Shown here one piece after another: positions 1 through 64,000 of a DNA stretch of 64,000 nucleotides. Under the pieces are notes generated by a model. The model saw nothing but the letters and a program-made list of their open reading frames with translations. It searched no databases and was not told the DNA's origin. A program made the translations under genes and the position numbers. Every line of letters begins with the position of its first letter. Position 1 is the stretch's first letter. Location: NCBI GenBank assembly GCA_023053545.1, contig JAKZAN010000003.1, positions 1,201,001 to 1,265,000 on the forward strand. Direction: 5' to 3'. Origin of the DNA: Lepidurus packardi. Lineage: Eukaryota; Arthropoda; Branchiopoda; Notostraca; Triopsidae.

Positions 1-640
1 GTAATTAATTCTTCGCAATATAACTTCGCCACGGTTTCGGCTTTTTGGTCGGGTATGGCGTAAGCTTCTGGCCATTTAGTTAAATAGTCTGTGAAAACTA
101 TAATGTATTTGTTTCCGCGAGGTGTACCTGGAAGCGGGCCGAGGACGTCGACGGCGATTCTATCGAATGCGCGCTCTGCTATCGGCATGGGCATTAATGG
201 AGTCCAAAGGGTTTTTGTAGGCGATTTGCGTTTATTGCAAGATGGGCAGGACCGTATGTACTTCTTTACGTCCCTATAGAGGCCTACCCAATAGTACCGG
301 GCTATGATTTTGTTATATGTTTTTTGTATGGCCGGATGTCCTGCGTTTTTGTGGTCGTGTAGACTGGATAGGATGATCGTTCGTAAAGTATCGGGGACAA
401 TTGGGCGTGGAACTAGGATTTTACTATCGTGAATGCTGGGCCGTAGGCGACAGAGGATGCCGTCGGAGTTTAGCAGATATTCGTGTGATTTTTGTTTCCA
501 GTGTGAGCTCATTTTAGGTAATGTTGGGGACGAATTGCCTGATAAGAGTTGCAACAATTTGGAACAAGCTGGGTCCTTCTGTTGTTCTAGGACAAAAGTT
601 GCTTTCGTAAAGTAATTTTCGTCTGTAATTGTGGCGACCG
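1..640 (-). pseudogene. pol: Gypsy G1 integrase, truncated by window edge
   Basis: Reading the minus strand from about 640 down to 1 gives an open integrase segment. First come the end of the RNase H tether (GNADGLTRTP) and a linker with LRPSIHDSKILVPRP. Then comes the zinc-binding HHCC module (H..H in LHDHKNAGH, C..C in CPSC), and then the start of the catalytic core, whose first Asp lies in IAVDVLGPLPG, followed by FTDYLTKWPEAYA. The remaining catalytic residues lie beyond the left edge. Integrase inserts reverse-transcribed DNA into the genome. This segment is open, but the upstream RT of the same element has a stop and a frameshift, so the copy as a whole is dead. G1 also includes the RT at 1391-2359, gag-protease at 6880-8665 and the LTR at 8737-9023. 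Confidence 0.85.
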
Positions 641-1380
641 GGGTACGGGTCAAGCCGTCAGCATTTCCGGGTTTCTTACCAGGTCGTGGAACGACGCATT
701 GGACGAACGAAGTTTTAACGAAGGAAACGAGATCGGTGTGGTTTGTGACTAATTCTATATTTGCCCGATTGCCAGGCGAACAAACACAAAAACTAACAAA
801 ACACTAAATTTCTATGCCACAATGCTTCGACGAATTTCGAGGCGATGTACGAGTTCGAGTTCGAGTTCGAGAGCACCTTTCACGAAAAACTAAAAAGTGA
901 CTGCCTGGGCGAAAAAGACAGTCTGTTAAATAGTCACAAGTCCTTTGTCTGTTAGATCCATGCGGAAAATGTCTTTCGCACATGTGTCTACAGTTAGGTT
1001 TTTTGGGTAACAAATCTTCTCAAGGGGTTCCATGCAAAGGGTACCCCTTGCCTAACTGTCAGTCGTCGGAGTCAATTTTCTGCCCAGTTTTACAACATAA
1101 TGGACCGTCGCTGGACCTCTGGTTCCAGCCTCCACGAGAACGGGCAGCAGCCGGCCCCGCTTAGGCATACCAGTTCGATGGTCAAGCGACGGACTGTCAT
1201 AAAACAAAGGGTAGGTCGTGCTGTCAGGAAAGTGGTCTAACTGTCGCGGGTCGCACATTAAAATGATTATTCAAAGGCAATTCGTGCGTTTCGGAGTTAT
1301 CCCTCCGACATTGACTTGCTTCCGGATTCCATCCGGAACACATTGTGAGTTTGTTCATCCCATCGAAATGTACTACTTTT
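641..1380. other. Degenerate or replaced RNase H interval of G1
   Basis: RNase H should lie here between the G1 RT and integrase, but none of its usual motifs (a DAS-type first Asp, TDHKPL) is visible in any frame. At the right edge a shifted frame still reads RT tail residues (FLGLSNYYRRFIKNYA) up to about 1340. At the left edge the GNADGLTR motif appears near 650. In between are an unrecognised 68-codon reading frame (1052-1258, minus) and a short imperfect GAGTTC run near 851-872. The interval may hold an unidentified insertion or a heavily decayed domain. Confidence 0.4.
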
Positions 1381-1390
1381 GTTCGTCAGT

Positions 1391-2359
1391 TTAGTAAGGG
1401 GGTTTGCTATTATAGCGTAATTTTTTATAAACCGCCTGTAGTAGTTTGAGAGTCCTAGAAAAGGTCGGACGTCTTTGGTGCACCTGGGGTTTCGGGAAAT
1501 TTTGGACGGCTATAATTGTTTCGGGATCTGGGGCTACTCCGTGTACCGATACTATGTGATCCAAGTAGCTGACCGATTGTTGTCCGAAATGGCATTTCTT
1601 TTGCTTGAGTTTTAAACCAGCTTTCGAAAATAATCCCAATACAGTACGAAGGTGGCTGATGTGGTCTTGGAAGGATTCGGAGAAAATTATGACGTCATCC
1701 AAATAGACCATGGCGAAATTTGTGCAGATTGGAAGCAATAGTCGTTGCATTAAACGTTGGAACGTTGCTGGGGCGTTAGTTAGTCCGAATGGTAGGCATT
1801 GGAATTCGTAATGCCCATTGAATGTGGAAAAAGCCGTCTTCTCCCTATCTTCCGGAGCCACCTCTACCTGCCAATAGCCGCTGGCTAAATCCAATGTTGA
1901 GAAGAATTTCGCATTTCCAAGTAGGTCTAGCGTGTCGTCGATGCGAGGTAAAGGGTAGACGTCTTTTTTAGTTACGTTGTTTAACTTCCTGAAGTCTACG
2001 CAGAACCGTTCCGAACCATCTTTCTTTTTCACTAGGATAACGGGTGCACTCCAGGGAGAGTTCGACGGTTGAATGAAATTTTTTTTCAACATTTCTTGGA
2101 CGTGCTGATCTATTACGCCACGTTAAGACATTGGGACGCGGTATGGCCTTTGGTGAATGGGTGGAGCGTTGCCTATGTCGATTGTATGCTGAACCAATGT
2201 CGTCCTGCCCAGTTCGCTGTCGTCTCTTGCAAAAACATCGCGAAACTCTAGCACGAGTTTTAAAAGGTCGCGGCGTTGGTAGGGCCGGAGATCTCCGAGG
2301 TTAATATCTTTTGGTAAGGCGAACTCGAGTGCAGGTGCATCGTGTACGGCCGTTATAGA
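1391..2359 (-). pseudogene. pol: Gypsy G1 reverse transcriptase
   Basis: This is the reverse transcriptase of the older Gypsy element. The minus strand shows the thumb-proximal SPWSAPVILVKKKDGS, FRKLNNVT, the first catalytic Asp in FFSTLDLASGYWQ, FGLTNAPATFQRLM, and the catalytic box YLDDVIIFS. There is an in-frame TAA near 2120, and the frame shifts near 1475, after which the conserved FLGLSNYYRRF motif continues in another frame. Reading resumes in phase with the protease portion at 6880 once the nested G2 element is discounted, so G2 split a continuous pol gene. The copy cannot encode a functional enzyme as it stands. Confidence 0.88.
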
Positions 2360-2606
2360 TGTAACGACCTCTGTGCGTAGGCTAAGACTCTCTATTTGGC
2401 ATTAACATACAGTATATATACACACCAGGACAAAGGGTCAATCAGGAAATATAGGTTAAGGAAGAGGTCAACGTCGTGTACCAAGAAGCGGGTCAGTAGT
2501 CAGTTCCTAGTACAATTAGAGAGGTCACTTTTGGTCAAGTCTCAGGAGTCACCCAGGGCAAAGGAACACAATTGCATATGGTTCATTTCATTTCTACCAC
2601 ACTACA
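2360..2606 (-). repeat. G2 3' LTR
   Basis: This 247-bp long terminal repeat has TG..CA ends (plus strand TGTAACGACC at the left, CACACTACA at the right). It matches 6633-6879 except for one substitution at 2542. A TATATATACA stretch inside could be the promoter TATA region. LTRs carry the promoter and the polyadenylation signal of the element. A related but diverged LTR start occurs at 63066. Confidence 0.95.
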
Positions 2607-2619
2607 CTCGCCCCCTTAA
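2607..2619 (-). promoter_or_regulatory. G2 polypurine tract
   Basis: Immediately upstream of the 3' LTR in element orientation the minus strand reads AAGGGGGCGAG. Such a purine run abutting the LTR primes plus-strand DNA synthesis in LTR retroelements. Confidence 0.75.
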
Positions 2620-3107
2620 CAACTTTTAGCGTCTTTTTCTCGCGTTTCGTGGCATAAATCCAAGGGCTGTCCTGGTTCCACATATACCAGCCTTAATGGT
2701 GGCCGTCGAACTCGACAGCTCCTACGTGCAGGAATATTTTCGGTATCGGGACAAGTTGTTCCTAGCCCATTCTCATTCGGTAAAACATCCTCAGGGTCGT
2801 TTTCTGGAATGTTGGCTTCAGGTTCGTCATCCTTGCGTACAGTGTCATCTTCGCCATTGTTTTCAGAAATGTTTGTTTCAGGTTCGTCTTCATTCCGTAC
2901 AGTTTCATCTTCGCCGTCGCTGTCCAAGACACACCAGTCATCATACAATTCCAGGAACTGTGGAGATGCAGGACGTTCTTGATTCACAGGGGTCACGCGT
3001 TCTGGCAAAATGGGCGTTTCTTCGGGCTCCTCGGCGTCGCGTGGCACTAGCACTTCTTCGTGCTCGTCTTCCGTCGTACAAGGCTTGACATTATTAAAAT
3101 GCACCAC
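2616..3107 (-). CDS. G2 integrase C-terminal tail, detached by internal deletion
   Basis: This 163-codon frame begins with MVHFNNVKPC, the typical C-terminal end of Gypsy integrases where the protein folds back to the 'VVHFNRLKP' strand. It continues with a very acidic, repetitive region (ETNISENNGEDDTVR-like units repeated) and ends in a basic stretch (PARRSCRVRRPP). It overlaps the 3' end of pol in another frame. The intervening integrase catalytic core, usually several hundred bases, is absent. I infer a deletion junction near 3100-3120. The ATG is probably not a real start; the frame is the downstream remnant of pol. It is unlikely to be an envelope gene, since no signal peptide or membrane segment is visible. 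Confidence 0.6.
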   Translation of the reverse strand: MVHFNNVKPCTTEDEHEEVLVPRDAEEPEETPILPERVTPVNQERPASPQFLELYDDWCVLDSDGEDETVRNEDEPETNISENNGEDDTVRKDDEPEANIPENDPEDVLPNENGLGTTCPDTENIPARRSCRVRRPPLRLVYVEPGQPLDLCHETREKDAKSC

Positions 3108-5800
3108 CTTGCATCTTAGGCCAGTAGAATCTTTGCCGCAATTTTGCTAAAGTCCGCGCGACACCCATGTGTGCGGCCGTTTCCTCGTTGTGATAGGTTC
3201 TAAGAAGTGTCTCCACAACCTTCTTAGGCACCAAAGGGAGGAGGCGTTCCCCCTCTTCACTTGTCCATTTTCTGTACAGCGTTTCGTCTTGCACGCACAA
3301 CTTACTTCTCTGGACCCAATAACTCCTTAATGTTGAATTTAAACCTTGCGGCGATTTCGGAATGACGTTTGGTGTCTTCAACCAACTGGACACTACGTTG
3401 AGGTCTTCATCGGTCTTCTGATGAAAGGTTATTGACGTCTCCGTGGTCTCCACGGTACTCACAACTGGGTCAGCCAACAGGTTGGAGCAGGGCATATCAG
3501 GGACATCTCCATCTTCTTCTTCTTCCAGATCCTCGGACTCGTCGTCTTGAATTCCACATTGAGTACATGGACGTCTTGACAACGCGTCCGCATTACCATG
3601 TTTTCTTCCTGGACGATGATCTATTTCAAATTGGTACGCAGCCATCAGTTGGAGCCACCGCAACACTTGGCCGGAAGGATTTTTACGCTTCTTCGTCCAT
3701 GCCACGGCACTGTTGTCGGTCCTAATCTTGAATGGCTTTCCCAAAAGGTAATGACTGAATTGTGTTAGCGCAAATTTAACGGCCAAAAGTTCTTTTCGTG
3801 TCACGCAGTACCTGGATTCCGCCCGAGACAACCCACGGCTTGCAAATGCCACAGGTCTTTCAACTCCATCAATAACTTGTGACAGAACAGCTCCCAAACC
3901 CACATTGCTTGCGTCGGAGTCCACCAGAAACGGTTTTGATAAATCAGGGAAAGCCAGGATGGGTGTCGACGTAAGCGCAGCTTTTAAAGCCTGGAATGCT
4001 TCTTCACAAACAGTGGACCATTCAAACTTAACCGTCGGCTCTGACAATTTGTAAAGTGGCTTTGCGATGTTAGCAAAGTTTCGAACGAATCTTCTGTAGT
4101 ACGACGCCAGTCCTAGGAATCGGGATACCTGATCCGCATTGATCGGTCTTGGCCATTCTGCAATGGCCCCGGTCTTCTCGGGATCCGTTTGTATACCATC
4201 CTGACTAACTACATGTCCAAGGAAGGTAACATTGTCTCGAAACAATTTGCATTTGCTCGGTTTTATTTTCAAATTAGCATCTTGCAAGCGTTGACAAACT
4301 TCTTCCAGTCTCGCTAAGTGCTCTTCAAATTTTCGGCTGAAGATTACAATATCATCTAAGTAGATCAGGCAGACGCTCCATTGCAAACCCCTTAGGACGA
4401 GTTCCATGAGCCTTTGGAAACTACTTGGCCCATTGCATAAGCCAAAAGGCATGACGTTGAACTCGAACAAGCCCTGGGGCGTTTGGAATGCCGTTTTTGG
4501 TCGATCTTCGGTTTCAACTTCTAATTGGTAATAACCGCTTATCAGGTCCAGCGTAGAAAAATACTTTGCTCCCGCTAAAGCATCCAAAGTGTCGTCGATT
4601 CTGGGGAGAGGATACGCATCCTTGACTGTTACGTTATTCAGGCCCCGGTAGTCCACGCATAAGCGAAGAGTCCCGTCTTTCTTTTTCACCATGACTATGG
4701 GTGAACTCCAAGGGCTCGATGAAGGGGAAATGGCTCCTTGACCCAAGAGATCATGCACCATCGTATCTAACTGCGGTTTCCAGTGCGCTGGGACTCTTCT
4801 GGGCTGTACCCGAACAGGGGGTTGTGTCCCCGTGTTAATGCGATGCTTGAAGTAGGTAGTTCTTCCCAAATCGCTCGAATGTAGCGACAAAATACTCTTG
4901 TGTCTTCTGAGGAAATTTTCCAACTGATGTTTCTGACTTACCGTTAGGGATTTAGATGGTTCTCCAAAAAGGGAAAGGTATGGGGCGTCAATTTCCTCGG
5001 TAGAATTAGGCTGTTTGTTGGTTGTAGTGGGCAAATCTGAAGTATGATCGATGCTTGTAGTTAATAGCTCACTCACTTCATCCCCCAATGGCGTAAATAC
5101 TCCTACTCTGGTACCAGATTTAAGACGAACAGGCTTGTCAGTAACGTTCATAAGTCTTACAGGAACACGTCCGTTCCCAACAGTAACTAATGCCCGCGCA
5201 ACAAATAACCCATCCGGGTCTATGTTGTTGGGCAATTTTTCTATCAGGCCTTGACCTGTGACTGAACCTGGTATGCAAGTCATCACTAAAAGTTCATGTC
5301 GTGCTGGAATCACTGTTGTTTCCGCTACTTCGATGGCCACCTCTGGTGAAGCTTTTTCTTCCAAAACCACTTGTTCGCTTCCAAACCGCAGTACGTCGTC
5401 TTTAAAATCAATCGCCATTCCGAAGTATTTCAAAAAATCTCTGCCCAAAATGACTTCTTGGTTCATGTCATCGGTAACGTAGGCATTAAACGTAAATGTT
5501 CTCTCGTTTATCACAAACGTAACGACAGTGCAACCCAAAATGTTCATAACTTGGCATCCCGCCTTCGCCGTTCTGACCCGAATGACCACCGGCAGAATAC
5601 ACAAATCTTGGACAAGATATGATTTAACTAATGTAATGTCTGATCCAGAATCCACAAGCATAGGGACAACTGTTTTACCACAAAAACCTTTGACATAAGC
5701 GGCAATATTCACATGCGCAACGTCAAATTCCAAATCGGCCCCTTCATATCCGTGAACTGGAGTCGGAGCCACGCTTCCAGTTAGTTGGAGTTTCCCTGGT
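3094..5800 (-). CDS. pol: G2 pol: protease, RT, RNase H, start of integrase
   Basis: This long open frame lies in the -1 frame relative to gag and is already open upstream of gag's stop, so expression by -1 frameshifting is likely. Domain order is: retropepsin with active-site LVDSGSDITLV; reverse transcriptase with FFSTLDL-type first Asp region (KYFSTLDLISGYYQ) and catalytic YLDDIVIFS; RNase H with LVDSDASNVGLGAVLS and the tether HGNADALSRRP; and the beginning of integrase, where only the two zinc-ligand histidines (around AAHMGV) and the FYWPKM motif remain. The frame then ends abruptly. Both cysteines of HHCC and the whole DDE core are missing, so the product can make cDNA in principle but cannot integrate it. 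No internal stops are present. Confidence 0.9.
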
Positions 5801-6632
5801 TCTGCATACTGCCACTGGCCTTCTTTGGTTTGGTGCAGGTTGCTTGAAAATGGCCAGGTTCTCCACAGTTAAAGCAGGTCCTCGGAGTGTTCCCCTTGTT
5901 GGCTGATCTACGCTGATTAAAAGAATTAGTTTTCAGTTCTTCCATAATTTTCTCGAAAGTGCCAAATCGCTGCTCCATCATTTTCGCCATGTTGGCAAGC
6001 TTCTGGTCAACCGTACTTGACGCCATGGTTGCTACTTCAGCCTGTTCAGAAGACTCGAGGTCTGCTACCATCTTCACTTTACGAAGTGCTTCTTGTTGGG
6101 CTCCTCTTTCGTATCCTCGGATCTTCTCTACAGCTGCATCCAAGGAAATATCTTTCATCCCATTCAGCTGCATTCGCAGCTCTCGCGGCTCCGTTGCATC
6201 GATAAGACGGCTTACTAACATTCGTTCTTGACTCACTGCATCCAACGATGGAAAAGCCTTCTTCAGGGTGTAGCGAAGCTGACGCGCGAATTCGGTCACG
6301 GAGTCCTTCGTGCCTCTACTCATAGTTTCAAATTTTCGCTGATACGTTATCACGTCCGTGTCTCGGAACATATCACTTATGGCTGCCACAGCACTGTCGT
6401 ACTTAACTTGTAAATCACTGTCTAAAAGAGAGTACATTCTTTCCGCGCGTCCTCTTAATGACATTGCGAAATGTTCCACTTTCTGTGTTTCGTCCAAAAC
6501 ACTGAACTTAGCGTACCGCTCAAAGCGTCGGCACCACGCTTCCCACTCTTCTTCCGTGCCATCGGAAAAAAACTCTGGTGCGAATTTGGGAGAGCGTTTG
6601 TCAACGAGTTGAGGGTCTACCGACTGCGCCAT
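5781..6632 (-). CDS. gag: G2 gag (capsid/nucleocapsid)
   Basis: This intact 283-aa gag polyprotein forms the particle and binds RNA. The capsid-like segment contains WEAWCRRFERYAKF and YQRKFETMSRG..EFARQLRY, as in Gypsy retrotransposon gag. A single CCHC zinc knuckle, CFNCGEPGHFQATC, lies near residue 255. The ATG is the first base after the 5' LTR (LTR edge at 6633), so the start codon overlaps the primer-binding site and there is no leader. Translation ends at 5781 and pol overlaps in the -1 frame. Confidence 0.9.
   Translation of the reverse strand: MAQSVDPQLVDKRSPKFAPEFFSDGTEEEWEAWCRRFERYAKFSVLDETQKVEHFAMSLRGRAERMYSLLDSDLQVKYDSAVAAISDMFRDTDVITYQRKFETMSRGTKDSVTEFARQLRYTLKKAFPSLDAVSQERMLVSRLIDATEPRELRMQLNGMKDISLDAAVEKIRGYERGAQQEALRKVKMVADLESSEQAEVATMASSTVDQKLANMAKMMEQRFGTFEKIMEELKTNSFNQRRSANKGNTPRTCFNCGEPGHFQATCTKPKKASGSMQNQGNSN
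6617..6632 (-). promoter_or_regulatory. G2 primer-binding site (tRNA-Ser type)
   Basis: Directly after the 5' LTR the minus strand reads A then TGGCGCAGTCGGTAG. TGG is the complement of a tRNA CCA end, and TGGCGCAGTCG complements the 3' end expected for a serine tRNA whose acceptor stem begins GCAGTCG. The gag ATG overlaps its first bases, so the tRNA-binding site also encodes the first gag residues (MAQSV). Confidence 0.75.
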
Positions 6633-6879
6633 TGTAACGACCTCTGTGCGTAGGCTAAGACTCTCTATTTGGCATTAACATACAGTATATATACACACCA
6701 GGACAAAGGGTCAATCAGGAAATATAGGTTAAGGAAGAGGTCAACGTCGTGTACCAAGAAGCGGGTCAGTAGTCAGTTCCTAGTACAATTAGAGAGGTCA
6801 CTTTTGGTCAAGTCCCAGGAGTCACCCAGGGCAAAGGAACACAATTGCATATGGTTCATTTCATTTCTACCACACTACA
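6633..6879 (-). repeat. G2 5' LTR
   Basis: This 247-bp copy is identical to 2360-2606 apart from one base. It is the promoter-side LTR of the minus-strand element and is followed on its outer side by the TAGA duplication (6880-6883). Confidence 0.95.
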
Positions 6880-8665
6880 TAGACACCGTTTCTGCTTCTG
6901 ATAATGATCCCAGTGCCGTCCCGCGTTTTATTTCGACCACCTTGTTCCCTTCATTATAGACGCAAATGGGGATCCTATGTGCATTGATGCTGACAATGGC
7001 ATCTTCTACGTATAGGCTGGTGGGGGGAGGGGTAATTTCCAATGGGCTCTGGTATAAAGCTTGTCGGAAGTATCCGGTAGACAGGGGGCACGTTTTGGAC
7101 ACCCCATATATCATGCATTTAGATCTGGCAGGTATGTATACTAGTTGTGGGTTGATAACGGGGAAATATTGTTCTCGAGCTAAATTGATTTGATTAAGTG
7201 TCTCTACTTGGCCTAACCTGGGTATGTGAATTGGCAGTTTAGACCCGTCGATGATCATTTTTAGGGAGCGGATAGCGTCCATTCCAAGGATACATTCGTG
7301 GGAAAGCTTTTAGACGACATGACATTTAAGGCTTATAGTTTTGTCTGCGACTGTTAATGGTAGTATGAAGCATCCCATCGTTGGGATTGCCTCTCCGGTT
7401 GCCGACGTTAACCTTGTATGTGTAGGGGTCATGTGTGTTCGCAAAGCTCGGTCGAGCAATTTGAACGTTCGGTAATGGAGAACTGTTAATCCAGCCCCTG
7501 TGTCTACCAAGGCTCTAATAGGGGTTTTTCCGACAAAAATTTTACAGAGTATCCGATTTTTAAAGATTTTGGGTGAGTCAAAGGGTTTTATATTGTTTAG
7601 TGGAAGTGCCGGTTGACCTTTGTTATTTACAACCGGCACCGTTAGTTTTGTTGACGGCTGTCGAGGGACAGGGGCGGGATCCCTGCATACGGCTGCTCTA
7701 TGTCCCAGTTTTCCGCATCTATAGCAGGTAAAGTTTGGCCTATTTCCTGGGGGTCTAGGTGAACTGGGCCTTTGAAAACGAGCGTGTCGCAGTCCGGAAG
7801 ATGGACTTCTGTGAGGAGAAAATGAATTTTGTCCCCTATCTAATCTTTCGTAGGGTTGTTGGGGATCGTAATTTGAGGGGCTTCGTCCACGGTAACGCGC
7901 TGTATTGAACGGGTGGCGTTCTGTAGATGGGCTGCGGGAACGACTTGCGGGACGTCGTTCGCTAGAAGCTTTAAGATTAAGCGCTGCGACTGTCTCTTGT
8001 AGTTGTGTTATCAGATTTTGCGCGGCAATGGCGGTTGGGACGATCTTTTCGTTCCGCTCTTGCTTTACTGAAAGATTGACGGCTTCCATGAACGTCTCAG
8101 GTTCCTTATCGAGCACGTACCGTTTTAAGTGCGGTAGGAGACCGCGAATGAAATTCAACTTCATACCGCGGTCGAAATTTGCTTCGCGTTCTTTTTGTAT
8201 ATCTACTGTAGGGGAGAGGCCCGGGACATGCTCCTGCAGCTGCCTTACAAGTCGTCTGATATCGTCAGCAAATTCTCTCACCGGCTGATCCTTGCTTTGG
8301 GAACAGGTCTGTAGGGCTTCGAGTGATTCAGTTTCCGAGTGCTTGTCGTCGAAACGATCTTTCAGATACGTTTCGAAATCGACAAACGTTTGAATAAGGT
8401 TGCTGTGCCTTAACTCATCGTAATACTCTCCTGCTTTCCCTGCGAGTTTTTGTGCCGCCATACGAAGTTTTGTATCTTCGTCCCATTTCGCAAAATGCCC
8501 TTTTCGATCTACTTCGTTTAGAAAATCCCGTACTGTAGGTCCGGGTTTTGTTCCCGTGAAACGTGGCAACTCCGTTAGTAGCGAGTGATTAAGGAGGGGA
8601 AAGAAGAGTCTTTCGAACTGCTGTTCGGAGAACGTATAGTTTTGCGTGGACGGGGCTTCAGCCAT
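6880..8665 (-). pseudogene. gag-pol: Gypsy G1 gag and protease
   Basis: From the ATG at 8665 (MAEAPSTQNYTF) the frame encodes a gag with a capsid-like region (LPRFTGTKPG, DFETYLKDRF, FIRGLLPHLKRYVLD) and an Arg/Ser-rich basic linker. A CCHC knuckle, CYRCGKLGHRAAVC, follows, and then a retropepsin with LVDTGAGLTVL. Gag and protease are in one frame, so no frameshift is needed. A single in-frame TAA at 7310-7312 interrupts the protease; the same frame continues beyond it (HECILGMDAIRS) to 6880, where G2 is inserted. The stop lies inside a conserved block, so I read it as a nonsense mutation, although stop-codon readthrough cannot be excluded. Confidence 0.85.
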
Positions 8666-8715
8666 TGTGTTATAGAAATAACTACTGCTTGCCGCGTATC
8701 GGGGCTTCGGGTTCT

Positions 8716-8730
8716 GTTCCGCTGCCACCA
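8716..8730 (-). promoter_or_regulatory. G1 primer-binding site
   Basis: Six bases inside the G1 LTR edge the minus strand reads TGGTGGCAGCGGAAC, beginning with the TGG expected for a site complementary to a tRNA CCA end. I cannot assign the tRNA with confidence. Confidence 0.5.
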
Positions 8731-8736
8731 ATGTGA

Positions 8737-9023
8737 TGTTACTATTAAAACGCTGTACTTACGTTTTAGGCTTCTAATGAACACTAGTAACTACGACAAC
8801 GCAAGAGACTTTGAAGCTCATTCCTCGACTGTATTCTCACTTACTCAGTTCGTTACACTCGTTACATTCGCACGGACTCAGCTCGTTACACTCTGGTATC
8901 ACACTGGCCACTCGAATCACTTCCCTGCTGTCCTTTATACCTTCCGGTAACTGAACAACAGGGTTGCAAAAAGTGATGGCTCTGTTGTCACTAGAAGAAA
9001 GGTCTTCTTCGTCCGTCACAACA
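8737..9023 (-). repeat. G1 5' LTR
   Basis: This 287-bp block lies just upstream of G1 gag and is bounded by TGTTACTATT (left, plus strand) and GTCACAACA (right), giving TGTT/AACA ends. In element orientation it contains TATAAAGG as a TATA box and short GTAACGAG-type direct repeats. Only one LTR is in the window, because the other lies left of base 1, so the borders rest on end structure and context. Confidence 0.65.
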
Positions 9024-9454
9024 AAGCCATAAACACTAAAGCGTTTCTAGGTCGCTTAAAGTGTCATTACACTTCTATTTGCGGTAGTTGGTAGGCTTCT
9101 ATCCATGTACTAATTTGTGCATATATTCTTTTTTTTCCCTGTGATCTAGGACTCTGTTTAAATTGTAGTTCCAATGATACATTTTGCAGTTCTAATGATA
9201 CATTTTCTCTATATCGGAGGAGACTGGTATCCAATGCTGGCGGTACCGTAGAAGGACTCCCAAGAGGCTGCTTATAAAGTCTGGTACCTTAATCAACGCT
9301 TCGTTTCGCGACTTTCCTTCGCAGATCGCCGAAGCTTCGAAGACAAAGCGTAACTTTTTTTGGCTTGTTTGGATTGATCACGGCGTGGTGAGATAATTAC
9401 CATGTCCGTCCATCCGGTCCAGGTATTTCGTCCATCTGGTCCAGGTATTTGCGC
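9024..9454. other. No gene recognised; short repeats at right end
   Basis: This spacer between the G1 LTR and the BEL fragment has no convincing coding sequence. Near 9400-9450 a short phrase (CATCYGGTCCAGGTATTT) is repeated twice in tandem, followed by a small perfect hairpin (GCGCCTAC..GTAGGCGC) just before the BEL frame stops. Confidence 0.5.
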
Positions 9455-9871
9455 CTACTCTGTAGGCGCAAAGCCGCCATCAATGTATTTGTTAATCACA
9501 TCTGCATAAGGTAAGGCCAGTGTTGGGTCTTGTTTGAAACTACGTTCCAACATAAAAAGACGACAAAGTGCTTGATTTCGATTGTTAGGGAAGATGACGT
9601 CATAATTTTCCCATAAGAGTCCTGTTTCGTAGCGTTCACCGTTGTGTAGAGTGGTATTTTCCGTAATCGTCAGTGCTCGATTTTCTACCTGAGTTTTCAG
9701 ACTATCGATGAGCTTAACGCCAAGAGAATCAATCCAGAAGTTCTGGATAGTGGCGTCAAGGTCGTATTCGGAATTATTGCCGTGGATGAACTTGACGTGA
9801 GGAAACGTATCGTATTTGTTCTTGGAAGGTTGGTCAAGTGATCCAACAACGCACCAACCGAACGGTGTTAA
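9455..9871 (-). pseudogene. pol: BEL/Pao pol fragment between protease and RT
   Basis: The minus strand encodes TPFGWCVVGS, a tryptophan- and acid-rich linker (NFWIDSLGVK), GLLWENYDVIFPNN, and LFMLERSFKQDP...YADVINKYIDGGF. This order matches the region linking protease and RT in BEL/Pao elements, typically GW..G, FW..E, PW, and 'LEKRLQKDPE..Y..VI.DYL..GYA'. The frame stops at once after GGFAPTE, and no RT follows on this side, so the element is truncated here. Its upstream half resumes in phase at 13138, on the other side of the Harbinger H1 insertion. Confidence 0.8.
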
Positions 9872-10376
9872 CAAGAGGCCTTTTCCAGCGAGGGAACAGT
9901 TGTGCTGTGCGTCCGTTGTGCGAGGAACAGGCTGTTCGTGGTTTTGTCCGGCACAGTTGTGTTCCAGCGACTGTTCCTCGCACAGTGCGTCCAGTTGTGC
10001 GATGAACCGACGGAACAGAAAAAATTTTGTTCGACGGTTCTGATCCTCCTTTTGCTGGCGCGGTTATTTGAAAGCGGATTACTGAAGTCAAGACTCCCAA
10101 GCCTTAGCTTGGGCTATGCGTATCCATTTATTTAATCAATAGTTCGTGGAAGCCATGACAAGGCTCTTCAACTAATTTCGCTAGAAAAGTTCTTGTATAT
10201 TGTGAAAGTTTCAGTGTAAATGAAAGCTTAATCCGGGAAGAAAATTGGTGAATGAATGTATCCGGTTGACAATAAATTATACTTTCTTCCTATCCAAATT
10301 TTGTTTAGTCAATAACATAGTCTTTCTTGTTGAAGTCAACTTCAGTTCATCTGTCTAAACTTGTGAATTGTCGAAA

Positions 10377-11553
10377 ATGAATAATTTTACACTAGAAGAT
10401 GTCTTCGAACATGGTACAATTATTGAGCGCATCAATGAACGTGTTATATTTCAAGTTCATTTATCAAACGGTAAGTAAAATTAAATAATTGATTTTGCAT
10501 TCATATTAATTTATTTCATACTTAATAACAACAGGTACGGTCAAGACTTTAAGCGTTCCAGCAGAAATGGTGCCCATTCATCTGCTAGGGAACGAGCCGG
10601 AAGACGATCCAACGATTGTGGAGGATCACCCGGATGGGAACAAAGAAAATGAAGAATCTATAGATGCTACGCAGGAGGAAAGTCTACCACCCGTTGAATA
10701 CGTTATTGACAACGATGGCGATGGCGATCTCTGGACAAATAAAAGATCTACGGATGCGAAGAAGAGAGATCATGAAGCGCGTCTCAAGCTGATCGAAATT
10801 TTAACAACAAGGCGCAGCGAAATGGAAAACAAGAAAACTTCAAGACAAATTTTCTGGACTGCGGTTGCTGAGCAGTTAAGAAGCGAAGGAGTACAGTTGC
10901 CTCTCAATAATGACGCCTGGAAGAAGGTCGATGCACAATGGCGAAAGATGAAATCCACGTACTCGACATTCGTGGATAAAGCAAAGAACCAGACTGGAAA
11001 TGGCCATGTTGCTCCACCACAATATTACGATGAAATCCACGCTTTTCTAAGTAAAACTATTTATTATTTGTCCTTTTTAAAAGTATAGAAATATATACTT
11101 TTGTCTTTTGTAGAGGGAAATCACAGTATTTCACCAGCTGCAGTTTCTGACTCCTTGCTTCCGTCTGTTCGAGTCCCAACGGAAAACCCGACACCGTCAA
11201 CGTCTCAAGAAACAGATACGGGAGAAGAGGACGCTTCTCCTATTCCGCGCCTGGCTCGAAGAAATCGGTCTACTGATCAAAATGCGCGCGTACTGAATAT
11301 ATTGAAGGGCTTAATGGATGTGGAGGAAAATAAAATGGAAATGCTAAAGGTAAAACTTAATATATTTGAAAAAAAATTAAACCTTTTCTCTTAGGAGAGA
11401 GAAGAAAGACGAAATACAAGAATTGAAGAAGAGACACGATACAGACGTGAACTGGACATGCAGAAGGTGGAGATCGCTAAAGACTTGGTGAATGACATAA
11501 AAAATGTTGGAAAAAAAGGCAAGAAAAGGCGTCAAAGCACGGATTCCGAGTAG
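10377..11553 (+). CDS. Myb/SANT-like DNA-binding protein of Harbinger H1 (4 exons)
   Basis: Four exons join in phase: 10377-10470, 10535-11050, 11114-11349 and 11395-11553, with introns of 64, 63 and 45 nt that all obey GT..AG. The protein begins MNNFTLEDVFEHG, has an acidic N-terminal region, then a trihelix/Myb-SANT-like domain. That domain reads from KLIEILTTRR through FWTAVAEQLR and WKKVDAQWRKMKSTYS. A Ser/Thr-rich linker and a Lys/Arg/Glu coiled-coil tail ending GKKGKKRRQ follow, the tail being a likely nuclear signal. In Harbinger elements such a partner binds the transposase and the element ends and helps nuclear import. No stop or frameshift is visible, so this gene appears intact although its transposase neighbour is not. 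Confidence 0.85.
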
Positions 11554-11615
11554 GAAATTATAATTTGTTCCGTCATGTGTTTGGCATCTGAATACAACAA
11601 TGGCCATTCCAAAAA

Positions 11616-12850
11616 CTAGCGCCCTAACTGCTGTACAAGGGTGTTCCTTTTTTCAGTACCACTTCTTTCATTTCCTTGGTCCACTTCATCATCTACACTT
11701 GAAGTACTGTCAACATCGTTATTGTAACAAAGAGGTTCATAATCATCGAACTTGATACGTAAGTTATGTAAAACACAACAGGACACAAGAATTCGCACAA
11801 CCCTACTAATTTTAGCTTTTACATGGAGCAACCTTCTCCAAACCATTTTTAAATCCCCAAAAGAATTTTCTATAACGACTCTCGTTGCCGACAGCTTTTG
11901 ATTGAATTTTCTTTTCTCCCGACTGTTCACGCTTGAGTTCCTAATTCCTGGAATCAGCCACTCCAGGCAAGGGAATGCCGAATCACCGAGGATGTGATAT
12001 CGCGAACTTTTAAACATGCTGCGTTGATCAAGGGAAGCTTTATTATACAGCCCAGTGTTCCTAAACACACGCGCATCATGGACGCTTCCCGAAATCCCGC
12101 ATGAATGTAAGAAAATGCTCGATTCGGCAAACACACTGCTAGAAGTATAACCGAATGGCTGAATTTTCTATTCAGGTATGACTTCTGGTGAAGCGAAGGT
12201 GCATCAATCCTAATATGACTTCCATCAATAGCGCCGATCACCCCAGGAAACCCAGCTCGTAAGAAAAACTGGTCTGCGACGGACTCCTGTTCTTCAATTC
12301 CAGGCCACTTAATAAATGCTTCTTGGTGTCGCTCAAGAATGTAAGTAATACAATCAATTGCACGCCATACTGAGGATACGGTGCGATCAAACTTGTCCAA
12401 GATCTCCCTCATGCAACACTGGTTGGCCAAGTACCATACAGTTATATAGCACATTTCGTCGAATGCCATAGGTTCAAAACCTCCATTTGACGCAATTCCG
12501 GAACAGTTCGCTTCACAAAATGACACAAGGTGCGAAAACGTTGAGCGAGTCATTCTAAAATGACTAAAAAATTCAGCTTCTGAGTACTTTGGTAATACGT
12601 CTTGAAGATACCTGTAAAATAGCTTTTACTAGTGAACTACAGAATTGTTTACAAATTACCCAGTCTGTCTAACGCGGTATAAACGTTGCGTGGAAGTCAC
12701 CAGTTGGCATGCAACTGCAAACGAAGTTACTGAAACTGAATTCAGTTCATCATCCGAATCTTCTTCATCTTCAACAACAAAGTCTGGCTCTTCAAGCAAG
12801 AAGTCTTCAACAATTTTGCTAGCACTGAGTGTTAACAATGATTTATACAT
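11616..12850 (-). pseudogene. PIF/Harbinger DDE transposase of H1, one frameshift
   Basis: Two exons are inferred: 12850-12660 (MYKSLLTLSAS.., acidic) and 12611-11616, separated by a 48-nt GT..AG intron. The catalytic triad of the family is present: Asp in GAIDGSHIRI, Asp in LGDSAFPC and Glu in ENSFGDLK. The helix-turn-helix part precedes it (ILDKFDRTVSSVWRAI). Near 12080 the reading frame breaks between HAGF and GSVHDARVF, which together form one conserved block. A single missing base there explains the break. Otherwise the gene is open from end to end. The enzyme would cut the element ends and insert at TWA sites. Confidence 0.85.
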
Positions 12851-13137
12851 TCCTGTTTTGCTATAAACATTCAAATTTATTAAGAAAAAAAATAACAAAT
12901 AAAATTACAACTTTTACCCAAATTTTATGTTTTGTAATAACTTTTACACTGTATTTTCTTCTTGTTTACACCAGTGTTCGCACAATCCAAAGAACACAGT
13001 GTTCCAGCGCTGCGGCACAAAACGCCCTGTGAAACAATAACAATAATAAAACCGTGCGGCACAATTGTGTTCCAGCGACGCACAATGTAAACAAAAGCGA
13101 CGGCACAAGCACAACTGTTCCCTCGCTGGAAAAGGCC

Positions 13138-14090
13138 TAAGGCTTGCTGTCCTCTGAAACCCTCAGGCTTCTTTCCCATATCCATATACTCGTGGGCTTC
13201 TGGTACGTCCATACCGACTAAAACGGTGACCTGCATGGAGTCAATCAAAAGTATATCAAGATTCGCTAAATAACTCCATTTCGATTTTTCGGTTGGTCAG
13301 TTTATCTTTCTTCAAGACAGATTAAGTTTCGGAACAGTGCTGGCTTTAGAGAAATTGAGGCGACAGCGTCCATCCTTAGATACGGCTTCGAAGCTAACGG
13401 TTTGACTAGAAAATTCCCGGTCGTTTCCATGAAAGTGCCAAGACGAAGCGATCGTGTGGGTCCTTCAAGGTTAAGCTGTTTATCTGCTGTTTCATGGATT
13501 AGAGAAACTTCGCTTCCTGAATCAAATAGCGCGAAGGTATGGAATTGGCGTCCATTTGCTTGTAAATGAACCGGGGCAATGGATAAAAGGATGGCTTCGG
13601 TAGTTGATGTTGCTGTGGTACCCACAAGCCCGTAAAAAATCGAATCATCGCTGGGTTTTGGAGTGGCTTGCTCTTCAGTCGAAGATCGTCTAGGGAAAAC
13701 TCTTTCAGTGCCATGTAGCAAGGAATGACGGAAAGATTTGCAACCATCAGTTCCACATTCAAGCTTTTGTTGGCAATCTTTAGAGAAATGTTGTTGAACG
13801 AGGCAGCGAAAACAACATCCATTTTCTTTTACTAATTGCGCTCTTCCGTTTGGGGTCTTCGATGTAAGCACGGGGCATTTGGCAGGTTCGTGCCTTTCAT
13901 TGCGAAACCAGCATGTCCCTTGCGAAACTGACGGGTCGTCAGAGGTTGCTAATACCGTTGGGACTGTGGGGTGTGCAGGATGTTTCGGCTGGCTAAGCTT
14001 CGGGTAATTCGTTCGTTTTCCATTGCTGGTTCTCTCCTTCAGCGTGGTAAGGGGCCGAAACATCATCTCTGCGGTGACGTAATCGTTCAA
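13138..14090 (-). pseudogene. gag-pol: BEL/Pao gag zinc region and protease
   Basis: On the minus strand, 14090 to 13302 encodes the end of gag and the protease of a BEL/Pao element. The cysteine clusters are CWFRNERHEPAKC and CFRCLVQQHFSKDC with CGTDGCKSFRHSLLH, the characteristic BEL zinc array. The protease active site is FALFDSGSEVSLI. After a frame break near 13302 the sequence VTVLVGMDVPEAHEY continues to 13138 in another frame, where Harbinger H1 is inserted; the remainder is at 9455-9871. A functional product is not possible from this copy. Confidence 0.82.
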
Positions 14091-15228
14091 CCCTTGTCAA
14101 GGTCTTTGTGGGTGGGCGACCTAGTGAGAAGAATTTTGAAAAGCTGTTTACCCCATTGACTTCGAAGTTTATCAGGAAGTTTTTTCATAACTTGCTCTTA
14201 CATGCCGCCAGAATACAACTCGTGCCCATGACCAGTGTGATCGAGTGTTGAAACAATTCCGTGAAGCCTCCTGGCGAAAAATTTTATGGTTTCGAAGTTA
14301 TAGGTGTTCCAACTCAGCATGATTTGAACTGGCTGAGCTCGAACCCATGTTGAATGGTGATGGAAGAGATAAGGAGCGATTTGCGGGGGTTATTCGGCTG
14401 TGAGTGGGACATGAAGAATGGTGTATAAACGATCCAAATCCTATGTCTGGTCGTTGGAATACTTAGGGTGGTATCGGGGATAGTTGTTCGGCTTCAGAAC
14501 GGCTTGTAGGAATTTGAGGTAGAGGTTCCTCGTGGACCGGCACAGAGAGATTCGTCCGTGCAGAATCTAATAGTCTGGAATTCGCTGGCGAGGGAACAGG
14601 ATTCTCCTCATCTTCTCGGCGTTTCTGTGAATAAGGTTTTCTTCCATTTGTTTTTTCTCCACTGTGTTGACCATCCTCTGCTGCTGCCGCCTTGCTTCTA
14701 CTTCGGATTGACGTCTCCGCAGCTCAGCTTCTATCTGTTGTAGCTCTTTTGCTCTTGCCTTTTATCGTGAGTCACTTGTTGTGATTGAAGTTCAGGTACC
14801 GCTTGCTGCAATTCGGCCTCTGGAAGACGAGAAGACCTTGTAGAAGTGCGAGATACTGATCGGGAAGCAATTGAAGATGCAGGTTCGCCGACCCGTGACT
14901 GAAGATATTCTTTCACCTCTTTAAAACACTTTTTAGTTCTTTCTTCAAGTTCTTGGAAATATCGTTGTGCAGCTTTTAACTGTGGGCCATCCAATATTTG
15001 TTCGTGGATACATGTGGCATGGTGGTTTGTACATTCATTAAACTGTTCAGCAACGTTGCGTCTTAAAATACGTAAAGCAGCTCGGCTGCCAAGATTTGCG
15101 ATCAAATCATTAATATCTTCTATGCATTTTAAAAGTTTCATCTTAATTTGGGTTCGGAGTGTCTTTGCAATCTTTGGGTCGGGAACTTCTTCGATTTCAT
15201 CTTCTTCATCCACTGATGAGACGTCGAC
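14091..15228 (-). pseudogene. gag: BEL/Pao gag N-terminal half
   Basis: The minus strand from about 15228 encodes NVDVSSVDEEDEIEE, a helical segment rich in Lys/Glu, and a Ser/Arg/Gln-rich stretch, ending near 14731. Further broken frames down to 14091 include KKLPDKLRSQWGKQLF and GLNDYVTAEMMFRPL, both typical of the middle of BEL gag. Several indels separate these pieces. Gag forms the virus-like particle. A stop codon lies just upstream of 15228 and no convincing LTR or primer site could be placed, so the 5' end of this BEL is undefined. Confidence 0.65.
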
Positions 15229-15689
15229 ATTTGCAGGGGAAATTTGTCACAAATCCAAAGAACAAAGAATGTTTTTCGGGATTCGGAGAAATTAAGAGTT
15301 TCTAAATGAATTTGCGAATTTCAATAACAGGATTCCCGGTCGATGCAGCATGAAATTTGCGTAACGATGAATTGGACGGAATTCGGTTTACAGAAGAACA
15401 CGAGGTCGGAATGAAAGTCGAATTAAATGTACACGATGAGAACATCGATGACTTTAGGACTAGTTCTATATTTCCCACCCAAATTACCATTCAAAACAAG
15501 CATACAAAAACAGAGGAACTACCAAATAATAATTTCTGCTCTGTTAAGGATTAGTAACGTGAGACCAGAGCGTTCCATTTATCAGAAAATCCCTCGCTAC
15601 CCATTATTCTGAAGGGTTCGGGCGTGGAAGCTTAACAGAACGTTCGATACGAGCGATTTTTATTTTGCTTCTAGAAGATTTGTTTGAAG
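15229..15689. other. No gene recognised
   Basis: This stretch lies between the BEL gag and the satellite array. Short reading frames on both strands lack any recognisable domain. The 5' LTR of the BEL element would be expected here, but I could not define one. Confidence 0.4.
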
Positions 15690-16265
15690 TCTGGTTCGGA
15701 ATAAACATAACAAATAATTTCTTAAATAGTCTGATCTACATTACTGACACAGTACTTTTTAACTTTAGAACGTTCGATTCGAACGATTTTTGTTTTGCTT
15801 CCAGCAAAGTCCGATTGGAAGGAAACATAAACAAACATATTCTAAAACAATGTAATCTACATAACTGTCAAGATAGTTTTTAAGTTTAGATCGTTTTGCT
15901 TTTCTTCTAACGATTTTTGCTTTGCTTCTAGCAGAATGGTTTCAATTAAACAATTTTCAATTATGCGATCCACATTACTGTCACTGTAATTTGTTAAAGT
16001 TCAAAATATTCGAATAGGACTATATCTGTTTGGCTGCCATCAGATTTGTTTGGAGTCCGATTTGCATGAAACCTAACCTAACCAAAAATCGTTATAACCG
16101 AACGTTCTAAACTCAACAAACTTTCGGCTCGAATGGAATATCGTTCGAACGGAACTTTTTAAGAGCAGCAAACTACCGTCGCAGTAATGTAGATTACAGT
16201 GACGTAGAATACGTTTGTTCATTTTTATGCAAATCGGACTGCAAACCAATTTGCTGAAAGAAAGA
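15690..16265. repeat. Degenerate satellite array, part 1, with an inverted unit
   Basis: Units of roughly 110-120 bp recur, with recognisable phrases CTACATTACTGTCACAGTA, GTTCGATTCGAACGATTTT, TTTTGCTTCTAGCAGATTTG and AAGTCCGATT. Starts of the ACATTACTG phrase lie near 15740, 15860 and 15970. Between about 16085 and 16265 the same phrases occur reverse-complemented, so the array changes orientation. A CCTAACCTAACC run (16072-16083) sits near the switch and resembles two arthropod telomere units, though two copies prove nothing. Confidence 0.7.
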
Positions 16266-16387
16266 AAATTATTATCGTTCCAATCAAACAGCTTAAAGGA
16301 AATTAGGAGGCGCCAAAAGGGAAAAAATTAGAGGAACCACAAGAATATCAGCGAACAGATTACAGAGAATGAAGAACCTAACCTGGA

Positions 16388-16850
16388 CAAGGGTAGGACA
16401 GAATGTACTGTACTGGTGCAGTATTAGGGTGCACTGGTGGAGTACTGGGGTGGACTGAGTGCTCCACTGGTGTGCATTGAGAGCTAGGCTGGTGCAGCAT
16501 TAGTTGAGCGCTGGAGTACACTGAGTGCTGATCTGGTGCGTGCTGGTGAACACTGAGTGAACGGCTGGTGCACACCGGGTGTTGCACTGTGTGCAGTGGT
16601 GTTACACCGGTGCAGTACCAGTGCACAGTGGGAGAATACCGGTGCACACTGAGTGCAGGATCGGTAAAGCACCGGTGCGCACTGAGTGCTACATTGGTTT
16701 GCACTGGGGTGATCTGAGTGCTGCATTGGGGGCACCGGGTGTTGCAGTGGGCTCATTGCATGCTACATTGGTGCTGCACGGGTGCAGTACTGGTGCACAC
16801 TTGTGCTTTACCAATGCACACTGGTGCCTTACCAGGGCACTATCGTTCCA
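16388..16850. repeat. GTGCACTGG-rich minisatellite
   Basis: Variant units of about 30 bp built from phrases such as GGTGCACACTGAGTGCTGC repeat for about 460 bp. They leave overlapping open frames on both strands that encode His/Cys/Pro-rich low-complexity peptides. I regard those frames as by-products of the repeat, not genes. Confidence 0.75.
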
Positions 16851-17570
16851 ACCGAAAACCTTAAAGAGAATAAGGATCCGCCAGAACGAAAACAAGCTAC
16901 ACAACACCGCTCAAAGAGAATAAGGATCCGTCACAAGAGAAAGAACGAGAGAACCACAAGAATAACAGCGAACATATTATGGAGAATAACGAACCTAAAA
17001 AGAATCCTTCGAATCCATACATTACCGTGACAGTAATGTACATCACATTGCTTCTACAACAGTTATCTAAAGTTCAATTTTAATGAAAATACACAAAAAC
17101 TTTTTAAATAATTCGAGCTACATTCCTGTGACCGCAGATTTTAAAGTTTTCAAGGTTTGATTTTGTTTGAACAATTTTGCTTCTTGCAAATTTGTTTGAA
17201 TTCTGGTGTGCAATAAACATTACTAAAACTATTGAGAATAGTTGCATCTACATTACAGATTTTGCTTCTTGCAAATTTGTTTGAATTTTGGTGTGTAATA
17301 AACATTACTAAAACTATTGAGAATAGTTGCATCTGCATTACTGTCACAGTAGTTTGTTAAGTTTACAAGGCTTGATTCGGACGAATCTGTTTTGTTTCTT
17401 GCAGATTTGTTTGAAGTCTCATTCGCACAAACTGTAGAGAAAAACGTTTTAAAAATAGTTCAATTTACATTACTGTTACAGCAGTTTCTAATGTTTACAA
17501 CGTTCGATTTGAAAATTTTTTGTTTTGCTACTTCCAGATTTCCAGTCTTACAACTTCTATACCAGCTCCT
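16851..17570. repeat. Degenerate satellite array, part 2, with a recent 89-bp duplication
   Basis: The same satellite family as 15690-16265 resumes from about 17020, beginning with a reverse-oriented ACTGTCACGGTAATG phrase near 17030 and continuing in forward orientation to 17570. Within it, about 17170-17258 and 17259-17347 are nearly identical, a fresh tandem doubling (TTTTGCTTCTTGCAAATTTG and ACTATTGAGAATAGTTGCAT in both). From 16851 to 17020 there is only simple AAGAGAATAAGGATCCG-type duplication. Confidence 0.65.
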
Positions 17571-18165
17571 AGAAAGGTACTTTTGTTTGTAGATTCCACG
17601 AACACGACTTTCCTCTTTACTTTCCCTCGCTAGAGCATTGTCCTGGCTCTAAAGGTACGGCAACAGGGTATTGACCACTTTCTGCATGGAAGGGGCGGGA
17701 TTTCCGTTACCGAATGAACTAGAACCTAACTAGTGTTAAGTTAAACTTATTTTGGTTGGTAGCGTATTGATTTATTGAGTAGATAAAGACACACACAAAT
17801 GAACAAAGGAAACGAAACAAACGAAACACAGGTAGTCTTTCCTGTCCACTACATTAATCTACTTGTTTACCTCGTGATCAGGCTATAACGACTACTCCCC
17901 CTCCTTCGCGATACCTTCGGTTCTTATACTAAATCTTGCCCTTGACCTTGAAATACTTGTCCCTGACCTTCACCTTGCATTCTTTTCTTGCCATCAGGTC
18001 AAGAATGACGAAAACCTATCACTAGATTAGATTTAGCTAGCGCAGAGTGCCTCGACACTTGGAGCGCAAGTGGCAAGTTCGCCCTGGGAAAACCCAAGAA
18101 GATAAAGGTAAATTATTCAAAAACCCATTGACGCATTGTGAAAAGGCGGCTCCTGATGACGAATA
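17571..18165. other. No gene recognised
   Basis: Non-coding sequence without recognisable domains. It contains an A/C-rich stretch around 17790-17830 (ACACACACAAATGAACAAAG). Confidence 0.5.
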
Positions 18166-18385
18166 TGGGTCACTGACCTCTAAATAATCTTACATGACCT
18201 CAACAGCCTTTCCTGGTTCCAGATAACTTTCAATGACTTCCAAGTAACTTTCAAATGACCTCTAAATAACCTTCGATGACCTCAACAAACCTTTCCTGGC
18301 TTAGGATAACCTTCAAATGCCCTCTAAAATAACCTTCAATGACCTCAGGGGCCTTTTTTTGGCTTCGGGTAACCTTCAAATGAAC
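18166..18385. repeat. Minisatellite, about three 62-82-bp units
   Basis: Three tandem units begin GACCTCTAAATAACCTTC (starts near 18176, 18258, 18320) and each contains TGACCTCAACA..CCTTTCCTGG. Copies differ by substitutions and one 20-bp length change. No coding function is apparent. Confidence 0.75.
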
Positions 18386-21353
18386 GTCATTTGAAACGTG
18401 TGCAACGCAATAGACCCTTGCCCTAAACGTCACATTTTTTCACGTCGGGGTGTTTCTTGGTTGGTTGAGAAACGGGACGTTTAGGCATGACCACTGCTCC
18501 GCTACTGGCCATCCATCGTTCACTTTTTACTACGACAAATTTTTGTTTTTGTTTGTTTACAAGGCAAGCATGCGTGGAACGAGTACATCTAATCAATTCA
18601 AAGTCATTCCAGGAACGTTACTGCGTCCAAAGGCTTCCAAAGCAAAAAACTATACAAAATCAACACTAAATCCGTCAGCAGAACACTAAACGGTAGCCCT
18701 AAACGTCGTGTGTATTCTCGGCCAGAGTTTTCTTTGGTTTACTACAAATTGACTTTTTTTTAGATTCCAGTGGATTTGTAAATAATAAATTATGCGATTT
18801 CCAAGGAACAGTGACAAAACTTACTTGAAATAATGTGACATACCTTGTTAATTTGATACATCCAAATCGTAGGATTTGGGCTTGGCTTCCAGCAGATTTA
18901 CCCAAAAGTTTTATGGTAACTTATACTTACTGTCACTTATTATCAAGTAACTTATTATCAGGCTTTTGGCATAGATACCATGCCAGTCGACCATCAAATA
19001 AATCTGCTGGCCTGAAAACCGATTTTCCATCAGCCATTCTACAATCGCTTGATAAACTTGCTAAGTATTATTTAACAAATTTTTCAATATAAAATAAGGC
19101 GAGCTTCTAGTGACTACAAGGTTAGTACCTTCTAGTCAATACCTTGGTTAATACCTCTAGCCTCGTATATTAGAGTTTTGGAATTGCTCTGTAGCCATTC
19201 CTTTAAGTACAAACCAAGCAGCCTTTGGAACCCCTGGCTACTGTTGATGCAATCCAAGAAGAAGCCTAGAGACAAAGCCTTAGGTACTCATTTTCTAGTT
19301 TTCAACTGCTTATCCTCAACCCTTACCTCGCACCCTGTAAACCATAAGCTTTTGTAATCCAACATTGCATGCCAGACCTCACTTTAGCCATTCCTTTGCT
19401 TGCAGCTGGCGTAGATATCGGCCTCTTAGCCTTCCCACGCCTCACGATCAGTTCCAAAGGTGCTTAAAACATAAGATAGGCAAAAGAAGACCCTGCTCAA
19501 GGTAGCCACGCCTCTTCCAGTTCGGACGATACAATTTCCACTGGTTCCTCAGAAGAAAGCCATCATTCATTAGGAAAAGCTTTCAAGCTCCTTTTTAATC
19601 TTCATTTGTGACAGAGTGATTAAGTGACATTTGATTTGACAGAGTTAACCAAGTTTTTGGACCCGTCCGTTGAAAGTGATGCTGCTCATGCGACAGCAAG
19701 TCATTTAGTTCGCCGTAAAGGCGAGAATCTGCAAGTCTTTGTCGAACGTTTACTTGATTCATTAAAAAACTACTGGGACCAATGCATGGTTGGTCCATAT
19801 GCTCGTAGTTTGTTTGGACCGATGAAATACGAGGAGTGGAGTGAAAATTGGCTTGACTTGCACGAAATGGAAGTGGTCAAATTCCAGAGTCCTTACGCGG
19901 CTCATAAGGAAATCTTTCACCCTCCACCCTTGTTACCGAACTACAGGGCCAATTCCATGACAAGTAATCCGTCGTTTTTATCAACTTATTATTATTTTAG
20001 AATCTCTAAGGTTCACTACCAGTACATAAAGAAATGGCTTGAGTTAAAGCTTTTGCTAAGTTACCCTTTTTACATGTAGTTGGTAATCAGTTTATTTCTT
20101 AGTTGGCTAATCGTTAGTTAATTGAGTTATTTAAAAATTAGTTCTCTACAATGAATTTTTTTAAATTTAATTTGAAATTAAAAATTAAATCCTCCCATTC
20201 CCATCAATTTTACATAGCGCAGTTAAATTTAACAGTTAATTATCATTATTGAACATGTGTGTTAGAAAAAGGGAAATATTTCAAAACACACTAGTTCTGT
20301 TTGAACCGTTAATGCCCAAAACCTCTCATAATGTCGCTCGGGTCGTATTGCGCAACTGGAACGCAGCTGTGGCTGGGTGGCATCCCCTAAGGAAGCCTCT
20401 CCTGGTGGGGTTTAGCGTGTTTTGTCAGAATAAGTGGCTTAAAAAGTGGTACTTTTCCGAAGGTTTAGAGGTAAGAAACAAGTTGGAAATATTCCCTATC
20501 ACTTAGACTTAATTTGTATACCTAATTTAACCTCTACGTGTGCCAATTAAGCCAGTTCTTACCATTTGTAATAAGGATAACAGGCTGTCAGTTGCCCCAC
20601 AGTGCAACACGCGGTTTGTGAACTATTCGGCTTTATTCCAACGTTTAGATAACGCTCTGACTTTCCTAAACAGACGTTTGTTTTCACTGGCCAGTTTGAA
20701 AAGTTTCCACAGTTTTATTTTTACTTTTTCTTGGTAAATTGGTTTTGTTTGTCACTTAGTACTATTGAATTTAATGCTATTTAAATATTATGTGTAGAAT
20801 GCATTCAAGCTTTAATTTGATAATAAGTTATTCATCATTGTTTTCATAGACAGTTTTTGTTTCTCTTGATAAAATAGGTTCTGCCCATAGAAGCAAACTT
20901 TGTTCAGTGAACCGCATCCATTTGCAACCATGGGGTTCTTCTCTGGTTTGTGCTTTTGTTGAGTTTGTCTGGATTCTTCAAAGGTTTTTGTTCAAGTATC
21001 TAAAAGCAATTTATTTCCGTATAACTAGCCGATCACACAGTCATTTTAGGAGCGACGACAACGTTTTTCTTCGAAATCTGGGTTACTCCTTAATGGTCTG
21101 GCGTGCCACGGGAATTCCAAAAGTTAACATTTTCAAATGAAAACAAAAAGCAAAATATTTGACATCAATCATTGTATCTACTAGGCTTTCTAATTATGTG
21201 ATATGGAAACAAGGTGTTTCAGCTGCTGCTAAAACATTCGAGTTATTATTTTCATCGAAACATTTGACGTCGAAGTCGGCTATGACTAAGTGGTGTAGTA
21301 AGAGTGAAACAGGATTTTTGAGGTAATTGATGTCTTCTGACTTAATTTCCGTT
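18386..21353. other. Mostly AT-rich sequence without recognisable genes
   Basis: A small inverted repeat (GCCCTAAACGTC near 18420, GACGTTTAGGC near 18476) forms a possible hairpin. A 151-codon plus-strand frame at 19624-20079 (begins MTFDLTELTKFLDPSVE, contains GENLQVFVERLLDSLKNYW) matches no family I know. It lacks a supporting promoter or splice context, so I do not call it a gene. The remainder has only short frames. Confidence 0.45.
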
Positions 21354-21830
21354 TCAAATTAAATGGCATCTAAGGCCTCGGCTATTCATGGCTACTTGTT
21401 CTCTTAGGCACAGACGTCGAAAGGAGCTTGGCAAATATCCTTCCATGATTTGGAGTTTGATCTCTTGATCGGCGTTTCTGAAGCTACATCTCGCTGCTTG
21501 TTGGCGGAGTCTTGGAGTGAATGCGTCCGTCGTCTCCTCATTTTTTTGCTCCATCATTCGGAACCGGAATATCCCTAGCTCGAGATTTTATTTGGGCTGG
21601 AAGTACGCCTGTGCGGTCGGTTTTACCTTAGTTATATGTTTCTTTACTTTCTGTTGACGATATTGTCTCCAGGATGTCGCGCACTTCTGGACTCGCGTAG
21701 TGCACCGTTAAAGATAAGCGTCGTTTATCAGTCGCTTGTTGCTTTACTTGGGTGTCATCTTCTTGGATTAGGATGTCCAGCGCTAGCAAAAAATTTTCGT
21801 ATTGAGCTATGGATAGTTGTGATTAGCTGA
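21354..21830 (-). pseudogene. gag: Gypsy gag fragment related to G3
   Basis: The minus strand encodes a decayed copy of the G3 gag N-terminal half (compare 59795-61591). Corresponding segments, in order, are NFLLALDIL, KRRLSLTVHYASPEV, a frame break, QAYFQPK, ELGIFRFRMMEQ, DAFTPRLRQQAARCSF and QEIKLQIMEGYL..FRRLCLREQV. There are at least two stops and one frameshift. It ends at 21354 without zinc knuckles or pol, so it is an isolated fragment of an older G3 relative. Confidence 0.75.
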
Positions 21831-22256
21831 ACGAGTCTGTATTAGGTAACCGTTGAAACCGTATCGCGTAAATCCAATCTCAACAAAGACCAGTGGCCCC
21901 ATCTCGTGGGTACCTAGTCGTGTACTACAGTTATGGTTTTTGAACGTTTGTAAGGAAGGCCAGTGTCATTCCTTGCTCAATTGGTACTTTTCGGTTTTAT
22001 TTTGAACATTTTCGACATTGTGTAATGTTATGGGCTTCAGTTGGGAGAGGTAACGGAATGACATCTGGGAGTTTCTTTTTAATTAATTTTTGGTTGCTGA
22101 TTAAATTCAATAAGGGTACGGTATGTGGGGTTATTGTGGGATTTGACAGAAACGGTTTCTCCCCAAAATTCTTAGGAGATGTAGAGATCTTTTAAGGGTT
22201 CTCAGTTGTTTCCCATCGACTTTTCATTATTGCTTCCTCGATCTATTTCATTGCTT
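21831..22256. other. No gene recognised
   Basis: Sequence upstream of the gag fragment with no recognised coding domain or clear LTR. Confidence 0.4.
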
Positions 22257-22440
22257 CTAATTGGCTTGTACGTGTATACCTCCAGGGGGTATACACGAGG
22301 GGGGTCGACCAGACGCATGCATGAGGGGGGTATGTCCAGGGGTCGACATGAAGCATTTTGCTCTCTCAGGAGGTGTTGACTTCTGCTTGGCTGTTGACTT
22401 CTGCTTCGTGTTGACTTCTGTCTTGGCTGCTTCGATGGAA
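22257..22440. repeat. GC-rich short-repeat patch
   Basis: A short patch repeats GGGGGTATACACGAGG/GGGGGGTATGTCCAGG-like phrases with two GTCGAC palindromes and a GCATGCAT. It is followed by three copies of a TGTTGACTTCTGCTTGG-like unit (about 22375-22430). It is compositionally unlike its AT-rich surroundings. Confidence 0.5.
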
Positions 22441-22444
22441 AATC

Positions 22445-22960
22445 TCACAATAACCTATTTCCAGGAGCAGCCCAATAGGAGGAAATACTAGCCTCGACTT
22501 CCGGGTCTACAGTTGTTGTAAGATACCTGTTGTGGTTAACAATACCTCTTGATGTGTGTAGTAACGGACATGTAGTCTCGAATCTAAGACGTTGCACCAT
22601 ATAGGGAAACCACAGCGCAGTTTGCGATGACCGTTGCCAAAAAAAAAAGTGTGGAACAGTTGATCGACTTCGAGACTTTCGATTGTTTTTGGAATCCTTT
22701 CTGCAGTGTAATTGCTCTGCTGCGACGTGGGCTAATAGCAGCAAAGAGTCATGTGTCGTGCCAAGGTATCTTACTACCTCATTCGGCTGGACCATTGAGG
22801 CTCCCCAGGCAACAGACGCTTATTCCCGCGTTCGTCTTCTCGAGAAGTGGATTAGTTCGGTCTTCTCTTTCATCAATTCAAGCCAGTCGTTTTGCCCACT
22901 TTTCGAGGGCTGACAGGTTGTGGGTTGAGTCTAGTATGTCCCTCACTGGGTGAGCCTGAA
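22445..22960 (-). pseudogene. LINE reverse transcriptase C-terminal fragment
   Basis: The minus strand carries the end of a non-LTR RT: LSALEKWAKR, then in another frame EKTELIHFSRRRT and EVVRYLGTTHDS, followed by a divergent thumb-like region. The block KTELIHFSRxRT...VRYLG closely parallels the larger LINE at 53436-54266. A stop lies between the two motifs and frames shift several times. It is a truncated remnant. Confidence 0.65.
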
Positions 22961-23032
22961 ATAGGAAGCAATTAATCGTTTGCGAAATGTTGAGTGTTTT
23001 TGCGCTTACGTTTGATGACGCTCAATGACCCG

Positions 23033-23175
23033 CAAGGCTGTTGTCGAGACCGAGACCGTCCAAAACTTTTCGAGACCGAGACATCATGTTTCCGACCGAG
23101 ACTACCGAAAGAGACCGAGACCGGTCTCGAGACCAATTTGGTCTTTGTCTTGGTCATTGGTCTTGGTCTCGAGAC
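23033..23175. repeat. hAT1 terminal and subterminal GAGACC repeats
   Basis: The terminus begins CAAGGCTGTTGTCGAGACC and is followed by many GAGACCGAGAC units and the palindrome GGTCTCGAGACC. Dense subterminal repeats are binding sites for transposase in hAT elements. It lies just 3' of the hAT1 transposase. I could not find the matching opposite end or its 8-bp target duplication, so the far border is undefined. Confidence 0.65.
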
Positions 23176-23286
23176 AAAGGCAGAAAATTGAATAAAGCTT
23201 TACTTTGCTAATTAAAACTTACGTATTCAAAGAAGTATGGAAATAATTGATAAGAATTAAAACTATTTTTATTGCCGGGGACATTA

Positions 23287-25071
23287 CTATTTATTAACAG
23301 ACGTCAACATTAGCATTGACAATGTTTCATCTGACATGCTAGCCCTGTGGGGTCTCATTAACAGGCCACTTTTGCTGAAAACTCTCTCAAAAGGTGCAGA
23401 AGTTGCAGGCACAAAGAATACCTTTTCCAAAAGAGGCGACAGTGATGGGTTCCACTTTGTACAAATACTCGCAAATTTGCGCTTTCACTGTCTTCTCCCC
23501 TACTTCGCTGGACCCTAGCAATTTTTTGTTCTTTTTTGCGTATAACGAAAGAAACGAATTTTCCGATTTCCGCTTCCCCGAGGCAGTTTCACGGTTGAGA
23601 TTGCAAGGGATGTCAGTGCATTGGAAGAATGTGCCATTTAAGTTATCTTTTGCAAGAACCGACTGCCATCCTTCAGAAATCAAATCTATGAAGTAAGACT
23701 TAAGGGATTCTTTCTGAGCTTCGTTACCCGGATGCTCCTCTAGCCGCAAAAAGCCGTAGCAGGGATCAAGAATGCTAGCAATAGGGAATATTTTGTTGTT
23801 AAAGTGTTCGCCTGTGCACTCCACAGGAATGCGGAGCAGGCTTAATAAACCGCTGAGTCGCTGTTTTAATGACAAGAGCAAAGTTTTCACGAGACAATTG
23901 TTGAATTTCAGTCGCTCTTGCAACGAAAGTTTGTTCAGTAGAGCCAGTACAGAAGGCACCACACAACTTCCGGTCCCCTTGAACTAACGTAGTAACTTCA
24001 TCGAACGGTTCGAGAACTTCGATTAATTCTTGCAAATTCTCCCAGTCTCTTGCTGTGAATGCCAAATTGTTCAGACGATTTTCTGTTGTGAACTGAAGGT
24101 ATTTTCGATTGTCAAGAGAACCCAGAGTAGCCAGTTGCTTGTACAGGCTGTTCCAGCGTGTAGCGTTCGCGACTGGAATTACTTTCCCATTGCCCATTAT
24201 TTCTTCGAAAGAATGTCTTCGCTGAAGAGCTACGATGCAAAATATTGCGAGTTGACAACATTAGGGAGTTATTGCTAGCGACTTGTACATCGTCGCGAAC
24301 GACTAGTTGCAGCGTATGCGCAAAACAAGGTATTCGATCTATTGCTTTCGATTCAACTATATTCCTAACGTGTCCTTCGTCTGCCTCATCGAGGTCTTGC
24401 CAAAGTTCTTCATCTTAGATACTTTAATTTCCCGCAAGGAAAATATCTTCGGAACTCTCCGGCGTTGCAAGCTTGCGTTCGTTAAGAACAAACAACGCTT
24501 TTTTCGTATTGCTGGCGTTGTCTGTAACGATGAAACTTATTTTGTTTTCAAGACCGAATTCCGTCACTGCTTCTTCAAAGGCGTTCGCAATTAGTTCGCC
24601 TGTGTGAGATCCCTTGAAAGCCTTGAATGCTAATAGGTACGAAGCAAAGGCAAACTCTTGAAATGTGTGAGCCGTAACTCCCAGGTAAGAATGCATTCGT
24701 CTGTCTATCCAAATATCCATCGTGAGTGCGACGTACCTCACGTTGGTCAGTGCTTCGAGCATTCTACCTTTCTTTTCCGTTGTAATATTTTTAAGCATCG
24801 TACTAGTTATATGCTGCCTCGAAGGTACGTTAACTTCTATCCCAGAATTCTAAGAAAGTGCGGAATTTCGGATTTTCGACAATCGATATCGGTAGGCCGC
24901 CTCCTGTAATGACGTTCACAACAAGGGAACGAACTTTTCTGTCTTGGTCCGGATGATTTTGCCCATATTTCGTAGAGCACACCCCATGTCTGTAAGTGTA
25001 CGCTGACTTTTCAACTGCGACCAACAGCCTGGTCTTGCTCATTCTGCGTTAGATGCTTCCTTTGCAGATGC
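23287..25071 (-). pseudogene. hAT1 transposase, main part
   Basis: Minus-strand pieces in order are KYGQNHPDQDRKVRSLV, GLPISIVENPKFR, NITTEKKGRMLEAL..VALTMDIWIDRRMHSYLGVTAH (first catalytic region), FIVTDNASNT, NATRWNSLYKQL, and LDPCYGFLRLEE. The hATC dimerisation domain follows, ending SAPFERVFSKSGLL...SMLMLTSVNK and a stop at 23287. Several frameshifts break it. The transposase normally performs cut-and-paste with 8-bp duplications. The first base of this exon block (25071) follows an intron that now contains the whole hAT2 element. Confidence 0.85.
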
Positions 25072-25103
25072 CTATTATGAAAGATTATGAGCTGTGTTCT
25101 AGC

Positions 25104-28100
25104 CAGGGTTGACAGCGGTAATTTTATTTTTTTACCGCTATTCGGTAACGGTAAATGAGATTTTCGATTACCGTACCGCGCTAGATATTTACCGCGAAAC
25201 TTTTAGTTTGTTGCGGTAACGGTAATCGGTAGCGGTTAAAAAAATTAAAATTCAAATTTTATGACTGTCTTTGAATAAAGAAAATCTAAGCACATGGTTA
25301 AGAAGTTACGGCTTTATTTTTATTGCAGAGTAACATTGCAAACATTGGGCAAACTTATGTCAACTTGCTGTTAAATTTCAGAAATATCAAGCGCTCAAAA
25401 GTCGTGTCAGACAGCCTACTCCGAACTGGGGTAAATATTCTCCCAGCTACGCTGAATAACCGCTCGCAGGATGCTGACGATGGAAGAGTGGCATTATACT
25501 TCCTAAAGAGCGTCTTTAGCGTCGGATATTTCTCAAGCATTTCAATCTTGTCACTTGAGTCTGCCAGATAGAGCTCAACTTCGGTTAATTTACTCGCTGA
25601 TTCCTTTCCTTGGGAAAGGGACTTGAAGAAATCCTTTTAAGCTTCTTTGGGCTGTCGTGGTAGTCTTCAGTATCTTCAGACTCTTCACGTATAGAAGCGC
25701 TATATAAGTAAAAGGCAAAAGTTAGTGTGTTTTCAAATCTTTGATTCATCGTCTTACCATATGGGGCTTTCCGATTCTTGATCTTGAGTTTGACTATGTT
25801 CACAAAGCTTCGCTACTCTCTTGATATTCTTTGCACGCTGCTCTTCCGGAAGCCACCAAATTTTAAACTTAGGATGTAGAACTGTAGCCATAATCAGCTG
25901 CTCATCTTCGAAATAGCCAGCAAAACGTTTTTTAACTGCCTCTTTAATGACTCCAGGCAATTTCTTGCAAACTTCCAACTCCGAATTCTGTAAAGTTGCC
26001 ATTTCTTCCTCAAGAATCTTCAGTGTTGGCAGGAGGTATGCAACTGAAACGTTGATCTCACCTTGAAGGATATCGAGAGCTTCTGCAAGCGGACGCATAA
26101 TTCGCACGAATTCGTTGATATATTTCTCCTCCACAGGACGAAAGAAAGGTATTTTGAATTGTTGGAAGAGGTTTCGAACTCCTGACCTCTTTTTTGCAAG
26201 AAACGTTTCCATTCGCTTGTATGCGTTGAGCCACGAGTTCCAACGTGTTGAGTTCGGCTGAACAAGAAGGCCGCCTAGTTCTTCCTTGATTTTATGTGAA
26301 GCCTTCGCACTCCTTCGTTGTAATTTCGTAATCTTCCGTATTTTTGTCTCAACAGCCGACTTCATCTGAAGAAATGCGGTATCCGACCCTTTCACTATGT
26401 CCTCCTTTGCTATCAAATTTAATGTATGGGAGGCACATCGGCGGTGCGGGGGTAGGTGATGAAACATGGATGAAACTCGACTTTTCACGTGGAGTATCTC
26501 AGTGAGCGGAATAAACAAATCCGGTTCTTCGTCATCCTGAAAAGCTTGTACATGGTCAGAGGTATGGTTTTGTTCCTTCACCGATGACCTCGAAAGTTCT
26601 TTATCCGATTCCGAGTCAAATTCGTCAAGTTCAGATTCTGAGAAATCAGATGACAGATCATTCAATAGTTCTTCAATGGCATCCTCGTCTTTGCCAAATT
26701 GCTTGTTTCGTTCATTTCGGGCTTTTTTGAGGATTGTGGTAACCCCGTCTTGCTCGGAATTGATGCCACCTCTTTGTTTAGGCAGGATGAATGTTCTGCT
26801 AGATCAACGCCCGCAGGAAAAATGACTGAGGAGTCAACTCCGTACGTTCTAAAGGCTTTCTCGAAGTTGCTTCCGTTGTCTGTTACAGTTGCGACCACTT
26901 TCCTAGAAATGTCGAACACTTCATAGATGGACTCAAGTTTCGCTGCAATGGTTTGATAGTTGCACAAACCGTACACTGGCTTAATTGCCAAACATGCAGA
27001 CTTTCGTTGCAGCTTTTCATCGAGCCAGTGAACAGTGACACCAAGAAATCGCCGTCCTCTGGAGCTCCAGCAATCCGCGGTTGTGCACATCCACGGTGCT
27101 ACAGCCAGAAAATTTTTAAGCAGACTTTTACTTAAAATAAAATCCGTCTGTATCAGATTTTTGTAGTACGACTGGCTCCGTATCTTTTTTCCATGTGCTA
27201 GTCTCTGAACGAAATTCTTGAAGAAGTCCTTTCTTGTCTCATGAACTGGATGGACTCCTTGAACCAAATACTCCTAAAATAGTTAAATAGATTACAATTC
27301 GAACTCCCAGAGCACAAAAATTTGCTTATAATTTACCACAATATACGAATCCAACGCATCTTGCGTGAGACTTCTGGGATAGCGAGAGAAAGAAAGTTTC
27401 TGCTGCTGTAGTTTCGGTTGACTTGAGCTGGACTCATCGGCAGTTGACTCATTCGTAAGAGAGCACCATCCCTTTTCCAAAGCAATTGCTTTGCATTGCT
27501 GATTGAATTCCTCCAACTGTGAACCATGTTGTGTCTGAAATTAAAACAAAAGAAGTTCGTTGTGTCAACATAACCCGTTTTAATCAATTCACTTTGCTGA
27601 AACTGAATTTCATATTACGGGTTATAAGTTTATGTAACAGATAATTTTAAGAAAAAAGTCAATAACTTACTTTCACGTGCTTTCGCAAGTTTCCCCGCGA
27701 ATTGATGTAGGCTGTCAGAACTTTCCCTTTGTTCTTGCAATCACCTTGAAGGCAGTAATATGAAAGAGAATCTGGGCCCTTGCTCCCCTTTAGCGTGAAG
27801 AAACTGGATGGATACTTAATAACCTCTTGCCCGTTGAAACATGCGTTTGGTTTCTTAGCTGCTGGGCGAATTCCATCTCTTTGGCTTGATTGAGACTCAT
27901 CATCTGCCTCGTCTGTTACAATCTCCTCTATAAAAGAAAGATATGTACTCACTCTAAACAAATAAAGTCAGATACTGTGAGTATTAAGAAATTTACTGTC
28001 AAGTGATGTAATTGTCTCAGCAGCAAATTCATCCACCTGTTCAGGTCGTTCATCTTCGAACTGCCATAAGCCCTACAAATGAAAAACTGTGAGTCATGAC

Positions 28101-28604
28101 GAAACTGTTCCCTGTTTTCAACTTTTGATATGTCTCCTAATGTGAAAATACGTTGAGAAATGCATGGTGGTCCTTACTAATATTAACTATGGTTTCTTTT
28201 CATTAAAATATAGTGTAGTTATGTAATTCGAATACTTACAGAGGATTCATTCATTTCTAAACACCAAAATTCAGTTGGGCGTTGTTTGGGTGCGATGCTT
28301 TTGGCTTTCAAACCGCGTGGAGACGCTTAAAAAAGCCAAAGCACGCTTCCCATAAGCTCACTTGACTCAAACGATTCACGTGAGTTGGTTCACGGAGCGT
28401 AAAGTGACGTCATGTCCAGCAAATCGTTGCGATGCCGGGCTCAACCGTGGTCTTAAAAATTCGATTTTACCGTTACCGCGCGGTACTTTCAAAGGCTTGC
28501 GGTATATGCGGTAAAATTAAAATTAGCGCGATAGAATACTGCGGTAAAGTATTCTACCGCGGTAATTACCGCGGTAAAGTGAGTAGCGCGGTATATCAAC
28601 CCTG
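25104..28604. mobile_element. hAT transposon hAT2, nested in hAT1
   Basis: This 3,501-bp element has termini CAGGGTTGA...CAACCCTG and a perfect 8-bp target duplication GTTCTAGC (25096-25103 and 28605-28612). Both ends are rich in GCGGTAA/TTACCGC motifs. It encodes one multi-exon transposase on the minus strand and lies in the 70-nt intron of the hAT1 transposase. Confidence 0.97.
25355..28254 (-). pseudogene. hAT2 transposase, multi-exon with two frameshifts
   Basis: An ATG at 28254 starts a short exon (MNESS, ending 28240) with donor GTAAGT. Later exons give GLWQFEDERPEQ.., and a BED-like finger (YYCLQGDCKNKG..GNLRKHVK) ending before GTAAGT near 27667. Then come QHGSQLEEFNQQC..DSYIV (to 27337) and EYLVQGVHPVHETRKDFF from 27273. 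Catalytic-region motifs are TTADCWSSRGRRFLGVTVHW, TVTDNGSNF, RCASHTLNLIA and NSTRWNSW. The hATC end is SCERLFSVAGRIFTPVRSRLS, with stop at 25355. Frames break near 26770 and in an A run near 25635; otherwise exon joins are in phase. Confidence 0.85.
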
Positions 28605-28612
28605 GTTCTAGC

Positions 28613-28748
28613 AACATAGCTGATGTTTCCCTCTTCTCCTTTAAACATACCTGACAAAAGCGGAAGTCGTGCCCGACTTTTCACGAAGGTCTGTTCGCGT
28701 AGTACAAAACTTGCACTCGCAACCCACTTCTCACGAAGATTATTACAA
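28613..28748 (-). pseudogene. hAT1 BED zinc-finger exon
   Basis: The minus strand encodes GCECKFCTTRTDLREKSGTTSAFVR, in pieces shorter than the whole domain, ending at 28651 before a GTATGT donor. The partner histidines (HLQRKH) lie in the next exon at 25071. BED fingers of hAT transposases bind the subterminal repeats. The exon's 5' limit is unclear because the Tigger element is inserted immediately upstream at 28749. An additional candidate N-terminal piece (MDDRIILSK..) lies beyond it at 30799-30864. Confidence 0.6.
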
Positions 28749-28750
28749 TA

Positions 28751-30796
28751 CAGTCAAAGCTCCTTATTCGCGGGGGATACGTTCCGGAGAAAGTCCGCGA
28801 ATAAGGAAAACCGCGAATGTGGAATGGAAATTTACATTGAAAGATAGGGATACGTTCCAAAGTTAAAAAAAGACGGTCTATAGCAGAAAAATATTTTTTT
28901 TATTTTCACTGTTCATCAAAGCAAGCTTAATTATCGCCAGTTTTACATATTGGCGTAAGAAACTTCGTGATTTTCGCTTGTTTTGCAACGTTTAACATCT
29001 GCGTTAACTCTGACTGATACTCAAGCATTGCTTCGTCAATTTTTCTTTTAAAAACCAAGCTTCTTTCCACTGAAGGATCAGTGTTGACAAAATATTCGCA
29101 AAGCTGATAAGCAATCTTCAAACCTTCTGTCAGGCTTTTAGAAGTCCAATTTATCTGATCTGATCTAGCTCCGGTCTCTTCTTCAACCGAGTCTTCCTTA
29201 TTCAACATAAGTTCTAAATCAGCTTCGGTCAAGTCTTCTTGAGATTCTAGCAATTCCTGGACGTCAGATGATTGCAAAGTTTCGAAGCCATCTCGCCCTA
29301 TGCTGTTTGCTACGCGAACAATGTCCTCGGTGATTTCCTGAACATTCACGGTTTCCTTGTTTATTTCTTCAGTCAAGCTAGCTGGCCACAGTTTTTTCCA
29401 GCAGGCCTTCAATGTGGACTGTCTTAGCTTTTGAATTGCTTCTTTAATGCAAACAATGCACCTTGCTATGTCAAACTTCTTCCAGCATTCAGTGACGGTT
29501 AATTCCTGATCATTGTCCATGGAGTCGAGGATGATCTTGAAGGTTCTTCTGATGTAATAAAGCTTGAAGGCTTGGATTATTCCTTGATCCATGGGTTGGA
29601 GCAAAGCTGTTGTGTTTGGCGGTAAAAACACCACTTTTACATTAGGATGAGCGAATTCTAGCTCGCGTGGATGCCCCGGTGCATTATCCAAGACAAGCAC
29701 CGCTTTAAAATCGAAGTTAGCTTTTTTCAAGTAGGCTTCGACTTCGGGAACGAAACAGTTAAGGAACCAATCAGTGAAAACAGCGGATGTAACCCAAGCC
29801 TTCTTATTTGCACGCCAAAAGACTGGCAGATCTTCCTTCCTTTTATTTTTCAAAGCACGAGGATTAAGCGATCTATAAAGCATCAAAGGCTTAATTAAGC
29901 AGTCACCAGATGCATTAGAACAGAGAAGCAACGTAACTCTGTCCTTCGCTGCTTTAAACCCAGATGCGGATTTCTCTTGCTTTGATATGTAAGTTCTATT
30001 CGGCATTCTTTTCCAGAATAATCCCGTTTCATCCGCGTTAAAAACTTGCTCTGGCTTGTATCCTTCACGAGTGATCTGTTCTAGAAATTCTTCGGGATAG
30101 CTAACAGCCGCAGCAGTATCTGCTGATGCAGCTTCTCCAACAATTTTAATGTTGTGAAACGACTGTCGCACCTTAAACTTACTGAACCAGCCTTCTGAAG
30201 CCTTAAATGTAGAACCTGGAATATCAACTTCAGATTGCTTAAAATGTTCATAGAGACGCTTAGCCTTTCTCTCGTATTATTCCACCGGTTAAAGGCACCC
30301 GCTTTTGATTAAGTTCTTCAATCCACACGCTCAATGCGGCTTCCATTTTTTCAATAGTAAGGTTGAAGCTACGGAATTCCTAATTTTGTCTTCCGATTTT
30401 TTTATGAACCTGACTGTTGACTCATTGACGTTGAATGAACGTGCAACAGAAGCAAAGGAGTCACCAAGACGTAAGCGATCAAGCATTTCTACTTTCACTT
30501 TAAGTGGCAAAACTTTTTTCCTACTGTTAGTTACCTTTCCTTCTTTTTTACTCGCCATAATGAATCTTCAATGCGATGTGCTTGTAGGAGAAAATAATCG
30601 AGAAGAATCGCAAGTAAACAGTTTGAGAAATGAAAACATATACGTAATTACACGAGTTGCTTGCAAACGATCGGTGTGCGTGCGACCCGCGAATAGCGAA
30701 TTTTTCAGCCGCGAATAAAGAGATGCGGTCACAAAAATTTCACCCGCGAATACTGAATCCGCGAATACGGGAACCGCGAATAAGGAGCTTTGACTG
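28751..30796. mobile_element. Tigger/pogo-type transposon
   Basis: This 2,046-bp element is flanked by TA (28749-28750 and 30797-30798), with inverted repeats CAGTCAAAGCTCCTTATT at the left and its complement at the right. Both ends carry multiple CCGCGAATA motifs, likely binding sites for the CENP-B-type domain. It contains a single minus-strand transposase gene and interrupts the 5' region of hAT1. Confidence 0.95.
28927..30558 (-). pseudogene. Tigger transposase (CENP-B HTH plus DDD), two frameshifts
   Basis: The minus strand starts MASKKEGKVTNSRKK with a Psq-type helix-turn-helix (SFASVARSFNVNESTVRFI). A CENP-B-type domain in two frames follows (KMEAALSVWIEELNQKRVPLTG, then RLYEHFKQ..GWFSKFKVRQSF). 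The catalytic domain is intact: Asp in VFNADETGLFWK, Asp in LVLDNAPGH and the third Asp in LQPMDQGIIQ. The C-terminal part is open to the stop at 28927. Frames shift near 30350 and near 30270 (one extra G in the GAAAGGC run). TA is the expected target. Confidence 0.9.
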
Positions 30797-30864
30797 TATT
30801 GGAAATCTTTAAATGCAAATAGAACGATGGCCGGAACCTTGCTAAGGATAATTCTATCGTCCAT

Positions 30865-31289
30865 TTTGAGCCTGTATTGAACCTCAACTAACTTTTCCCG
30901 TAGGTGTTCCGTACTAGATACCGAAGGTTATTTCATTGTTGTCAAAATTCACTGTTGACGAAATTCAGAGTTGACGTAAAGGCGCAAAGCGAAGAAAGTG
31001 GAAGAGAAGGTACAGAAGAAAAAGACGCCAGCTCCCAAGAGATCTCGACGCACTCTTTTTAAAGGCGAGAAATAAGATAAACGCCATGCCCCGGTTACTT
31101 GAAATACTTTTTGCCCTGGTTACTTGCATTCTCTCTATAAGTTGTTTGTGATTGAATGCATCCTATAATAAACCAGTGTTTAATTTTAAAGTTTTTTTTA
31201 ACGTTTTACTTGGTTTCAATCTGAATGCTTTGGGTTGTTATTAACACACAAATTGTTCGCAAACCTTGATGAAGTTCCATCACTGCCCA
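30865..31289. other. No gene recognised
   Basis: This stretch holds the sequence upstream of the presumed hAT1 5' region and ordinary AT-rich DNA. The right end of hAT1 was expected here, but no CAAGGCTGTTGTCGAGACC complement is visible. Confidence 0.4.
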
Positions 31290-33592
31290 AGGTACCCCAC
31301 AGTCCTGTCCAACCTACCCCGTGGTGGGGCACGTTGGTCACTTTTGACCAACTCTTGTAGAAATTAAATAGTAAAAATAATGGCTTGAGTTAACTCGCCA
31401 AAAAAAATCATATGATAACTAGGATGGCAATGCTACTTTAAAACACCAAATTTAATTTTACATCAGTAATATAACGCCTTCTAGGCTCTCGAGAACGAAA
31501 AACTGTCCAACGTGCCCCGGTCTCCCCTATAGCTTTTGATCTCAGAAAATGGAAAGAGATGTCATTGAAATTGAATAGTTTCTATTTCATGCATGCGCTC
31601 CGTTACTTCGCCAAAATTGCTAAAGCTTGCCTAACCGGGGTGTCTGTTAAAACTAAACCCTTCCCTCGCTTTCTCTTCTGAGCACCTTCTTTCCTGGGGG
31701 GTGCTTTAGGATGTGGCCTAATCATTTCCGGGGTAACTTTACCCATAACGTTAGTTGCTTCATCTGTAATAGCTTGTTCGTTGTCTTGGTTAATTGTGTC
31801 TACTGCCATCTCTTCCGAATAAGGACGATCACTGATCTTAGCCGGCAAAAATTCATGATCACCGAAAACATGTTTGTCGCACGGCCAAACTCCAGCGGTG
31901 CGAAAGCCCGATTGAATGTTCTGGGGGGTCATGGCACGGGGAAAGGCAAGTCCAACTAATGACGCTACATTATGAATTGATATTGCTTGCCCTGGGTGTT
32001 GCGTCATCCACGTGTCGCAAGCGCCATTGTAGTACGAATTAGAGGGACCGTAACAGGAACGGTCAAGGGGTTGAAGTTTATAACTAGTATGGGGTGGAAT
32101 GGTCAGGGCAACAATGTGATGTTTTTTCATAAATTCCAGGGATTCTAAGGTGATATGGCTAGCATGGTTGTCCATGAGCAGCAATACTGGCTTTTCCGCC
32201 GTTGGTTTCGCATAGTGCGCGAAGTGTGCCAAAAAAGACGGAAGTTTTCACCAGTCATCCATCCGGATGGATATGCAACACCGACAGTGCCTTCAGGCCC
32301 ACCTAACAACATTTGTTGGTGGAATCTAACACGCGGAAAGATCAAAAACGGCGGAATGAAAGCACCTGCAGCCGAAATAGCTGCACACATGGTTACTAAA
32401 ATGCCACGCTCTTGAGACGTGGTCCTACCGACTTGTTTTACACCCTTGCAAGCGACAATCTTCCCAGGCTTCTGAACAGTTTTGGGGCCCGTCTCATCTA
32501 TGTTCCAAATATCAGCCGCCATAAATTTGTATTTACGCAGCAGCCCTTCATAAGTATCAAAGAACGAATTTATAACGGGGCGATTAAATGCCGTAGCTCT
32601 TGCAATGCTGGTCGCTTCAGGTGTTCGAATTGATAAATGAGAATTTCTTTTCAAGAACGAAGTAAACCAATCCACTCCTGCCATTTTCTTTTCTTCCCAA
32701 ACATTTACATTTTTCCCTAACTTTTTCGCGAAATTATACGCTAAGATCTTAACCTCACGAGGAGCCAGGCCGTGGTGCAGTTCAGAAGCTTGTTTAGTAT
32801 AATCTGCCAACTGTTCTTCTTCATCCTGCGTAAAAATTTGCCGAGTATTGTAACGGGGTAAAGATCTACGGTTGTCGGCTTCTTGAACATCTTGCTGGTT
32901 GTTGTTAAGACTTCCTGCGTAGCGTTTGATTGTAGTACGTGGAATTCCTGTTTTTTTAGCTATAGTGTACGCTTTTCCTCCATCTAAGTACTGACGTACT
33001 GCTTCTTTAATAAGCTCGGGAGGATGTTTTCCGTTTTCGGTTTTTCGGTGATAAACCCTCATTGTTCACTCAAAGAAACTTGATATTACATAATTGCAGT
33101 GCACAGGTTTGTATAACGTTTTTATGTCTGTTTGGTTCCAGAGTTGATATTCATGCTAATCTAGATTTGCTTTCGACCCGAGATCGAAACGAGACCAGCC
33201 GTGCTTGCCCGCCATGTCCGACCTGCCCCGACGACGGTCACTGAACAAAAATGGCGACATGTCAGTAACCAGCTACTTAAATGTACAAAAACTGGGCTTG
33301 TTTTGAAGGCAAAAGAGTCAGCTATCTCCATAAAAAATTCTACTTAGATACTTACCAAACGTCACACATAGAAAGACAAAGTGTCTGTTTTCAAAAGTTT
33401 GGAAAACTTACCGGAATAAAACAAAGAACGATAACTTTTAGTAGAAGTCGACGAGCACACCCGTTCTTTCTCAGTTGCTGTGTTTGTATGAAACGAACGT
33501 CAAGTGAATTTAGTGGACTTTTGTTTCAAAAGATGGCTCAGATATCTAAAATTGTCCAACCTACCGCGTGTCCAAGGTGCCCCGGTCTCCCC
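31290..33592. mobile_element. pogo-like transposon with rearranged left end
   Basis: The right end (33545-33592) reads GTCCAACCTACCGCG..CAAGGTGCCCCGGTCTCCCC, followed by TA. A second copy of this right-end sequence in the same orientation lies at 31502-31527, also followed by TA. Near 31309-31350 an inverted counterpart (GTGGTGGGGCACGTTGG) follows GTCCAACCTACCCC. The arrangement suggests either a short non-autonomous copy (about 31315-31527) abutting the transposase-bearing copy or a rearranged left terminus. The right end interrupts a YqaJ-like gene remnant. Confidence 0.6.
31603..33062 (-). pseudogene. pogo-like transposase, one frameshift
   Basis: From an ATG at 33062 the protein has an N-terminal helix-turn-helix (GKAYTIAKKTGIPRTTIKRY) and a CENP-B-type region (EEEQLADYTKQASE..GVDWFTSFLKRN). 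Catalytic motifs are WNIDETG, then in another frame LLLMDNHASHI and the third acidic position in LQPLDRSCYGP. The tail is basic and Lys/Arg-rich (KEGAQKRKRGKG). The frame shifts once near 32225, between FRLFW and LAHFAHYAKP. No introns are needed. This group is known from many animals and inserts at TA. Confidence 0.85.
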
Positions 33593-33597
33593 TACGT

Positions 33598-34186
33598 TCC
33601 ATAATCAAACCTTTGTAGGTAAACACGACAAAGTCGGACCACTGAGTGCCAGACAAAGCCATTTGGCCCATTACTTGGAAATAAGATCCATGAGAGCGAT
33701 CTAAGCAAGGAGACCCGTTAACTAATTTCATGTAGAAATTGGGAGATGACAAACACATTTTGGCAGTTTGGTTCCGTAGCGAGTAAGGGCACTTAAACTC
33801 AGCCAAGCCATGAGGAGGATTCTCCAAGGATCAAATACTCTTCTATCGGCGCTTGCAGCTAGCCAAAAACACTTCGGATTTATCACAAGGCCGTAGAAGT
33901 CCACGGTGACAGGTGATGACCAAGGCACGATGACATAGTACCCTGATAACGGGCTGCGGCTATTACTTCAAACTTCTGACCAAACCTGACCTGCCCTATT
34001 CCGCTCAAGTCATTGTCCTCTAGGATATTCGACAATCCTGCCGATGTCCACACTGTGCACCGTTTCACTACCTGTCCAAAGGTACTCGCCGTTAGTCTGC
34101 ACAATCGATTAAATTCATCAGTGTATGTAAATGTCTGGGTACTGCACCTTTGTTCCTTTACCTGAATAAACGTTCTTGTTTCCATA
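33598..34186 (-). pseudogene. YqaJ-type exonuclease remnant
   Basis: Three successive frames on the minus strand give a YqaJ/lambda-exonuclease-like domain. The first reads RLTASTFGQVVKR and RFGQKFEVIAAARY, the second INPKCFWLAASADRRVFDP, and the third GLAEFKCPYSLRN..SYFQVMGQMALSG..DFVVFTYKG. The RxGxxxE, (S/A)xD and ExK motifs of the nuclease core are visible (RFGQKFE, ASADRRV, AEFKCP). At least two frameshifts separate the pieces, and the C-terminus is cut off by the pogo-like element at 33592. Such domains in invertebrate genomes often accompany repetitive or mobile genes. Which unit this one belonged to is unclear. Confidence 0.75.
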
Positions 34187-34199
34187 AATCGCTGGATGA

Positions 34200-34962
34200 C
34201 TGTGAGCGGCTGTTTTTCTCTACGTGTCTTGCCTTGGTAATGCCCAGTTTAAGTTTCTTTAGCAAAGCACATTCGGACGAAATAGAAGAAGGGTGGAACT
34301 TTTTGGGGAAGGATATTCGTTACGCGCACGCTGGACTAACGAGATTCTTTATGTCCTCCTTCATGTCTTCAGTGTAGTTTGTTGGTAAGAAATCTACTAG
34401 GTCAGGTTTCCTTAGTCCTTGACTTGCTTTAAATTGTGGCTCGTCGAGGCAAATATACCCGCGGCCATTGCAGAAATTTCGCAGGAGTTTTGAGACCCTA
34501 TCGTGCTTGTGAATTCGGGTCTCGTGTGATCTTGGATAAATCTATAGAATGTGGTTGAGTGTTTCCGGACCACTACAGCCGCCTCTACAATTTCTCATTT
34601 GTTCAGTACCCCTGGTTGTTCTACTAAGCCTTGGCAGTCCGTTTATTCTTAGTTTTATACTGTCTCTAAAGATAGAGACAGGTTGCTTAGCCTGGTCTAC
34701 GTTGATCAGGCAATTAATTGACATTGAAATTTTCACTTGATATTTCAAAAGCGATCTCCTTGGGAAGAGAGTTTAGGACTTGGTCGATGATCAAGTTAAA
34801 TAAAAGTGCAAAATAGGGGATCTCCCTGCTTCACTCCACGTGTAATGAGTACGTTGCTTGCTAAGCTATCACCATGTATCTGGAAGTTGGTGGTACAACC
34901 CTTGTAAGAATTTTCTATATATTCTCGAAATTCTGGGGCAATTTTAATGCCTTTAAAGGGCA
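34200..34962 (-). pseudogene. R2/NeSL-like LINE, RT C-terminus and endonuclease-like tail
   Basis: Continuing from 39312 across the Kolobok insertion, the minus strand encodes FREYIENSYKGCTTNFQIHG, the RT motif RGVKQGDPLF and, in another frame, NLIIDQVLNSLP. Farther downstream are a zinc-type motif CRGGCSGPETLNHIL and, in a shifted frame, HETRIHKHDRVSKLL and GLRKPDLVDF. CxxC..H followed by RIxRHDRI and KPDLV is the signature of the C-terminal part of LINEs with a restriction-like endonuclease (R2, NeSL). Stops and frameshifts make it non-functional. Confidence 0.72.
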
Positions 34963-35230
34963 ATAGCCACCAAAAAACAATTTTGTCTTATTAAAAGGAG
35001 TAACAAATATATTTTCTAACTTTATGGGTCTTTTTATCATACGCGAAAACATAACCTAGATAATAAGAAAATAAGAAGTCTAAAATTCAAACGATACATA
35101 TTTTGCCATTGGCCAACGCGGTCACGTGGCCTTGATGACGTAGATAGTGGAGGGCTAAGCTTCCTGAGCGCTCAGCTGACCGTGTGTTTTGTGTACTTTC
35201 GAAGTGTCAACGCGATATTCAACGAGTAAA

Positions 35231-36014
35231 ATGGCAGAAGGTTTTGACGAGACCGATTATTGTGATAGAAGCCCCTTTGTAGAAGATGAAGGGACGGAAT
35301 TTGACCAGGCTTTTGTCATTCCTGTGCCCGTAATTCAACAATGTGCTCAGGCCTACCAGTTTGAGCCATATAGGGCTCAAAGGTCGCCAATGCCAAAGCC
35401 ACGTGGCAGTGTTAGTGTTTCAGCATCACTTGTAGCTGCAGATTCTGGACCTGGAGATTCTGGAGAGTCTGAAGTTTCTGACTGGTAACTTATTATAAAA
35501 CATCACGTGCTTCTAACTGTACAGTATGTTGTAGGTGTGATTGTGGGAAGTGCGTTAGGATGCCTCTTCCTGTCAACAATTTCTGTTGCAGGAGAAATCG
35601 TCACTTTTTAGCCAAAGTCGACGCTAATAACGAGGACTTTCCACATCAGCAGGCAAAGTGCTATACAGAAACTGCTGCTATTCGTCGTTTGCTGTATCCG
35701 GAAGTCCTGGAATATGTATACCTTAGCTGGTGTACTTACGCTAGTGCCCGGAAAAAACATTTGCCGTTTGCTGATGATGTAGATCCCAACAGGTATTTCA
35801 TAAAGTATGGCTAATCAATCTTTGAAGTAAAATTTTATGTGTTAGGAGGAACAGGTTTAGCGCCTACCGTGCTGTTACCACGAACGTGTATAAGATACTG
35901 GGAGCGAGGACGAGAAAGCCCTTGCCAGCATGTGTTGAACATTTCATCAAAAGCAAGTTTCCAGATCCAACTGGCCAGTATGTCGGATACTCGGAGTGGA
36001 TGCCTGACGCCTGA
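35231..36014 (+). CDS. P2X7 ballast-like cysteine-rich accessory protein of Kolobok (3 exons, 226 aa)
   Basis: Exons 35231-35484, 35535-35792 and 35846-36014 join in phase to 681 nt with GT..AG introns of 50 and 53 nt; no stop interrupts it. The N-terminal third is acidic and Ser/Pro-rich (MAEGFDETDYCDRSPF). Then comes a Cys cluster WCDCGKCVRMP..NNFCCRR, followed by a helical region (YPEVLEYVYLSWCTYA) and RFSAYRAVTTNVYKILG, ending GYSEWMPDA. The order CxCxxC, CC, a long helix, then (R)..AYR..W/Y is that of the zinc-binding cytoplasmic ballast domain of P2X7 receptors. There is no membrane segment, so this is not an ion channel. Its role is unknown; I infer an accessory or DNA/RNA-associated function in transposition. 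A separate host gene captured between the ends is possible. Confidence 0.82.
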
Positions 36015-36217
36015 TAACGATGCGTGACGCCTTTCGACCCTGGCCTTGCCCGAGCCCTTTTCAGGGCTAAGGTCATATGAAATCAACAAAAACTTCCGTT
36101 TCATAAGCTAAGCTTTTCATTTATTTTCAGGGCTAAAAATCATTCGTAAAAATCCCCTCATTCTTGGTCAGATGACAAAAAAAAAGAAAGAAACCGTTTC
36201 CCAAGCTAAGCTTTTTG

Positions 36218-39058
36218 TTACTCATTATTTTGCTTCGGTTTTTTGAAGCGAGTAACTTTTTCTTCCACAGCTTTCCGCTTATCCGGATGATAATACGTGC
36301 TGCACATGGGTGGCGGAACTCGCGATCTGCCTTCCAATGCACTAGCATACAAATCGTCAAGGCTGCACTCTTCCTGCCTTTCAACTGACTCAAATACCCG
36401 TTGTATTATCTTTTCCAGATAATCTAAAGGAAAGCAGGGTAAGAACAAAAACGAGAACTATCTTCGAAACAAACCAAATGACGGCTCTTCTTTTATAGGT
36501 CGCACGACGTGGCCCCCTTTTTTTCCTTTCGGAAAATGAATGGAATAACGCTCCTCACCCAAAGCGGTTTTGGCTGTTTTCCGATTGGCGTTAGTATTGT
36601 ACTGCAAGGCCGCAATCTTCACTCTAAACGACAAATGTAAATGGGCACTAATACAAATAACAGTCTTACCGAGCGTACATCCCCTTGTTCGAAAAATGGT
36701 AAGATTTGGGGGCAAACTGGTTGACGAGGCTGTTGAAGCATTCAACAGACGAAGTCTGGGGCCCCGTCGCCAGCTTCTCAACGTCTTTGAGTAGTTTCTC
36801 ATTCAGGAGCAGTGTTTCTACTCTTTGTGCCACGTCTACAATACAATTGATAACACCGTGAAACCTAGAATTTTGACAAATCGTACCAATAGAAACCCAG
36901 TCTTTTTCCATTCCCTCTGGTCCGTCATCAAGGTCTTCATGAAGACACTTAGGGAAGAGTGGATTGGGGTGATCCACATGAATGTCGGCAATGTCGTCCA
37001 CCACCGACATCCATTTAGCTCTGACTAAATCACCTCTATCGTCATCCGTTGAAGAAGCGGACCAGTAGAGGTGGTTTACGATGGATCGAACCCACCCAGA
37101 AAGGGATGAATATTTCTTATCCATAGCTAACTTGTGCAGCTTCTTTTGTATACCTAAAAAGCCATCAGAGCTACGTAGCTACAGCAGAACCAGATTACCT
37201 TTGGCGACGTGCCAAACATCAAAATTATGGGCTACATCGGGCCACTGCTCACGCATGAACTTGACTACCTGCGGATGGCGATCAGTCACTAATTGAGCAA
37301 TGACTAATCCCTCATTCTGTAGGTAGTTCAAGGAGCGTTCAAGGCCCTTCAGCTCCATTCTGCAACTATGGCCGACGTCTGGCTCATTACACTAAATTTA
37401 CAGTTCACATACACAAAGAAAATATGCCTTTCAAATATTACCTGTACAATCTGGACATCTAAGACCTTGTTTTGCCCCAGATCCATCGAAGTATAGGCCA
37501 TGTACTTGGCTGAATGGCCAGGACTATCAGCCCTTCCATCGCCTCCCAGTACAACTTTTTCGTCTTCGATTTTCAGGTTATACAGTATATCCTGCTGTTC
37601 TTCGCTCCAAACACCATCAACGGATTGGAAAAGGAATTGCTCCTGGTGTCGAGTATACGTCCGTAAAGAAATACCGCACAAGCCAATCGATTTCGTCAAG
37701 CGAACAACCTTCTTCGGTGACAGACCAGAAGTGAGAATTCCGGCCGACAACAGAATATTTCCTACTGCATGTCTCTTTATGTAAGGTTGTGACTTCCACG
37801 ACCTAATATAGTTCAGCAGGTTACCGTATTTCAAAATTGCTACCAGATAGTTACCAATTACGGTCGCAATCCAAGCATTTTTGTTCAACTAGGAGACAAC
37901 TCCCTGTGAGTTTCAAATCGATCCGCGTGTTTTTTGCCCGGCAGTAAAAACAAAGATCAAAGAGAGTTCGCAACTGACTCTCGAAAACCATAAATTTGCG
38001 TTCTTTGTTTCTTTGATCAAAAGGTGGAATTGGAGAGCTAGCTTGTTCCCTAGAAGTAAATGCCTTTATATAGAATACATTCTTGGATCAATATAATTTA
38101 CTCTTTCACGGGTGAAATGTCCGATTCCGTGTCCTCGTATTCGTCGTCCGGTTCAAAATCTACATCGTCGTCAAAGGGATAGCCCTGTTCAGTTAGGGTA
38201 CTATTCAGGTTTTCTGAGGTAAAGGTACTGCTTCTTGGAAGCGGGTTCTTTTCCTACATATAGTTTCTCCAATTTAGAACGTTTGATATGCATTGGTATC
38301 CTATTTACCGGCAAAAGTAGCCCGTCCTCAGGAAACTGACAAGAGAAGTCTTGGGTCGTCATACCGGAGAACTGACAAGAAAAGTCTGCCATTTCAACTC
38401 CGGAAAATTGACAAGAGAAATCTTTCATGTTAGCTTCGGCCAAAGTCACTTCTTCTTCATTGTTTTCCAGATCAATTGCGGGTGTGGACTCCGAAAAAAC
38501 TAAGTCAGGCACCGAGTCTGACGTACAAGTGCTTGTGGCAACTGTTGGGACAGAACTTGTACTTTCGCTTTGAAGCAGCAATTCTTGGATAATCTAAAAC
38601 GTGCATATGTCATTACCCTATTTGGTCTTCAAACGTTGGAGTATATTTACGTTATGGCGTTGTCTTTTCTCAATAGCTGAGGTTTTCCGAGGTTTGGGTG
38701 GACTTCGCACCCCAGACACAGTAGCCGGCCTATCAAACTTAGTAGGGATAGCGGTTGGCAACAAACTCCTACCACGACGTTTTGCCCTAAGTCCCATTGC
38801 TAACTGTCGATCAACACTACTGTCGAATTGATCTTCGGTGAAATGATCACCACAGAGAGACACCGACTTGCTCATTTGGGCTTCCACAAAATCAGCCCTA
38901 GTCCTTTGTACTTGCAAAACCCATTGCCGTCTTCTTTGTGCATCTTTTGGGAATTTATACATCCCTACACCAGCAGTAACATAGTTTTTACAACCGTAAG
39001 CAGCACACTGGTTACCAGAACTTTTAGTAATCGACTCTGATGGCAGCTTACTTGCCAT
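36218..39058 (-). CDS. Kolobok THAP-DDE transposase (8 exons, one extra base)
   Basis: Eight exons are inferred: 39058-38651, 38593-38102, 38049-37855, 37802-37442, 37391-37199, 37153-36670, 36623-36475 and 36423-36218. All have GT..AG introns of 39-58 nt. They total 2,488 nt, one more than a multiple of three, because exon 2 shifts frame near 38207 (after YLYLRK, before LNSTLTEQ). An N-terminal THAP zinc finger (CAAYGCKNY..MYKFP..CGDHF) binds DNA. Acidic repeats DFSCQFSG occur three times. The catalytic part shows GGDGRADSPGHSAKY, VTDRHPQVVKFM, FDVWHVAKG, HLYWSASS and SVECFNSLVN, as in Kolobok. TTAA is the expected target. Intact except for that base. Confidence 0.87.
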
Positions 39059-39307
39059 TTTTTCACTAAAACTTAGGAAGCACAGAAGAAGTCTATACAG
39101 TGCCAGTGAATAACAAAGCGCTCCTGGGCCGCGCCTCCACTATCTACGTCACGCGCCCGTGGCGGGAAAATGCAAAAAACTTCGCAAGCCCATAACTCAG
39201 GAACGGCTAGTCAGAAAAATTTTAAACAAATTTTCCCGTTTTTAGAATAATGTGTACAATAAGAATCCATCCAAATATCAATACGCTATACCCGAGGCTA
39301 TTGCCCT

Positions 39308-39861
39308 TTAAGGGCTCGGAAGATCGCATGGTGGCTTACCGAGTCGAACGCCTTTCTGATGTCGATAAAAGCGCAGAAGAGGGGGGTTCCTTTCTTTTGT
39401 GCAGTCGTAAAAAGATTGTCTAGTAAGAAGACACTTTCTGCACATCCATCAAAACGAAGAAATGCCTTTTTGCTGTGATGTATTTTGAGGCGATCTCTAA
39501 GTCTTGAGGCAAGTATTTTGTTCAAGATTCTAACAAAAACGCTTGATATGGTGATCGGTCTAAATTGATCAGGTTTTGTTGGAGTGTTTACCTTTGGTAT
39601 CAGTATCGTGCGATGGGTCTTCAAAGCAGGCGGTAGATCCTTCAGATAAAGTATAACATTCAAGATTTTTGTTAGAAATCCGAGTCGTGAATAGCGAGGG
39701 TGTGTTCGTCTTCGGACGTCCATAATTTCCCTTTTTTCTCTCCAGATCGATGTCAAAAAGCCTATATAACAAGCCTGATATAACAAAAGCCTTCTATAGC
39801 ACCCACCTCGTAGTAGCCCACGATCCGGATTCCTGAGAACAGCCCTAGTGAAACGAAACAT
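39308..39861 (-). pseudogene. R2/NeSL-like LINE, RT fingers-palm part
   Basis: The minus strand encodes YLKDLPPALKTHRTILIPKVNTPTKPDQFRPITISS in pieces, ILNKILASRLRDRL, and FIDIRKAFDSVSHHAIFRALKG, the last being the RT box with the first catalytic Asp. The frame is interrupted at the TTAA where Kolobok inserted and continues at 34962. The GVKQGDP motif on the other side completes the palm. The N-terminal part of the LINE is missing beyond about 39861. Confidence 0.75.
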
Positions 39862-39994
39862 AGTGAAGGGTGAAGGATGATCCGAAAACTTCCTGTTAGA
39901 GTGCGAAAAAAATGCGGCTTCGAATAAGTGGTTTCGTTGCCTGTACTTCCTTATGTTGAAATCTCTCCTACGAACCTTAGAACCGGTGTATTAA

Positions 39995-42683
39995 TAGGGT
40001 TACCATCTCACGCGGATAAAATTTAAGGACAACTTAGGAAATTGTCGCAAGAATCAAGTGTTAAATGGTTTTCGTGCAAATCCCCTATTTCAGAAACACT
40101 TTCCCAAATTTCCTTATTAGTCAAAGAAATGAAACCATAAGAAGTTCAGTAAAACCAATCAGTATTTAGCGCTACAGAGCAATACATGACTGTCGATGGC
40201 AGAAAGCACACGTGGCATACACACTGTCAGTATTTGACGCAGACATGCAAGGTAACTACAGCAAATATTTGCTTTTAGACAAAATTTTTTGGAGTAAGTT
40301 CTTGTCAGACAACAATTTCGCATGCATTCCAGCACAGGTCAAGTCATAATTTACCTGCACTTGTAGCAACGCTTTGACAGTCGACGGTAGCAGGCGGTTC
40401 CTGTCATCAGTCCACTGAATTGTAGACAAAGAAAACACACGCTCCACCGGAGCATTTGACACAGGAATGGAGAATAACGACGACACTAATTGGTGGAGAT
40501 TTGGCATTTCTAAATGCCGGAAAAGGAACGCCCACTTCTTGTCAATTGGTTCTTCTGCCAGTCGCTTAGGTAGTCCAGAACGAAGAAAAGCATTGAGGGA
40601 CGATACTTCGTCAAACAAGGCATCCACCGCACACAGTGAAGATTTCATGAGATCAGCTGCTTTGTAGACGTCACTGTAGGAGACTTCTTCACTGGCATTC
40701 AACAGCATCCACTCACATGTTTCAGGAAGCAATTCCGGATGGAACCACTTTTCTAAGTATGAAATTGCGGTGGTGTAGAACTGCAACATTTCTGTACGCA
40801 ATTTTCTTGCCGCTGACAGATCATCCAGTTCTTCGAGCGCTTTCATAGCCAATGCACCGAAGAATTCCTTCTCCTTCCTCTCTCTTAACTTAGAAATGAG
40901 TAACTTCATGGAATTCAACATTTGAGGGAGAGGCAGATCATCCTTCTCCAATGTCAAAATCGTTTGCTGAAACACCTCCAGAGCCGATAGCAAAAATAGG
41001 AACTGGATCTCAGCCGTTTCACTTTCAAAGAACATTGTCAGCATTTTTGGGACGTTGTCCACTGACAAGAAATAGCTCTTGAGTGGCTTCCATAACTCAA
41101 GCACTCTCTTGATTACTGGCAGCAAAGAGAGCCATCGGGTTCGAGAATGTGTTGGCAGTGCTGCATAGGAGACTTCAAGAAAATCACAGAATTCCTTCAA
41201 TCTTTCGTAACGCAAAGTTTGTCCACAAAAATGAGATGAGATTTTGCAAATTATGGCCTCAGAATCGCACTGCAGTTGTCCACCAGCATGCTTCGAAGCA
41301 TTATGCACGATGTGTGCTGGACACCCAATGGCAATAAGGGTGGGATCTGCGGATTTCATCTGTTTCAGTCTTGCGTAGACATTATTTGTTCCTCCAAAAT
41401 GGACACCACCAAAATTTACATTTGCATTATCAGCACAAAAAGCAACACATTTGCCAATATCCACGCCATTCTTCTCCATGGTTTTTTGAATATACTGTGG
41501 AATCATTTCAGACGTTTCCCCTTTCAGGGTCTCAAATTCCAGTAATCCAACTCGCAGACCGTTTTCACAGAAAAAACGAATCACAATGGCGAACGTCTTT
41601 AATTCCTTATAGTTACTGGCATCAATGGAAATTGAGTATGGTTGATCTTGCAAATCAGACAGAAGTTCCTTTACAGATGTTGGTGCCAAAACTCCACAGA
41701 TAATTGCTTCAGTTTTAGTTCGTGCAGATGCAAATTTCTTCACTATGTCTGAGTCTGGAAACACGGTTGCTAGCATAGTGTTCATGCAATCCGCTGATTT
41801 AAAAGAATGATGGTGTCTTACCAAATGGTAAGCAAGAGTTCCTTCAACAGCGGCAGTTTTTAAGTCCACTGGCGAATTTGGCACAAGGACAAACTTGTCC
41901 ATTGCTTGCGATGTCTTCATCTCTTTCATAGCAGTCTTATGTCGAGCTGACTCCATGTGAGTTTTTATGAATGCTTGTCCACCATATGCGATATTCATGT
42001 CATATTGGCACACTTGACAATGTGCGAAGTTTTCTCCAAGACGACTCCTTTTAATCCCATCGAACTTCACGGCAAATTCTTCTCGATATATACATTTCCG
42101 TTTGGGTGCCATAGAAAATAGAACTTGGGCGACTTCGCAGGATCTGTTAACAAGTCAAGATAGCACGTAGTTAAATTATTTAAAGTATTGCACACAATAA
42201 TTCCATTAATTATACACACTTACTTAGTCAAGACACCTCCTAAGTATGGTAACTGAAGACTGTGGAGAGCCGTGAAATGTCTCAGAGCAGCCAGCAACAC
42301 ACAAATGATTACACACGAGTGCGTATAGTATACGCACGTATACAATACACACGTGTACGCCGTATACTTGTGTCGTCACTAGCCACTTACCATTAGCCAA
42401 TAGGACAGTTGCATTCCCCTTCAGCAGCGTGTGTTTGACTTTGACGGCTATAGCCGTTGTCCACGGCCCGCTATGCCGAACGGCTAGCCATTTTTAAACA
42501 GAACTTGCAACTGCATGCGGCGGGCATGTATTATTGATGTTTTGTTCCTTTTATTTTGACGAAATGTCTACAAATTTAGCAGCAACTCCCATTTAAGGAC
42601 ATATTTAAGGACAAACAGTCTTAAGGACGGGCATTCCAAATTTAAGGACTGTCCTTATCATTTAAGGACGGTTGGTAACCCTA
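39995..42683. mobile_element. hAT transposon hAT3, apparently complete
   Basis: This 2,689-bp element has termini TAGGGTTACCA / TGGTAACCCTA and an 8-bp target duplication TGTATTAA (39987-39994 and 42684-42691). TTTAAGGAC motifs are repeated near both ends (40022-40032 and 42595-42670), as expected for transposase-binding sites. A palindrome-rich patch (CGTATAC/GTATACG and CACGTGTG-like) lies at about 42310-42370. It contains a single intronless transposase gene. Confidence 0.93.
40256..42112 (-). CDS. hAT3 transposase, intact 618 aa
   Basis: This single-exon frame is uninterrupted. Near the N-terminus is a zinc-finger-like CQVCQYDMNIAYGGQAFIKTHMESARH. The catalytic domain includes YSISIDASNYKELKTFAIVIRFF, VAFCADNANVNFGG, GCPAHIVHNASKH and HSRTRWLSLLPV. 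The C-terminal hATC dimerisation segment is VSSLFSIPVSNAPVERVFSLSTIQW. Length and motif order are those of a complete hAT transposase of the group often annotated as zinc finger/hAT-family-like in animals. Together with complete ends and a perfect target duplication this copy could be active. Confidence 0.92.
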   Translation of the reverse strand: MAPKRKCIYREEFAVKFDGIKRSRLGENFAHCQVCQYDMNIAYGGQAFIKTHMESARHKTAMKEMKTSQAMDKFVLVPNSPVDLKTAAVEGTLAYHLVRHHHSFKSADCMNTMLATVFPDSDIVKKFASARTKTEAIICGVLAPTSVKELLSDLQDQPYSISIDASNYKELKTFAIVIRFFCENGLRVGLLEFETLKGETSEMIPQYIQKTMEKNGVDIGKCVAFCADNANVNFGGVHFGGTNNVYARLKQMKSADPTLIAIGCPAHIVHNASKHAGGQLQCDSEAIICKISSHFCGQTLRYERLKEFCDFLEVSYAALPTHSRTRWLSLLPVIKRVLELWKPLKSYFLSVDNVPKMLTMFFESETAEIQFLFLLSALEVFQQTILTLEKDDLPLPQMLNSMKLLISKLRERKEKEFFGALAMKALEELDDLSAARKLRTEMLQFYTTAISYLEKWFHPELLPETCEWMLLNASEEVSYSDVYKAADLMKSSLCAVDALFDEVSSLNAFLRSGLPKRLAEEPIDKKWAFLFRHLEMPNLHQLVSSLFSIPVSNAPVERVFSLSTIQWTDDRNRLLPSTVKALLQVQVNYDLTCAGMHAKLLSDKNLLQKILSKSKYLL

Positions 42684-42691
42684 TGTATTAA

Positions 42692-43626
42692 TAATAGGTC
42701 TTTCGCATACAAAAATTTTGGCACATTGAAAGGTTCTTAAAGATTAAATTTTCTTTTCTTTTTCATCGTAAATCATAAGTGCTAAGAGGTACGGATAAAA
42801 ATATACTATTTTAAGAACAAAATACGTAATGTTCTTGTAAGAAACGCGTAGGGTTCGATGAGTTGATGCGAGAACGTGGGTGCGTAAGTTGAACGTGAAA
42901 GTGTGGGTTTTAAAGGTTTTATTAAATTACGCCTATGCACGGCCTTACACTTAAAAACACAACACTATCGCGAGGGAAAATTAGTACCGTGTTTCGTAGG
43001 ACGTAGAGAAGTATGTTGAACGTGTAGTAAACCAAAAAAACGTCCCTATCCCTCTGCCACCACCTCTATATCTCCCTGAAGGTAAAAAAGGAGACCAACG
43101 TTGACTTGGGTAAAAGGATGAAGTAAAAACAGAAACACAAAAAAGGGGAGCCAAACATTCTGGGAATGGGTCACTCTGGGTCAAAAGGGCAACCAACTTT
43201 TGAGCTTGATTAGTAGTCTAGAACAGTTCTCGAAGAACAAGCCTCTATATATAAGAACAAAATACATGCATATATTGCCTTTGCACGCTGTCCATATACA
43301 AAAACGCTCTAACCTTCGAGAGTTTCTAGTGCATTTTTCTATATTTTATGTTAGAAAGTTGTATTTTATTCCATTTAGAGATACTATTCTGGATAGCAGG
43401 ATTGTAATCACGAATGTGAATATAGCAATTTATTTCCGTATATATTTTGCACAATTATTTTGAGAGAGAACAAACAATATCCCTTCTACGAGAGACAACG
43501 ACCGTACCACGTCCGTCCCAGTTCTAAGAATTCTGCCTTTTTATGCCTTTAACATATGGAACGTATCGCGGGAATTTCAAACATTCATATGAAATAGGGT
43601 AAAACAATCTACATTAGCATCTATAT
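42692..43626. other. No gene recognised; possible BEL 3' LTR remnant
   Basis: Downstream of the BEL integrase tail the minus strand has a TATA-like ATAAAAAGGC near 43540 and the direct-repeat copy at 43275-43355. A 3' LTR is expected here, but its ends could not be defined. The rest (42692-43200) has only short frames. Confidence 0.4.
43275..43355. repeat. Direct repeat copy A (LTR-like)
   Basis: About 80 bp starting TTTGCACGCTGTCCATATAC and containing CTAACCTTCGAGAGTTTCTAGTGCATTTTT are repeated, diverged, at about 44497-44606. The copies lie on either side of the BEL integrase fragment, as LTR remnants would. Confidence 0.6.
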
Positions 43627-44470
43627 CTAATGGGTCTTCTTATCACTCTTCCTTTCTTGGTTCTTTCCAGAACACACTCCCCACCGTGAGGAATCGTATA
43701 AATCCTCACTTTTTCTCGTGTCTTCTCGATCGGCGAGTATTTCCGGATCTTCTTGTACTTCTATAATTTCCTCTTGTGAATTAGATCCGTTTTCGTCTAA
43801 TTCAGGTACTAGGTTTTCGTCATCCACATTCATTTCGAGAGGGCAAAGGCATTGAACAGCTCTGCGTAGATTTCCCGAAGTCGTTCGTACTTCCGCTGCT
43901 CTTATCTTTCCATCTCGTCCTATGAATACTGCGTTTATAATCCCAGTCTTCCACAACAGTCGTGTTTTGTTCTTATCCATTACGAGAACTACGTCTCCTA
44001 TTTTAATTTCTTTAGCAGTTTTACGCCATTTCTTCGTGTTATTAAGTTCCACAAGATACTCTTTAGTCCACTTGACCCATAATATGTCGATCAATTGTTG
44101 TCTGTGCTTCAACATTCTTGAGATCTTTGCTGCCTTACTTTCGTTAATTTCCGTGTGAGTGAGGGTTTGTTCTTCCGGCAGTCCATCCATAGAGCGACCT
44201 ATTAGGAAGTGTGCTGGTGTAATAACTTCGGGTTCTTTAGGGTCGTCTCTTAGGTACGTGAGTGGTCTCGAGTTTATCATCGCCTGAACTTCTTTTAAGG
44301 TGGTGTCCAATTGTTCCCAATTTAGGCTAGATTTTCCGAGAGTTTTGCGCAAAGGGACTTTCACACTCCGTACTAGTCGTTCATACATTCCTCCCCACCA
44401 TGGGGCTATACTAGATACTATAAGAAGTTTTGGTAATGTTCCAGTTAAAATTTTGAGTTTATAAGCATAA
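43627..44470 (-). pseudogene. pol: BEL/Pao integrase C-terminal fragment
   Basis: The minus strand encodes SSIAPWWGGMYERLVRSVK (end of the integrase core), SLNWEQLDTTLKEVQAMINSRPLTY, PAHFLIGR and a C-terminal domain with WRKTAKEIKIGDVVLVMD and LLWKTGIINAVFIGRDGKIRAAEV. This is the arrangement at the 3' end of BEL/Pao pol. It is open to the stop at 43627, but everything 5' of the integrase core is absent. Sequence beyond about 44470 is unrelated, so this is an internally deleted or truncated copy. Confidence 0.85.
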
Positions 44471-44496
44471 TTGACTCTTTTGCGTAGAAACCGTAT

Positions 44497-44606
44497 TGCT
44501 TTTGCACACGGTCCATATACAAAAGCGCTCTAACCTTCGAGAGTTTCTAGTGCATTTTTATATAAGTGTGTTTATATATGTTTCTAGTGTGTTTCTATAT
44601 TTTGTG
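44497..44606. repeat. Direct repeat copy B, interrupted by Harbinger H2
   Basis: This diverged copy of 43275-43355 contains TATATTTTGTGTTA at its right end, where H2 is inserted. The other copy reads TATATTTTATGTTAGAAAGT, and the sequence after H2 is TTAGAAAGT. Copy A therefore represents the unoccupied site. Confidence 0.65.
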
Positions 44607-44817
44607 TTATGGCGTTTTCCTTTGGGAGCCCTAGTGCTGAACTTTCATCCACTGAGTGCACTTTGCGTTTTCCTTTGGGAAGCGAGAGCAAGTTCAGTGA
44701 CACTGGGCAAATTCCTTTGGGAAGGTGCGCACTGGAAAGTGCGGCCAAGGGCAGCTTTTGCAGCTCTGACTTTTTCGGCAGTGCTACAGTTTGAGAGCGG
44801 TAGGTTTGGCGCCAAAT

Positions 44818-46160
44818 ATGAACCCAACACAAAAACAAAAGTTACTTTTTCTTCTTTTAGAGGAAATGTCGTCCTCAAGTTCTAGTAGTGACAGTGACAG
44901 TGATGAAATGGCTTTTTTACTTGCGGATTATCAAATTCCCAGGCCCAAAATAAGGAACTACGGGTCCATAATACGTTTGTACTCGGACGAAGAGGTAACC
45001 TAGCTACCTTGTGATTATTCGTTTATAATATCCAGTTCTCTATTCGTTTTTAGTTCAGGAAGAACTTCCGAATGTCTCGGCGGGTATGCGACCAACTTAT
45101 CACGTTATTCCATAATTCTGATTTCTACCCGAAAAGTTGTACGCGTGGGGGTATTCCTCCTAACTCAGCCGACAATTACATCTTGTCATTCCTATGGTAC
45201 TTCATGGGTCTTTAGATAAATTATAACAATCAGTTTATAGGTTTGCAGGTAATAAAGCGTGTCTGCGGGACACTGCTGGTCGTTTCGGGATTGGCGAGAC
45301 ATCACTGTTTCGCCAAATAAACAAAGTAATGGAGTTTTTGCTGGACATCGCGCCACTGTACATATCTTTTCCCAGTACTGTGGAGGCAAAGCGAAAACTA
45401 GCCGATGAATTTTATAGGGTAAGTACTGCTATTTAGCGCTTTAAGAGTCAATAGAGGCTATTTATTAGGTTGCTGGATTCCCTGGGGTGCTCGGGTGCAA
45501 AGACGGAAGCTACATATCCGTCAGAACACCAGCACATAAAATACGGTCTACCTACGTGAATCGCCACGACCAGGTATCCGTAACAATGCAAGGCATCTGT
45601 GACGCGAATAGAGCATTTCTCGACGTCTTTACGGGAACACCCAGCAAAATCCATGATGCCCGCATCTACAAGATGTCTTTCATCTCTAAGGACTTGCCTG
45701 TTATCTGCAACGGCGATTACCATCTACTTGGTAAGCTTTCAAATCATTAACTAAAATATTAAAACGTTCTAGTTTAGGAGATTCAGCATACCCACTGTCC
45801 GAATGGCTAATGACGCCACACAAAGATTTCGGAAACTTAACCCCTGAAAAACTCCAATTCAACCGCAAGCTAAGCTCAACGAGGGTACTAATTGAGAATG
45901 CCTTTGGCATTCTCAAACAACGGTTCCGGCAACTTCAGCATCTGGAATTCCACAGTGTGGATAAGATAACTAAGTTTATTATTTCTTGCTGCGTTCTTCA
46001 TAATTTGTGTATTCGGAACAACGACATTGAGTTCGATACTGTCCACGAAGAAAACAACCCTGCCGGAGAAGATTGCCCTCAAGCAAGCGGGCGAGAAGCC
46101 GAAACGCGACTCCGCGGAGAAGCAAAGCGGGAGCGCCTAGCCATACAAATGGCTAGTTAA
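44818..46160 (+). CDS. PIF/Harbinger DDE transposase of H2, intact (5 exons, 381 aa)
   Basis: Exons 44818-44994, 45054-45207, 45249-45418, 45469-45730 and 45778-46160 join in phase to 1,146 nt with GT..AG introns of 41-59 nt. The N-terminus is Ser/Asp-rich (SSSSSSSDSDSDEMAF). The putative helix-turn-helix includes DTAGRFGIGETSLFRQI. The triad is Asp in LGCKDGSYISVR, Asp in LLGDSAYPLSEWL and Glu in LIENAFGILKQR, with SKIHDARIYK between. The usual GxIDGS is GCKDGS here, but the Asp is kept. A 19-A run follows the stop (46190-46207), near possible 3' end signals. No lesion is visible. Confidence 0.93.
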
Positions 46161-46516
46161 GACAGATTGAAATCTGCATATCTTGTGGTAAAAAAAAAAA
46201 AAAAAAACTATTTTTCATTAAACGAAAATTTCGCAAAAATTGTATTGAAAACGTAACAACTTTGCCTCCCATTTTCAGAACTCACTGACAGTTTTACTAA
46301 CTTTACGTACATTCCGGAATACAAATTTACCTGGATGAGATCTTAACGTTTCTTGGATAAACATGACATTGGTTTGATAAACGATGACTTAGTTATAACA
46401 CTGAGGTAACATTGAATCACTGAGAATTTTGGCAGTCATCTTACAAGGCAGTGAAAATCACAGAGTTAAGATTTGAGTACTGGTAAAAATTAGAATTGCG
46501 AACCGGGCCAAAAAAT

Positions 46517-47384
46517 TCACGCAGCTTGTTTCTCCAAAAGGGATTTAATCAATTCCAGACGCTCTTTATGGCGCTTATCCTTCATCTCTTCTTTCTTCCG
46601 GTTGGACTCTTGCTTTTCCTTGTGAAATTCCAATAGTAAGTTTTGAACTGTTGAATACTTCGTTTTCTTTCTTTCAGGCTCCTCGCCAGAATTTGCGCTC
46701 GTGTTGGGGGACGGAACCGTTTGTTTCTCCCTAGCGTCTTCCTTCTGCGAGACAGTTTCCTTGTGGGCGACAATGCCAACTCCCCTTCTTATCTCAGGCT
46801 CTATCGAGTCGTCCAGCGAGGCAATCTTGCTTAGCTCGTCTTCGTATTCTACAGAGGTCCTGGTGTTTCCGCTCCTTTTATTTAAATCAAGAGCTCCCTT
46901 CTTTCGCTTCATGAGGGTTTTGTATCTATTCTCGCATTGCGCATTAGATTTGGACGACGAAATAACAGCGAGATCTTCCGATATTCTTCCCCACATCGCC
47001 TTCTTGTTTTTGAATTTCTTCAAGGGACCAATTTCATCCATGTACTCATGGTACTTTTGGAGAAGGAAACGAGTCTCTCCTTCGGTCCAGTCATTTCGTG
47101 TGTTTTGCGTAGAAGCAGCAGGTAGAGAATCTTCCTCCGTTTCAGGCTCTAGAACACCGATGTCAACCAAGAGTTGTCTTTGGAGAGACCGGACTTGAAT
47201 TTGTCCTGAATTAAATTAAATAGCTTATTCACAATATCGAAACAACAATTATAAATTAAGGTAATACAAAAGTACCGTCCACTGTAACCGTGCAGAGAAA
47301 TTCTGACCCGTTCGGAACCGGAATGCCCTCCTCGTTCCTCACAAAGTCTTCAAACAAAAAAGACGTAGAAGCTGAAGCAGCCAT
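46517..47384 (-). CDS. Myb/trihelix-like partner protein of H2, intact (2 exons, 265 aa)
   Basis: Exon 1 (47384-47276, MAASASTSFLFEDFVRNEEG) and exon 2 (47205-46517) join in phase to 798 nt across a 70-nt GT..AG intron. A Myb/SANT-trihelix domain spans DWTEGETRFLLQKYHEYM, FKNKKAMWGRISEDLA and AQCENRYKTLMKRKKG. The C-terminal half is charged, with a long Lys/Arg/Glu coiled coil (KEKQESNRKKEEMKDKRHKE). Such proteins partner the Harbinger transposase for DNA binding and nuclear import. Confidence 0.92.
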
Positions 47385-47551
47385 GTTTACAAACAAGCAG
47401 GAAAACAGAGGAGGACCGTTGCACTAGCCGTCTTCCTTTGGGAACTGCCTTTTGGCACTGGCTGGGGCGCTGTGACGCCCCAGTGGCGAAAACTCGGAAA
47501 CTGGGGCAGCACTAAAAATGCACTCAGTGTTCCCAAAGGAAAACGCCATTA

Positions 47552-48480
47552 GAAAGTCCCATTTCTCCACTGTGAGCTTTGGGTTTGAAATTCGTAGTTC
47601 TTTCTCTAGCGTTGAATCTTAATGCCTTACCTTTGTCGGTATTCAGTCTCATCATCTTTCAGTCATTCCCATGGTCTTTCCCTTTATGAGCCTGAGAGAA
47701 ATTTTCTCATCACTGTTGTTAACGATCCTATTTTTTAAAGAAGTTTTCCTCCTTTGGGGGGAAACATTTAGCTGCTCTTGTGAGGGGAACTAACGCGCTT
47801 ATTGTCTCAGTTTGTATTGCATTACGGTTGTCGTATGAAATTGTGTATGCTCGACCTCGCTATGTTGTTGTTGGCAATTGTCGGGCTTGATCATATATGT
47901 ATTACGTGTGATGCCTTGTGGAAAACGCTGTAAGTTTTAACATTATACTTGCGAGTATGTCGGTGTGCACACGTTTGAAGTTGATCTAAATTCCTTTCAG
48001 TTCCATGTAGCTTTCTTGCGCTTTGTTTCTCAATGGTCCGTTTTCGCGAAGTGAGTCCCTAATGGGACCCTTTCTGATGTAAGTGTAGTTTTGCTTCCTC
48101 CCTTATTTTTGCGCTTTACTTCTGTATTGTCCGTTTCCGTGAAGTTGTCATCTTTAATGGGCTCTGTGTAAGTAGTGCAATAAGTGTAGTTTTGCTTATA
48201 ATATACGCAGAAGGAAAGTCGAGCATCATAGCTATACTTACGCCCATGATTTCAATTTTAAAAAAGGAAAGTAGTTAGCAGAATGCCTTATCAATTTGGT
48301 GACGAAATCCATTGTACGTCCTGGGTCTACAAACACTGATGAAGTAATTTTTCTTGTCATTCGTAGATTAGAATAATACGGATCTTGCTCAAACAAGACC
48401 ACCTCATACTAGGTAGAGTCAGCGTTCAACTCTCTATATTTCGTCCATTAGCTAATAGTCAGCTACATTTTTTCAACCAG
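47552..48480. other. No gene recognised
   Basis: AT-rich DNA with no recognisable domain. Upstream exons of the 48481-49076 gene might lie here, but I could not place them. Confidence 0.4.
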
Positions 48481-49076
48481 AAACGAGCAAGCAACGAAGC
48501 AAAAAGAGAAGGCAGGTAGAAACTCTCAAAGCAAAGTGGGAAAATAACATTGCTATGTACAACAAACTCCGGGAATGCGTGCCCAACGCTTCTGAATTTC
48601 TTCCTTTGGTATTACACCAGGAGGAACCCATTGGTCATCAAAGTAAGATTTTTTAACGCTTTTGAAAAACCCATAATTAAAGAGAAAAATAACCAGGTGG
48701 CCGCTATGGGTTGGTGAAAGCCGTTGAACTGTTAACTCGCCTAGAACGAGTCAGGGAAGAAAAGGGAATTATTGAAAGAGAGATGCGTGATGTCCTGTCT
48801 TATTATGCCGAGAGGGAGGAAAAACTCAAAAGTGTAGACGTGTATAGTGCATGTCCGCTGGACCAAAACGGTCGGTACAGCTCATCTGCGCCCTTAGAGG
48901 AATTCGTCGTTGATGGTTTACATTCATTCGCGGTAAAGGGGATGCAACGTGTGACTGCTTTAAGAGTAAATGCGATACGAAATTTTGGCGCTGCATTCCA
49001 TCAGTGCAGTTTGGACGACAGTGAAGAATCGACCGACGAAAGTGATTTAGACTCTGAAGAAGTAGAGGACGACTAA
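48481..49076 (+). CDS. Unidentified two-exon coding segment with coiled coil
   Basis: Two exons, 48481-48642 and 48697-49076, join in phase across a 54-nt intron (GTAAGA..ACCAG). A good acceptor (TTTTTCAACCAG) precedes the first, so more exons probably lie upstream. The peptide has a basic start (SKQRSKKRRQ), a helical segment, then a coiled coil (LLTRLERVREEKGIIEREMRDVLSYYAEREEKL). It ends in a Ser/Asp/Glu-rich acidic tail (SEESTDESDLDSEEVEDD) at a TAA stop. I do not recognise the family. The coiled coil is vaguely like the C-terminal part of KDZ-type transposon proteins, but no other KDZ motif is visible. No internal stop is present. Confidence 0.5.
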
Positions 49077-49559
49077 GGGAAGCAATTGAAAGTTACGAAA
49101 GTACTGGTGTATTTATATACTGGTACTGGCACTGGTTTATATTACGGCTTCCAATCATTTGGCAGAAACATTGGCAGGGACGATTATCACTTTTAGTTGC
49201 ACTGGCGTAATACTTTTCTTCTCGTATTTTTTAAGCCGTTGGCTCAATTATAAAAACAATATGCCCTTCATCGCCTTTCATTTCAGAAAACTCCCACACC
49301 TATGGCCGGAAAATATAGTGTCAAATATAATATGTCATACTTTGTCTTTGTGTAAGTACCATATTGTTTTCCTGGTTCACCCATAGATCTTCCGCTTCCT
49401 TGTGGTCAACCTGCATACCTCCCTGTAATCCAATAGTCCGAGTATTAACAAAGAAAAAAATATGTCGCTGAAGTACTTGATCAGCTCGTTGTTATAACAT
49501 TCCCTTTCTTAGTATATCTATGCAATGTTGCAGTTCCTAATTACGGCACTTACCAACTT
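49077..49559. other. No gene recognised
   Basis: This intergenic stretch contains a short run of ACTGGT repeats near 49103-49131 and otherwise only short frames. Confidence 0.45.
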
Positions 49560-50320
49560 TTCGTTAAGCTGAGTTTCACAATACTTTTCTGTCCTCTTCT
49601 TCTTGAGTGCATTTCCTAGGAAGCAATGAACCGTTGTTGATAAAGTAACCAGTATTACTGCAAAAATTACCCTTTGCTGGCTTTTCTGCTGATGCACGTA
49701 TGCGTTCTTTTACCGGCGGCATATTCGCATGTTCCGTCCAAGTAGCCTGTAATAGATGTATAAGAATTGAATATGGTAACTGCATGGACTTCGAAATTAG
49801 TTCGTACAGAGTCTTGAGGATCTACAGGGTTAGGTACTTCAGTTCTGGTCATTATCTCACAGCAGCCGCTTCCAGAGCTTTGATTTAATGCCTATGAAAA
49901 TTCATTCTTTTAAAATATTTCTCTAACATTATAGACCCTATATAACTACGGTATTAACTAGCTTTTCGTTAGGCTCTGCTTCACAACCCGTTCCTGTCCT
50001 CGTCTTCTTGGGTACGTTTCCTGGGAAGCAAGTTCTTGACAAAGTAACTAACATTATTTACTGCACAAATTATACTTTTTGCTGGCTTCACCTCTGAGGC
50101 ACGTAAGCGTTCCTTTACCCTCGTCATTGTCGCATGTTCCGCCCCAGTACCCTGTAAAAGACATATAAGAATTAGATATAACTGGTAAACTAGACTTCGA
50201 AATAAGTTCATTCAGAAAATTGAGGATGTGTATGGCTAGGTACTTCAGTGTTGCTGGTCACCATGTCATTGCAGCCACGGCTTTCGTCAGAGCTTTGAAT
50301 TGCCTACGAATATTCCTTTT
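49560..50320 (-). repeat. Tandem duplication of an exon pair (about 405-bp period)
   Basis: Copies at about 49560-49910 and 49965-50320 align along their length. On the minus strand each holds an acceptor, an exon, a short intron and another exon. Copy 1 encodes GTCEYAAGKRTHTCISRKASK followed by NALKKKRTEKYCETQLNEKL, and copy 2 GTCDNDEGKGTLTCLRGEASK followed by VPKKTRTGTGCEAEPNEKL. The shared pattern GTC..GK.T.TC......ASK....KK.RT...CE...NEKL suggests a small cysteine-containing domain. Both copies keep frame and splice sites, which suggests recent coding function. Confidence 0.6.
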
Positions 50321-50518
50321 AAATACATTTTCGCAGCATTTGAAAAAGAAATTAATGAAAAAGGCCGATTTCAATTATACCATATCGGCTGGTGCAGTCA
50401 CTTCTTCAACATTTAAAGGATCCAAGGCACCGGTAGCTTCACCTGGGTTTGGTCTTTCAGGGTCGAGGCTATAATAAAAAAAATAGCATTATTGCCGAAA
50501 AGAAATTAATTATACTTC

Positions 50519-51017
50519 AGCACATAACCTGTTGAGCGCGGAAAGATAATTTCGTTTCAAACCTTCCAGAGTTCCTTTCGCCATGTCGTTCAGAACTTTA
50601 TCACCAGCGGAGTCCGTAGTGTAATAAAAGTTCTCCGAGACCTTATTATACGTCATCAGGCTGCACTGGTGCGCTGGCTCTTTTCCAACTATGAAGAGCA
50701 CACACTTACTCCCAGCCCCCTCGAGCTGTGCCATCTGCAATGTATTGTAAATTACATTAATATCTTGGCCTATGTTTGTTAATTGCAGCTTCACTTACGT
50801 ATTTCAAGATCTGCTTCTTAATGCGGTTTACATTGTTACGACTAACGGAAGCCTGTCTTCCTTTTTCATAGCACGCTTCCAGTTCGGATGCGCGCTTCTG
50901 CTCAATTTCGTCTCGAAATTGAGTATTGACGCCACATTTCGTGCAGGTCTTACGCATGAAATGTTGAACTGTTGCACAGTTCGGACACGTTTTTTTAGTG
51001 TCGCAAATCCAGCTCAT
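50519..51017 (-). CDS. Unidentified zinc-ribbon protein, 5' exons
   Basis: An ATG at 51017 opens an exon with a zinc-ribbon-like pair of CxxC motifs (KKTCPNCATVQHFMRKTCTKCG), a basic helix (KGRQASVSRNNVNRIKKQILKY) and a GTAAGT donor after 50796. The next exon begins near 50738 after a GCAG acceptor (MAQLEGAGSKCVLFIVG..FYYTTDSAGDKVLNDMAKG) and runs to LCAE near 50521. Further candidate exons downstream are SLDPERPNPGEATG..PADM (about 50395-50468) and the duplicated cysteine exons at 49560-50320. I do not recognise the family. It is divergently oriented to the Harbinger transposase at 51178, about 160 bp away. Confidence 0.55.
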
Positions 51018-51177
51018 TTTTGGAAATCAACACGTGGGATTTGCAAATAAACAGTTTGCGGCGGCACCAACCGGTTGAGGCCTGAAATTTCTCAATTGAT
51101 TTCGTCCCGCTAAAAAGCACACCAGAGCCGTGTGCCAAGTCTCTCAAACCTACCACACGAGATAGCTGTGCTAGACT

Positions 51178-52134
51178 TTGGAGAACGTGTTGGCGTATTC
51201 TTATCGCATCAGCGCTCCGTCGGTCTCACTAATATTAAGGGAAACGGCAGTGGCTATATGGGAAGCCTTACAACCCAAGGTTTTGTCCATTCCGTCTAGA
51301 AGGCAATGGAATAAAATAATGGAAGATTTTTGGAACATTTGGAATTTCCCGAATTGCGTAGGAGCAATAGACGGAAAGCATATAAAAATCCAATGCCCGC
51401 GTAACAGTGGATCATCGTATTTCAGCTACGAAGGGGATTTCAGCATAGTTCTGCTTGCCATATGTGATGCGCGTTACAAATTCACATACGTGGATATCGG
51501 GAGCTATGGAAGTTTAAGTGACGGTGGCATATTTGCATCTTCAAAGCTGGGTAGAGCTCTAAGAAGAAATATTTTAGGCATACCCGCTCAAAGTACGCTC
51601 CCAAATACTGATGAACAAATGTCTGTGTTTTTCGTCGGTGACGAGGAGTTTGGCCTTAGTGAACGAATGATGCGCCACTACTCAAGGAGAGATTCCAGAA
51701 ACTTTAGTGAGGAACAGAAAATTTTTAACAGTAGACTATCGAGGGCGCGTCGAGCCATTGAAAACACCTTTGGCATCGTCGCAAGCCGATGGAGACTTCT
51801 GCGAAACGCTATTGTCGCTGATGTTGACAACATTATAAGTTACGTCAAGGCAGTAGTTTGTTTACACAATTACCTACAAAGTGAAGACGATTCAAAGCTT
51901 CAGGCTCAGCGTTTGTACTTCCCACCTGCATGTGTGGACCAAGAAGACCAAAACGGAAACGTGGCGCTTGGAGAGTGGAGGAGACAAGTCGAACGTCTTC
52001 GAGATGTTAGAAGACTTGGCAGTAACAACGCTAGCAGGACAGCATATGCTCAACGAGATATATTAGCTGGCTTTTTAACAACACCCTTAGGAAGCTTGCC
52101 TTGGCAACTAAATGTTGCAAATCGGGGAAACTGA
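51178..52134 (+). pseudogene. PIF/Harbinger-type transposase H3, N-terminus lacking
   Basis: This open frame begins inside the conserved YSYRISAPSVSLILRET helix-turn-helix region, so the N-terminal part is missing or on an unidentified exon. Catalytic motifs are Asp in VGAIDGKHIKI, Asp in FFVGDEEFGLSE and Glu in AIENTFGIVASRWR, with a typical C-terminal VVCLHNYLQ. The body is uninterrupted to the stop at 52134, followed closely by an AATAAA signal (52140). It differs clearly from H1 and H2, being closer to the ALP1-like branch. No matching inverted ends were found. Confidence 0.8.
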
Positions 52135-52400
52135 AATGAAATAAATTTCTTGTATTATCGCGAACTTGCTGTTTATGGCAACTTTAGTCTTTACTGTTTA
52201 ACTGCTGGCTGGTGTAAATAGTCTTTTAAGTTATGGGCTTTACTTCCACTATTTCTCCGGGTCAAGTATGTATGTCATTAACGGATTGACGTTTCAATCA
52301 TTTCTGTAATTTCTCGCCATAACACTCCTGTATTTCTTTGTCCACTTCTTAATTTTTTCATTACACAAACTTTACATTGCATTATATATGCATTCGAGCA
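52135..52400. other. Spacer between the H3 genes
   Basis: Short non-coding stretch between the convergent H3 transposase and MADF/BESS-like partner; it contains the AATAAA at 52140. Confidence 0.5.
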
Positions 52401-52690
52401 TTACATATCATATTCGAGTTCTTCTTGTAGATCATTTAATATGGCCTGAATTCCTCTCTTTGCTTTCAAATATCGCGTCTTTGATAGCTTCTTCATTGAC
52501 ACAGCTACCAATTTTCCGAAAATGTCCGCTTCGTGAACATTTTCCTGAGGCTGGATTAATTTGGACATGACGGCGGAAAATTCACTTCGGGTTTCTGCCA
52601 AGGTATTCAAAATTGGAGAATGCGACCTTTTCCTCTTTTTCGATGAACGCTCGTTGCACCTGAGGGTCCGGGCATGAAAATTTCAAATGC
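52401..52690 (-). pseudogene. MADF/BESS-like partner protein, C-terminal exon
   Basis: After an acceptor (CTCAG) near 52684, the minus strand encodes NERSSKKRKRSHSPILN (basic, nuclear-signal-like) and a C-terminal helical segment DIFGKLVAVSMKKLSKTRYLKAKRGI, ending LNDLQEELEYDM. A helical dimerisation tail of this kind closes MADF-type partner proteins of Harbinger elements. It converges with the H3 transposase. The expected MADF domain upstream was not found. Confidence 0.55.
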
Positions 52691-53435
52691 CTGTGTCGAA
52701 GGTTGCAAATTTTCATCATTTTCGAATAAAATTTCTTGATCGTCGATTAGGGAAACCTAAACTATGCTTTTAAAATCAACTTATCTATAGAGACGGATAA
52801 TTTACTTCTTCAGAAGGTATAACTTTTTCAACATTTCCATCGACAGAGCAGCTCAAATTCGTGGCAGTGCTACAGTAGAACCAAATTATCAATTGAACTT
52901 TAAAATTTTAGCAGATATGTACATGTACTCCTTTTTTTCCAATTTAATAGGGGCTTGAGCATAGCTCGTTTCCTCTTCTTTATTGACTATTTTTTGTTGT
53001 GTTACACAGGCTTTCGTACCAGGTATATTATATGGAGAAAAAAGTCATTTGATTAAAAGGAACTTTTAAGTAACGCATTTGTTATATGGGAACAGTGGGT
53101 TTTTTTATTTTAAAGTTTTAAGATTTTTTTTGCGAAATTGATATAATTGGTGATTGGGATTGAGATTTTTTGGTTAGTTAAGATTTGTTCGGTTTGAAAT
53201 GTAGTTTGTTTTGACTTAGTGTTCTAAGTAAGATGGCTCTAAGTTTGTTTAACAGTGGGCAATGAAAAAGTATATGAGTTAATGTTTGGCGGAAGTAGTT
53301 AGTGCAAGGACAAATCATGTTAGAGGTTTTTTTAATCCGAAATAAATATGATTTTGTACGGAAGTGTGTTGTTCTTAATTGGATAACTGTAGATATGATT
53401 TTGTGTGCATGACTAGATTTGCAAATAGGTTTTGA
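52691..53435. other. AT-rich, probable 3' untranslated part of the LINE
   Basis: No coding sequence was recognised. The stretch lies 3' of the LINE RT on the minus strand and is rich in T runs. No target duplication or poly(A) tail could be assigned. Confidence 0.4.
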
Positions 53436-54266
53436 CTAAGGATTGATGTTTAAATCGTGGAGGGGCGAGATTTGTGTATTCCACTCTTCTGTCCATTTCA
53501 GCAAAATGATTTGTTTAATTGATTTTTTAATGTCTTCTTGTTGGAGTTTTTGTAGAGGGTTTTGTTTTTTTGTCATTTCGATAAAGAGTGAGCATGAGGC
53601 ATACCGTCTATGTATGGGAGTTGATGTGGTTACGGTGTTTGTTTTGTGGGCAAATCTTGGAATTCTTTCTAATTGTAAAAGATCCAATGGGGGTACTCCT
53701 GTTTCTATCTGCAGAGCTGAAGTTGGGGTGGTCCTCAGAGCACCAGTGATGAGAAGGAGTGCGTTTCTGTGGAGTGTTCTTAAAGGTGGAAATGAAGAGA
53801 GTTTAACATTACTCCAAGCAGGTAATCCGTAAAGTAATTTAGAGTAAAAGATGCTTAGAATTAAAGTTCTTAATTGATTAGTTTTTATAGATGGAAGGAA
53901 GTTAGTTAATTTTTTTAGTCTGGTTAAGATATAGTGGCCTTTTGAGGATAGATGGGCGATGTGTCTTTTCCAATTTAATTTTGAATCGACTATAATTCCA
54001 AGGTAGCGCACTTCATCTTTTGGAGGAATGATTTCTTGTCCCCATTTAAGTGGTAGATTTTGTATAGTTCTTTTTCTTGAAAAGTGAATGAGTTCAGTTT
54101 TTGTTTTCGAGAAAGTTAGTTTTGCATGTTCACTCCACTTTTCTATGTCTTTTAGTGCTTTTTCGAGGGTTTTAATATTACCTTTTTCTGATTTGCCACT
54201 GATCAAAAGAAGTAAGTCGTCTGAAAAAGCCTGAATTGTTAATCTTTTACTTTTGATAATTTTCAA
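53436..54266 (-). pseudogene. LINE RT, palm end and thumb
   Basis: The minus strand gives IQAFSDDLLLLISGKS (catalytic FxDD box), KWSEHAKLTFSKTKTELIHFSRKR, VRYLGIIVDSKLNWKRHI, FYSKLLYGLPAWSNVK and RNALLLITGALRTTPTSALQIETGVPPLDLLQLER. It is joined to the upstream RT frame through a TAG within IL-F-L-I-stop-IDDAL. The reading frame is otherwise open to 53436. It is a jockey/CR1-like clade by motif style. No RNase H is visible after the thumb. Confidence 0.85.
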
Positions 54267-54278
54267 TGCATCGTCAAT

Positions 54279-56000
54279 CTAGATTAGAAAGAGGATAGGG
54301 GAGAGGGGCGAGCCTTGAGGAACGCCTTGTTTTAAATGGAAATTTTGACTTGTGTAAGGGCCGTATGTGCTGTATCCTGTTCTATTATCTAAGAAGCTCT
54401 TAAGCCAGTTGATTAGGTTGATAGGGATCTTTTTCTTTCTTGCCCTTTGAAGTAAAACTGCATGGTTGACATTGTTAAACGCTCCATGAATGTCTAGTAG
54501 TAGGGCCGTTGTAATTTTACCTTTATGAAAACCATGAAGGATATTATCTGAGAAGCTTAGCATAGCATTTACAGTAGATCTTTGATTTCGAAATCCCCAT
54601 TGGTTTTCTGATAGGATATTTTTTTGTTCTAGGTAGTCTGTGATTTTTTTGGCTATGCATTTTTCTAGGATTTTGCCAAGATGAGATAGTAGGGCGATGG
54701 GACGAAAATTATTGTGGGAGGAATAGTCATTTTTACCTGGTTTTGGTATTGGGAGAATTTTGGTCGATTTCCAGGCTTTAGGAAAATAAGATAATTTTAT
54801 GGGTGAATTAAATAGTGCAGTTACAGCATAACAAAAAGGATAGCCAAGTCTTTTTAATGAGTATTGGTTGTATATTGTCTTCGCCAGAGGCTTTGAAGAG
54901 GGAAGGTTTTTAATTAATTCTGATAGTTGTTCGTAATCCAGAAGAGCGAATCTTGTTTGTCTAGTAATGTATAGATGGTCAGTTTTATGTACCTGTTTTT
55001 GTACAGTAATTTGAAAGATTGAGGTGATCGGAGCTGGTAGATCTAACATTTTTTGAGTTAGAAAGTCTAATTTGTCAGTAATCTGTTTAAAAGATTTTCC
55101 TTTATCATCTATTAGTTGGTCTAATGAGTTTTGGTTTGCGTTTGATCGAAATTTGTGATCTAATTTCCAGAGAATTCTAGAGTCAGGAGTGTTCATTTTT
55201 AGTTGACAATAGTTCGCTCGAGTTTGACGACATTTCATAGTGTATAAGTTCCTAGCATCTTCCAAGTTCTTTCATTGTTTTGGGTTGGTGACTTTTTACA
55301 CAATTTTAGGTGTTGTGCTACTAGTTTTCTAAGGAGGTTTAGATCTTTTGTCCACCAAGGATTTTTCTTTCTCGTTGAATTGATTTTTGGGATATACTTG
55401 CTGGCTGTATCGGTAAGGAGTTTAGTCAAAAGTTGTGTGGAAACATCTATTTCCTTGGGACTATTCAGAGAAAATAATTTGTTTTTATTATTTTCTATTA
55501 GTTTTGATAAGGTATTGTTGATTAGTTCCCAGTTGGCCAGTTTATAGTTCCATTGTTCGGGTCTATATTCAACAAAAGGGGCTTTGATTTTTAGGAGGAT
55601 AGCTTTATGATCAGATTCGTTTAGAAAATCAGGGTTATCTAGAAGACGAAGATGAAGAAGGTGGGAGATTTCAGAAGAAGAGAAAACTGAGTCTATTGTG
55701 GAGGATTCGCCCTTTTCGTTCACGAATGTAGGGACATTCCATTTATTTAGGAGGATTAAGTTTAAGGAAGTGATAATATCGTATAGCTGAAGGCCAGGTT
55801 TATCCATTTTTTTTGCCTCCCAGTGCCAGTGATGGGCATTAAAATAGCCACAGATAATTATGTAAGCATTTATATTTTTTACTTCTTTCCAGATTTCAGT
55901 AAGTAGTGATGAGACTTCATTTGTATGTCTTCTGTAGATTGTAACAAGAATTATGGGGAGATTTTGAAGGAGATTTTGGTTAGAGAGTGAAGTTCTCGAG
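54279..56000 (-). pseudogene. LINE endonuclease and RT N-terminal half
   Basis: From about 56000 down the minus strand encodes an APE-type endonuclease: IILVTIYRRHTNE, IIICGYFNAHHWHWE and LNESDHKAILLKIKAP. A linker (NPWWTKDLNLLRKLV) and RT motifs follow: KAWKSTKILPIPKPGKNDY, NNFRPIALLSHLGKILE, ENQWGFRNQRSTVNA, TTALLLDIHGAFNNVNHA and GVPQGSPLSPILF. A frameshift near 55250 separates endonuclease-linker from RT, and the frame ends in a TAG. The order endonuclease then RT is that of APE-class LINEs. The element copies itself by target-primed reverse transcription. Confidence 0.85.
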
Positions 56001-56036
56001 ATTTTAATATTTCAATGTGATGGGCTGAATTATTTT

Positions 56037-57210
56037 TTAAGCTAATAGTACCAATATATGAAGAGTCAGGTTTAGTGGTTTTGAAGTTTGAAATTGTTGA
56101 AAGTTAAAATTAGTTGGAGGTTCGAGAATAAAAGCTGCTTGAGAGTTGTAGTTGTTTGCTTCGCGCAGTGTTTCAAAAAGTTGATTTGTGTTTTTTCGGA
56201 TATTATGAATTAGAATATAGGTGGAATGAGAAGAAGAGGAATGACATTGAGTTTGGGACATGAGGGGTTTTGGTTTTGCTTGTTTTGAGGTTAATTGGTG
56301 GCTTTTTTGATAGCTGCTATTCTTGATGGGCACGAGTGGTCGAAGGCTGTATGGTTGGTTACCTCTGTAGTTGGAGCATTTTAAGCGGGAGTTTGTACAT
56401 GATTTAATATCATGTTGGAAATCGGCGCATTTGCCGCATCGTGTAATCTTTTTGGGGCAAAAAGAGGAGAGGTGGCCAAATTCTAGACACTTATAACATT
56501 GGATAATTAAAGGAGGTCTAACATTTTCGACTTGAACAGTTGAGTTGAAGGCGATTAGGGCTCCGCCTGAAAGAAGCTTAGTTTTTCTATCAGTGATGAG
56601 CAGGTGTACCAAGCAGATCCGAATTTTTTAGTGCTGCCAGGGTTAATCCGTTTGAAGTGTTTGGTTTGAAAGTTAATGTTGAGAATAGAGTTTTTGTCGC
56701 TGAGGTGATAGCAGATGTCTTCAGGGGTTTCATCTGTGGGGAGTTGGTGAATCACAATCTGAAGGTTTGGTTTTCTGTTTACAGCTTTGACGGGTCCTAA
56801 TTCGGAGAAGGAGGTTTCAGCCAAGATTTCGTTTGATTTTTGTTTTTCTTCGCGGTTTTTGTAAGTAAGAATAAGTTTCTTTGTTTTCCGAACGAAAATG
56901 GGGATTGGGGCGTTTCGGTTGAGTTTTTTATGTCTTTTTCCAAGATTATAAGAGGTCTTTTCTTGGGATGAATTTATTACCCTTTTCTTCGTCAAGTTGT
57001 TGGAGAATCATGGTGACTTCTTCAATTTCTGGGTCTTCTTGGAAGGTTGAGTTTGATTTGGAGGTGGATTGTTGAGATGTGGTTGCAGAGTTGTAGGTTT
57101 GTTCTGTCGGTTTTGAGGTTCTGAGTTTGCCATTTTTTTATAATCTGAGACCAAGCTGTTTCTTTAGGAGGTTCTTCTTTCTGATCGGTTATAGTTCTGG
57201 TGGAAGTGTG
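56037..57210 (-). pseudogene. LINE ORF1, C-terminal part
   Basis: Minus-strand frames 56995-56555 and 56612-56037 encode a basic segment (KKRVINSSQEKTSYNLGKRHKKLN), an RNA-binding-like region (NLQIVIHQLPTDETPEDICYHL) and CCHC knuckles CYKCLEFGHLSSFC and CGKCADFQHDIKSC. One frameshift lies near 56600, between PGSTKKFGSAWYTC and the next frame. Up to 57210 it is continuous with the N-terminal part at 61820-62424, interrupted by G3. ORF1 proteins of this type coat LINE RNA. Confidence 0.8.
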
Positions 57211-57375
57211 TGTAATATTTGTTTACTCAAATATAATAATTTAACACACCGATGGGTCGTTTACTCGACGATAATCGGGGAGCTTTTTATCACACTCCTG
57301 CTCTCTGTTATGTCCGTGTATTTACCATCCTCATTCCCGTGCTGCCCTCTGTTGGCTGCTTAGCACGATGTTACA
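57211..57375 (-). repeat. G3 3' LTR
   Basis: This 165-bp LTR runs from TGTAATATTTG to CACGATGTTACA and is identical to 61655-61819. It is short for a Gypsy LTR. The adjacent inner side carries a run of 26 T (57382-57407), which is A26 in element orientation, where a purine-rich primer is expected. Confidence 0.97.
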
Positions 57376-57410
57376 ATGCTATTTTTTTTTTTTTTTTTTT
57401 TTTTTTTAAC
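57376..57410 (-). promoter_or_regulatory. A26 tract in the polypurine-tract position of G3
   Basis: On the minus strand a run of 26 A followed by TAGCAT abuts the 3' LTR. A pure adenine tract could act as the plus-strand primer, or the run may have expanded after insertion. No G-containing purine tract is present nearby. Confidence 0.5.
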
Positions 57411-57534
57411 TAGAATAATTGTGACTTGTTTCCGCTTGAGACCATCATACAAACAGATCAAAATTGTGATTCGCACTTTCTTTAAGCGGATGACCAGAAC
57501 TTAAATTATTTAAACAATACAAAAGTGAGGATTA

Positions 57535-59005
57535 TTAATATAACACGAAATCTTCGTATCTTCGAGGTCGGTGATGCTCTCGACCGCTTCGTCTGACATT
57601 ACCGGCGTCTGGAGGTTGGTCTTCAGTTGGTATATCGGCGCGCGGAGGTTGAGTTTCAAAAATGGTGGTACTAGGTTCCTCTTCCATCTCTTCATTTGGA
57701 TTTGGTTCACCTGCAGGAATGCCACCACTTATTTTCCGGAAGAAGCTTATGTTCCTGGTGACGCAACGATGTTCGTTCACCGCAGTGACCATAGTACCGT
57801 TTATCTTGGTGACCATGAATGGACGTGTCTCATACGGAGTCTGCAGTTTGTTCGAGATTCTGTCGCGTCTTAATAGAACGGTATCGCCCACTTCGAAGAC
57901 GCGATGCTTCGACTTCTTGTCAGCGTAGTTCTTTATCTTGTTCTTGTAGGCCGTGTCCTTGTTGCGGATTTCATCCTCGGATAGAGCTGCGCGGACTTGT
58001 GGAAGCCTTGTTCGCATTGGTCTTCCGAATAGCATGGAACCGGGCGATGCACCTGAGCTAGGATGAGGTGAGGCACGGTAGTCTAATAGGAAGTTTGAGA
58101 TTCGATGTCGCCAGTTGGCTCCCTCGGCAACTGCACAGCGAAGAGCCTTTTTTAAGGTTCTCATAAATCTTTCAACTCCGCCATTTGCCTGGGGCCAAAG
58201 TGGCGTGACTTTGCGATGATGGAAATTCATGCTTATCGCAAACTGAGCAAATTCTGCACCGTTGAACGGCGGACCGTTATCGGTCTTGACAACTTCTGGT
58301 ATGCCGAATAACGCAAATATTTCTTCTAGCTTCGGTGTCACGGCTGCTGTTGACGTCGTTGTGACCTTACTGACAACGGGGTAGCGTGAATAGTCGTCAT
58401 AAACAACTAGAAGGTAATCCCCGTTCGGCATCTCTGCGAAATCAGCGCTAACTTCGGTCCACGGTTTGGCAGGTAAGCTCGACATTAGGAGGGGTTCTGG
58501 TTGATTCGTGTTCGTGCAAGCTTGACATGGAATACAATTGCTGATTTTGTTTTCAACCAGTTGATCCAAATTTGGGAACCAGACTTTTTCTCGGAGTAAG
58601 CCTTTCGTTTTCACCATACCCAGATGACTTTGGTGCGCGATGTCTACGATTCGGTGCGTCAGGATGTCGGGAATAACAATCTTGGTCCCTTTAAGGAGGA
58701 ATTCACCGTCCTTGGAGTTTAGAATCGTCATCTGGTCTGCGCACTGCTTCAGTACTTTGAGTCGTTTTTCTTCAGCTTCGTTTAGCTCAGTTGCTCCACC
58801 GCGTTTAATCCTTTTTAGGCTTTTAATTATAATCTGAAGCGGCTGGTCGTTGGCTGTAGCAGCGGCAATTTCGTGGAGAGAGACATGCTTCGGTTGCGAG
58901 CGGAGACATACAGAGTCAATGTAGTTTTCCGCCAGTATTTCTTCGCGTGATGAGACTTTTGATTCCTTGGTTGGATGCCTGGACATAAAATCTGCCGGGT
59001 TATTT
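57535..59005 (-). CDS. pol: G3 integrase and C-terminal tail
   Basis: This frame is open from the RNase H tether (PADFMSRHPT) to the stop at 57535. The zinc module has H..H in HQSHLGMVKT and CIPCQAC. The catalytic triad is Asp in EVSADFAEMP, Asp in VVKTDNGPPF and Glu in NGGVERFMR. The C-terminal part carries GDTVLLRRDRISNKLQTPYE..PFMVTKING, an SH3-like DNA-binding fold, and an acidic and Arg-rich tail (RRSGREHHRPRR). No defects are seen within integrase. It is joined to the upstream RT/RNase H by a one-base frame break in an A run near 59005. Confidence 0.88.
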
Positions 59006-59945
59006 TTCCCGGGCGGTACTCTACAACGAAGTCATACTGCTGTAATTTCAACAGCCATCTCTCGATTCGTGCGGGTGCTTGTATTAGAGCTTTATTGAAG
59101 ATGGGAACTAGTGGCTTGTGATCGGTTATGATCTTGAAACCTTTTCCTGCCACATATAAATGAAAATGGAGGATGGCCCACGTGATGGCTAACGCTTCTC
59201 GTTCCGTTTGAGAGTAGCGTGACTCGATGTCTGTTAATCGGCGGCTAGCAAAAGCAATTGGAGTTTCGTGTCCATCTTTGGATACCTGTACTAATATGGC
59301 TCCTAGGCCCTTTGGACTAGCATCTACGATTATGGTGGTTTGCTTGTCCACGTCATAATAGGCTAGTGTCGTAGCTTCTCGTAGACGTCTTTTCAATTCT
59401 TGGAATGCGCCTTCTTCTTGAGTGTCCCACGTCCATGTAGAGCCTTGCCGTGTGAGCTTGCGCAATGGTTCCGCAACTGTGGCTGCGTCTGGAATGAATC
59501 TATTAGAGAACGTTATCATTCCAAGAAAGCTTGCAACTTCTTCCGGGCTTTGTGGTTGTTCCGCTTCGTCGATTGCCTTTACTTTTATCTTGTCAGGTGC
59601 CAGACCATCGGCGCTAAAGTTCAAACCATAAAATGTGATGCTCGTCTTCCCAAACTCACATTTGTCAAAATTTAGTGTAAGCTGTTTTTTGGCGAGACGT
59701 TGGAGCACTTCTTTAAGGTTTCTGTCATGCTCGTTCTTGGTTTTCCCAGTGACGAGGATGTCGTCACTACGGTTGACTACTCCTGAGATGCCATTTACGA
59801 TTTGACGGATGATGTCGTCAAAAATTTCCGACGCGCAATTGACTCCGAAGTTGAGCCTTTTATACCTGAACAGGCCCTGGTGTGTAGCGAAAGTCGTGAT
59901 GTAGCGTGATTGCGGATGTAATTCGAGCTGATGATATCCCTGTTC
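58995..59945 (-). pseudogene. pol: G3 reverse transcriptase (palm-thumb) and RNase H
   Basis: From about 59945 the minus-strand frame reads GYHQLELHPQ, FGVNCASEIFDDIIRQ and the catalytic box NRSDDILVTG, then LNFDKCEFGKTSITFYGL and ASFLGMITFSNRFIP. RNase H follows with IIVDASPKGLGAILVQ, YSQTEREALAITWA and ITDHKPLVPIF. The catalytic box has Ser where Gypsy usually has Tyr-Leu (YxDD). This [IR]SDD form occurs in one branch of animal Gypsy elements, so it need not be a mutation. The frame joins gag-protease-RT at 59947 and integrase near 59005 only through single-base breaks. Confidence 0.85.
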
Positions 59946-59946
59946 A

Positions 59947-61591
59947 TATCCAGCTTTGTAAAGAACCGTGCGCCGTTCAGGTCAACGATTAGGTCCTCTA
60001 CAGTTGGGATTACATGCCTGGTCCTTAAAATTGCCAAGTTCGGTGCGCGCATATCGACACATACTCTGAACTTTCCAGGCTGCTTTGGTTTCGGCACCAT
60101 AATACACGGCGAAACCCATGGTGTCGGACCGTCTAGGACTTGCTCGATGATGTCTTCTTTTAGAAGTCGGTCGATTTCCTCCGACATCGCTTTGCGAAGG
60201 TGAAAACCCACACGTCGGTGCTTTCTAGTGACCGCAGGTACCGAAGGGTCTATGTGTAGTTTGACTTGGTGATTCCGGAGTTTTCCAATACCTTGGAACA
60301 GTTGGGGAAACATGTCTCTCAGGTACTGATATCCGGGATCCATTGTTACTGCGTTGGAGATGTGGACTAAACCCAGCGCTTTTGCTGTCTCGTATCCTAG
60401 TAGACAGTCTGCCTGATGATCGGAACTTACAAATACTGTTGTTTGGATTGAGGCGTGTTTCGACTTCAATCGCGCTGTGAAAGATCCTTCAATTCCAATT
60501 TCTTTGCTGCCGTATGCCCTAACTGTGCTTCGGTTTGGCGTGAGGGGCGGGGCATGGGCCAGCTTGCTATATACTCCAGTGTCGACTAGGTTGCACGTCG
60601 AACCGGTATCGATCATCATCTTGATACTTGACCCACATAGCTTGATTTCTGCAGTTGGTCTTGGGTCTGGCTTGTTTCTTACAGCTAATACGGATTCGTC
60701 ACTTGATGACCGCTCTTCAGTTAGCTGCTTGACTTCTTTGCGTCCGCTTTGCTGAGTTTTCTTCCGGCATTGTTGTGCGAAATGGTTTACTTTCCCACAG
60801 CTAGAGCAGACTCTTCCTTTTGCGGGGCATGGTTTGTCGGGTGGGTGTGGCCAGCTCCTTCCACAATTGCGACATTTTCCTTGCATCTTGCACGGTGTCG
60901 TTCTACTATGTGGCCACGGGTCGCCACAGTTTCTACAGGTGCCCCTGCTCGTTGTTCGAGCCTTTTCTTGTCTTGATGGTACTTGTGTCTTGAGAGCTTG
61001 CGTTGAGTTGGTTGATGATTTGCGGAGACTATCATCGTACTTTGTTGCTGCCTCTGACGATCTTGCGTGTTCTAGCATTTTGGATAACGACAACTGATCA
61101 CGAAGACATACTTTGCGAAAAGTGCTTGATCGGCATCCTTGAATGATCTGCAACTTGATCTGTTGGTCTTGATCCATGAATTCACATCGGGCAGCGTGCT
61201 CGCGCAGTCTGGTAGCGAAGGCGTCCATGCTTTCTCCTTCTTCTTGGGAAGTCTGACGGAACTTGTAGACCTCCAATTCTATATTCTTCTTCGGGACGAA
61301 ATACGCATGTAATAATGGCTTCATTTTGGTATACGTATTCTTTTCTTCAGGATTTCCAGGAGTTGTGTCGCATATGGCTGCAACCTCTGCACCTGCGTAA
61401 TAGCGCATGAGAGCTAATCGTCTTCTATCGGCCGCGAATTTCTCTGCTACGTTCCCAATGTGTTCTGGAACAATATCTAGGGCAATCATTAGGTTTTCGA
61501 ACTCAGCCACCCATTTAGGCCACCTAACTCCAGCCGTCTGCGGATCACTCCCCACGTGGAATTTTTCGAAAAGAGGTAATGCCAATGCCAT
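59947..61591 (-). CDS. gag-pol: G3 gag, protease and RT N-terminus in one frame
   Basis: The ATG at 61591 (MALALPLFEKFHVG) opens a single gag-pol frame. The capsid-like part includes WVAEFENLMIALDI, MDAFATRLREHAARCEF and KLQIIQGCRSSTFRKVCLRD. Around residues 215-270 lie three zinc motifs. Two are CRNCGxxWPH......C modules with spacing CX2CX5HX5C, and one is the standard CSSCGKVNHFAQQC. Protease has MMIDTGSTCNLVD. RT then starts (PWVSPCIMVPKPKQ, VCVDMRAPN, GARFFTKLDMN) and loses frame at about 59947, where one base appears to be missing. Beyond that the same strand continues in another frame to 59795 with unrelated residues. Confidence 0.88.
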
Positions 61592-61639
61592 GTCCAGATT
61601 TAGTCCTCGTTATTTACCTGACTGATGGCCTTCCCAGTT

Positions 61640-61653
61640 TATCCTCGTCGCCA
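61640..61653 (-). promoter_or_regulatory. G3 primer-binding site (tRNA-Ser type)
   Basis: One base inside the 5' LTR the minus strand reads TGGCGACGAGGATAAA. TGGCGACGAGG complements the 3' end expected for a serine tRNA whose acceptor stem begins GACGAGG. G2 uses a different serine-type site. Confidence 0.7.
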
Positions 61654-61654
61654 A

Positions 61655-61819
61655 TGTAATATTTGTTTACTCAAATATAATAATTTAACACACCGATGGG
61701 TCGTTTACTCGACGATAATCGGGGAGCTTTTTATCACACTCCTGCTCTCTGTTATGTCCGTGTATTTACCATCCTCATTCCCGTGCTGCCCTCTGTTGGC
61801 TGCTTAGCACGATGTTACA
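61655..61819 (-). repeat. G3 5' LTR
   Basis: This 165-bp LTR is identical to 57211-57375 at every base. The GTGTG target duplication follows at 61820-61824. Confidence 0.97.
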
Positions 61820-62424
61820 GTGTGGGAGTTTCTTTCTTGTCTAGAGATTTCAAGATCAGATTTTAGGTCTGAGTTTTGTTGGATCAGGATGTTTAGGGAA
61901 CTTTTCAGCTCAGTGTTTTCTTGTAGGAGTAGGTTTTGTTTTTCAATTACATTTAGGATTAAATCCGTTAAAGAGTCTAACCTTTTGGATAGGAAGTCAT
62001 CAATTGAGAATGATCTTTTTCGAGTAGTTTCTTCGCCTGGAGAGTTTGGTCTTTTGTGGCAATGGGGTTTGTGGCGACATTCATGACAGTTTTTGACGTT
62101 TGGTCTGTCTTTTTCGAAAAGGATTCCACAGGATTTACATTTCAGTAGGTTAATTTGGTTTTCTTCTGTGTGTGTAGGATCAGCAGATGAAACAAGTTCA
62201 ACTGAAATAACAGGTTCAACTGGTATAACAGGTATAAGCGGGTCATCGATTACTATTTCTGATTCCATTTCAAGGTTTGATGACGTCAGCAGTACGATGG
62301 AAAGGGTTGGGGACGTGTTCGGGATTGAAGATGAAGGAGCAAAATGAAATGAACAAACTGGAGTCTGATTGCAGTGTAACCAAAGAGTAACGAAATCAAC
62401 ACAACACATGTACGATGTCAACAC
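61820..62424 (-). pseudogene. LINE ORF1, N-terminal part with coiled coil
   Basis: The minus strand encodes a Pro/Ser/Val-rich leader (VIDDPLIPVIPVEPVISVE), a zinc-type CKSCGILFEKDRPNVKNCHEC and a coiled coil (SLTDLILNVIEKQNLLLQENTELKSS in part). It continues across the G3 insertion at 57210 with TITDQKEEPPKETAWSQI. A coiled coil for trimer or multimer formation followed by nucleic-acid-binding motifs is the usual architecture of LINE ORF1. The initiating Met is uncertain; MESEIVIDDP is a good candidate. Confidence 0.75.
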
Positions 62425-62635
62425 GCCTTAGAACACAAAGTTTCAAGAGTCTTCTGCCTAAATAGGCGGTGAGAAGGCTTTTGTTACATGGTTGGAAGGT
62501 GGTGAGAAGTTCGGTTTGTAACAATATTGCATAAGGAAGGCACTGACACTTTTGATTAAATAAGTTTAGTTTGTAATTTGGGGTGTTTGGGAACTACACA
62601 GTTGAGATCTAAACACATCCAGCACGTTCAACTGC
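62425..62635. other. Spacer, LINE 5' end region
   Basis: No coding sequence was recognised. It probably contains the 5' end of the LINE, but its exact border is not visible. Confidence 0.4.
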
Positions 62636-63009
62636 TCAGGCCGAGTACTCCTTATTGGTCATGTAGTCCATTAAGAAACGAAGGGGCTCGAAATATTTCC
62701 ATTTTGGTACATCATTTGCTCCTGAGCCGCTGGGGACTGACTTCATTTTTCTAACTTGTTTTGAGAACGTTTGCCGCAAAGTGGACCATCTATTTTTGGC
62801 TTGTTCTCCTCCTCCTATTTTCAAATCATACGAAATATTATGGGACTTGTCCAAAAATATTTATTATACATACCTTCAAGCCCCAACTCTTTCGCTATCT
62901 TATTACAACTATCTTCACTCTTGATTGCATCCTTATATCCTCGTAAGCCCTTATCGTACAAATGCGGGTGCTCTAGCACTAAGTCTATTAATTTATCTTC
63001 AAAAGACAT
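62636..63009 (-). CDS. MADF-domain protein (2 exons, 104 aa)
   Basis: Exon 1 (63009-62874, MSFEDKLIDLVLEHPHLYDKG) and exon 2 (62814-62636, GGGEQAKNRWSTLRQTFSKQVRK) join in phase to 315 nt through a 59-nt GTATGT..ATAG intron. The result is a MADF domain: LIDLVxxHPxLYD, YKDAIKSEDSCNKIAKELGL, then W..LR..F.K..RK and W.YF.PLRFL. MADF proteins bind DNA and are common partners of Harbinger transposases. The protein stops soon after the domain, shorter than usual. It may be a fragment of an element, as no transposase is adjacent, or a small gene. A candidate alternative start is MLKVVKTLTREK, 36 nt upstream. Confidence 0.65.
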
Positions 63010-63065
63010 TTTTTCACGAGTCAAAGTTTTCACGACTTTCAGCACTGGAAGCTTTTAAAACACTA

Positions 63066-63802
63066 TGTAACGTTTACGTGCTTAGGCTAAGACTGCCTTG
63101 TATTTTAAAGGAGGAATATATATATACATGTACAAGGGTTTCAAAAAGGTGAAAGGCACAAGTTCCTGGTTCACAAGTATTTGCCAGTCTCATGAGTCTC
63201 ATAACTTTTGGTACAACTTCCTCTCTTCTTTCTAGAACAGGCCTGGGCCCTGTCTCTACTATACAATCCGTAGTCACGTTAGTAACAGACAACCCTTTCT
63301 TTAAATTGTTCACATGAACAACTTTTCTTGTCCCTGTAGATGCGTTCTTAATTCGCACAAGCTGATCAGAAATACATTTGATCACAATCCACGGGCCCGA
63401 CCAAGGTTGATGAAACTTTCGAAACCTTCCCCTCTTTGGAACAGGAGTTAATAACCAAACAGAGTCTCCCAATCGGATCTGCTGCTTTGACATGCTTCTA
63501 CCATAAATTACCTTCTGATAACGTTGGGCGACTCCTAACCGTGTTCGCGCCTGTTCAAAGATTTCCGGTAGCGTCTTCTCTAAGAATTCAGCATACTGAG
63601 ACGTGGACACAGGCTCAGCTCCTAAATTTCCCTCACCGAACACAACATCTTCCGGTAAAAACACCTCCCTGCCTAACTGTAGGCGAGCAAGGGTAAAGGT
63701 AGAAGAACTTTGAACACTGAACCGGTACGCAAGCAAAACATTGGGCAAAACAAGATCCCATGTCTCGTCTCCCTCGTCAATCCACTTACTAAGGCCAGCC
63801 AA
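63066..63802 (-). pseudogene. pol: Gypsy G4 integrase tail and LTR fragment
   Basis: The minus strand from 63802 encodes the end of an integrase: DEGDETWDLVLPNVLLAYR, LQLGREVFLPEDVVFGE, GDSVWLLTPVPKRGRFRKFHQPWSGPWIVI and KVVHVNNLKKGL, resembling the piece lost from G2. It runs on into sequence starting TGTAACG at 63066 (plus strand) with TTAGGCTAAGACT shared with the G2 LTR (GTAGGCTAAGACT). G4 is thus a relative of G2. Only its 3' end is present; upstream sequence beyond 63802 is AT-rich and unrelated. Confidence 0.78.
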
Positions 63803-64000
63803 GAGAAAACGTTCGAAAAAATTTTCGAAAAAATTTAATGGATAAATATAATGGTTATATAAAATACATAATGGATATATAATAAAATATATAACGGATA
63901 TATAATATATAGTGGATATATATAAGACTATGTATAATTACCTATAGGCTATAAAAATAATATCAAGTTAAGTAATTCATAATAATGTTCATAAGTAGTT
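63803..64000. repeat. AT-rich imperfect repeats
   Basis: Short imperfect repeats of ATAATGGATATATA-like units fill the right end of the window. No gene is present. Confidence 0.6.

Follow-up and report, generated by a model that had tools for sequence, protein, structure and literature searches.

A Kolobok transposon of Lepidurus packardi with a transposase gene and a KolX gene predicted to encode a homologue of the P2X7 ballast

The window analysed here, a stretch of 64,000 nucleotides, contains a Kolobok DNA transposon of 4,351 bp (window 34957-39307) that is flanked on either side by TTAA and bounded at both ends by a perfect 12-bp terminal inverted repeat, AGGGCAATAGCC. Two converging genes lie within it. 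The KolX gene (35231-36014) has three predicted exons with GT-AG introns and would yield a protein of 226 aa, and the transposase gene, on the minus strand, has ten predicted exons running from 39058 to 36218 that together encode 793 aa with no frame break. The features of the element are as follows.

34953 to 34956, no strand: TTAA target-site duplication, left; both uninterrupted sister copies that were inspected have one TTAA here
34957 to 34968, plus strand: terminal inverted repeat, left, AGGGCAATAGCC
35231 to 35484, plus strand: KolX exon 1 (predicted), N-terminal part; residues 1-84 have a computed pI of 4.05
35535 to 35792, plus strand: KolX exon 2 (predicted), with CxCxxC, CC and C127
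35846 to 36014, plus strand: KolX exon 3 (predicted), with AYR, PAC, FPxxxGQYxGY and the stop codon TGA
36218 to 36423, minus strand: transposase exon 10 (predicted)
36475 to 36623, minus strand: transposase exon 9 (predicted)
36670 to 36835, minus strand: transposase exon 8 (predicted), with candidate catalytic E652 in VECFNS (motif at 651)
36887 to 37153, minus strand: transposase exon 7 (predicted)
37199 to 37391, minus strand: transposase exon 6 (predicted), with a candidate D in TDRH (motif start 503 of 793) and DVWH at 525
37442 to 37802, minus strand: transposase exon 5 (predicted), with a candidate D in GDG (motif start 434)
37855 to 38049, minus strand: transposase exon 4 (predicted)
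38102 to 38253, minus strand: transposase exon 3 (predicted)
38309 to 38593, minus strand: transposase exon 2 (predicted)
38651 to 39058, minus strand: transposase exon 1 (predicted), THAP domain PF05485
39296 to 39307, minus strand: terminal inverted repeat, right, the reverse complement of the left
39308 to 39311, no strand: TTAA target-site duplication, right; sister copies as for the left

The element interrupts what we take, from its motifs, to be a reverse-transcriptase-like frame on the minus strand (window 34796-34952 and 39308-39990). When the two flanks are joined over one TTAA, this frame remains open across the joint. A search of the genome (a 108.6-Mb assembly of 344 contigs, with the window part of contig C16) with the joined flanks returned 11 matches, two of which are the window's own flanks. 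Four sister copies cover the joint at 92-94% identity, three of them at positions 1-319 of 320 and one at 1-295, and both of the uninterrupted sites that we inspected have one TTAA and lack the insert. Because the insert is absent from these sister copies and the reverse-transcriptase frame continues over the joined flanks, we take the borders as proven, which places the perfect Kolobok ends and TTAA described in the first-pass annotation on firm ground. Contig C16 holds three of these four sister copies of the host retroelement. The TTAA duplication of 4 bp is that of the Kolobok superfamily, and the termini, 5'-AG ... CT-3', follow the 5'-RR ... YY-3' rule given for Kolobok elements (PMC9587614).

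Other transposon remains occur nearby in the window, all on the minus strand: a transposase in which a DDE_1 domain is accompanied by a Tc5-type DNA-binding match below cut-off (28927-30276), two overlapping frames that in our judgement resemble another DDE transposase (31603-33065; no Pfam match above cut-off in 32145-33065), and a long open hAT transposase frame with Dimer_Tnp_hAT above cut-off (40256-42154). An Rfam scan of the window gave 0 matches at gathering score.

KolX combines an acidic N-terminal part with a basic ballast domain (computed pI 9.2). The cysteines of the window copy comprise CxCxxC (C86, C88, C91), CC (C102, C103), C127 and C200; in the profile match described below these seven candidate zinc ligands align with cysteines of P2X7. 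An alignment of five KolX proteins shows six of them to be invariant, and the seventh aligns only inside the window's own family. We found no membrane segment (the highest 19-residue Kyte-Doolittle window is <=0.69) and no P2X_receptor Pfam match at E<=1, hence nothing of the P2X channel domain. The earlier description of this gene, with three exons, a 226-aa product, an intact frame, the CxCxxC...CC pattern, the AYR segment and no membrane segments, holds in these parts: the gene structure as a predicted exon model, the frame as open in the window copy, and the cysteine pattern with C127 and C200 in addition.

The Pfam profile P2RX7_C (PF20478) matches KolX with 35.8 bits against a curated cut-off of 23.5 (E=1e-8), and it matches all five of the KolX proteins. 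A single KolX sequence finds the P2X7 chains in the PDB weakly (E=0.0034). When a profile is built from five KolX sequences of two Kolobok families, the whole-sequence match improves to E=1.1e-8, with the best single stretch, against P2X7 chain residues 463 to 591, at E=2e-5. The weak single-sequence match is what one would expect of a chance cysteine pattern in a protein unrelated to P2X7, but a Pfam score above cut-off, the agreement of 5/5 members and the profile match together make that explanation vanishingly improbable, and we reject it. We conclude that KolX is, on profile evidence, a homologue of the P2X7 cytoplasmic ballast, as the first-pass annotation had proposed from the order of motifs. 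A weak match to the phage replication protein Phage_lambda_P, which is below cut-off in the window copy and reaches E=0.0081 in one of the five KolX proteins, is taken as chance. A search of a protein database with KolX gave 134 candidates, none at E<=0.01; this database probably holds few animal proteins, and for that reason the null result is uninformative on the distribution of KolX.

The transposase shows the expected order of candidate DDE residues, with a C/DxxH signature between the second D and the E, if GDG at 434, TDRH at 503, DVWH at 525 and VECFNS at 651 are assigned correctly; the Pfam Mutator profile scores 19.6 bits, below its cut-off of 26.5. The first-pass annotation had read one extra base in this gene. 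We compared the exon model with three other copies (L018, L019 and L022) and reject a frameshift in the window copy: the ten-exon model reads through, and in L022, whose transposase is 65-75% identical to that of the window in exons 3-10, exons 4, 5, 6, 8 and 9 are just as long and have GT/AG at both borders. We think that short introns, left unrecognised, gave the impression of an extra base. A one-base deletion does occur in exon 9 of the L019 transposase. On present sequence evidence the element is very probably a two-gene Kolobok transposon of the Kol0 kind, with a THAP-DDE transposase and a converging gene for a ballast homologue; the assignment to Kol0 rests on gene content, KolX lying beside the transposase.

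The 784-bp KolX gene region has at least 41 matches in the genome (40 of 48 candidates scored), of which 10 span its full length at 96-100% identity and one spans positions 138-784; the remainder are incomplete or divergent. All ten full-span copies, and L022 as well, have an open KolX frame; the last codons were left out of the assembled sequences in 10 of 13 cases and are covered by separate matches. A second copy (G000:C16:1564973-1579040) covers the whole element and is 99.3-99.6% identical to that of the window, but about 10 kb of other sequence lies within it; its right inverted repeat is imperfect. KolX exon 3 is 100% identical between the window copy and deleted derivatives of the element, and exon 1 is 85-86% identical at the protein level, a mosaic pattern suggestive of gene conversion or recombination among the copies.

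Seven loci (L029-L035) belong to a second Kolobok family, clearly distinct from the first and with its own KolX. Compared with the proteins of the window element, this KolX shows 27% identity and the transposase 33% over 315 aa, and the two genes again lie on opposite strands. We inspected the left end at four of the seven loci: AGGGGGAGTAAGG follows TTAA in L033, L034 and L035, and in L032 the four bases before the end differ from TTAA. L035 also has a right end with TTAA and carries 518-bp inverted repeats; it is a deleted copy in which the end of KolX is altered. The KolX genes of L029 and L033 were assembled, each with four exons and an open frame. Tandem-like repeats adjoin L029, L031 and L034.

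Searches with the transposase cores of the two families gave full-length matches at 5 loci of the first family (120/120 residues) and 6 of the second (344/344), and KolX lies beside the core at all 11, including L019, whose KolX has an incomplete first exon and stands outside the assembled set, and a C16 copy at 1565251 that is split by other sequence and of which the rest of the element, KolX linkage included, was recovered. Shorter core fragments are mostly unlinked to KolX: we found none within 7.5 kb of C2:7423130, C2:7664816, C1:1197764 or four 39-residue core fragments, and none near the short core match C2:713999, while a weak match to KolX exon 1 lies near the short core match C6:10092061. 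The linkage that the first-pass annotation could see in one copy therefore recurs in two Kolobok families of one genome, and since these families retain so little identity in either gene, the association of KolX with the transposase is old.

The P2RX7_C profile has 8 matches in the genome, 8/8 of them in Kolobok elements (all from the second family except L022, which is of the first), and none at the two P2X receptor loci; the search went exon by exon, so it may miss weak or split genes, and the window copy itself is absent from the list. The count refers to matches of P2RX7_C, and 83 weaker or exon-wise KolX protein matches stand outside it. The two P2X receptor loci (G000:C6:6719973-6721352 and 6764078-6765561) are about 43 kb apart.

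Because the window copy and L022 have diverged to a dS above 1, near saturation, ratios between them are rough. With that caveat, dN/dS is 0.24 (0.13-0.38) for KolX as a whole, 0.13 (0.06-0.23) for its ballast part, 0.58 (0.26-1.18) for its N-terminal part and 0.07 (0.04-0.12) for transposase exons 4-6, 8 and 9 (exons 1 and 2 are unalignable and exons 3, 7 and 10 hold indels, so these were left out). The two KolX copies of the second family give 0.34 (0.16-0.69). Among recent copies KolX yields 0.91 (0.45-2.31; 26 differences) for the window copy against L012, 0.76 (0.33-2.80; 19 differences) against L011 and 2.47 (1.19-6.29; 10 differences) for L011 against L012, a comparison blurred by the fact that these copies look recombined. 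The transposase yields 0.31 (0.14-0.71) against L019 (exons 3-8) and 0.27 (0.11-0.66) against L018 (exons 4-10, exons 1-3 being unaligned). Intervals come from 500 bootstrap resamples, 438-500 of them usable per comparison, with gapped codons dropped. These ratios indicate that KolX is under long-term purifying selection, chiefly in its ballast part. KolX is looser than the transposase and is not visibly constrained among recent copies. The first-pass annotation had called KolX maintained by contrasting its intact frame with a broken transposase; the long-term constraint on the ballast part supports the claim, whereas the contrast falls away, since the transposase has no frame break and is the more constrained of the two.

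The genome also holds short derivatives of the element. At seven loci (L011-L017) the catalytic core is gone, KolX is intact and the THAP exons are kept; six of these have both ends and TTAA (L011 at 2,704 bp, five at 2,726 bp), and for L015 we found no left end. A different core deletion is common to L020 and L021, both of which lack the first KolX exon and part of the second. Three different deletions can be distinguished, with breakpoints at element positions of about 1360/3025, 1383/3012 and 1377/3054; the first breakpoints fall inside 23 bp and the second inside 42 bp. Each deletion joins exon 4 to exon 10 in frame, and the product would be a THAP protein of 343, 350 or 333 aa with the native tail (the frame was scored in L020; L021, outside the scoring, has the same junction). 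The three deletions are probably independent, because identity to the window copy is about 99% for L020 and about 93% for L012, and because L011 has in common with L019 a stretch of exon 2; the L011 and L020 gaps could also be the L012 gap, enlarged and moved by recombination. If frame were irrelevant and the events independent, three in-frame joints out of three would have a chance of 1 in 27, a pattern that is suggestive at most, having been spotted after the fact. In L026, which carries another deletion, the frame ends in foreign sequence. L021 has both ends and TTAA without a complete KolX, which implies that KolX is dispensable in cis.

P elements have internally deleted derivatives of the KP type, and by analogy the short THAP proteins of Kolobok are possible repressors. 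A broader proposal, that Kolobok elements repeatedly yield and spread core-less THAP derivatives as an inbuilt repressor system comparable to the one in P elements, with KolX as partner of the THAP protein, strikes us as doubtful, even with an intact KolX beside the THAP protein in two of the three kinds of derivative.

We tentatively favour a reading of KolX as a soluble helper that would act in trans, together with the THAP transposase, when the element transposes. Its basic domain, stabilised by zinc if the analogy with P2X7 holds, would aid the assembly or regulation of the transposase-DNA complex; as a whole we give this mechanism somewhat less than an even chance. No experiment on KolX appeared among the matches listed in our literature searches. 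KolX might instead regulate the element, as a repressor or through copy-number control, as its intact state beside the THAP half in two spread kinds of core-less derivative (L011 and L012-L017) would suggest, but the third kind (L020, L021) is missing the first KolX exon and part of the second, most other matches to the KolX region are short pieces from the start of the gene, and the spread copies are so nearly identical that KolX may have been retained by hitch-hiking. We consider such a regulator unlikely.

Less likely still is that KolX is a separate GTP-binding subunit of Kolobok with a guanine-nucleotide function. The thought is tempting because the P element, whose transposase is also of the THAP kind, requires GTP to pair and join its ends according to the sections available of PMC7776569. 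GTP/GDP-binding sites in the P2X7 ballast are likewise described in the available part of PMC9859053, the C/DxxH signature is common to the Kolobok and P superfamilies (PMC9587614), and the equivalents of R546 and Y550 are kept in 5/5 aligned KolX proteins, with K (window copy) or R (second family) at position 578. The loss of pocket residues weakens it: among R546, H547, R574, R578 and K583 the window copy keeps only R546, and as we read the alignment, H547, R574 and K583 correspond to F175, E202 and D211. In the P element, moreover, the same sections of PMC7776569 place GTP binding in a domain, helical almost throughout, within the transposase itself. Since Rump et al. (PMC7016195), in the sections available, report that only R546 and R578 of these residues are conserved in invertebrates, the losses in KolX count against nucleotide binding and not against homology.

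The idea that the P2X7 ballast came from a transposon has been published before, by Kojima & Bao (2022, Mobile DNA 13:24, PMC9587614), who named KolX, identified it as a ballast fold and concluded that P2X7 arose by fusion with it. Apart from PMC9319628, which mentions Kolobok and P2X7 once each, no other paper on Kolobok with KolX or with the ballast was among the matches listed in our full-text searches. The first-pass annotation had suggested that Kolobok elements generally carry this domain and that P2X7 obtained its ballast from them, which is the published conclusion and which our results support: the ballast would descend from a KolX-like transposon protein. Movement in the opposite direction, with the element capturing a host ballast gene, could be argued from the short ballast genes that Rump et al. 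(2020, PMC7016195) describe throughout the Metazoa, and for which they report ancestral synteny among invertebrates, in the sections of that paper available. However, every P2RX7_C match in the present genome lies in a Kolobok element and neither P2X locus has one, the pairing of KolX with a transposase is common to two deeply diverged families, and Kojima & Bao infer the reverse direction, so that host capture seems highly improbable. The central idea being already in print, what we add is confined to confirmation, a corrected transposase model and a set of short derivatives. The confirmation is independent, with proven borders and a test of selection, and concerns the homology of the P2X7 ballast to an accessory protein of a transposon.

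Compared with the Kol0 elements of PMC9587614, the present element agrees in superfamily, TTAA duplications, the pair of DDE transposase and KolX, and ballast homology; this family has its own ends, a three-exon KolX and deleted derivatives, and its relation to the published elements is judged from their description. The nanor and zinc-cysteine-domain genes of Rump et al. (2020) resemble KolX, as far as the sections available go, in that their products are short, end in a ballast and lack a membrane region. There they are presented as genes without mention of a transposon (the string 'transpos' is not found in the main text), whereas KolX sits inside a bordered element. With the P2X7 ballast (PF20478; PDB 6u9v, 8tr5) KolX has in common the order of cysteines and the AYR and FPxxxGQYxG segments; it differs in having neither P2X channel domain nor membrane segment, and at several residues of the nucleotide pocket. 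The P element belongs to another superfamily, and KolX is a second gene of Kolobok for which we know of no P-element counterpart. A repressor role for the Kolobok derivatives is suggested by analogy, and the likeness behind it is that, as in KP-type derivatives, deletion of the catalytic core leaves a short THAP-bearing protein.
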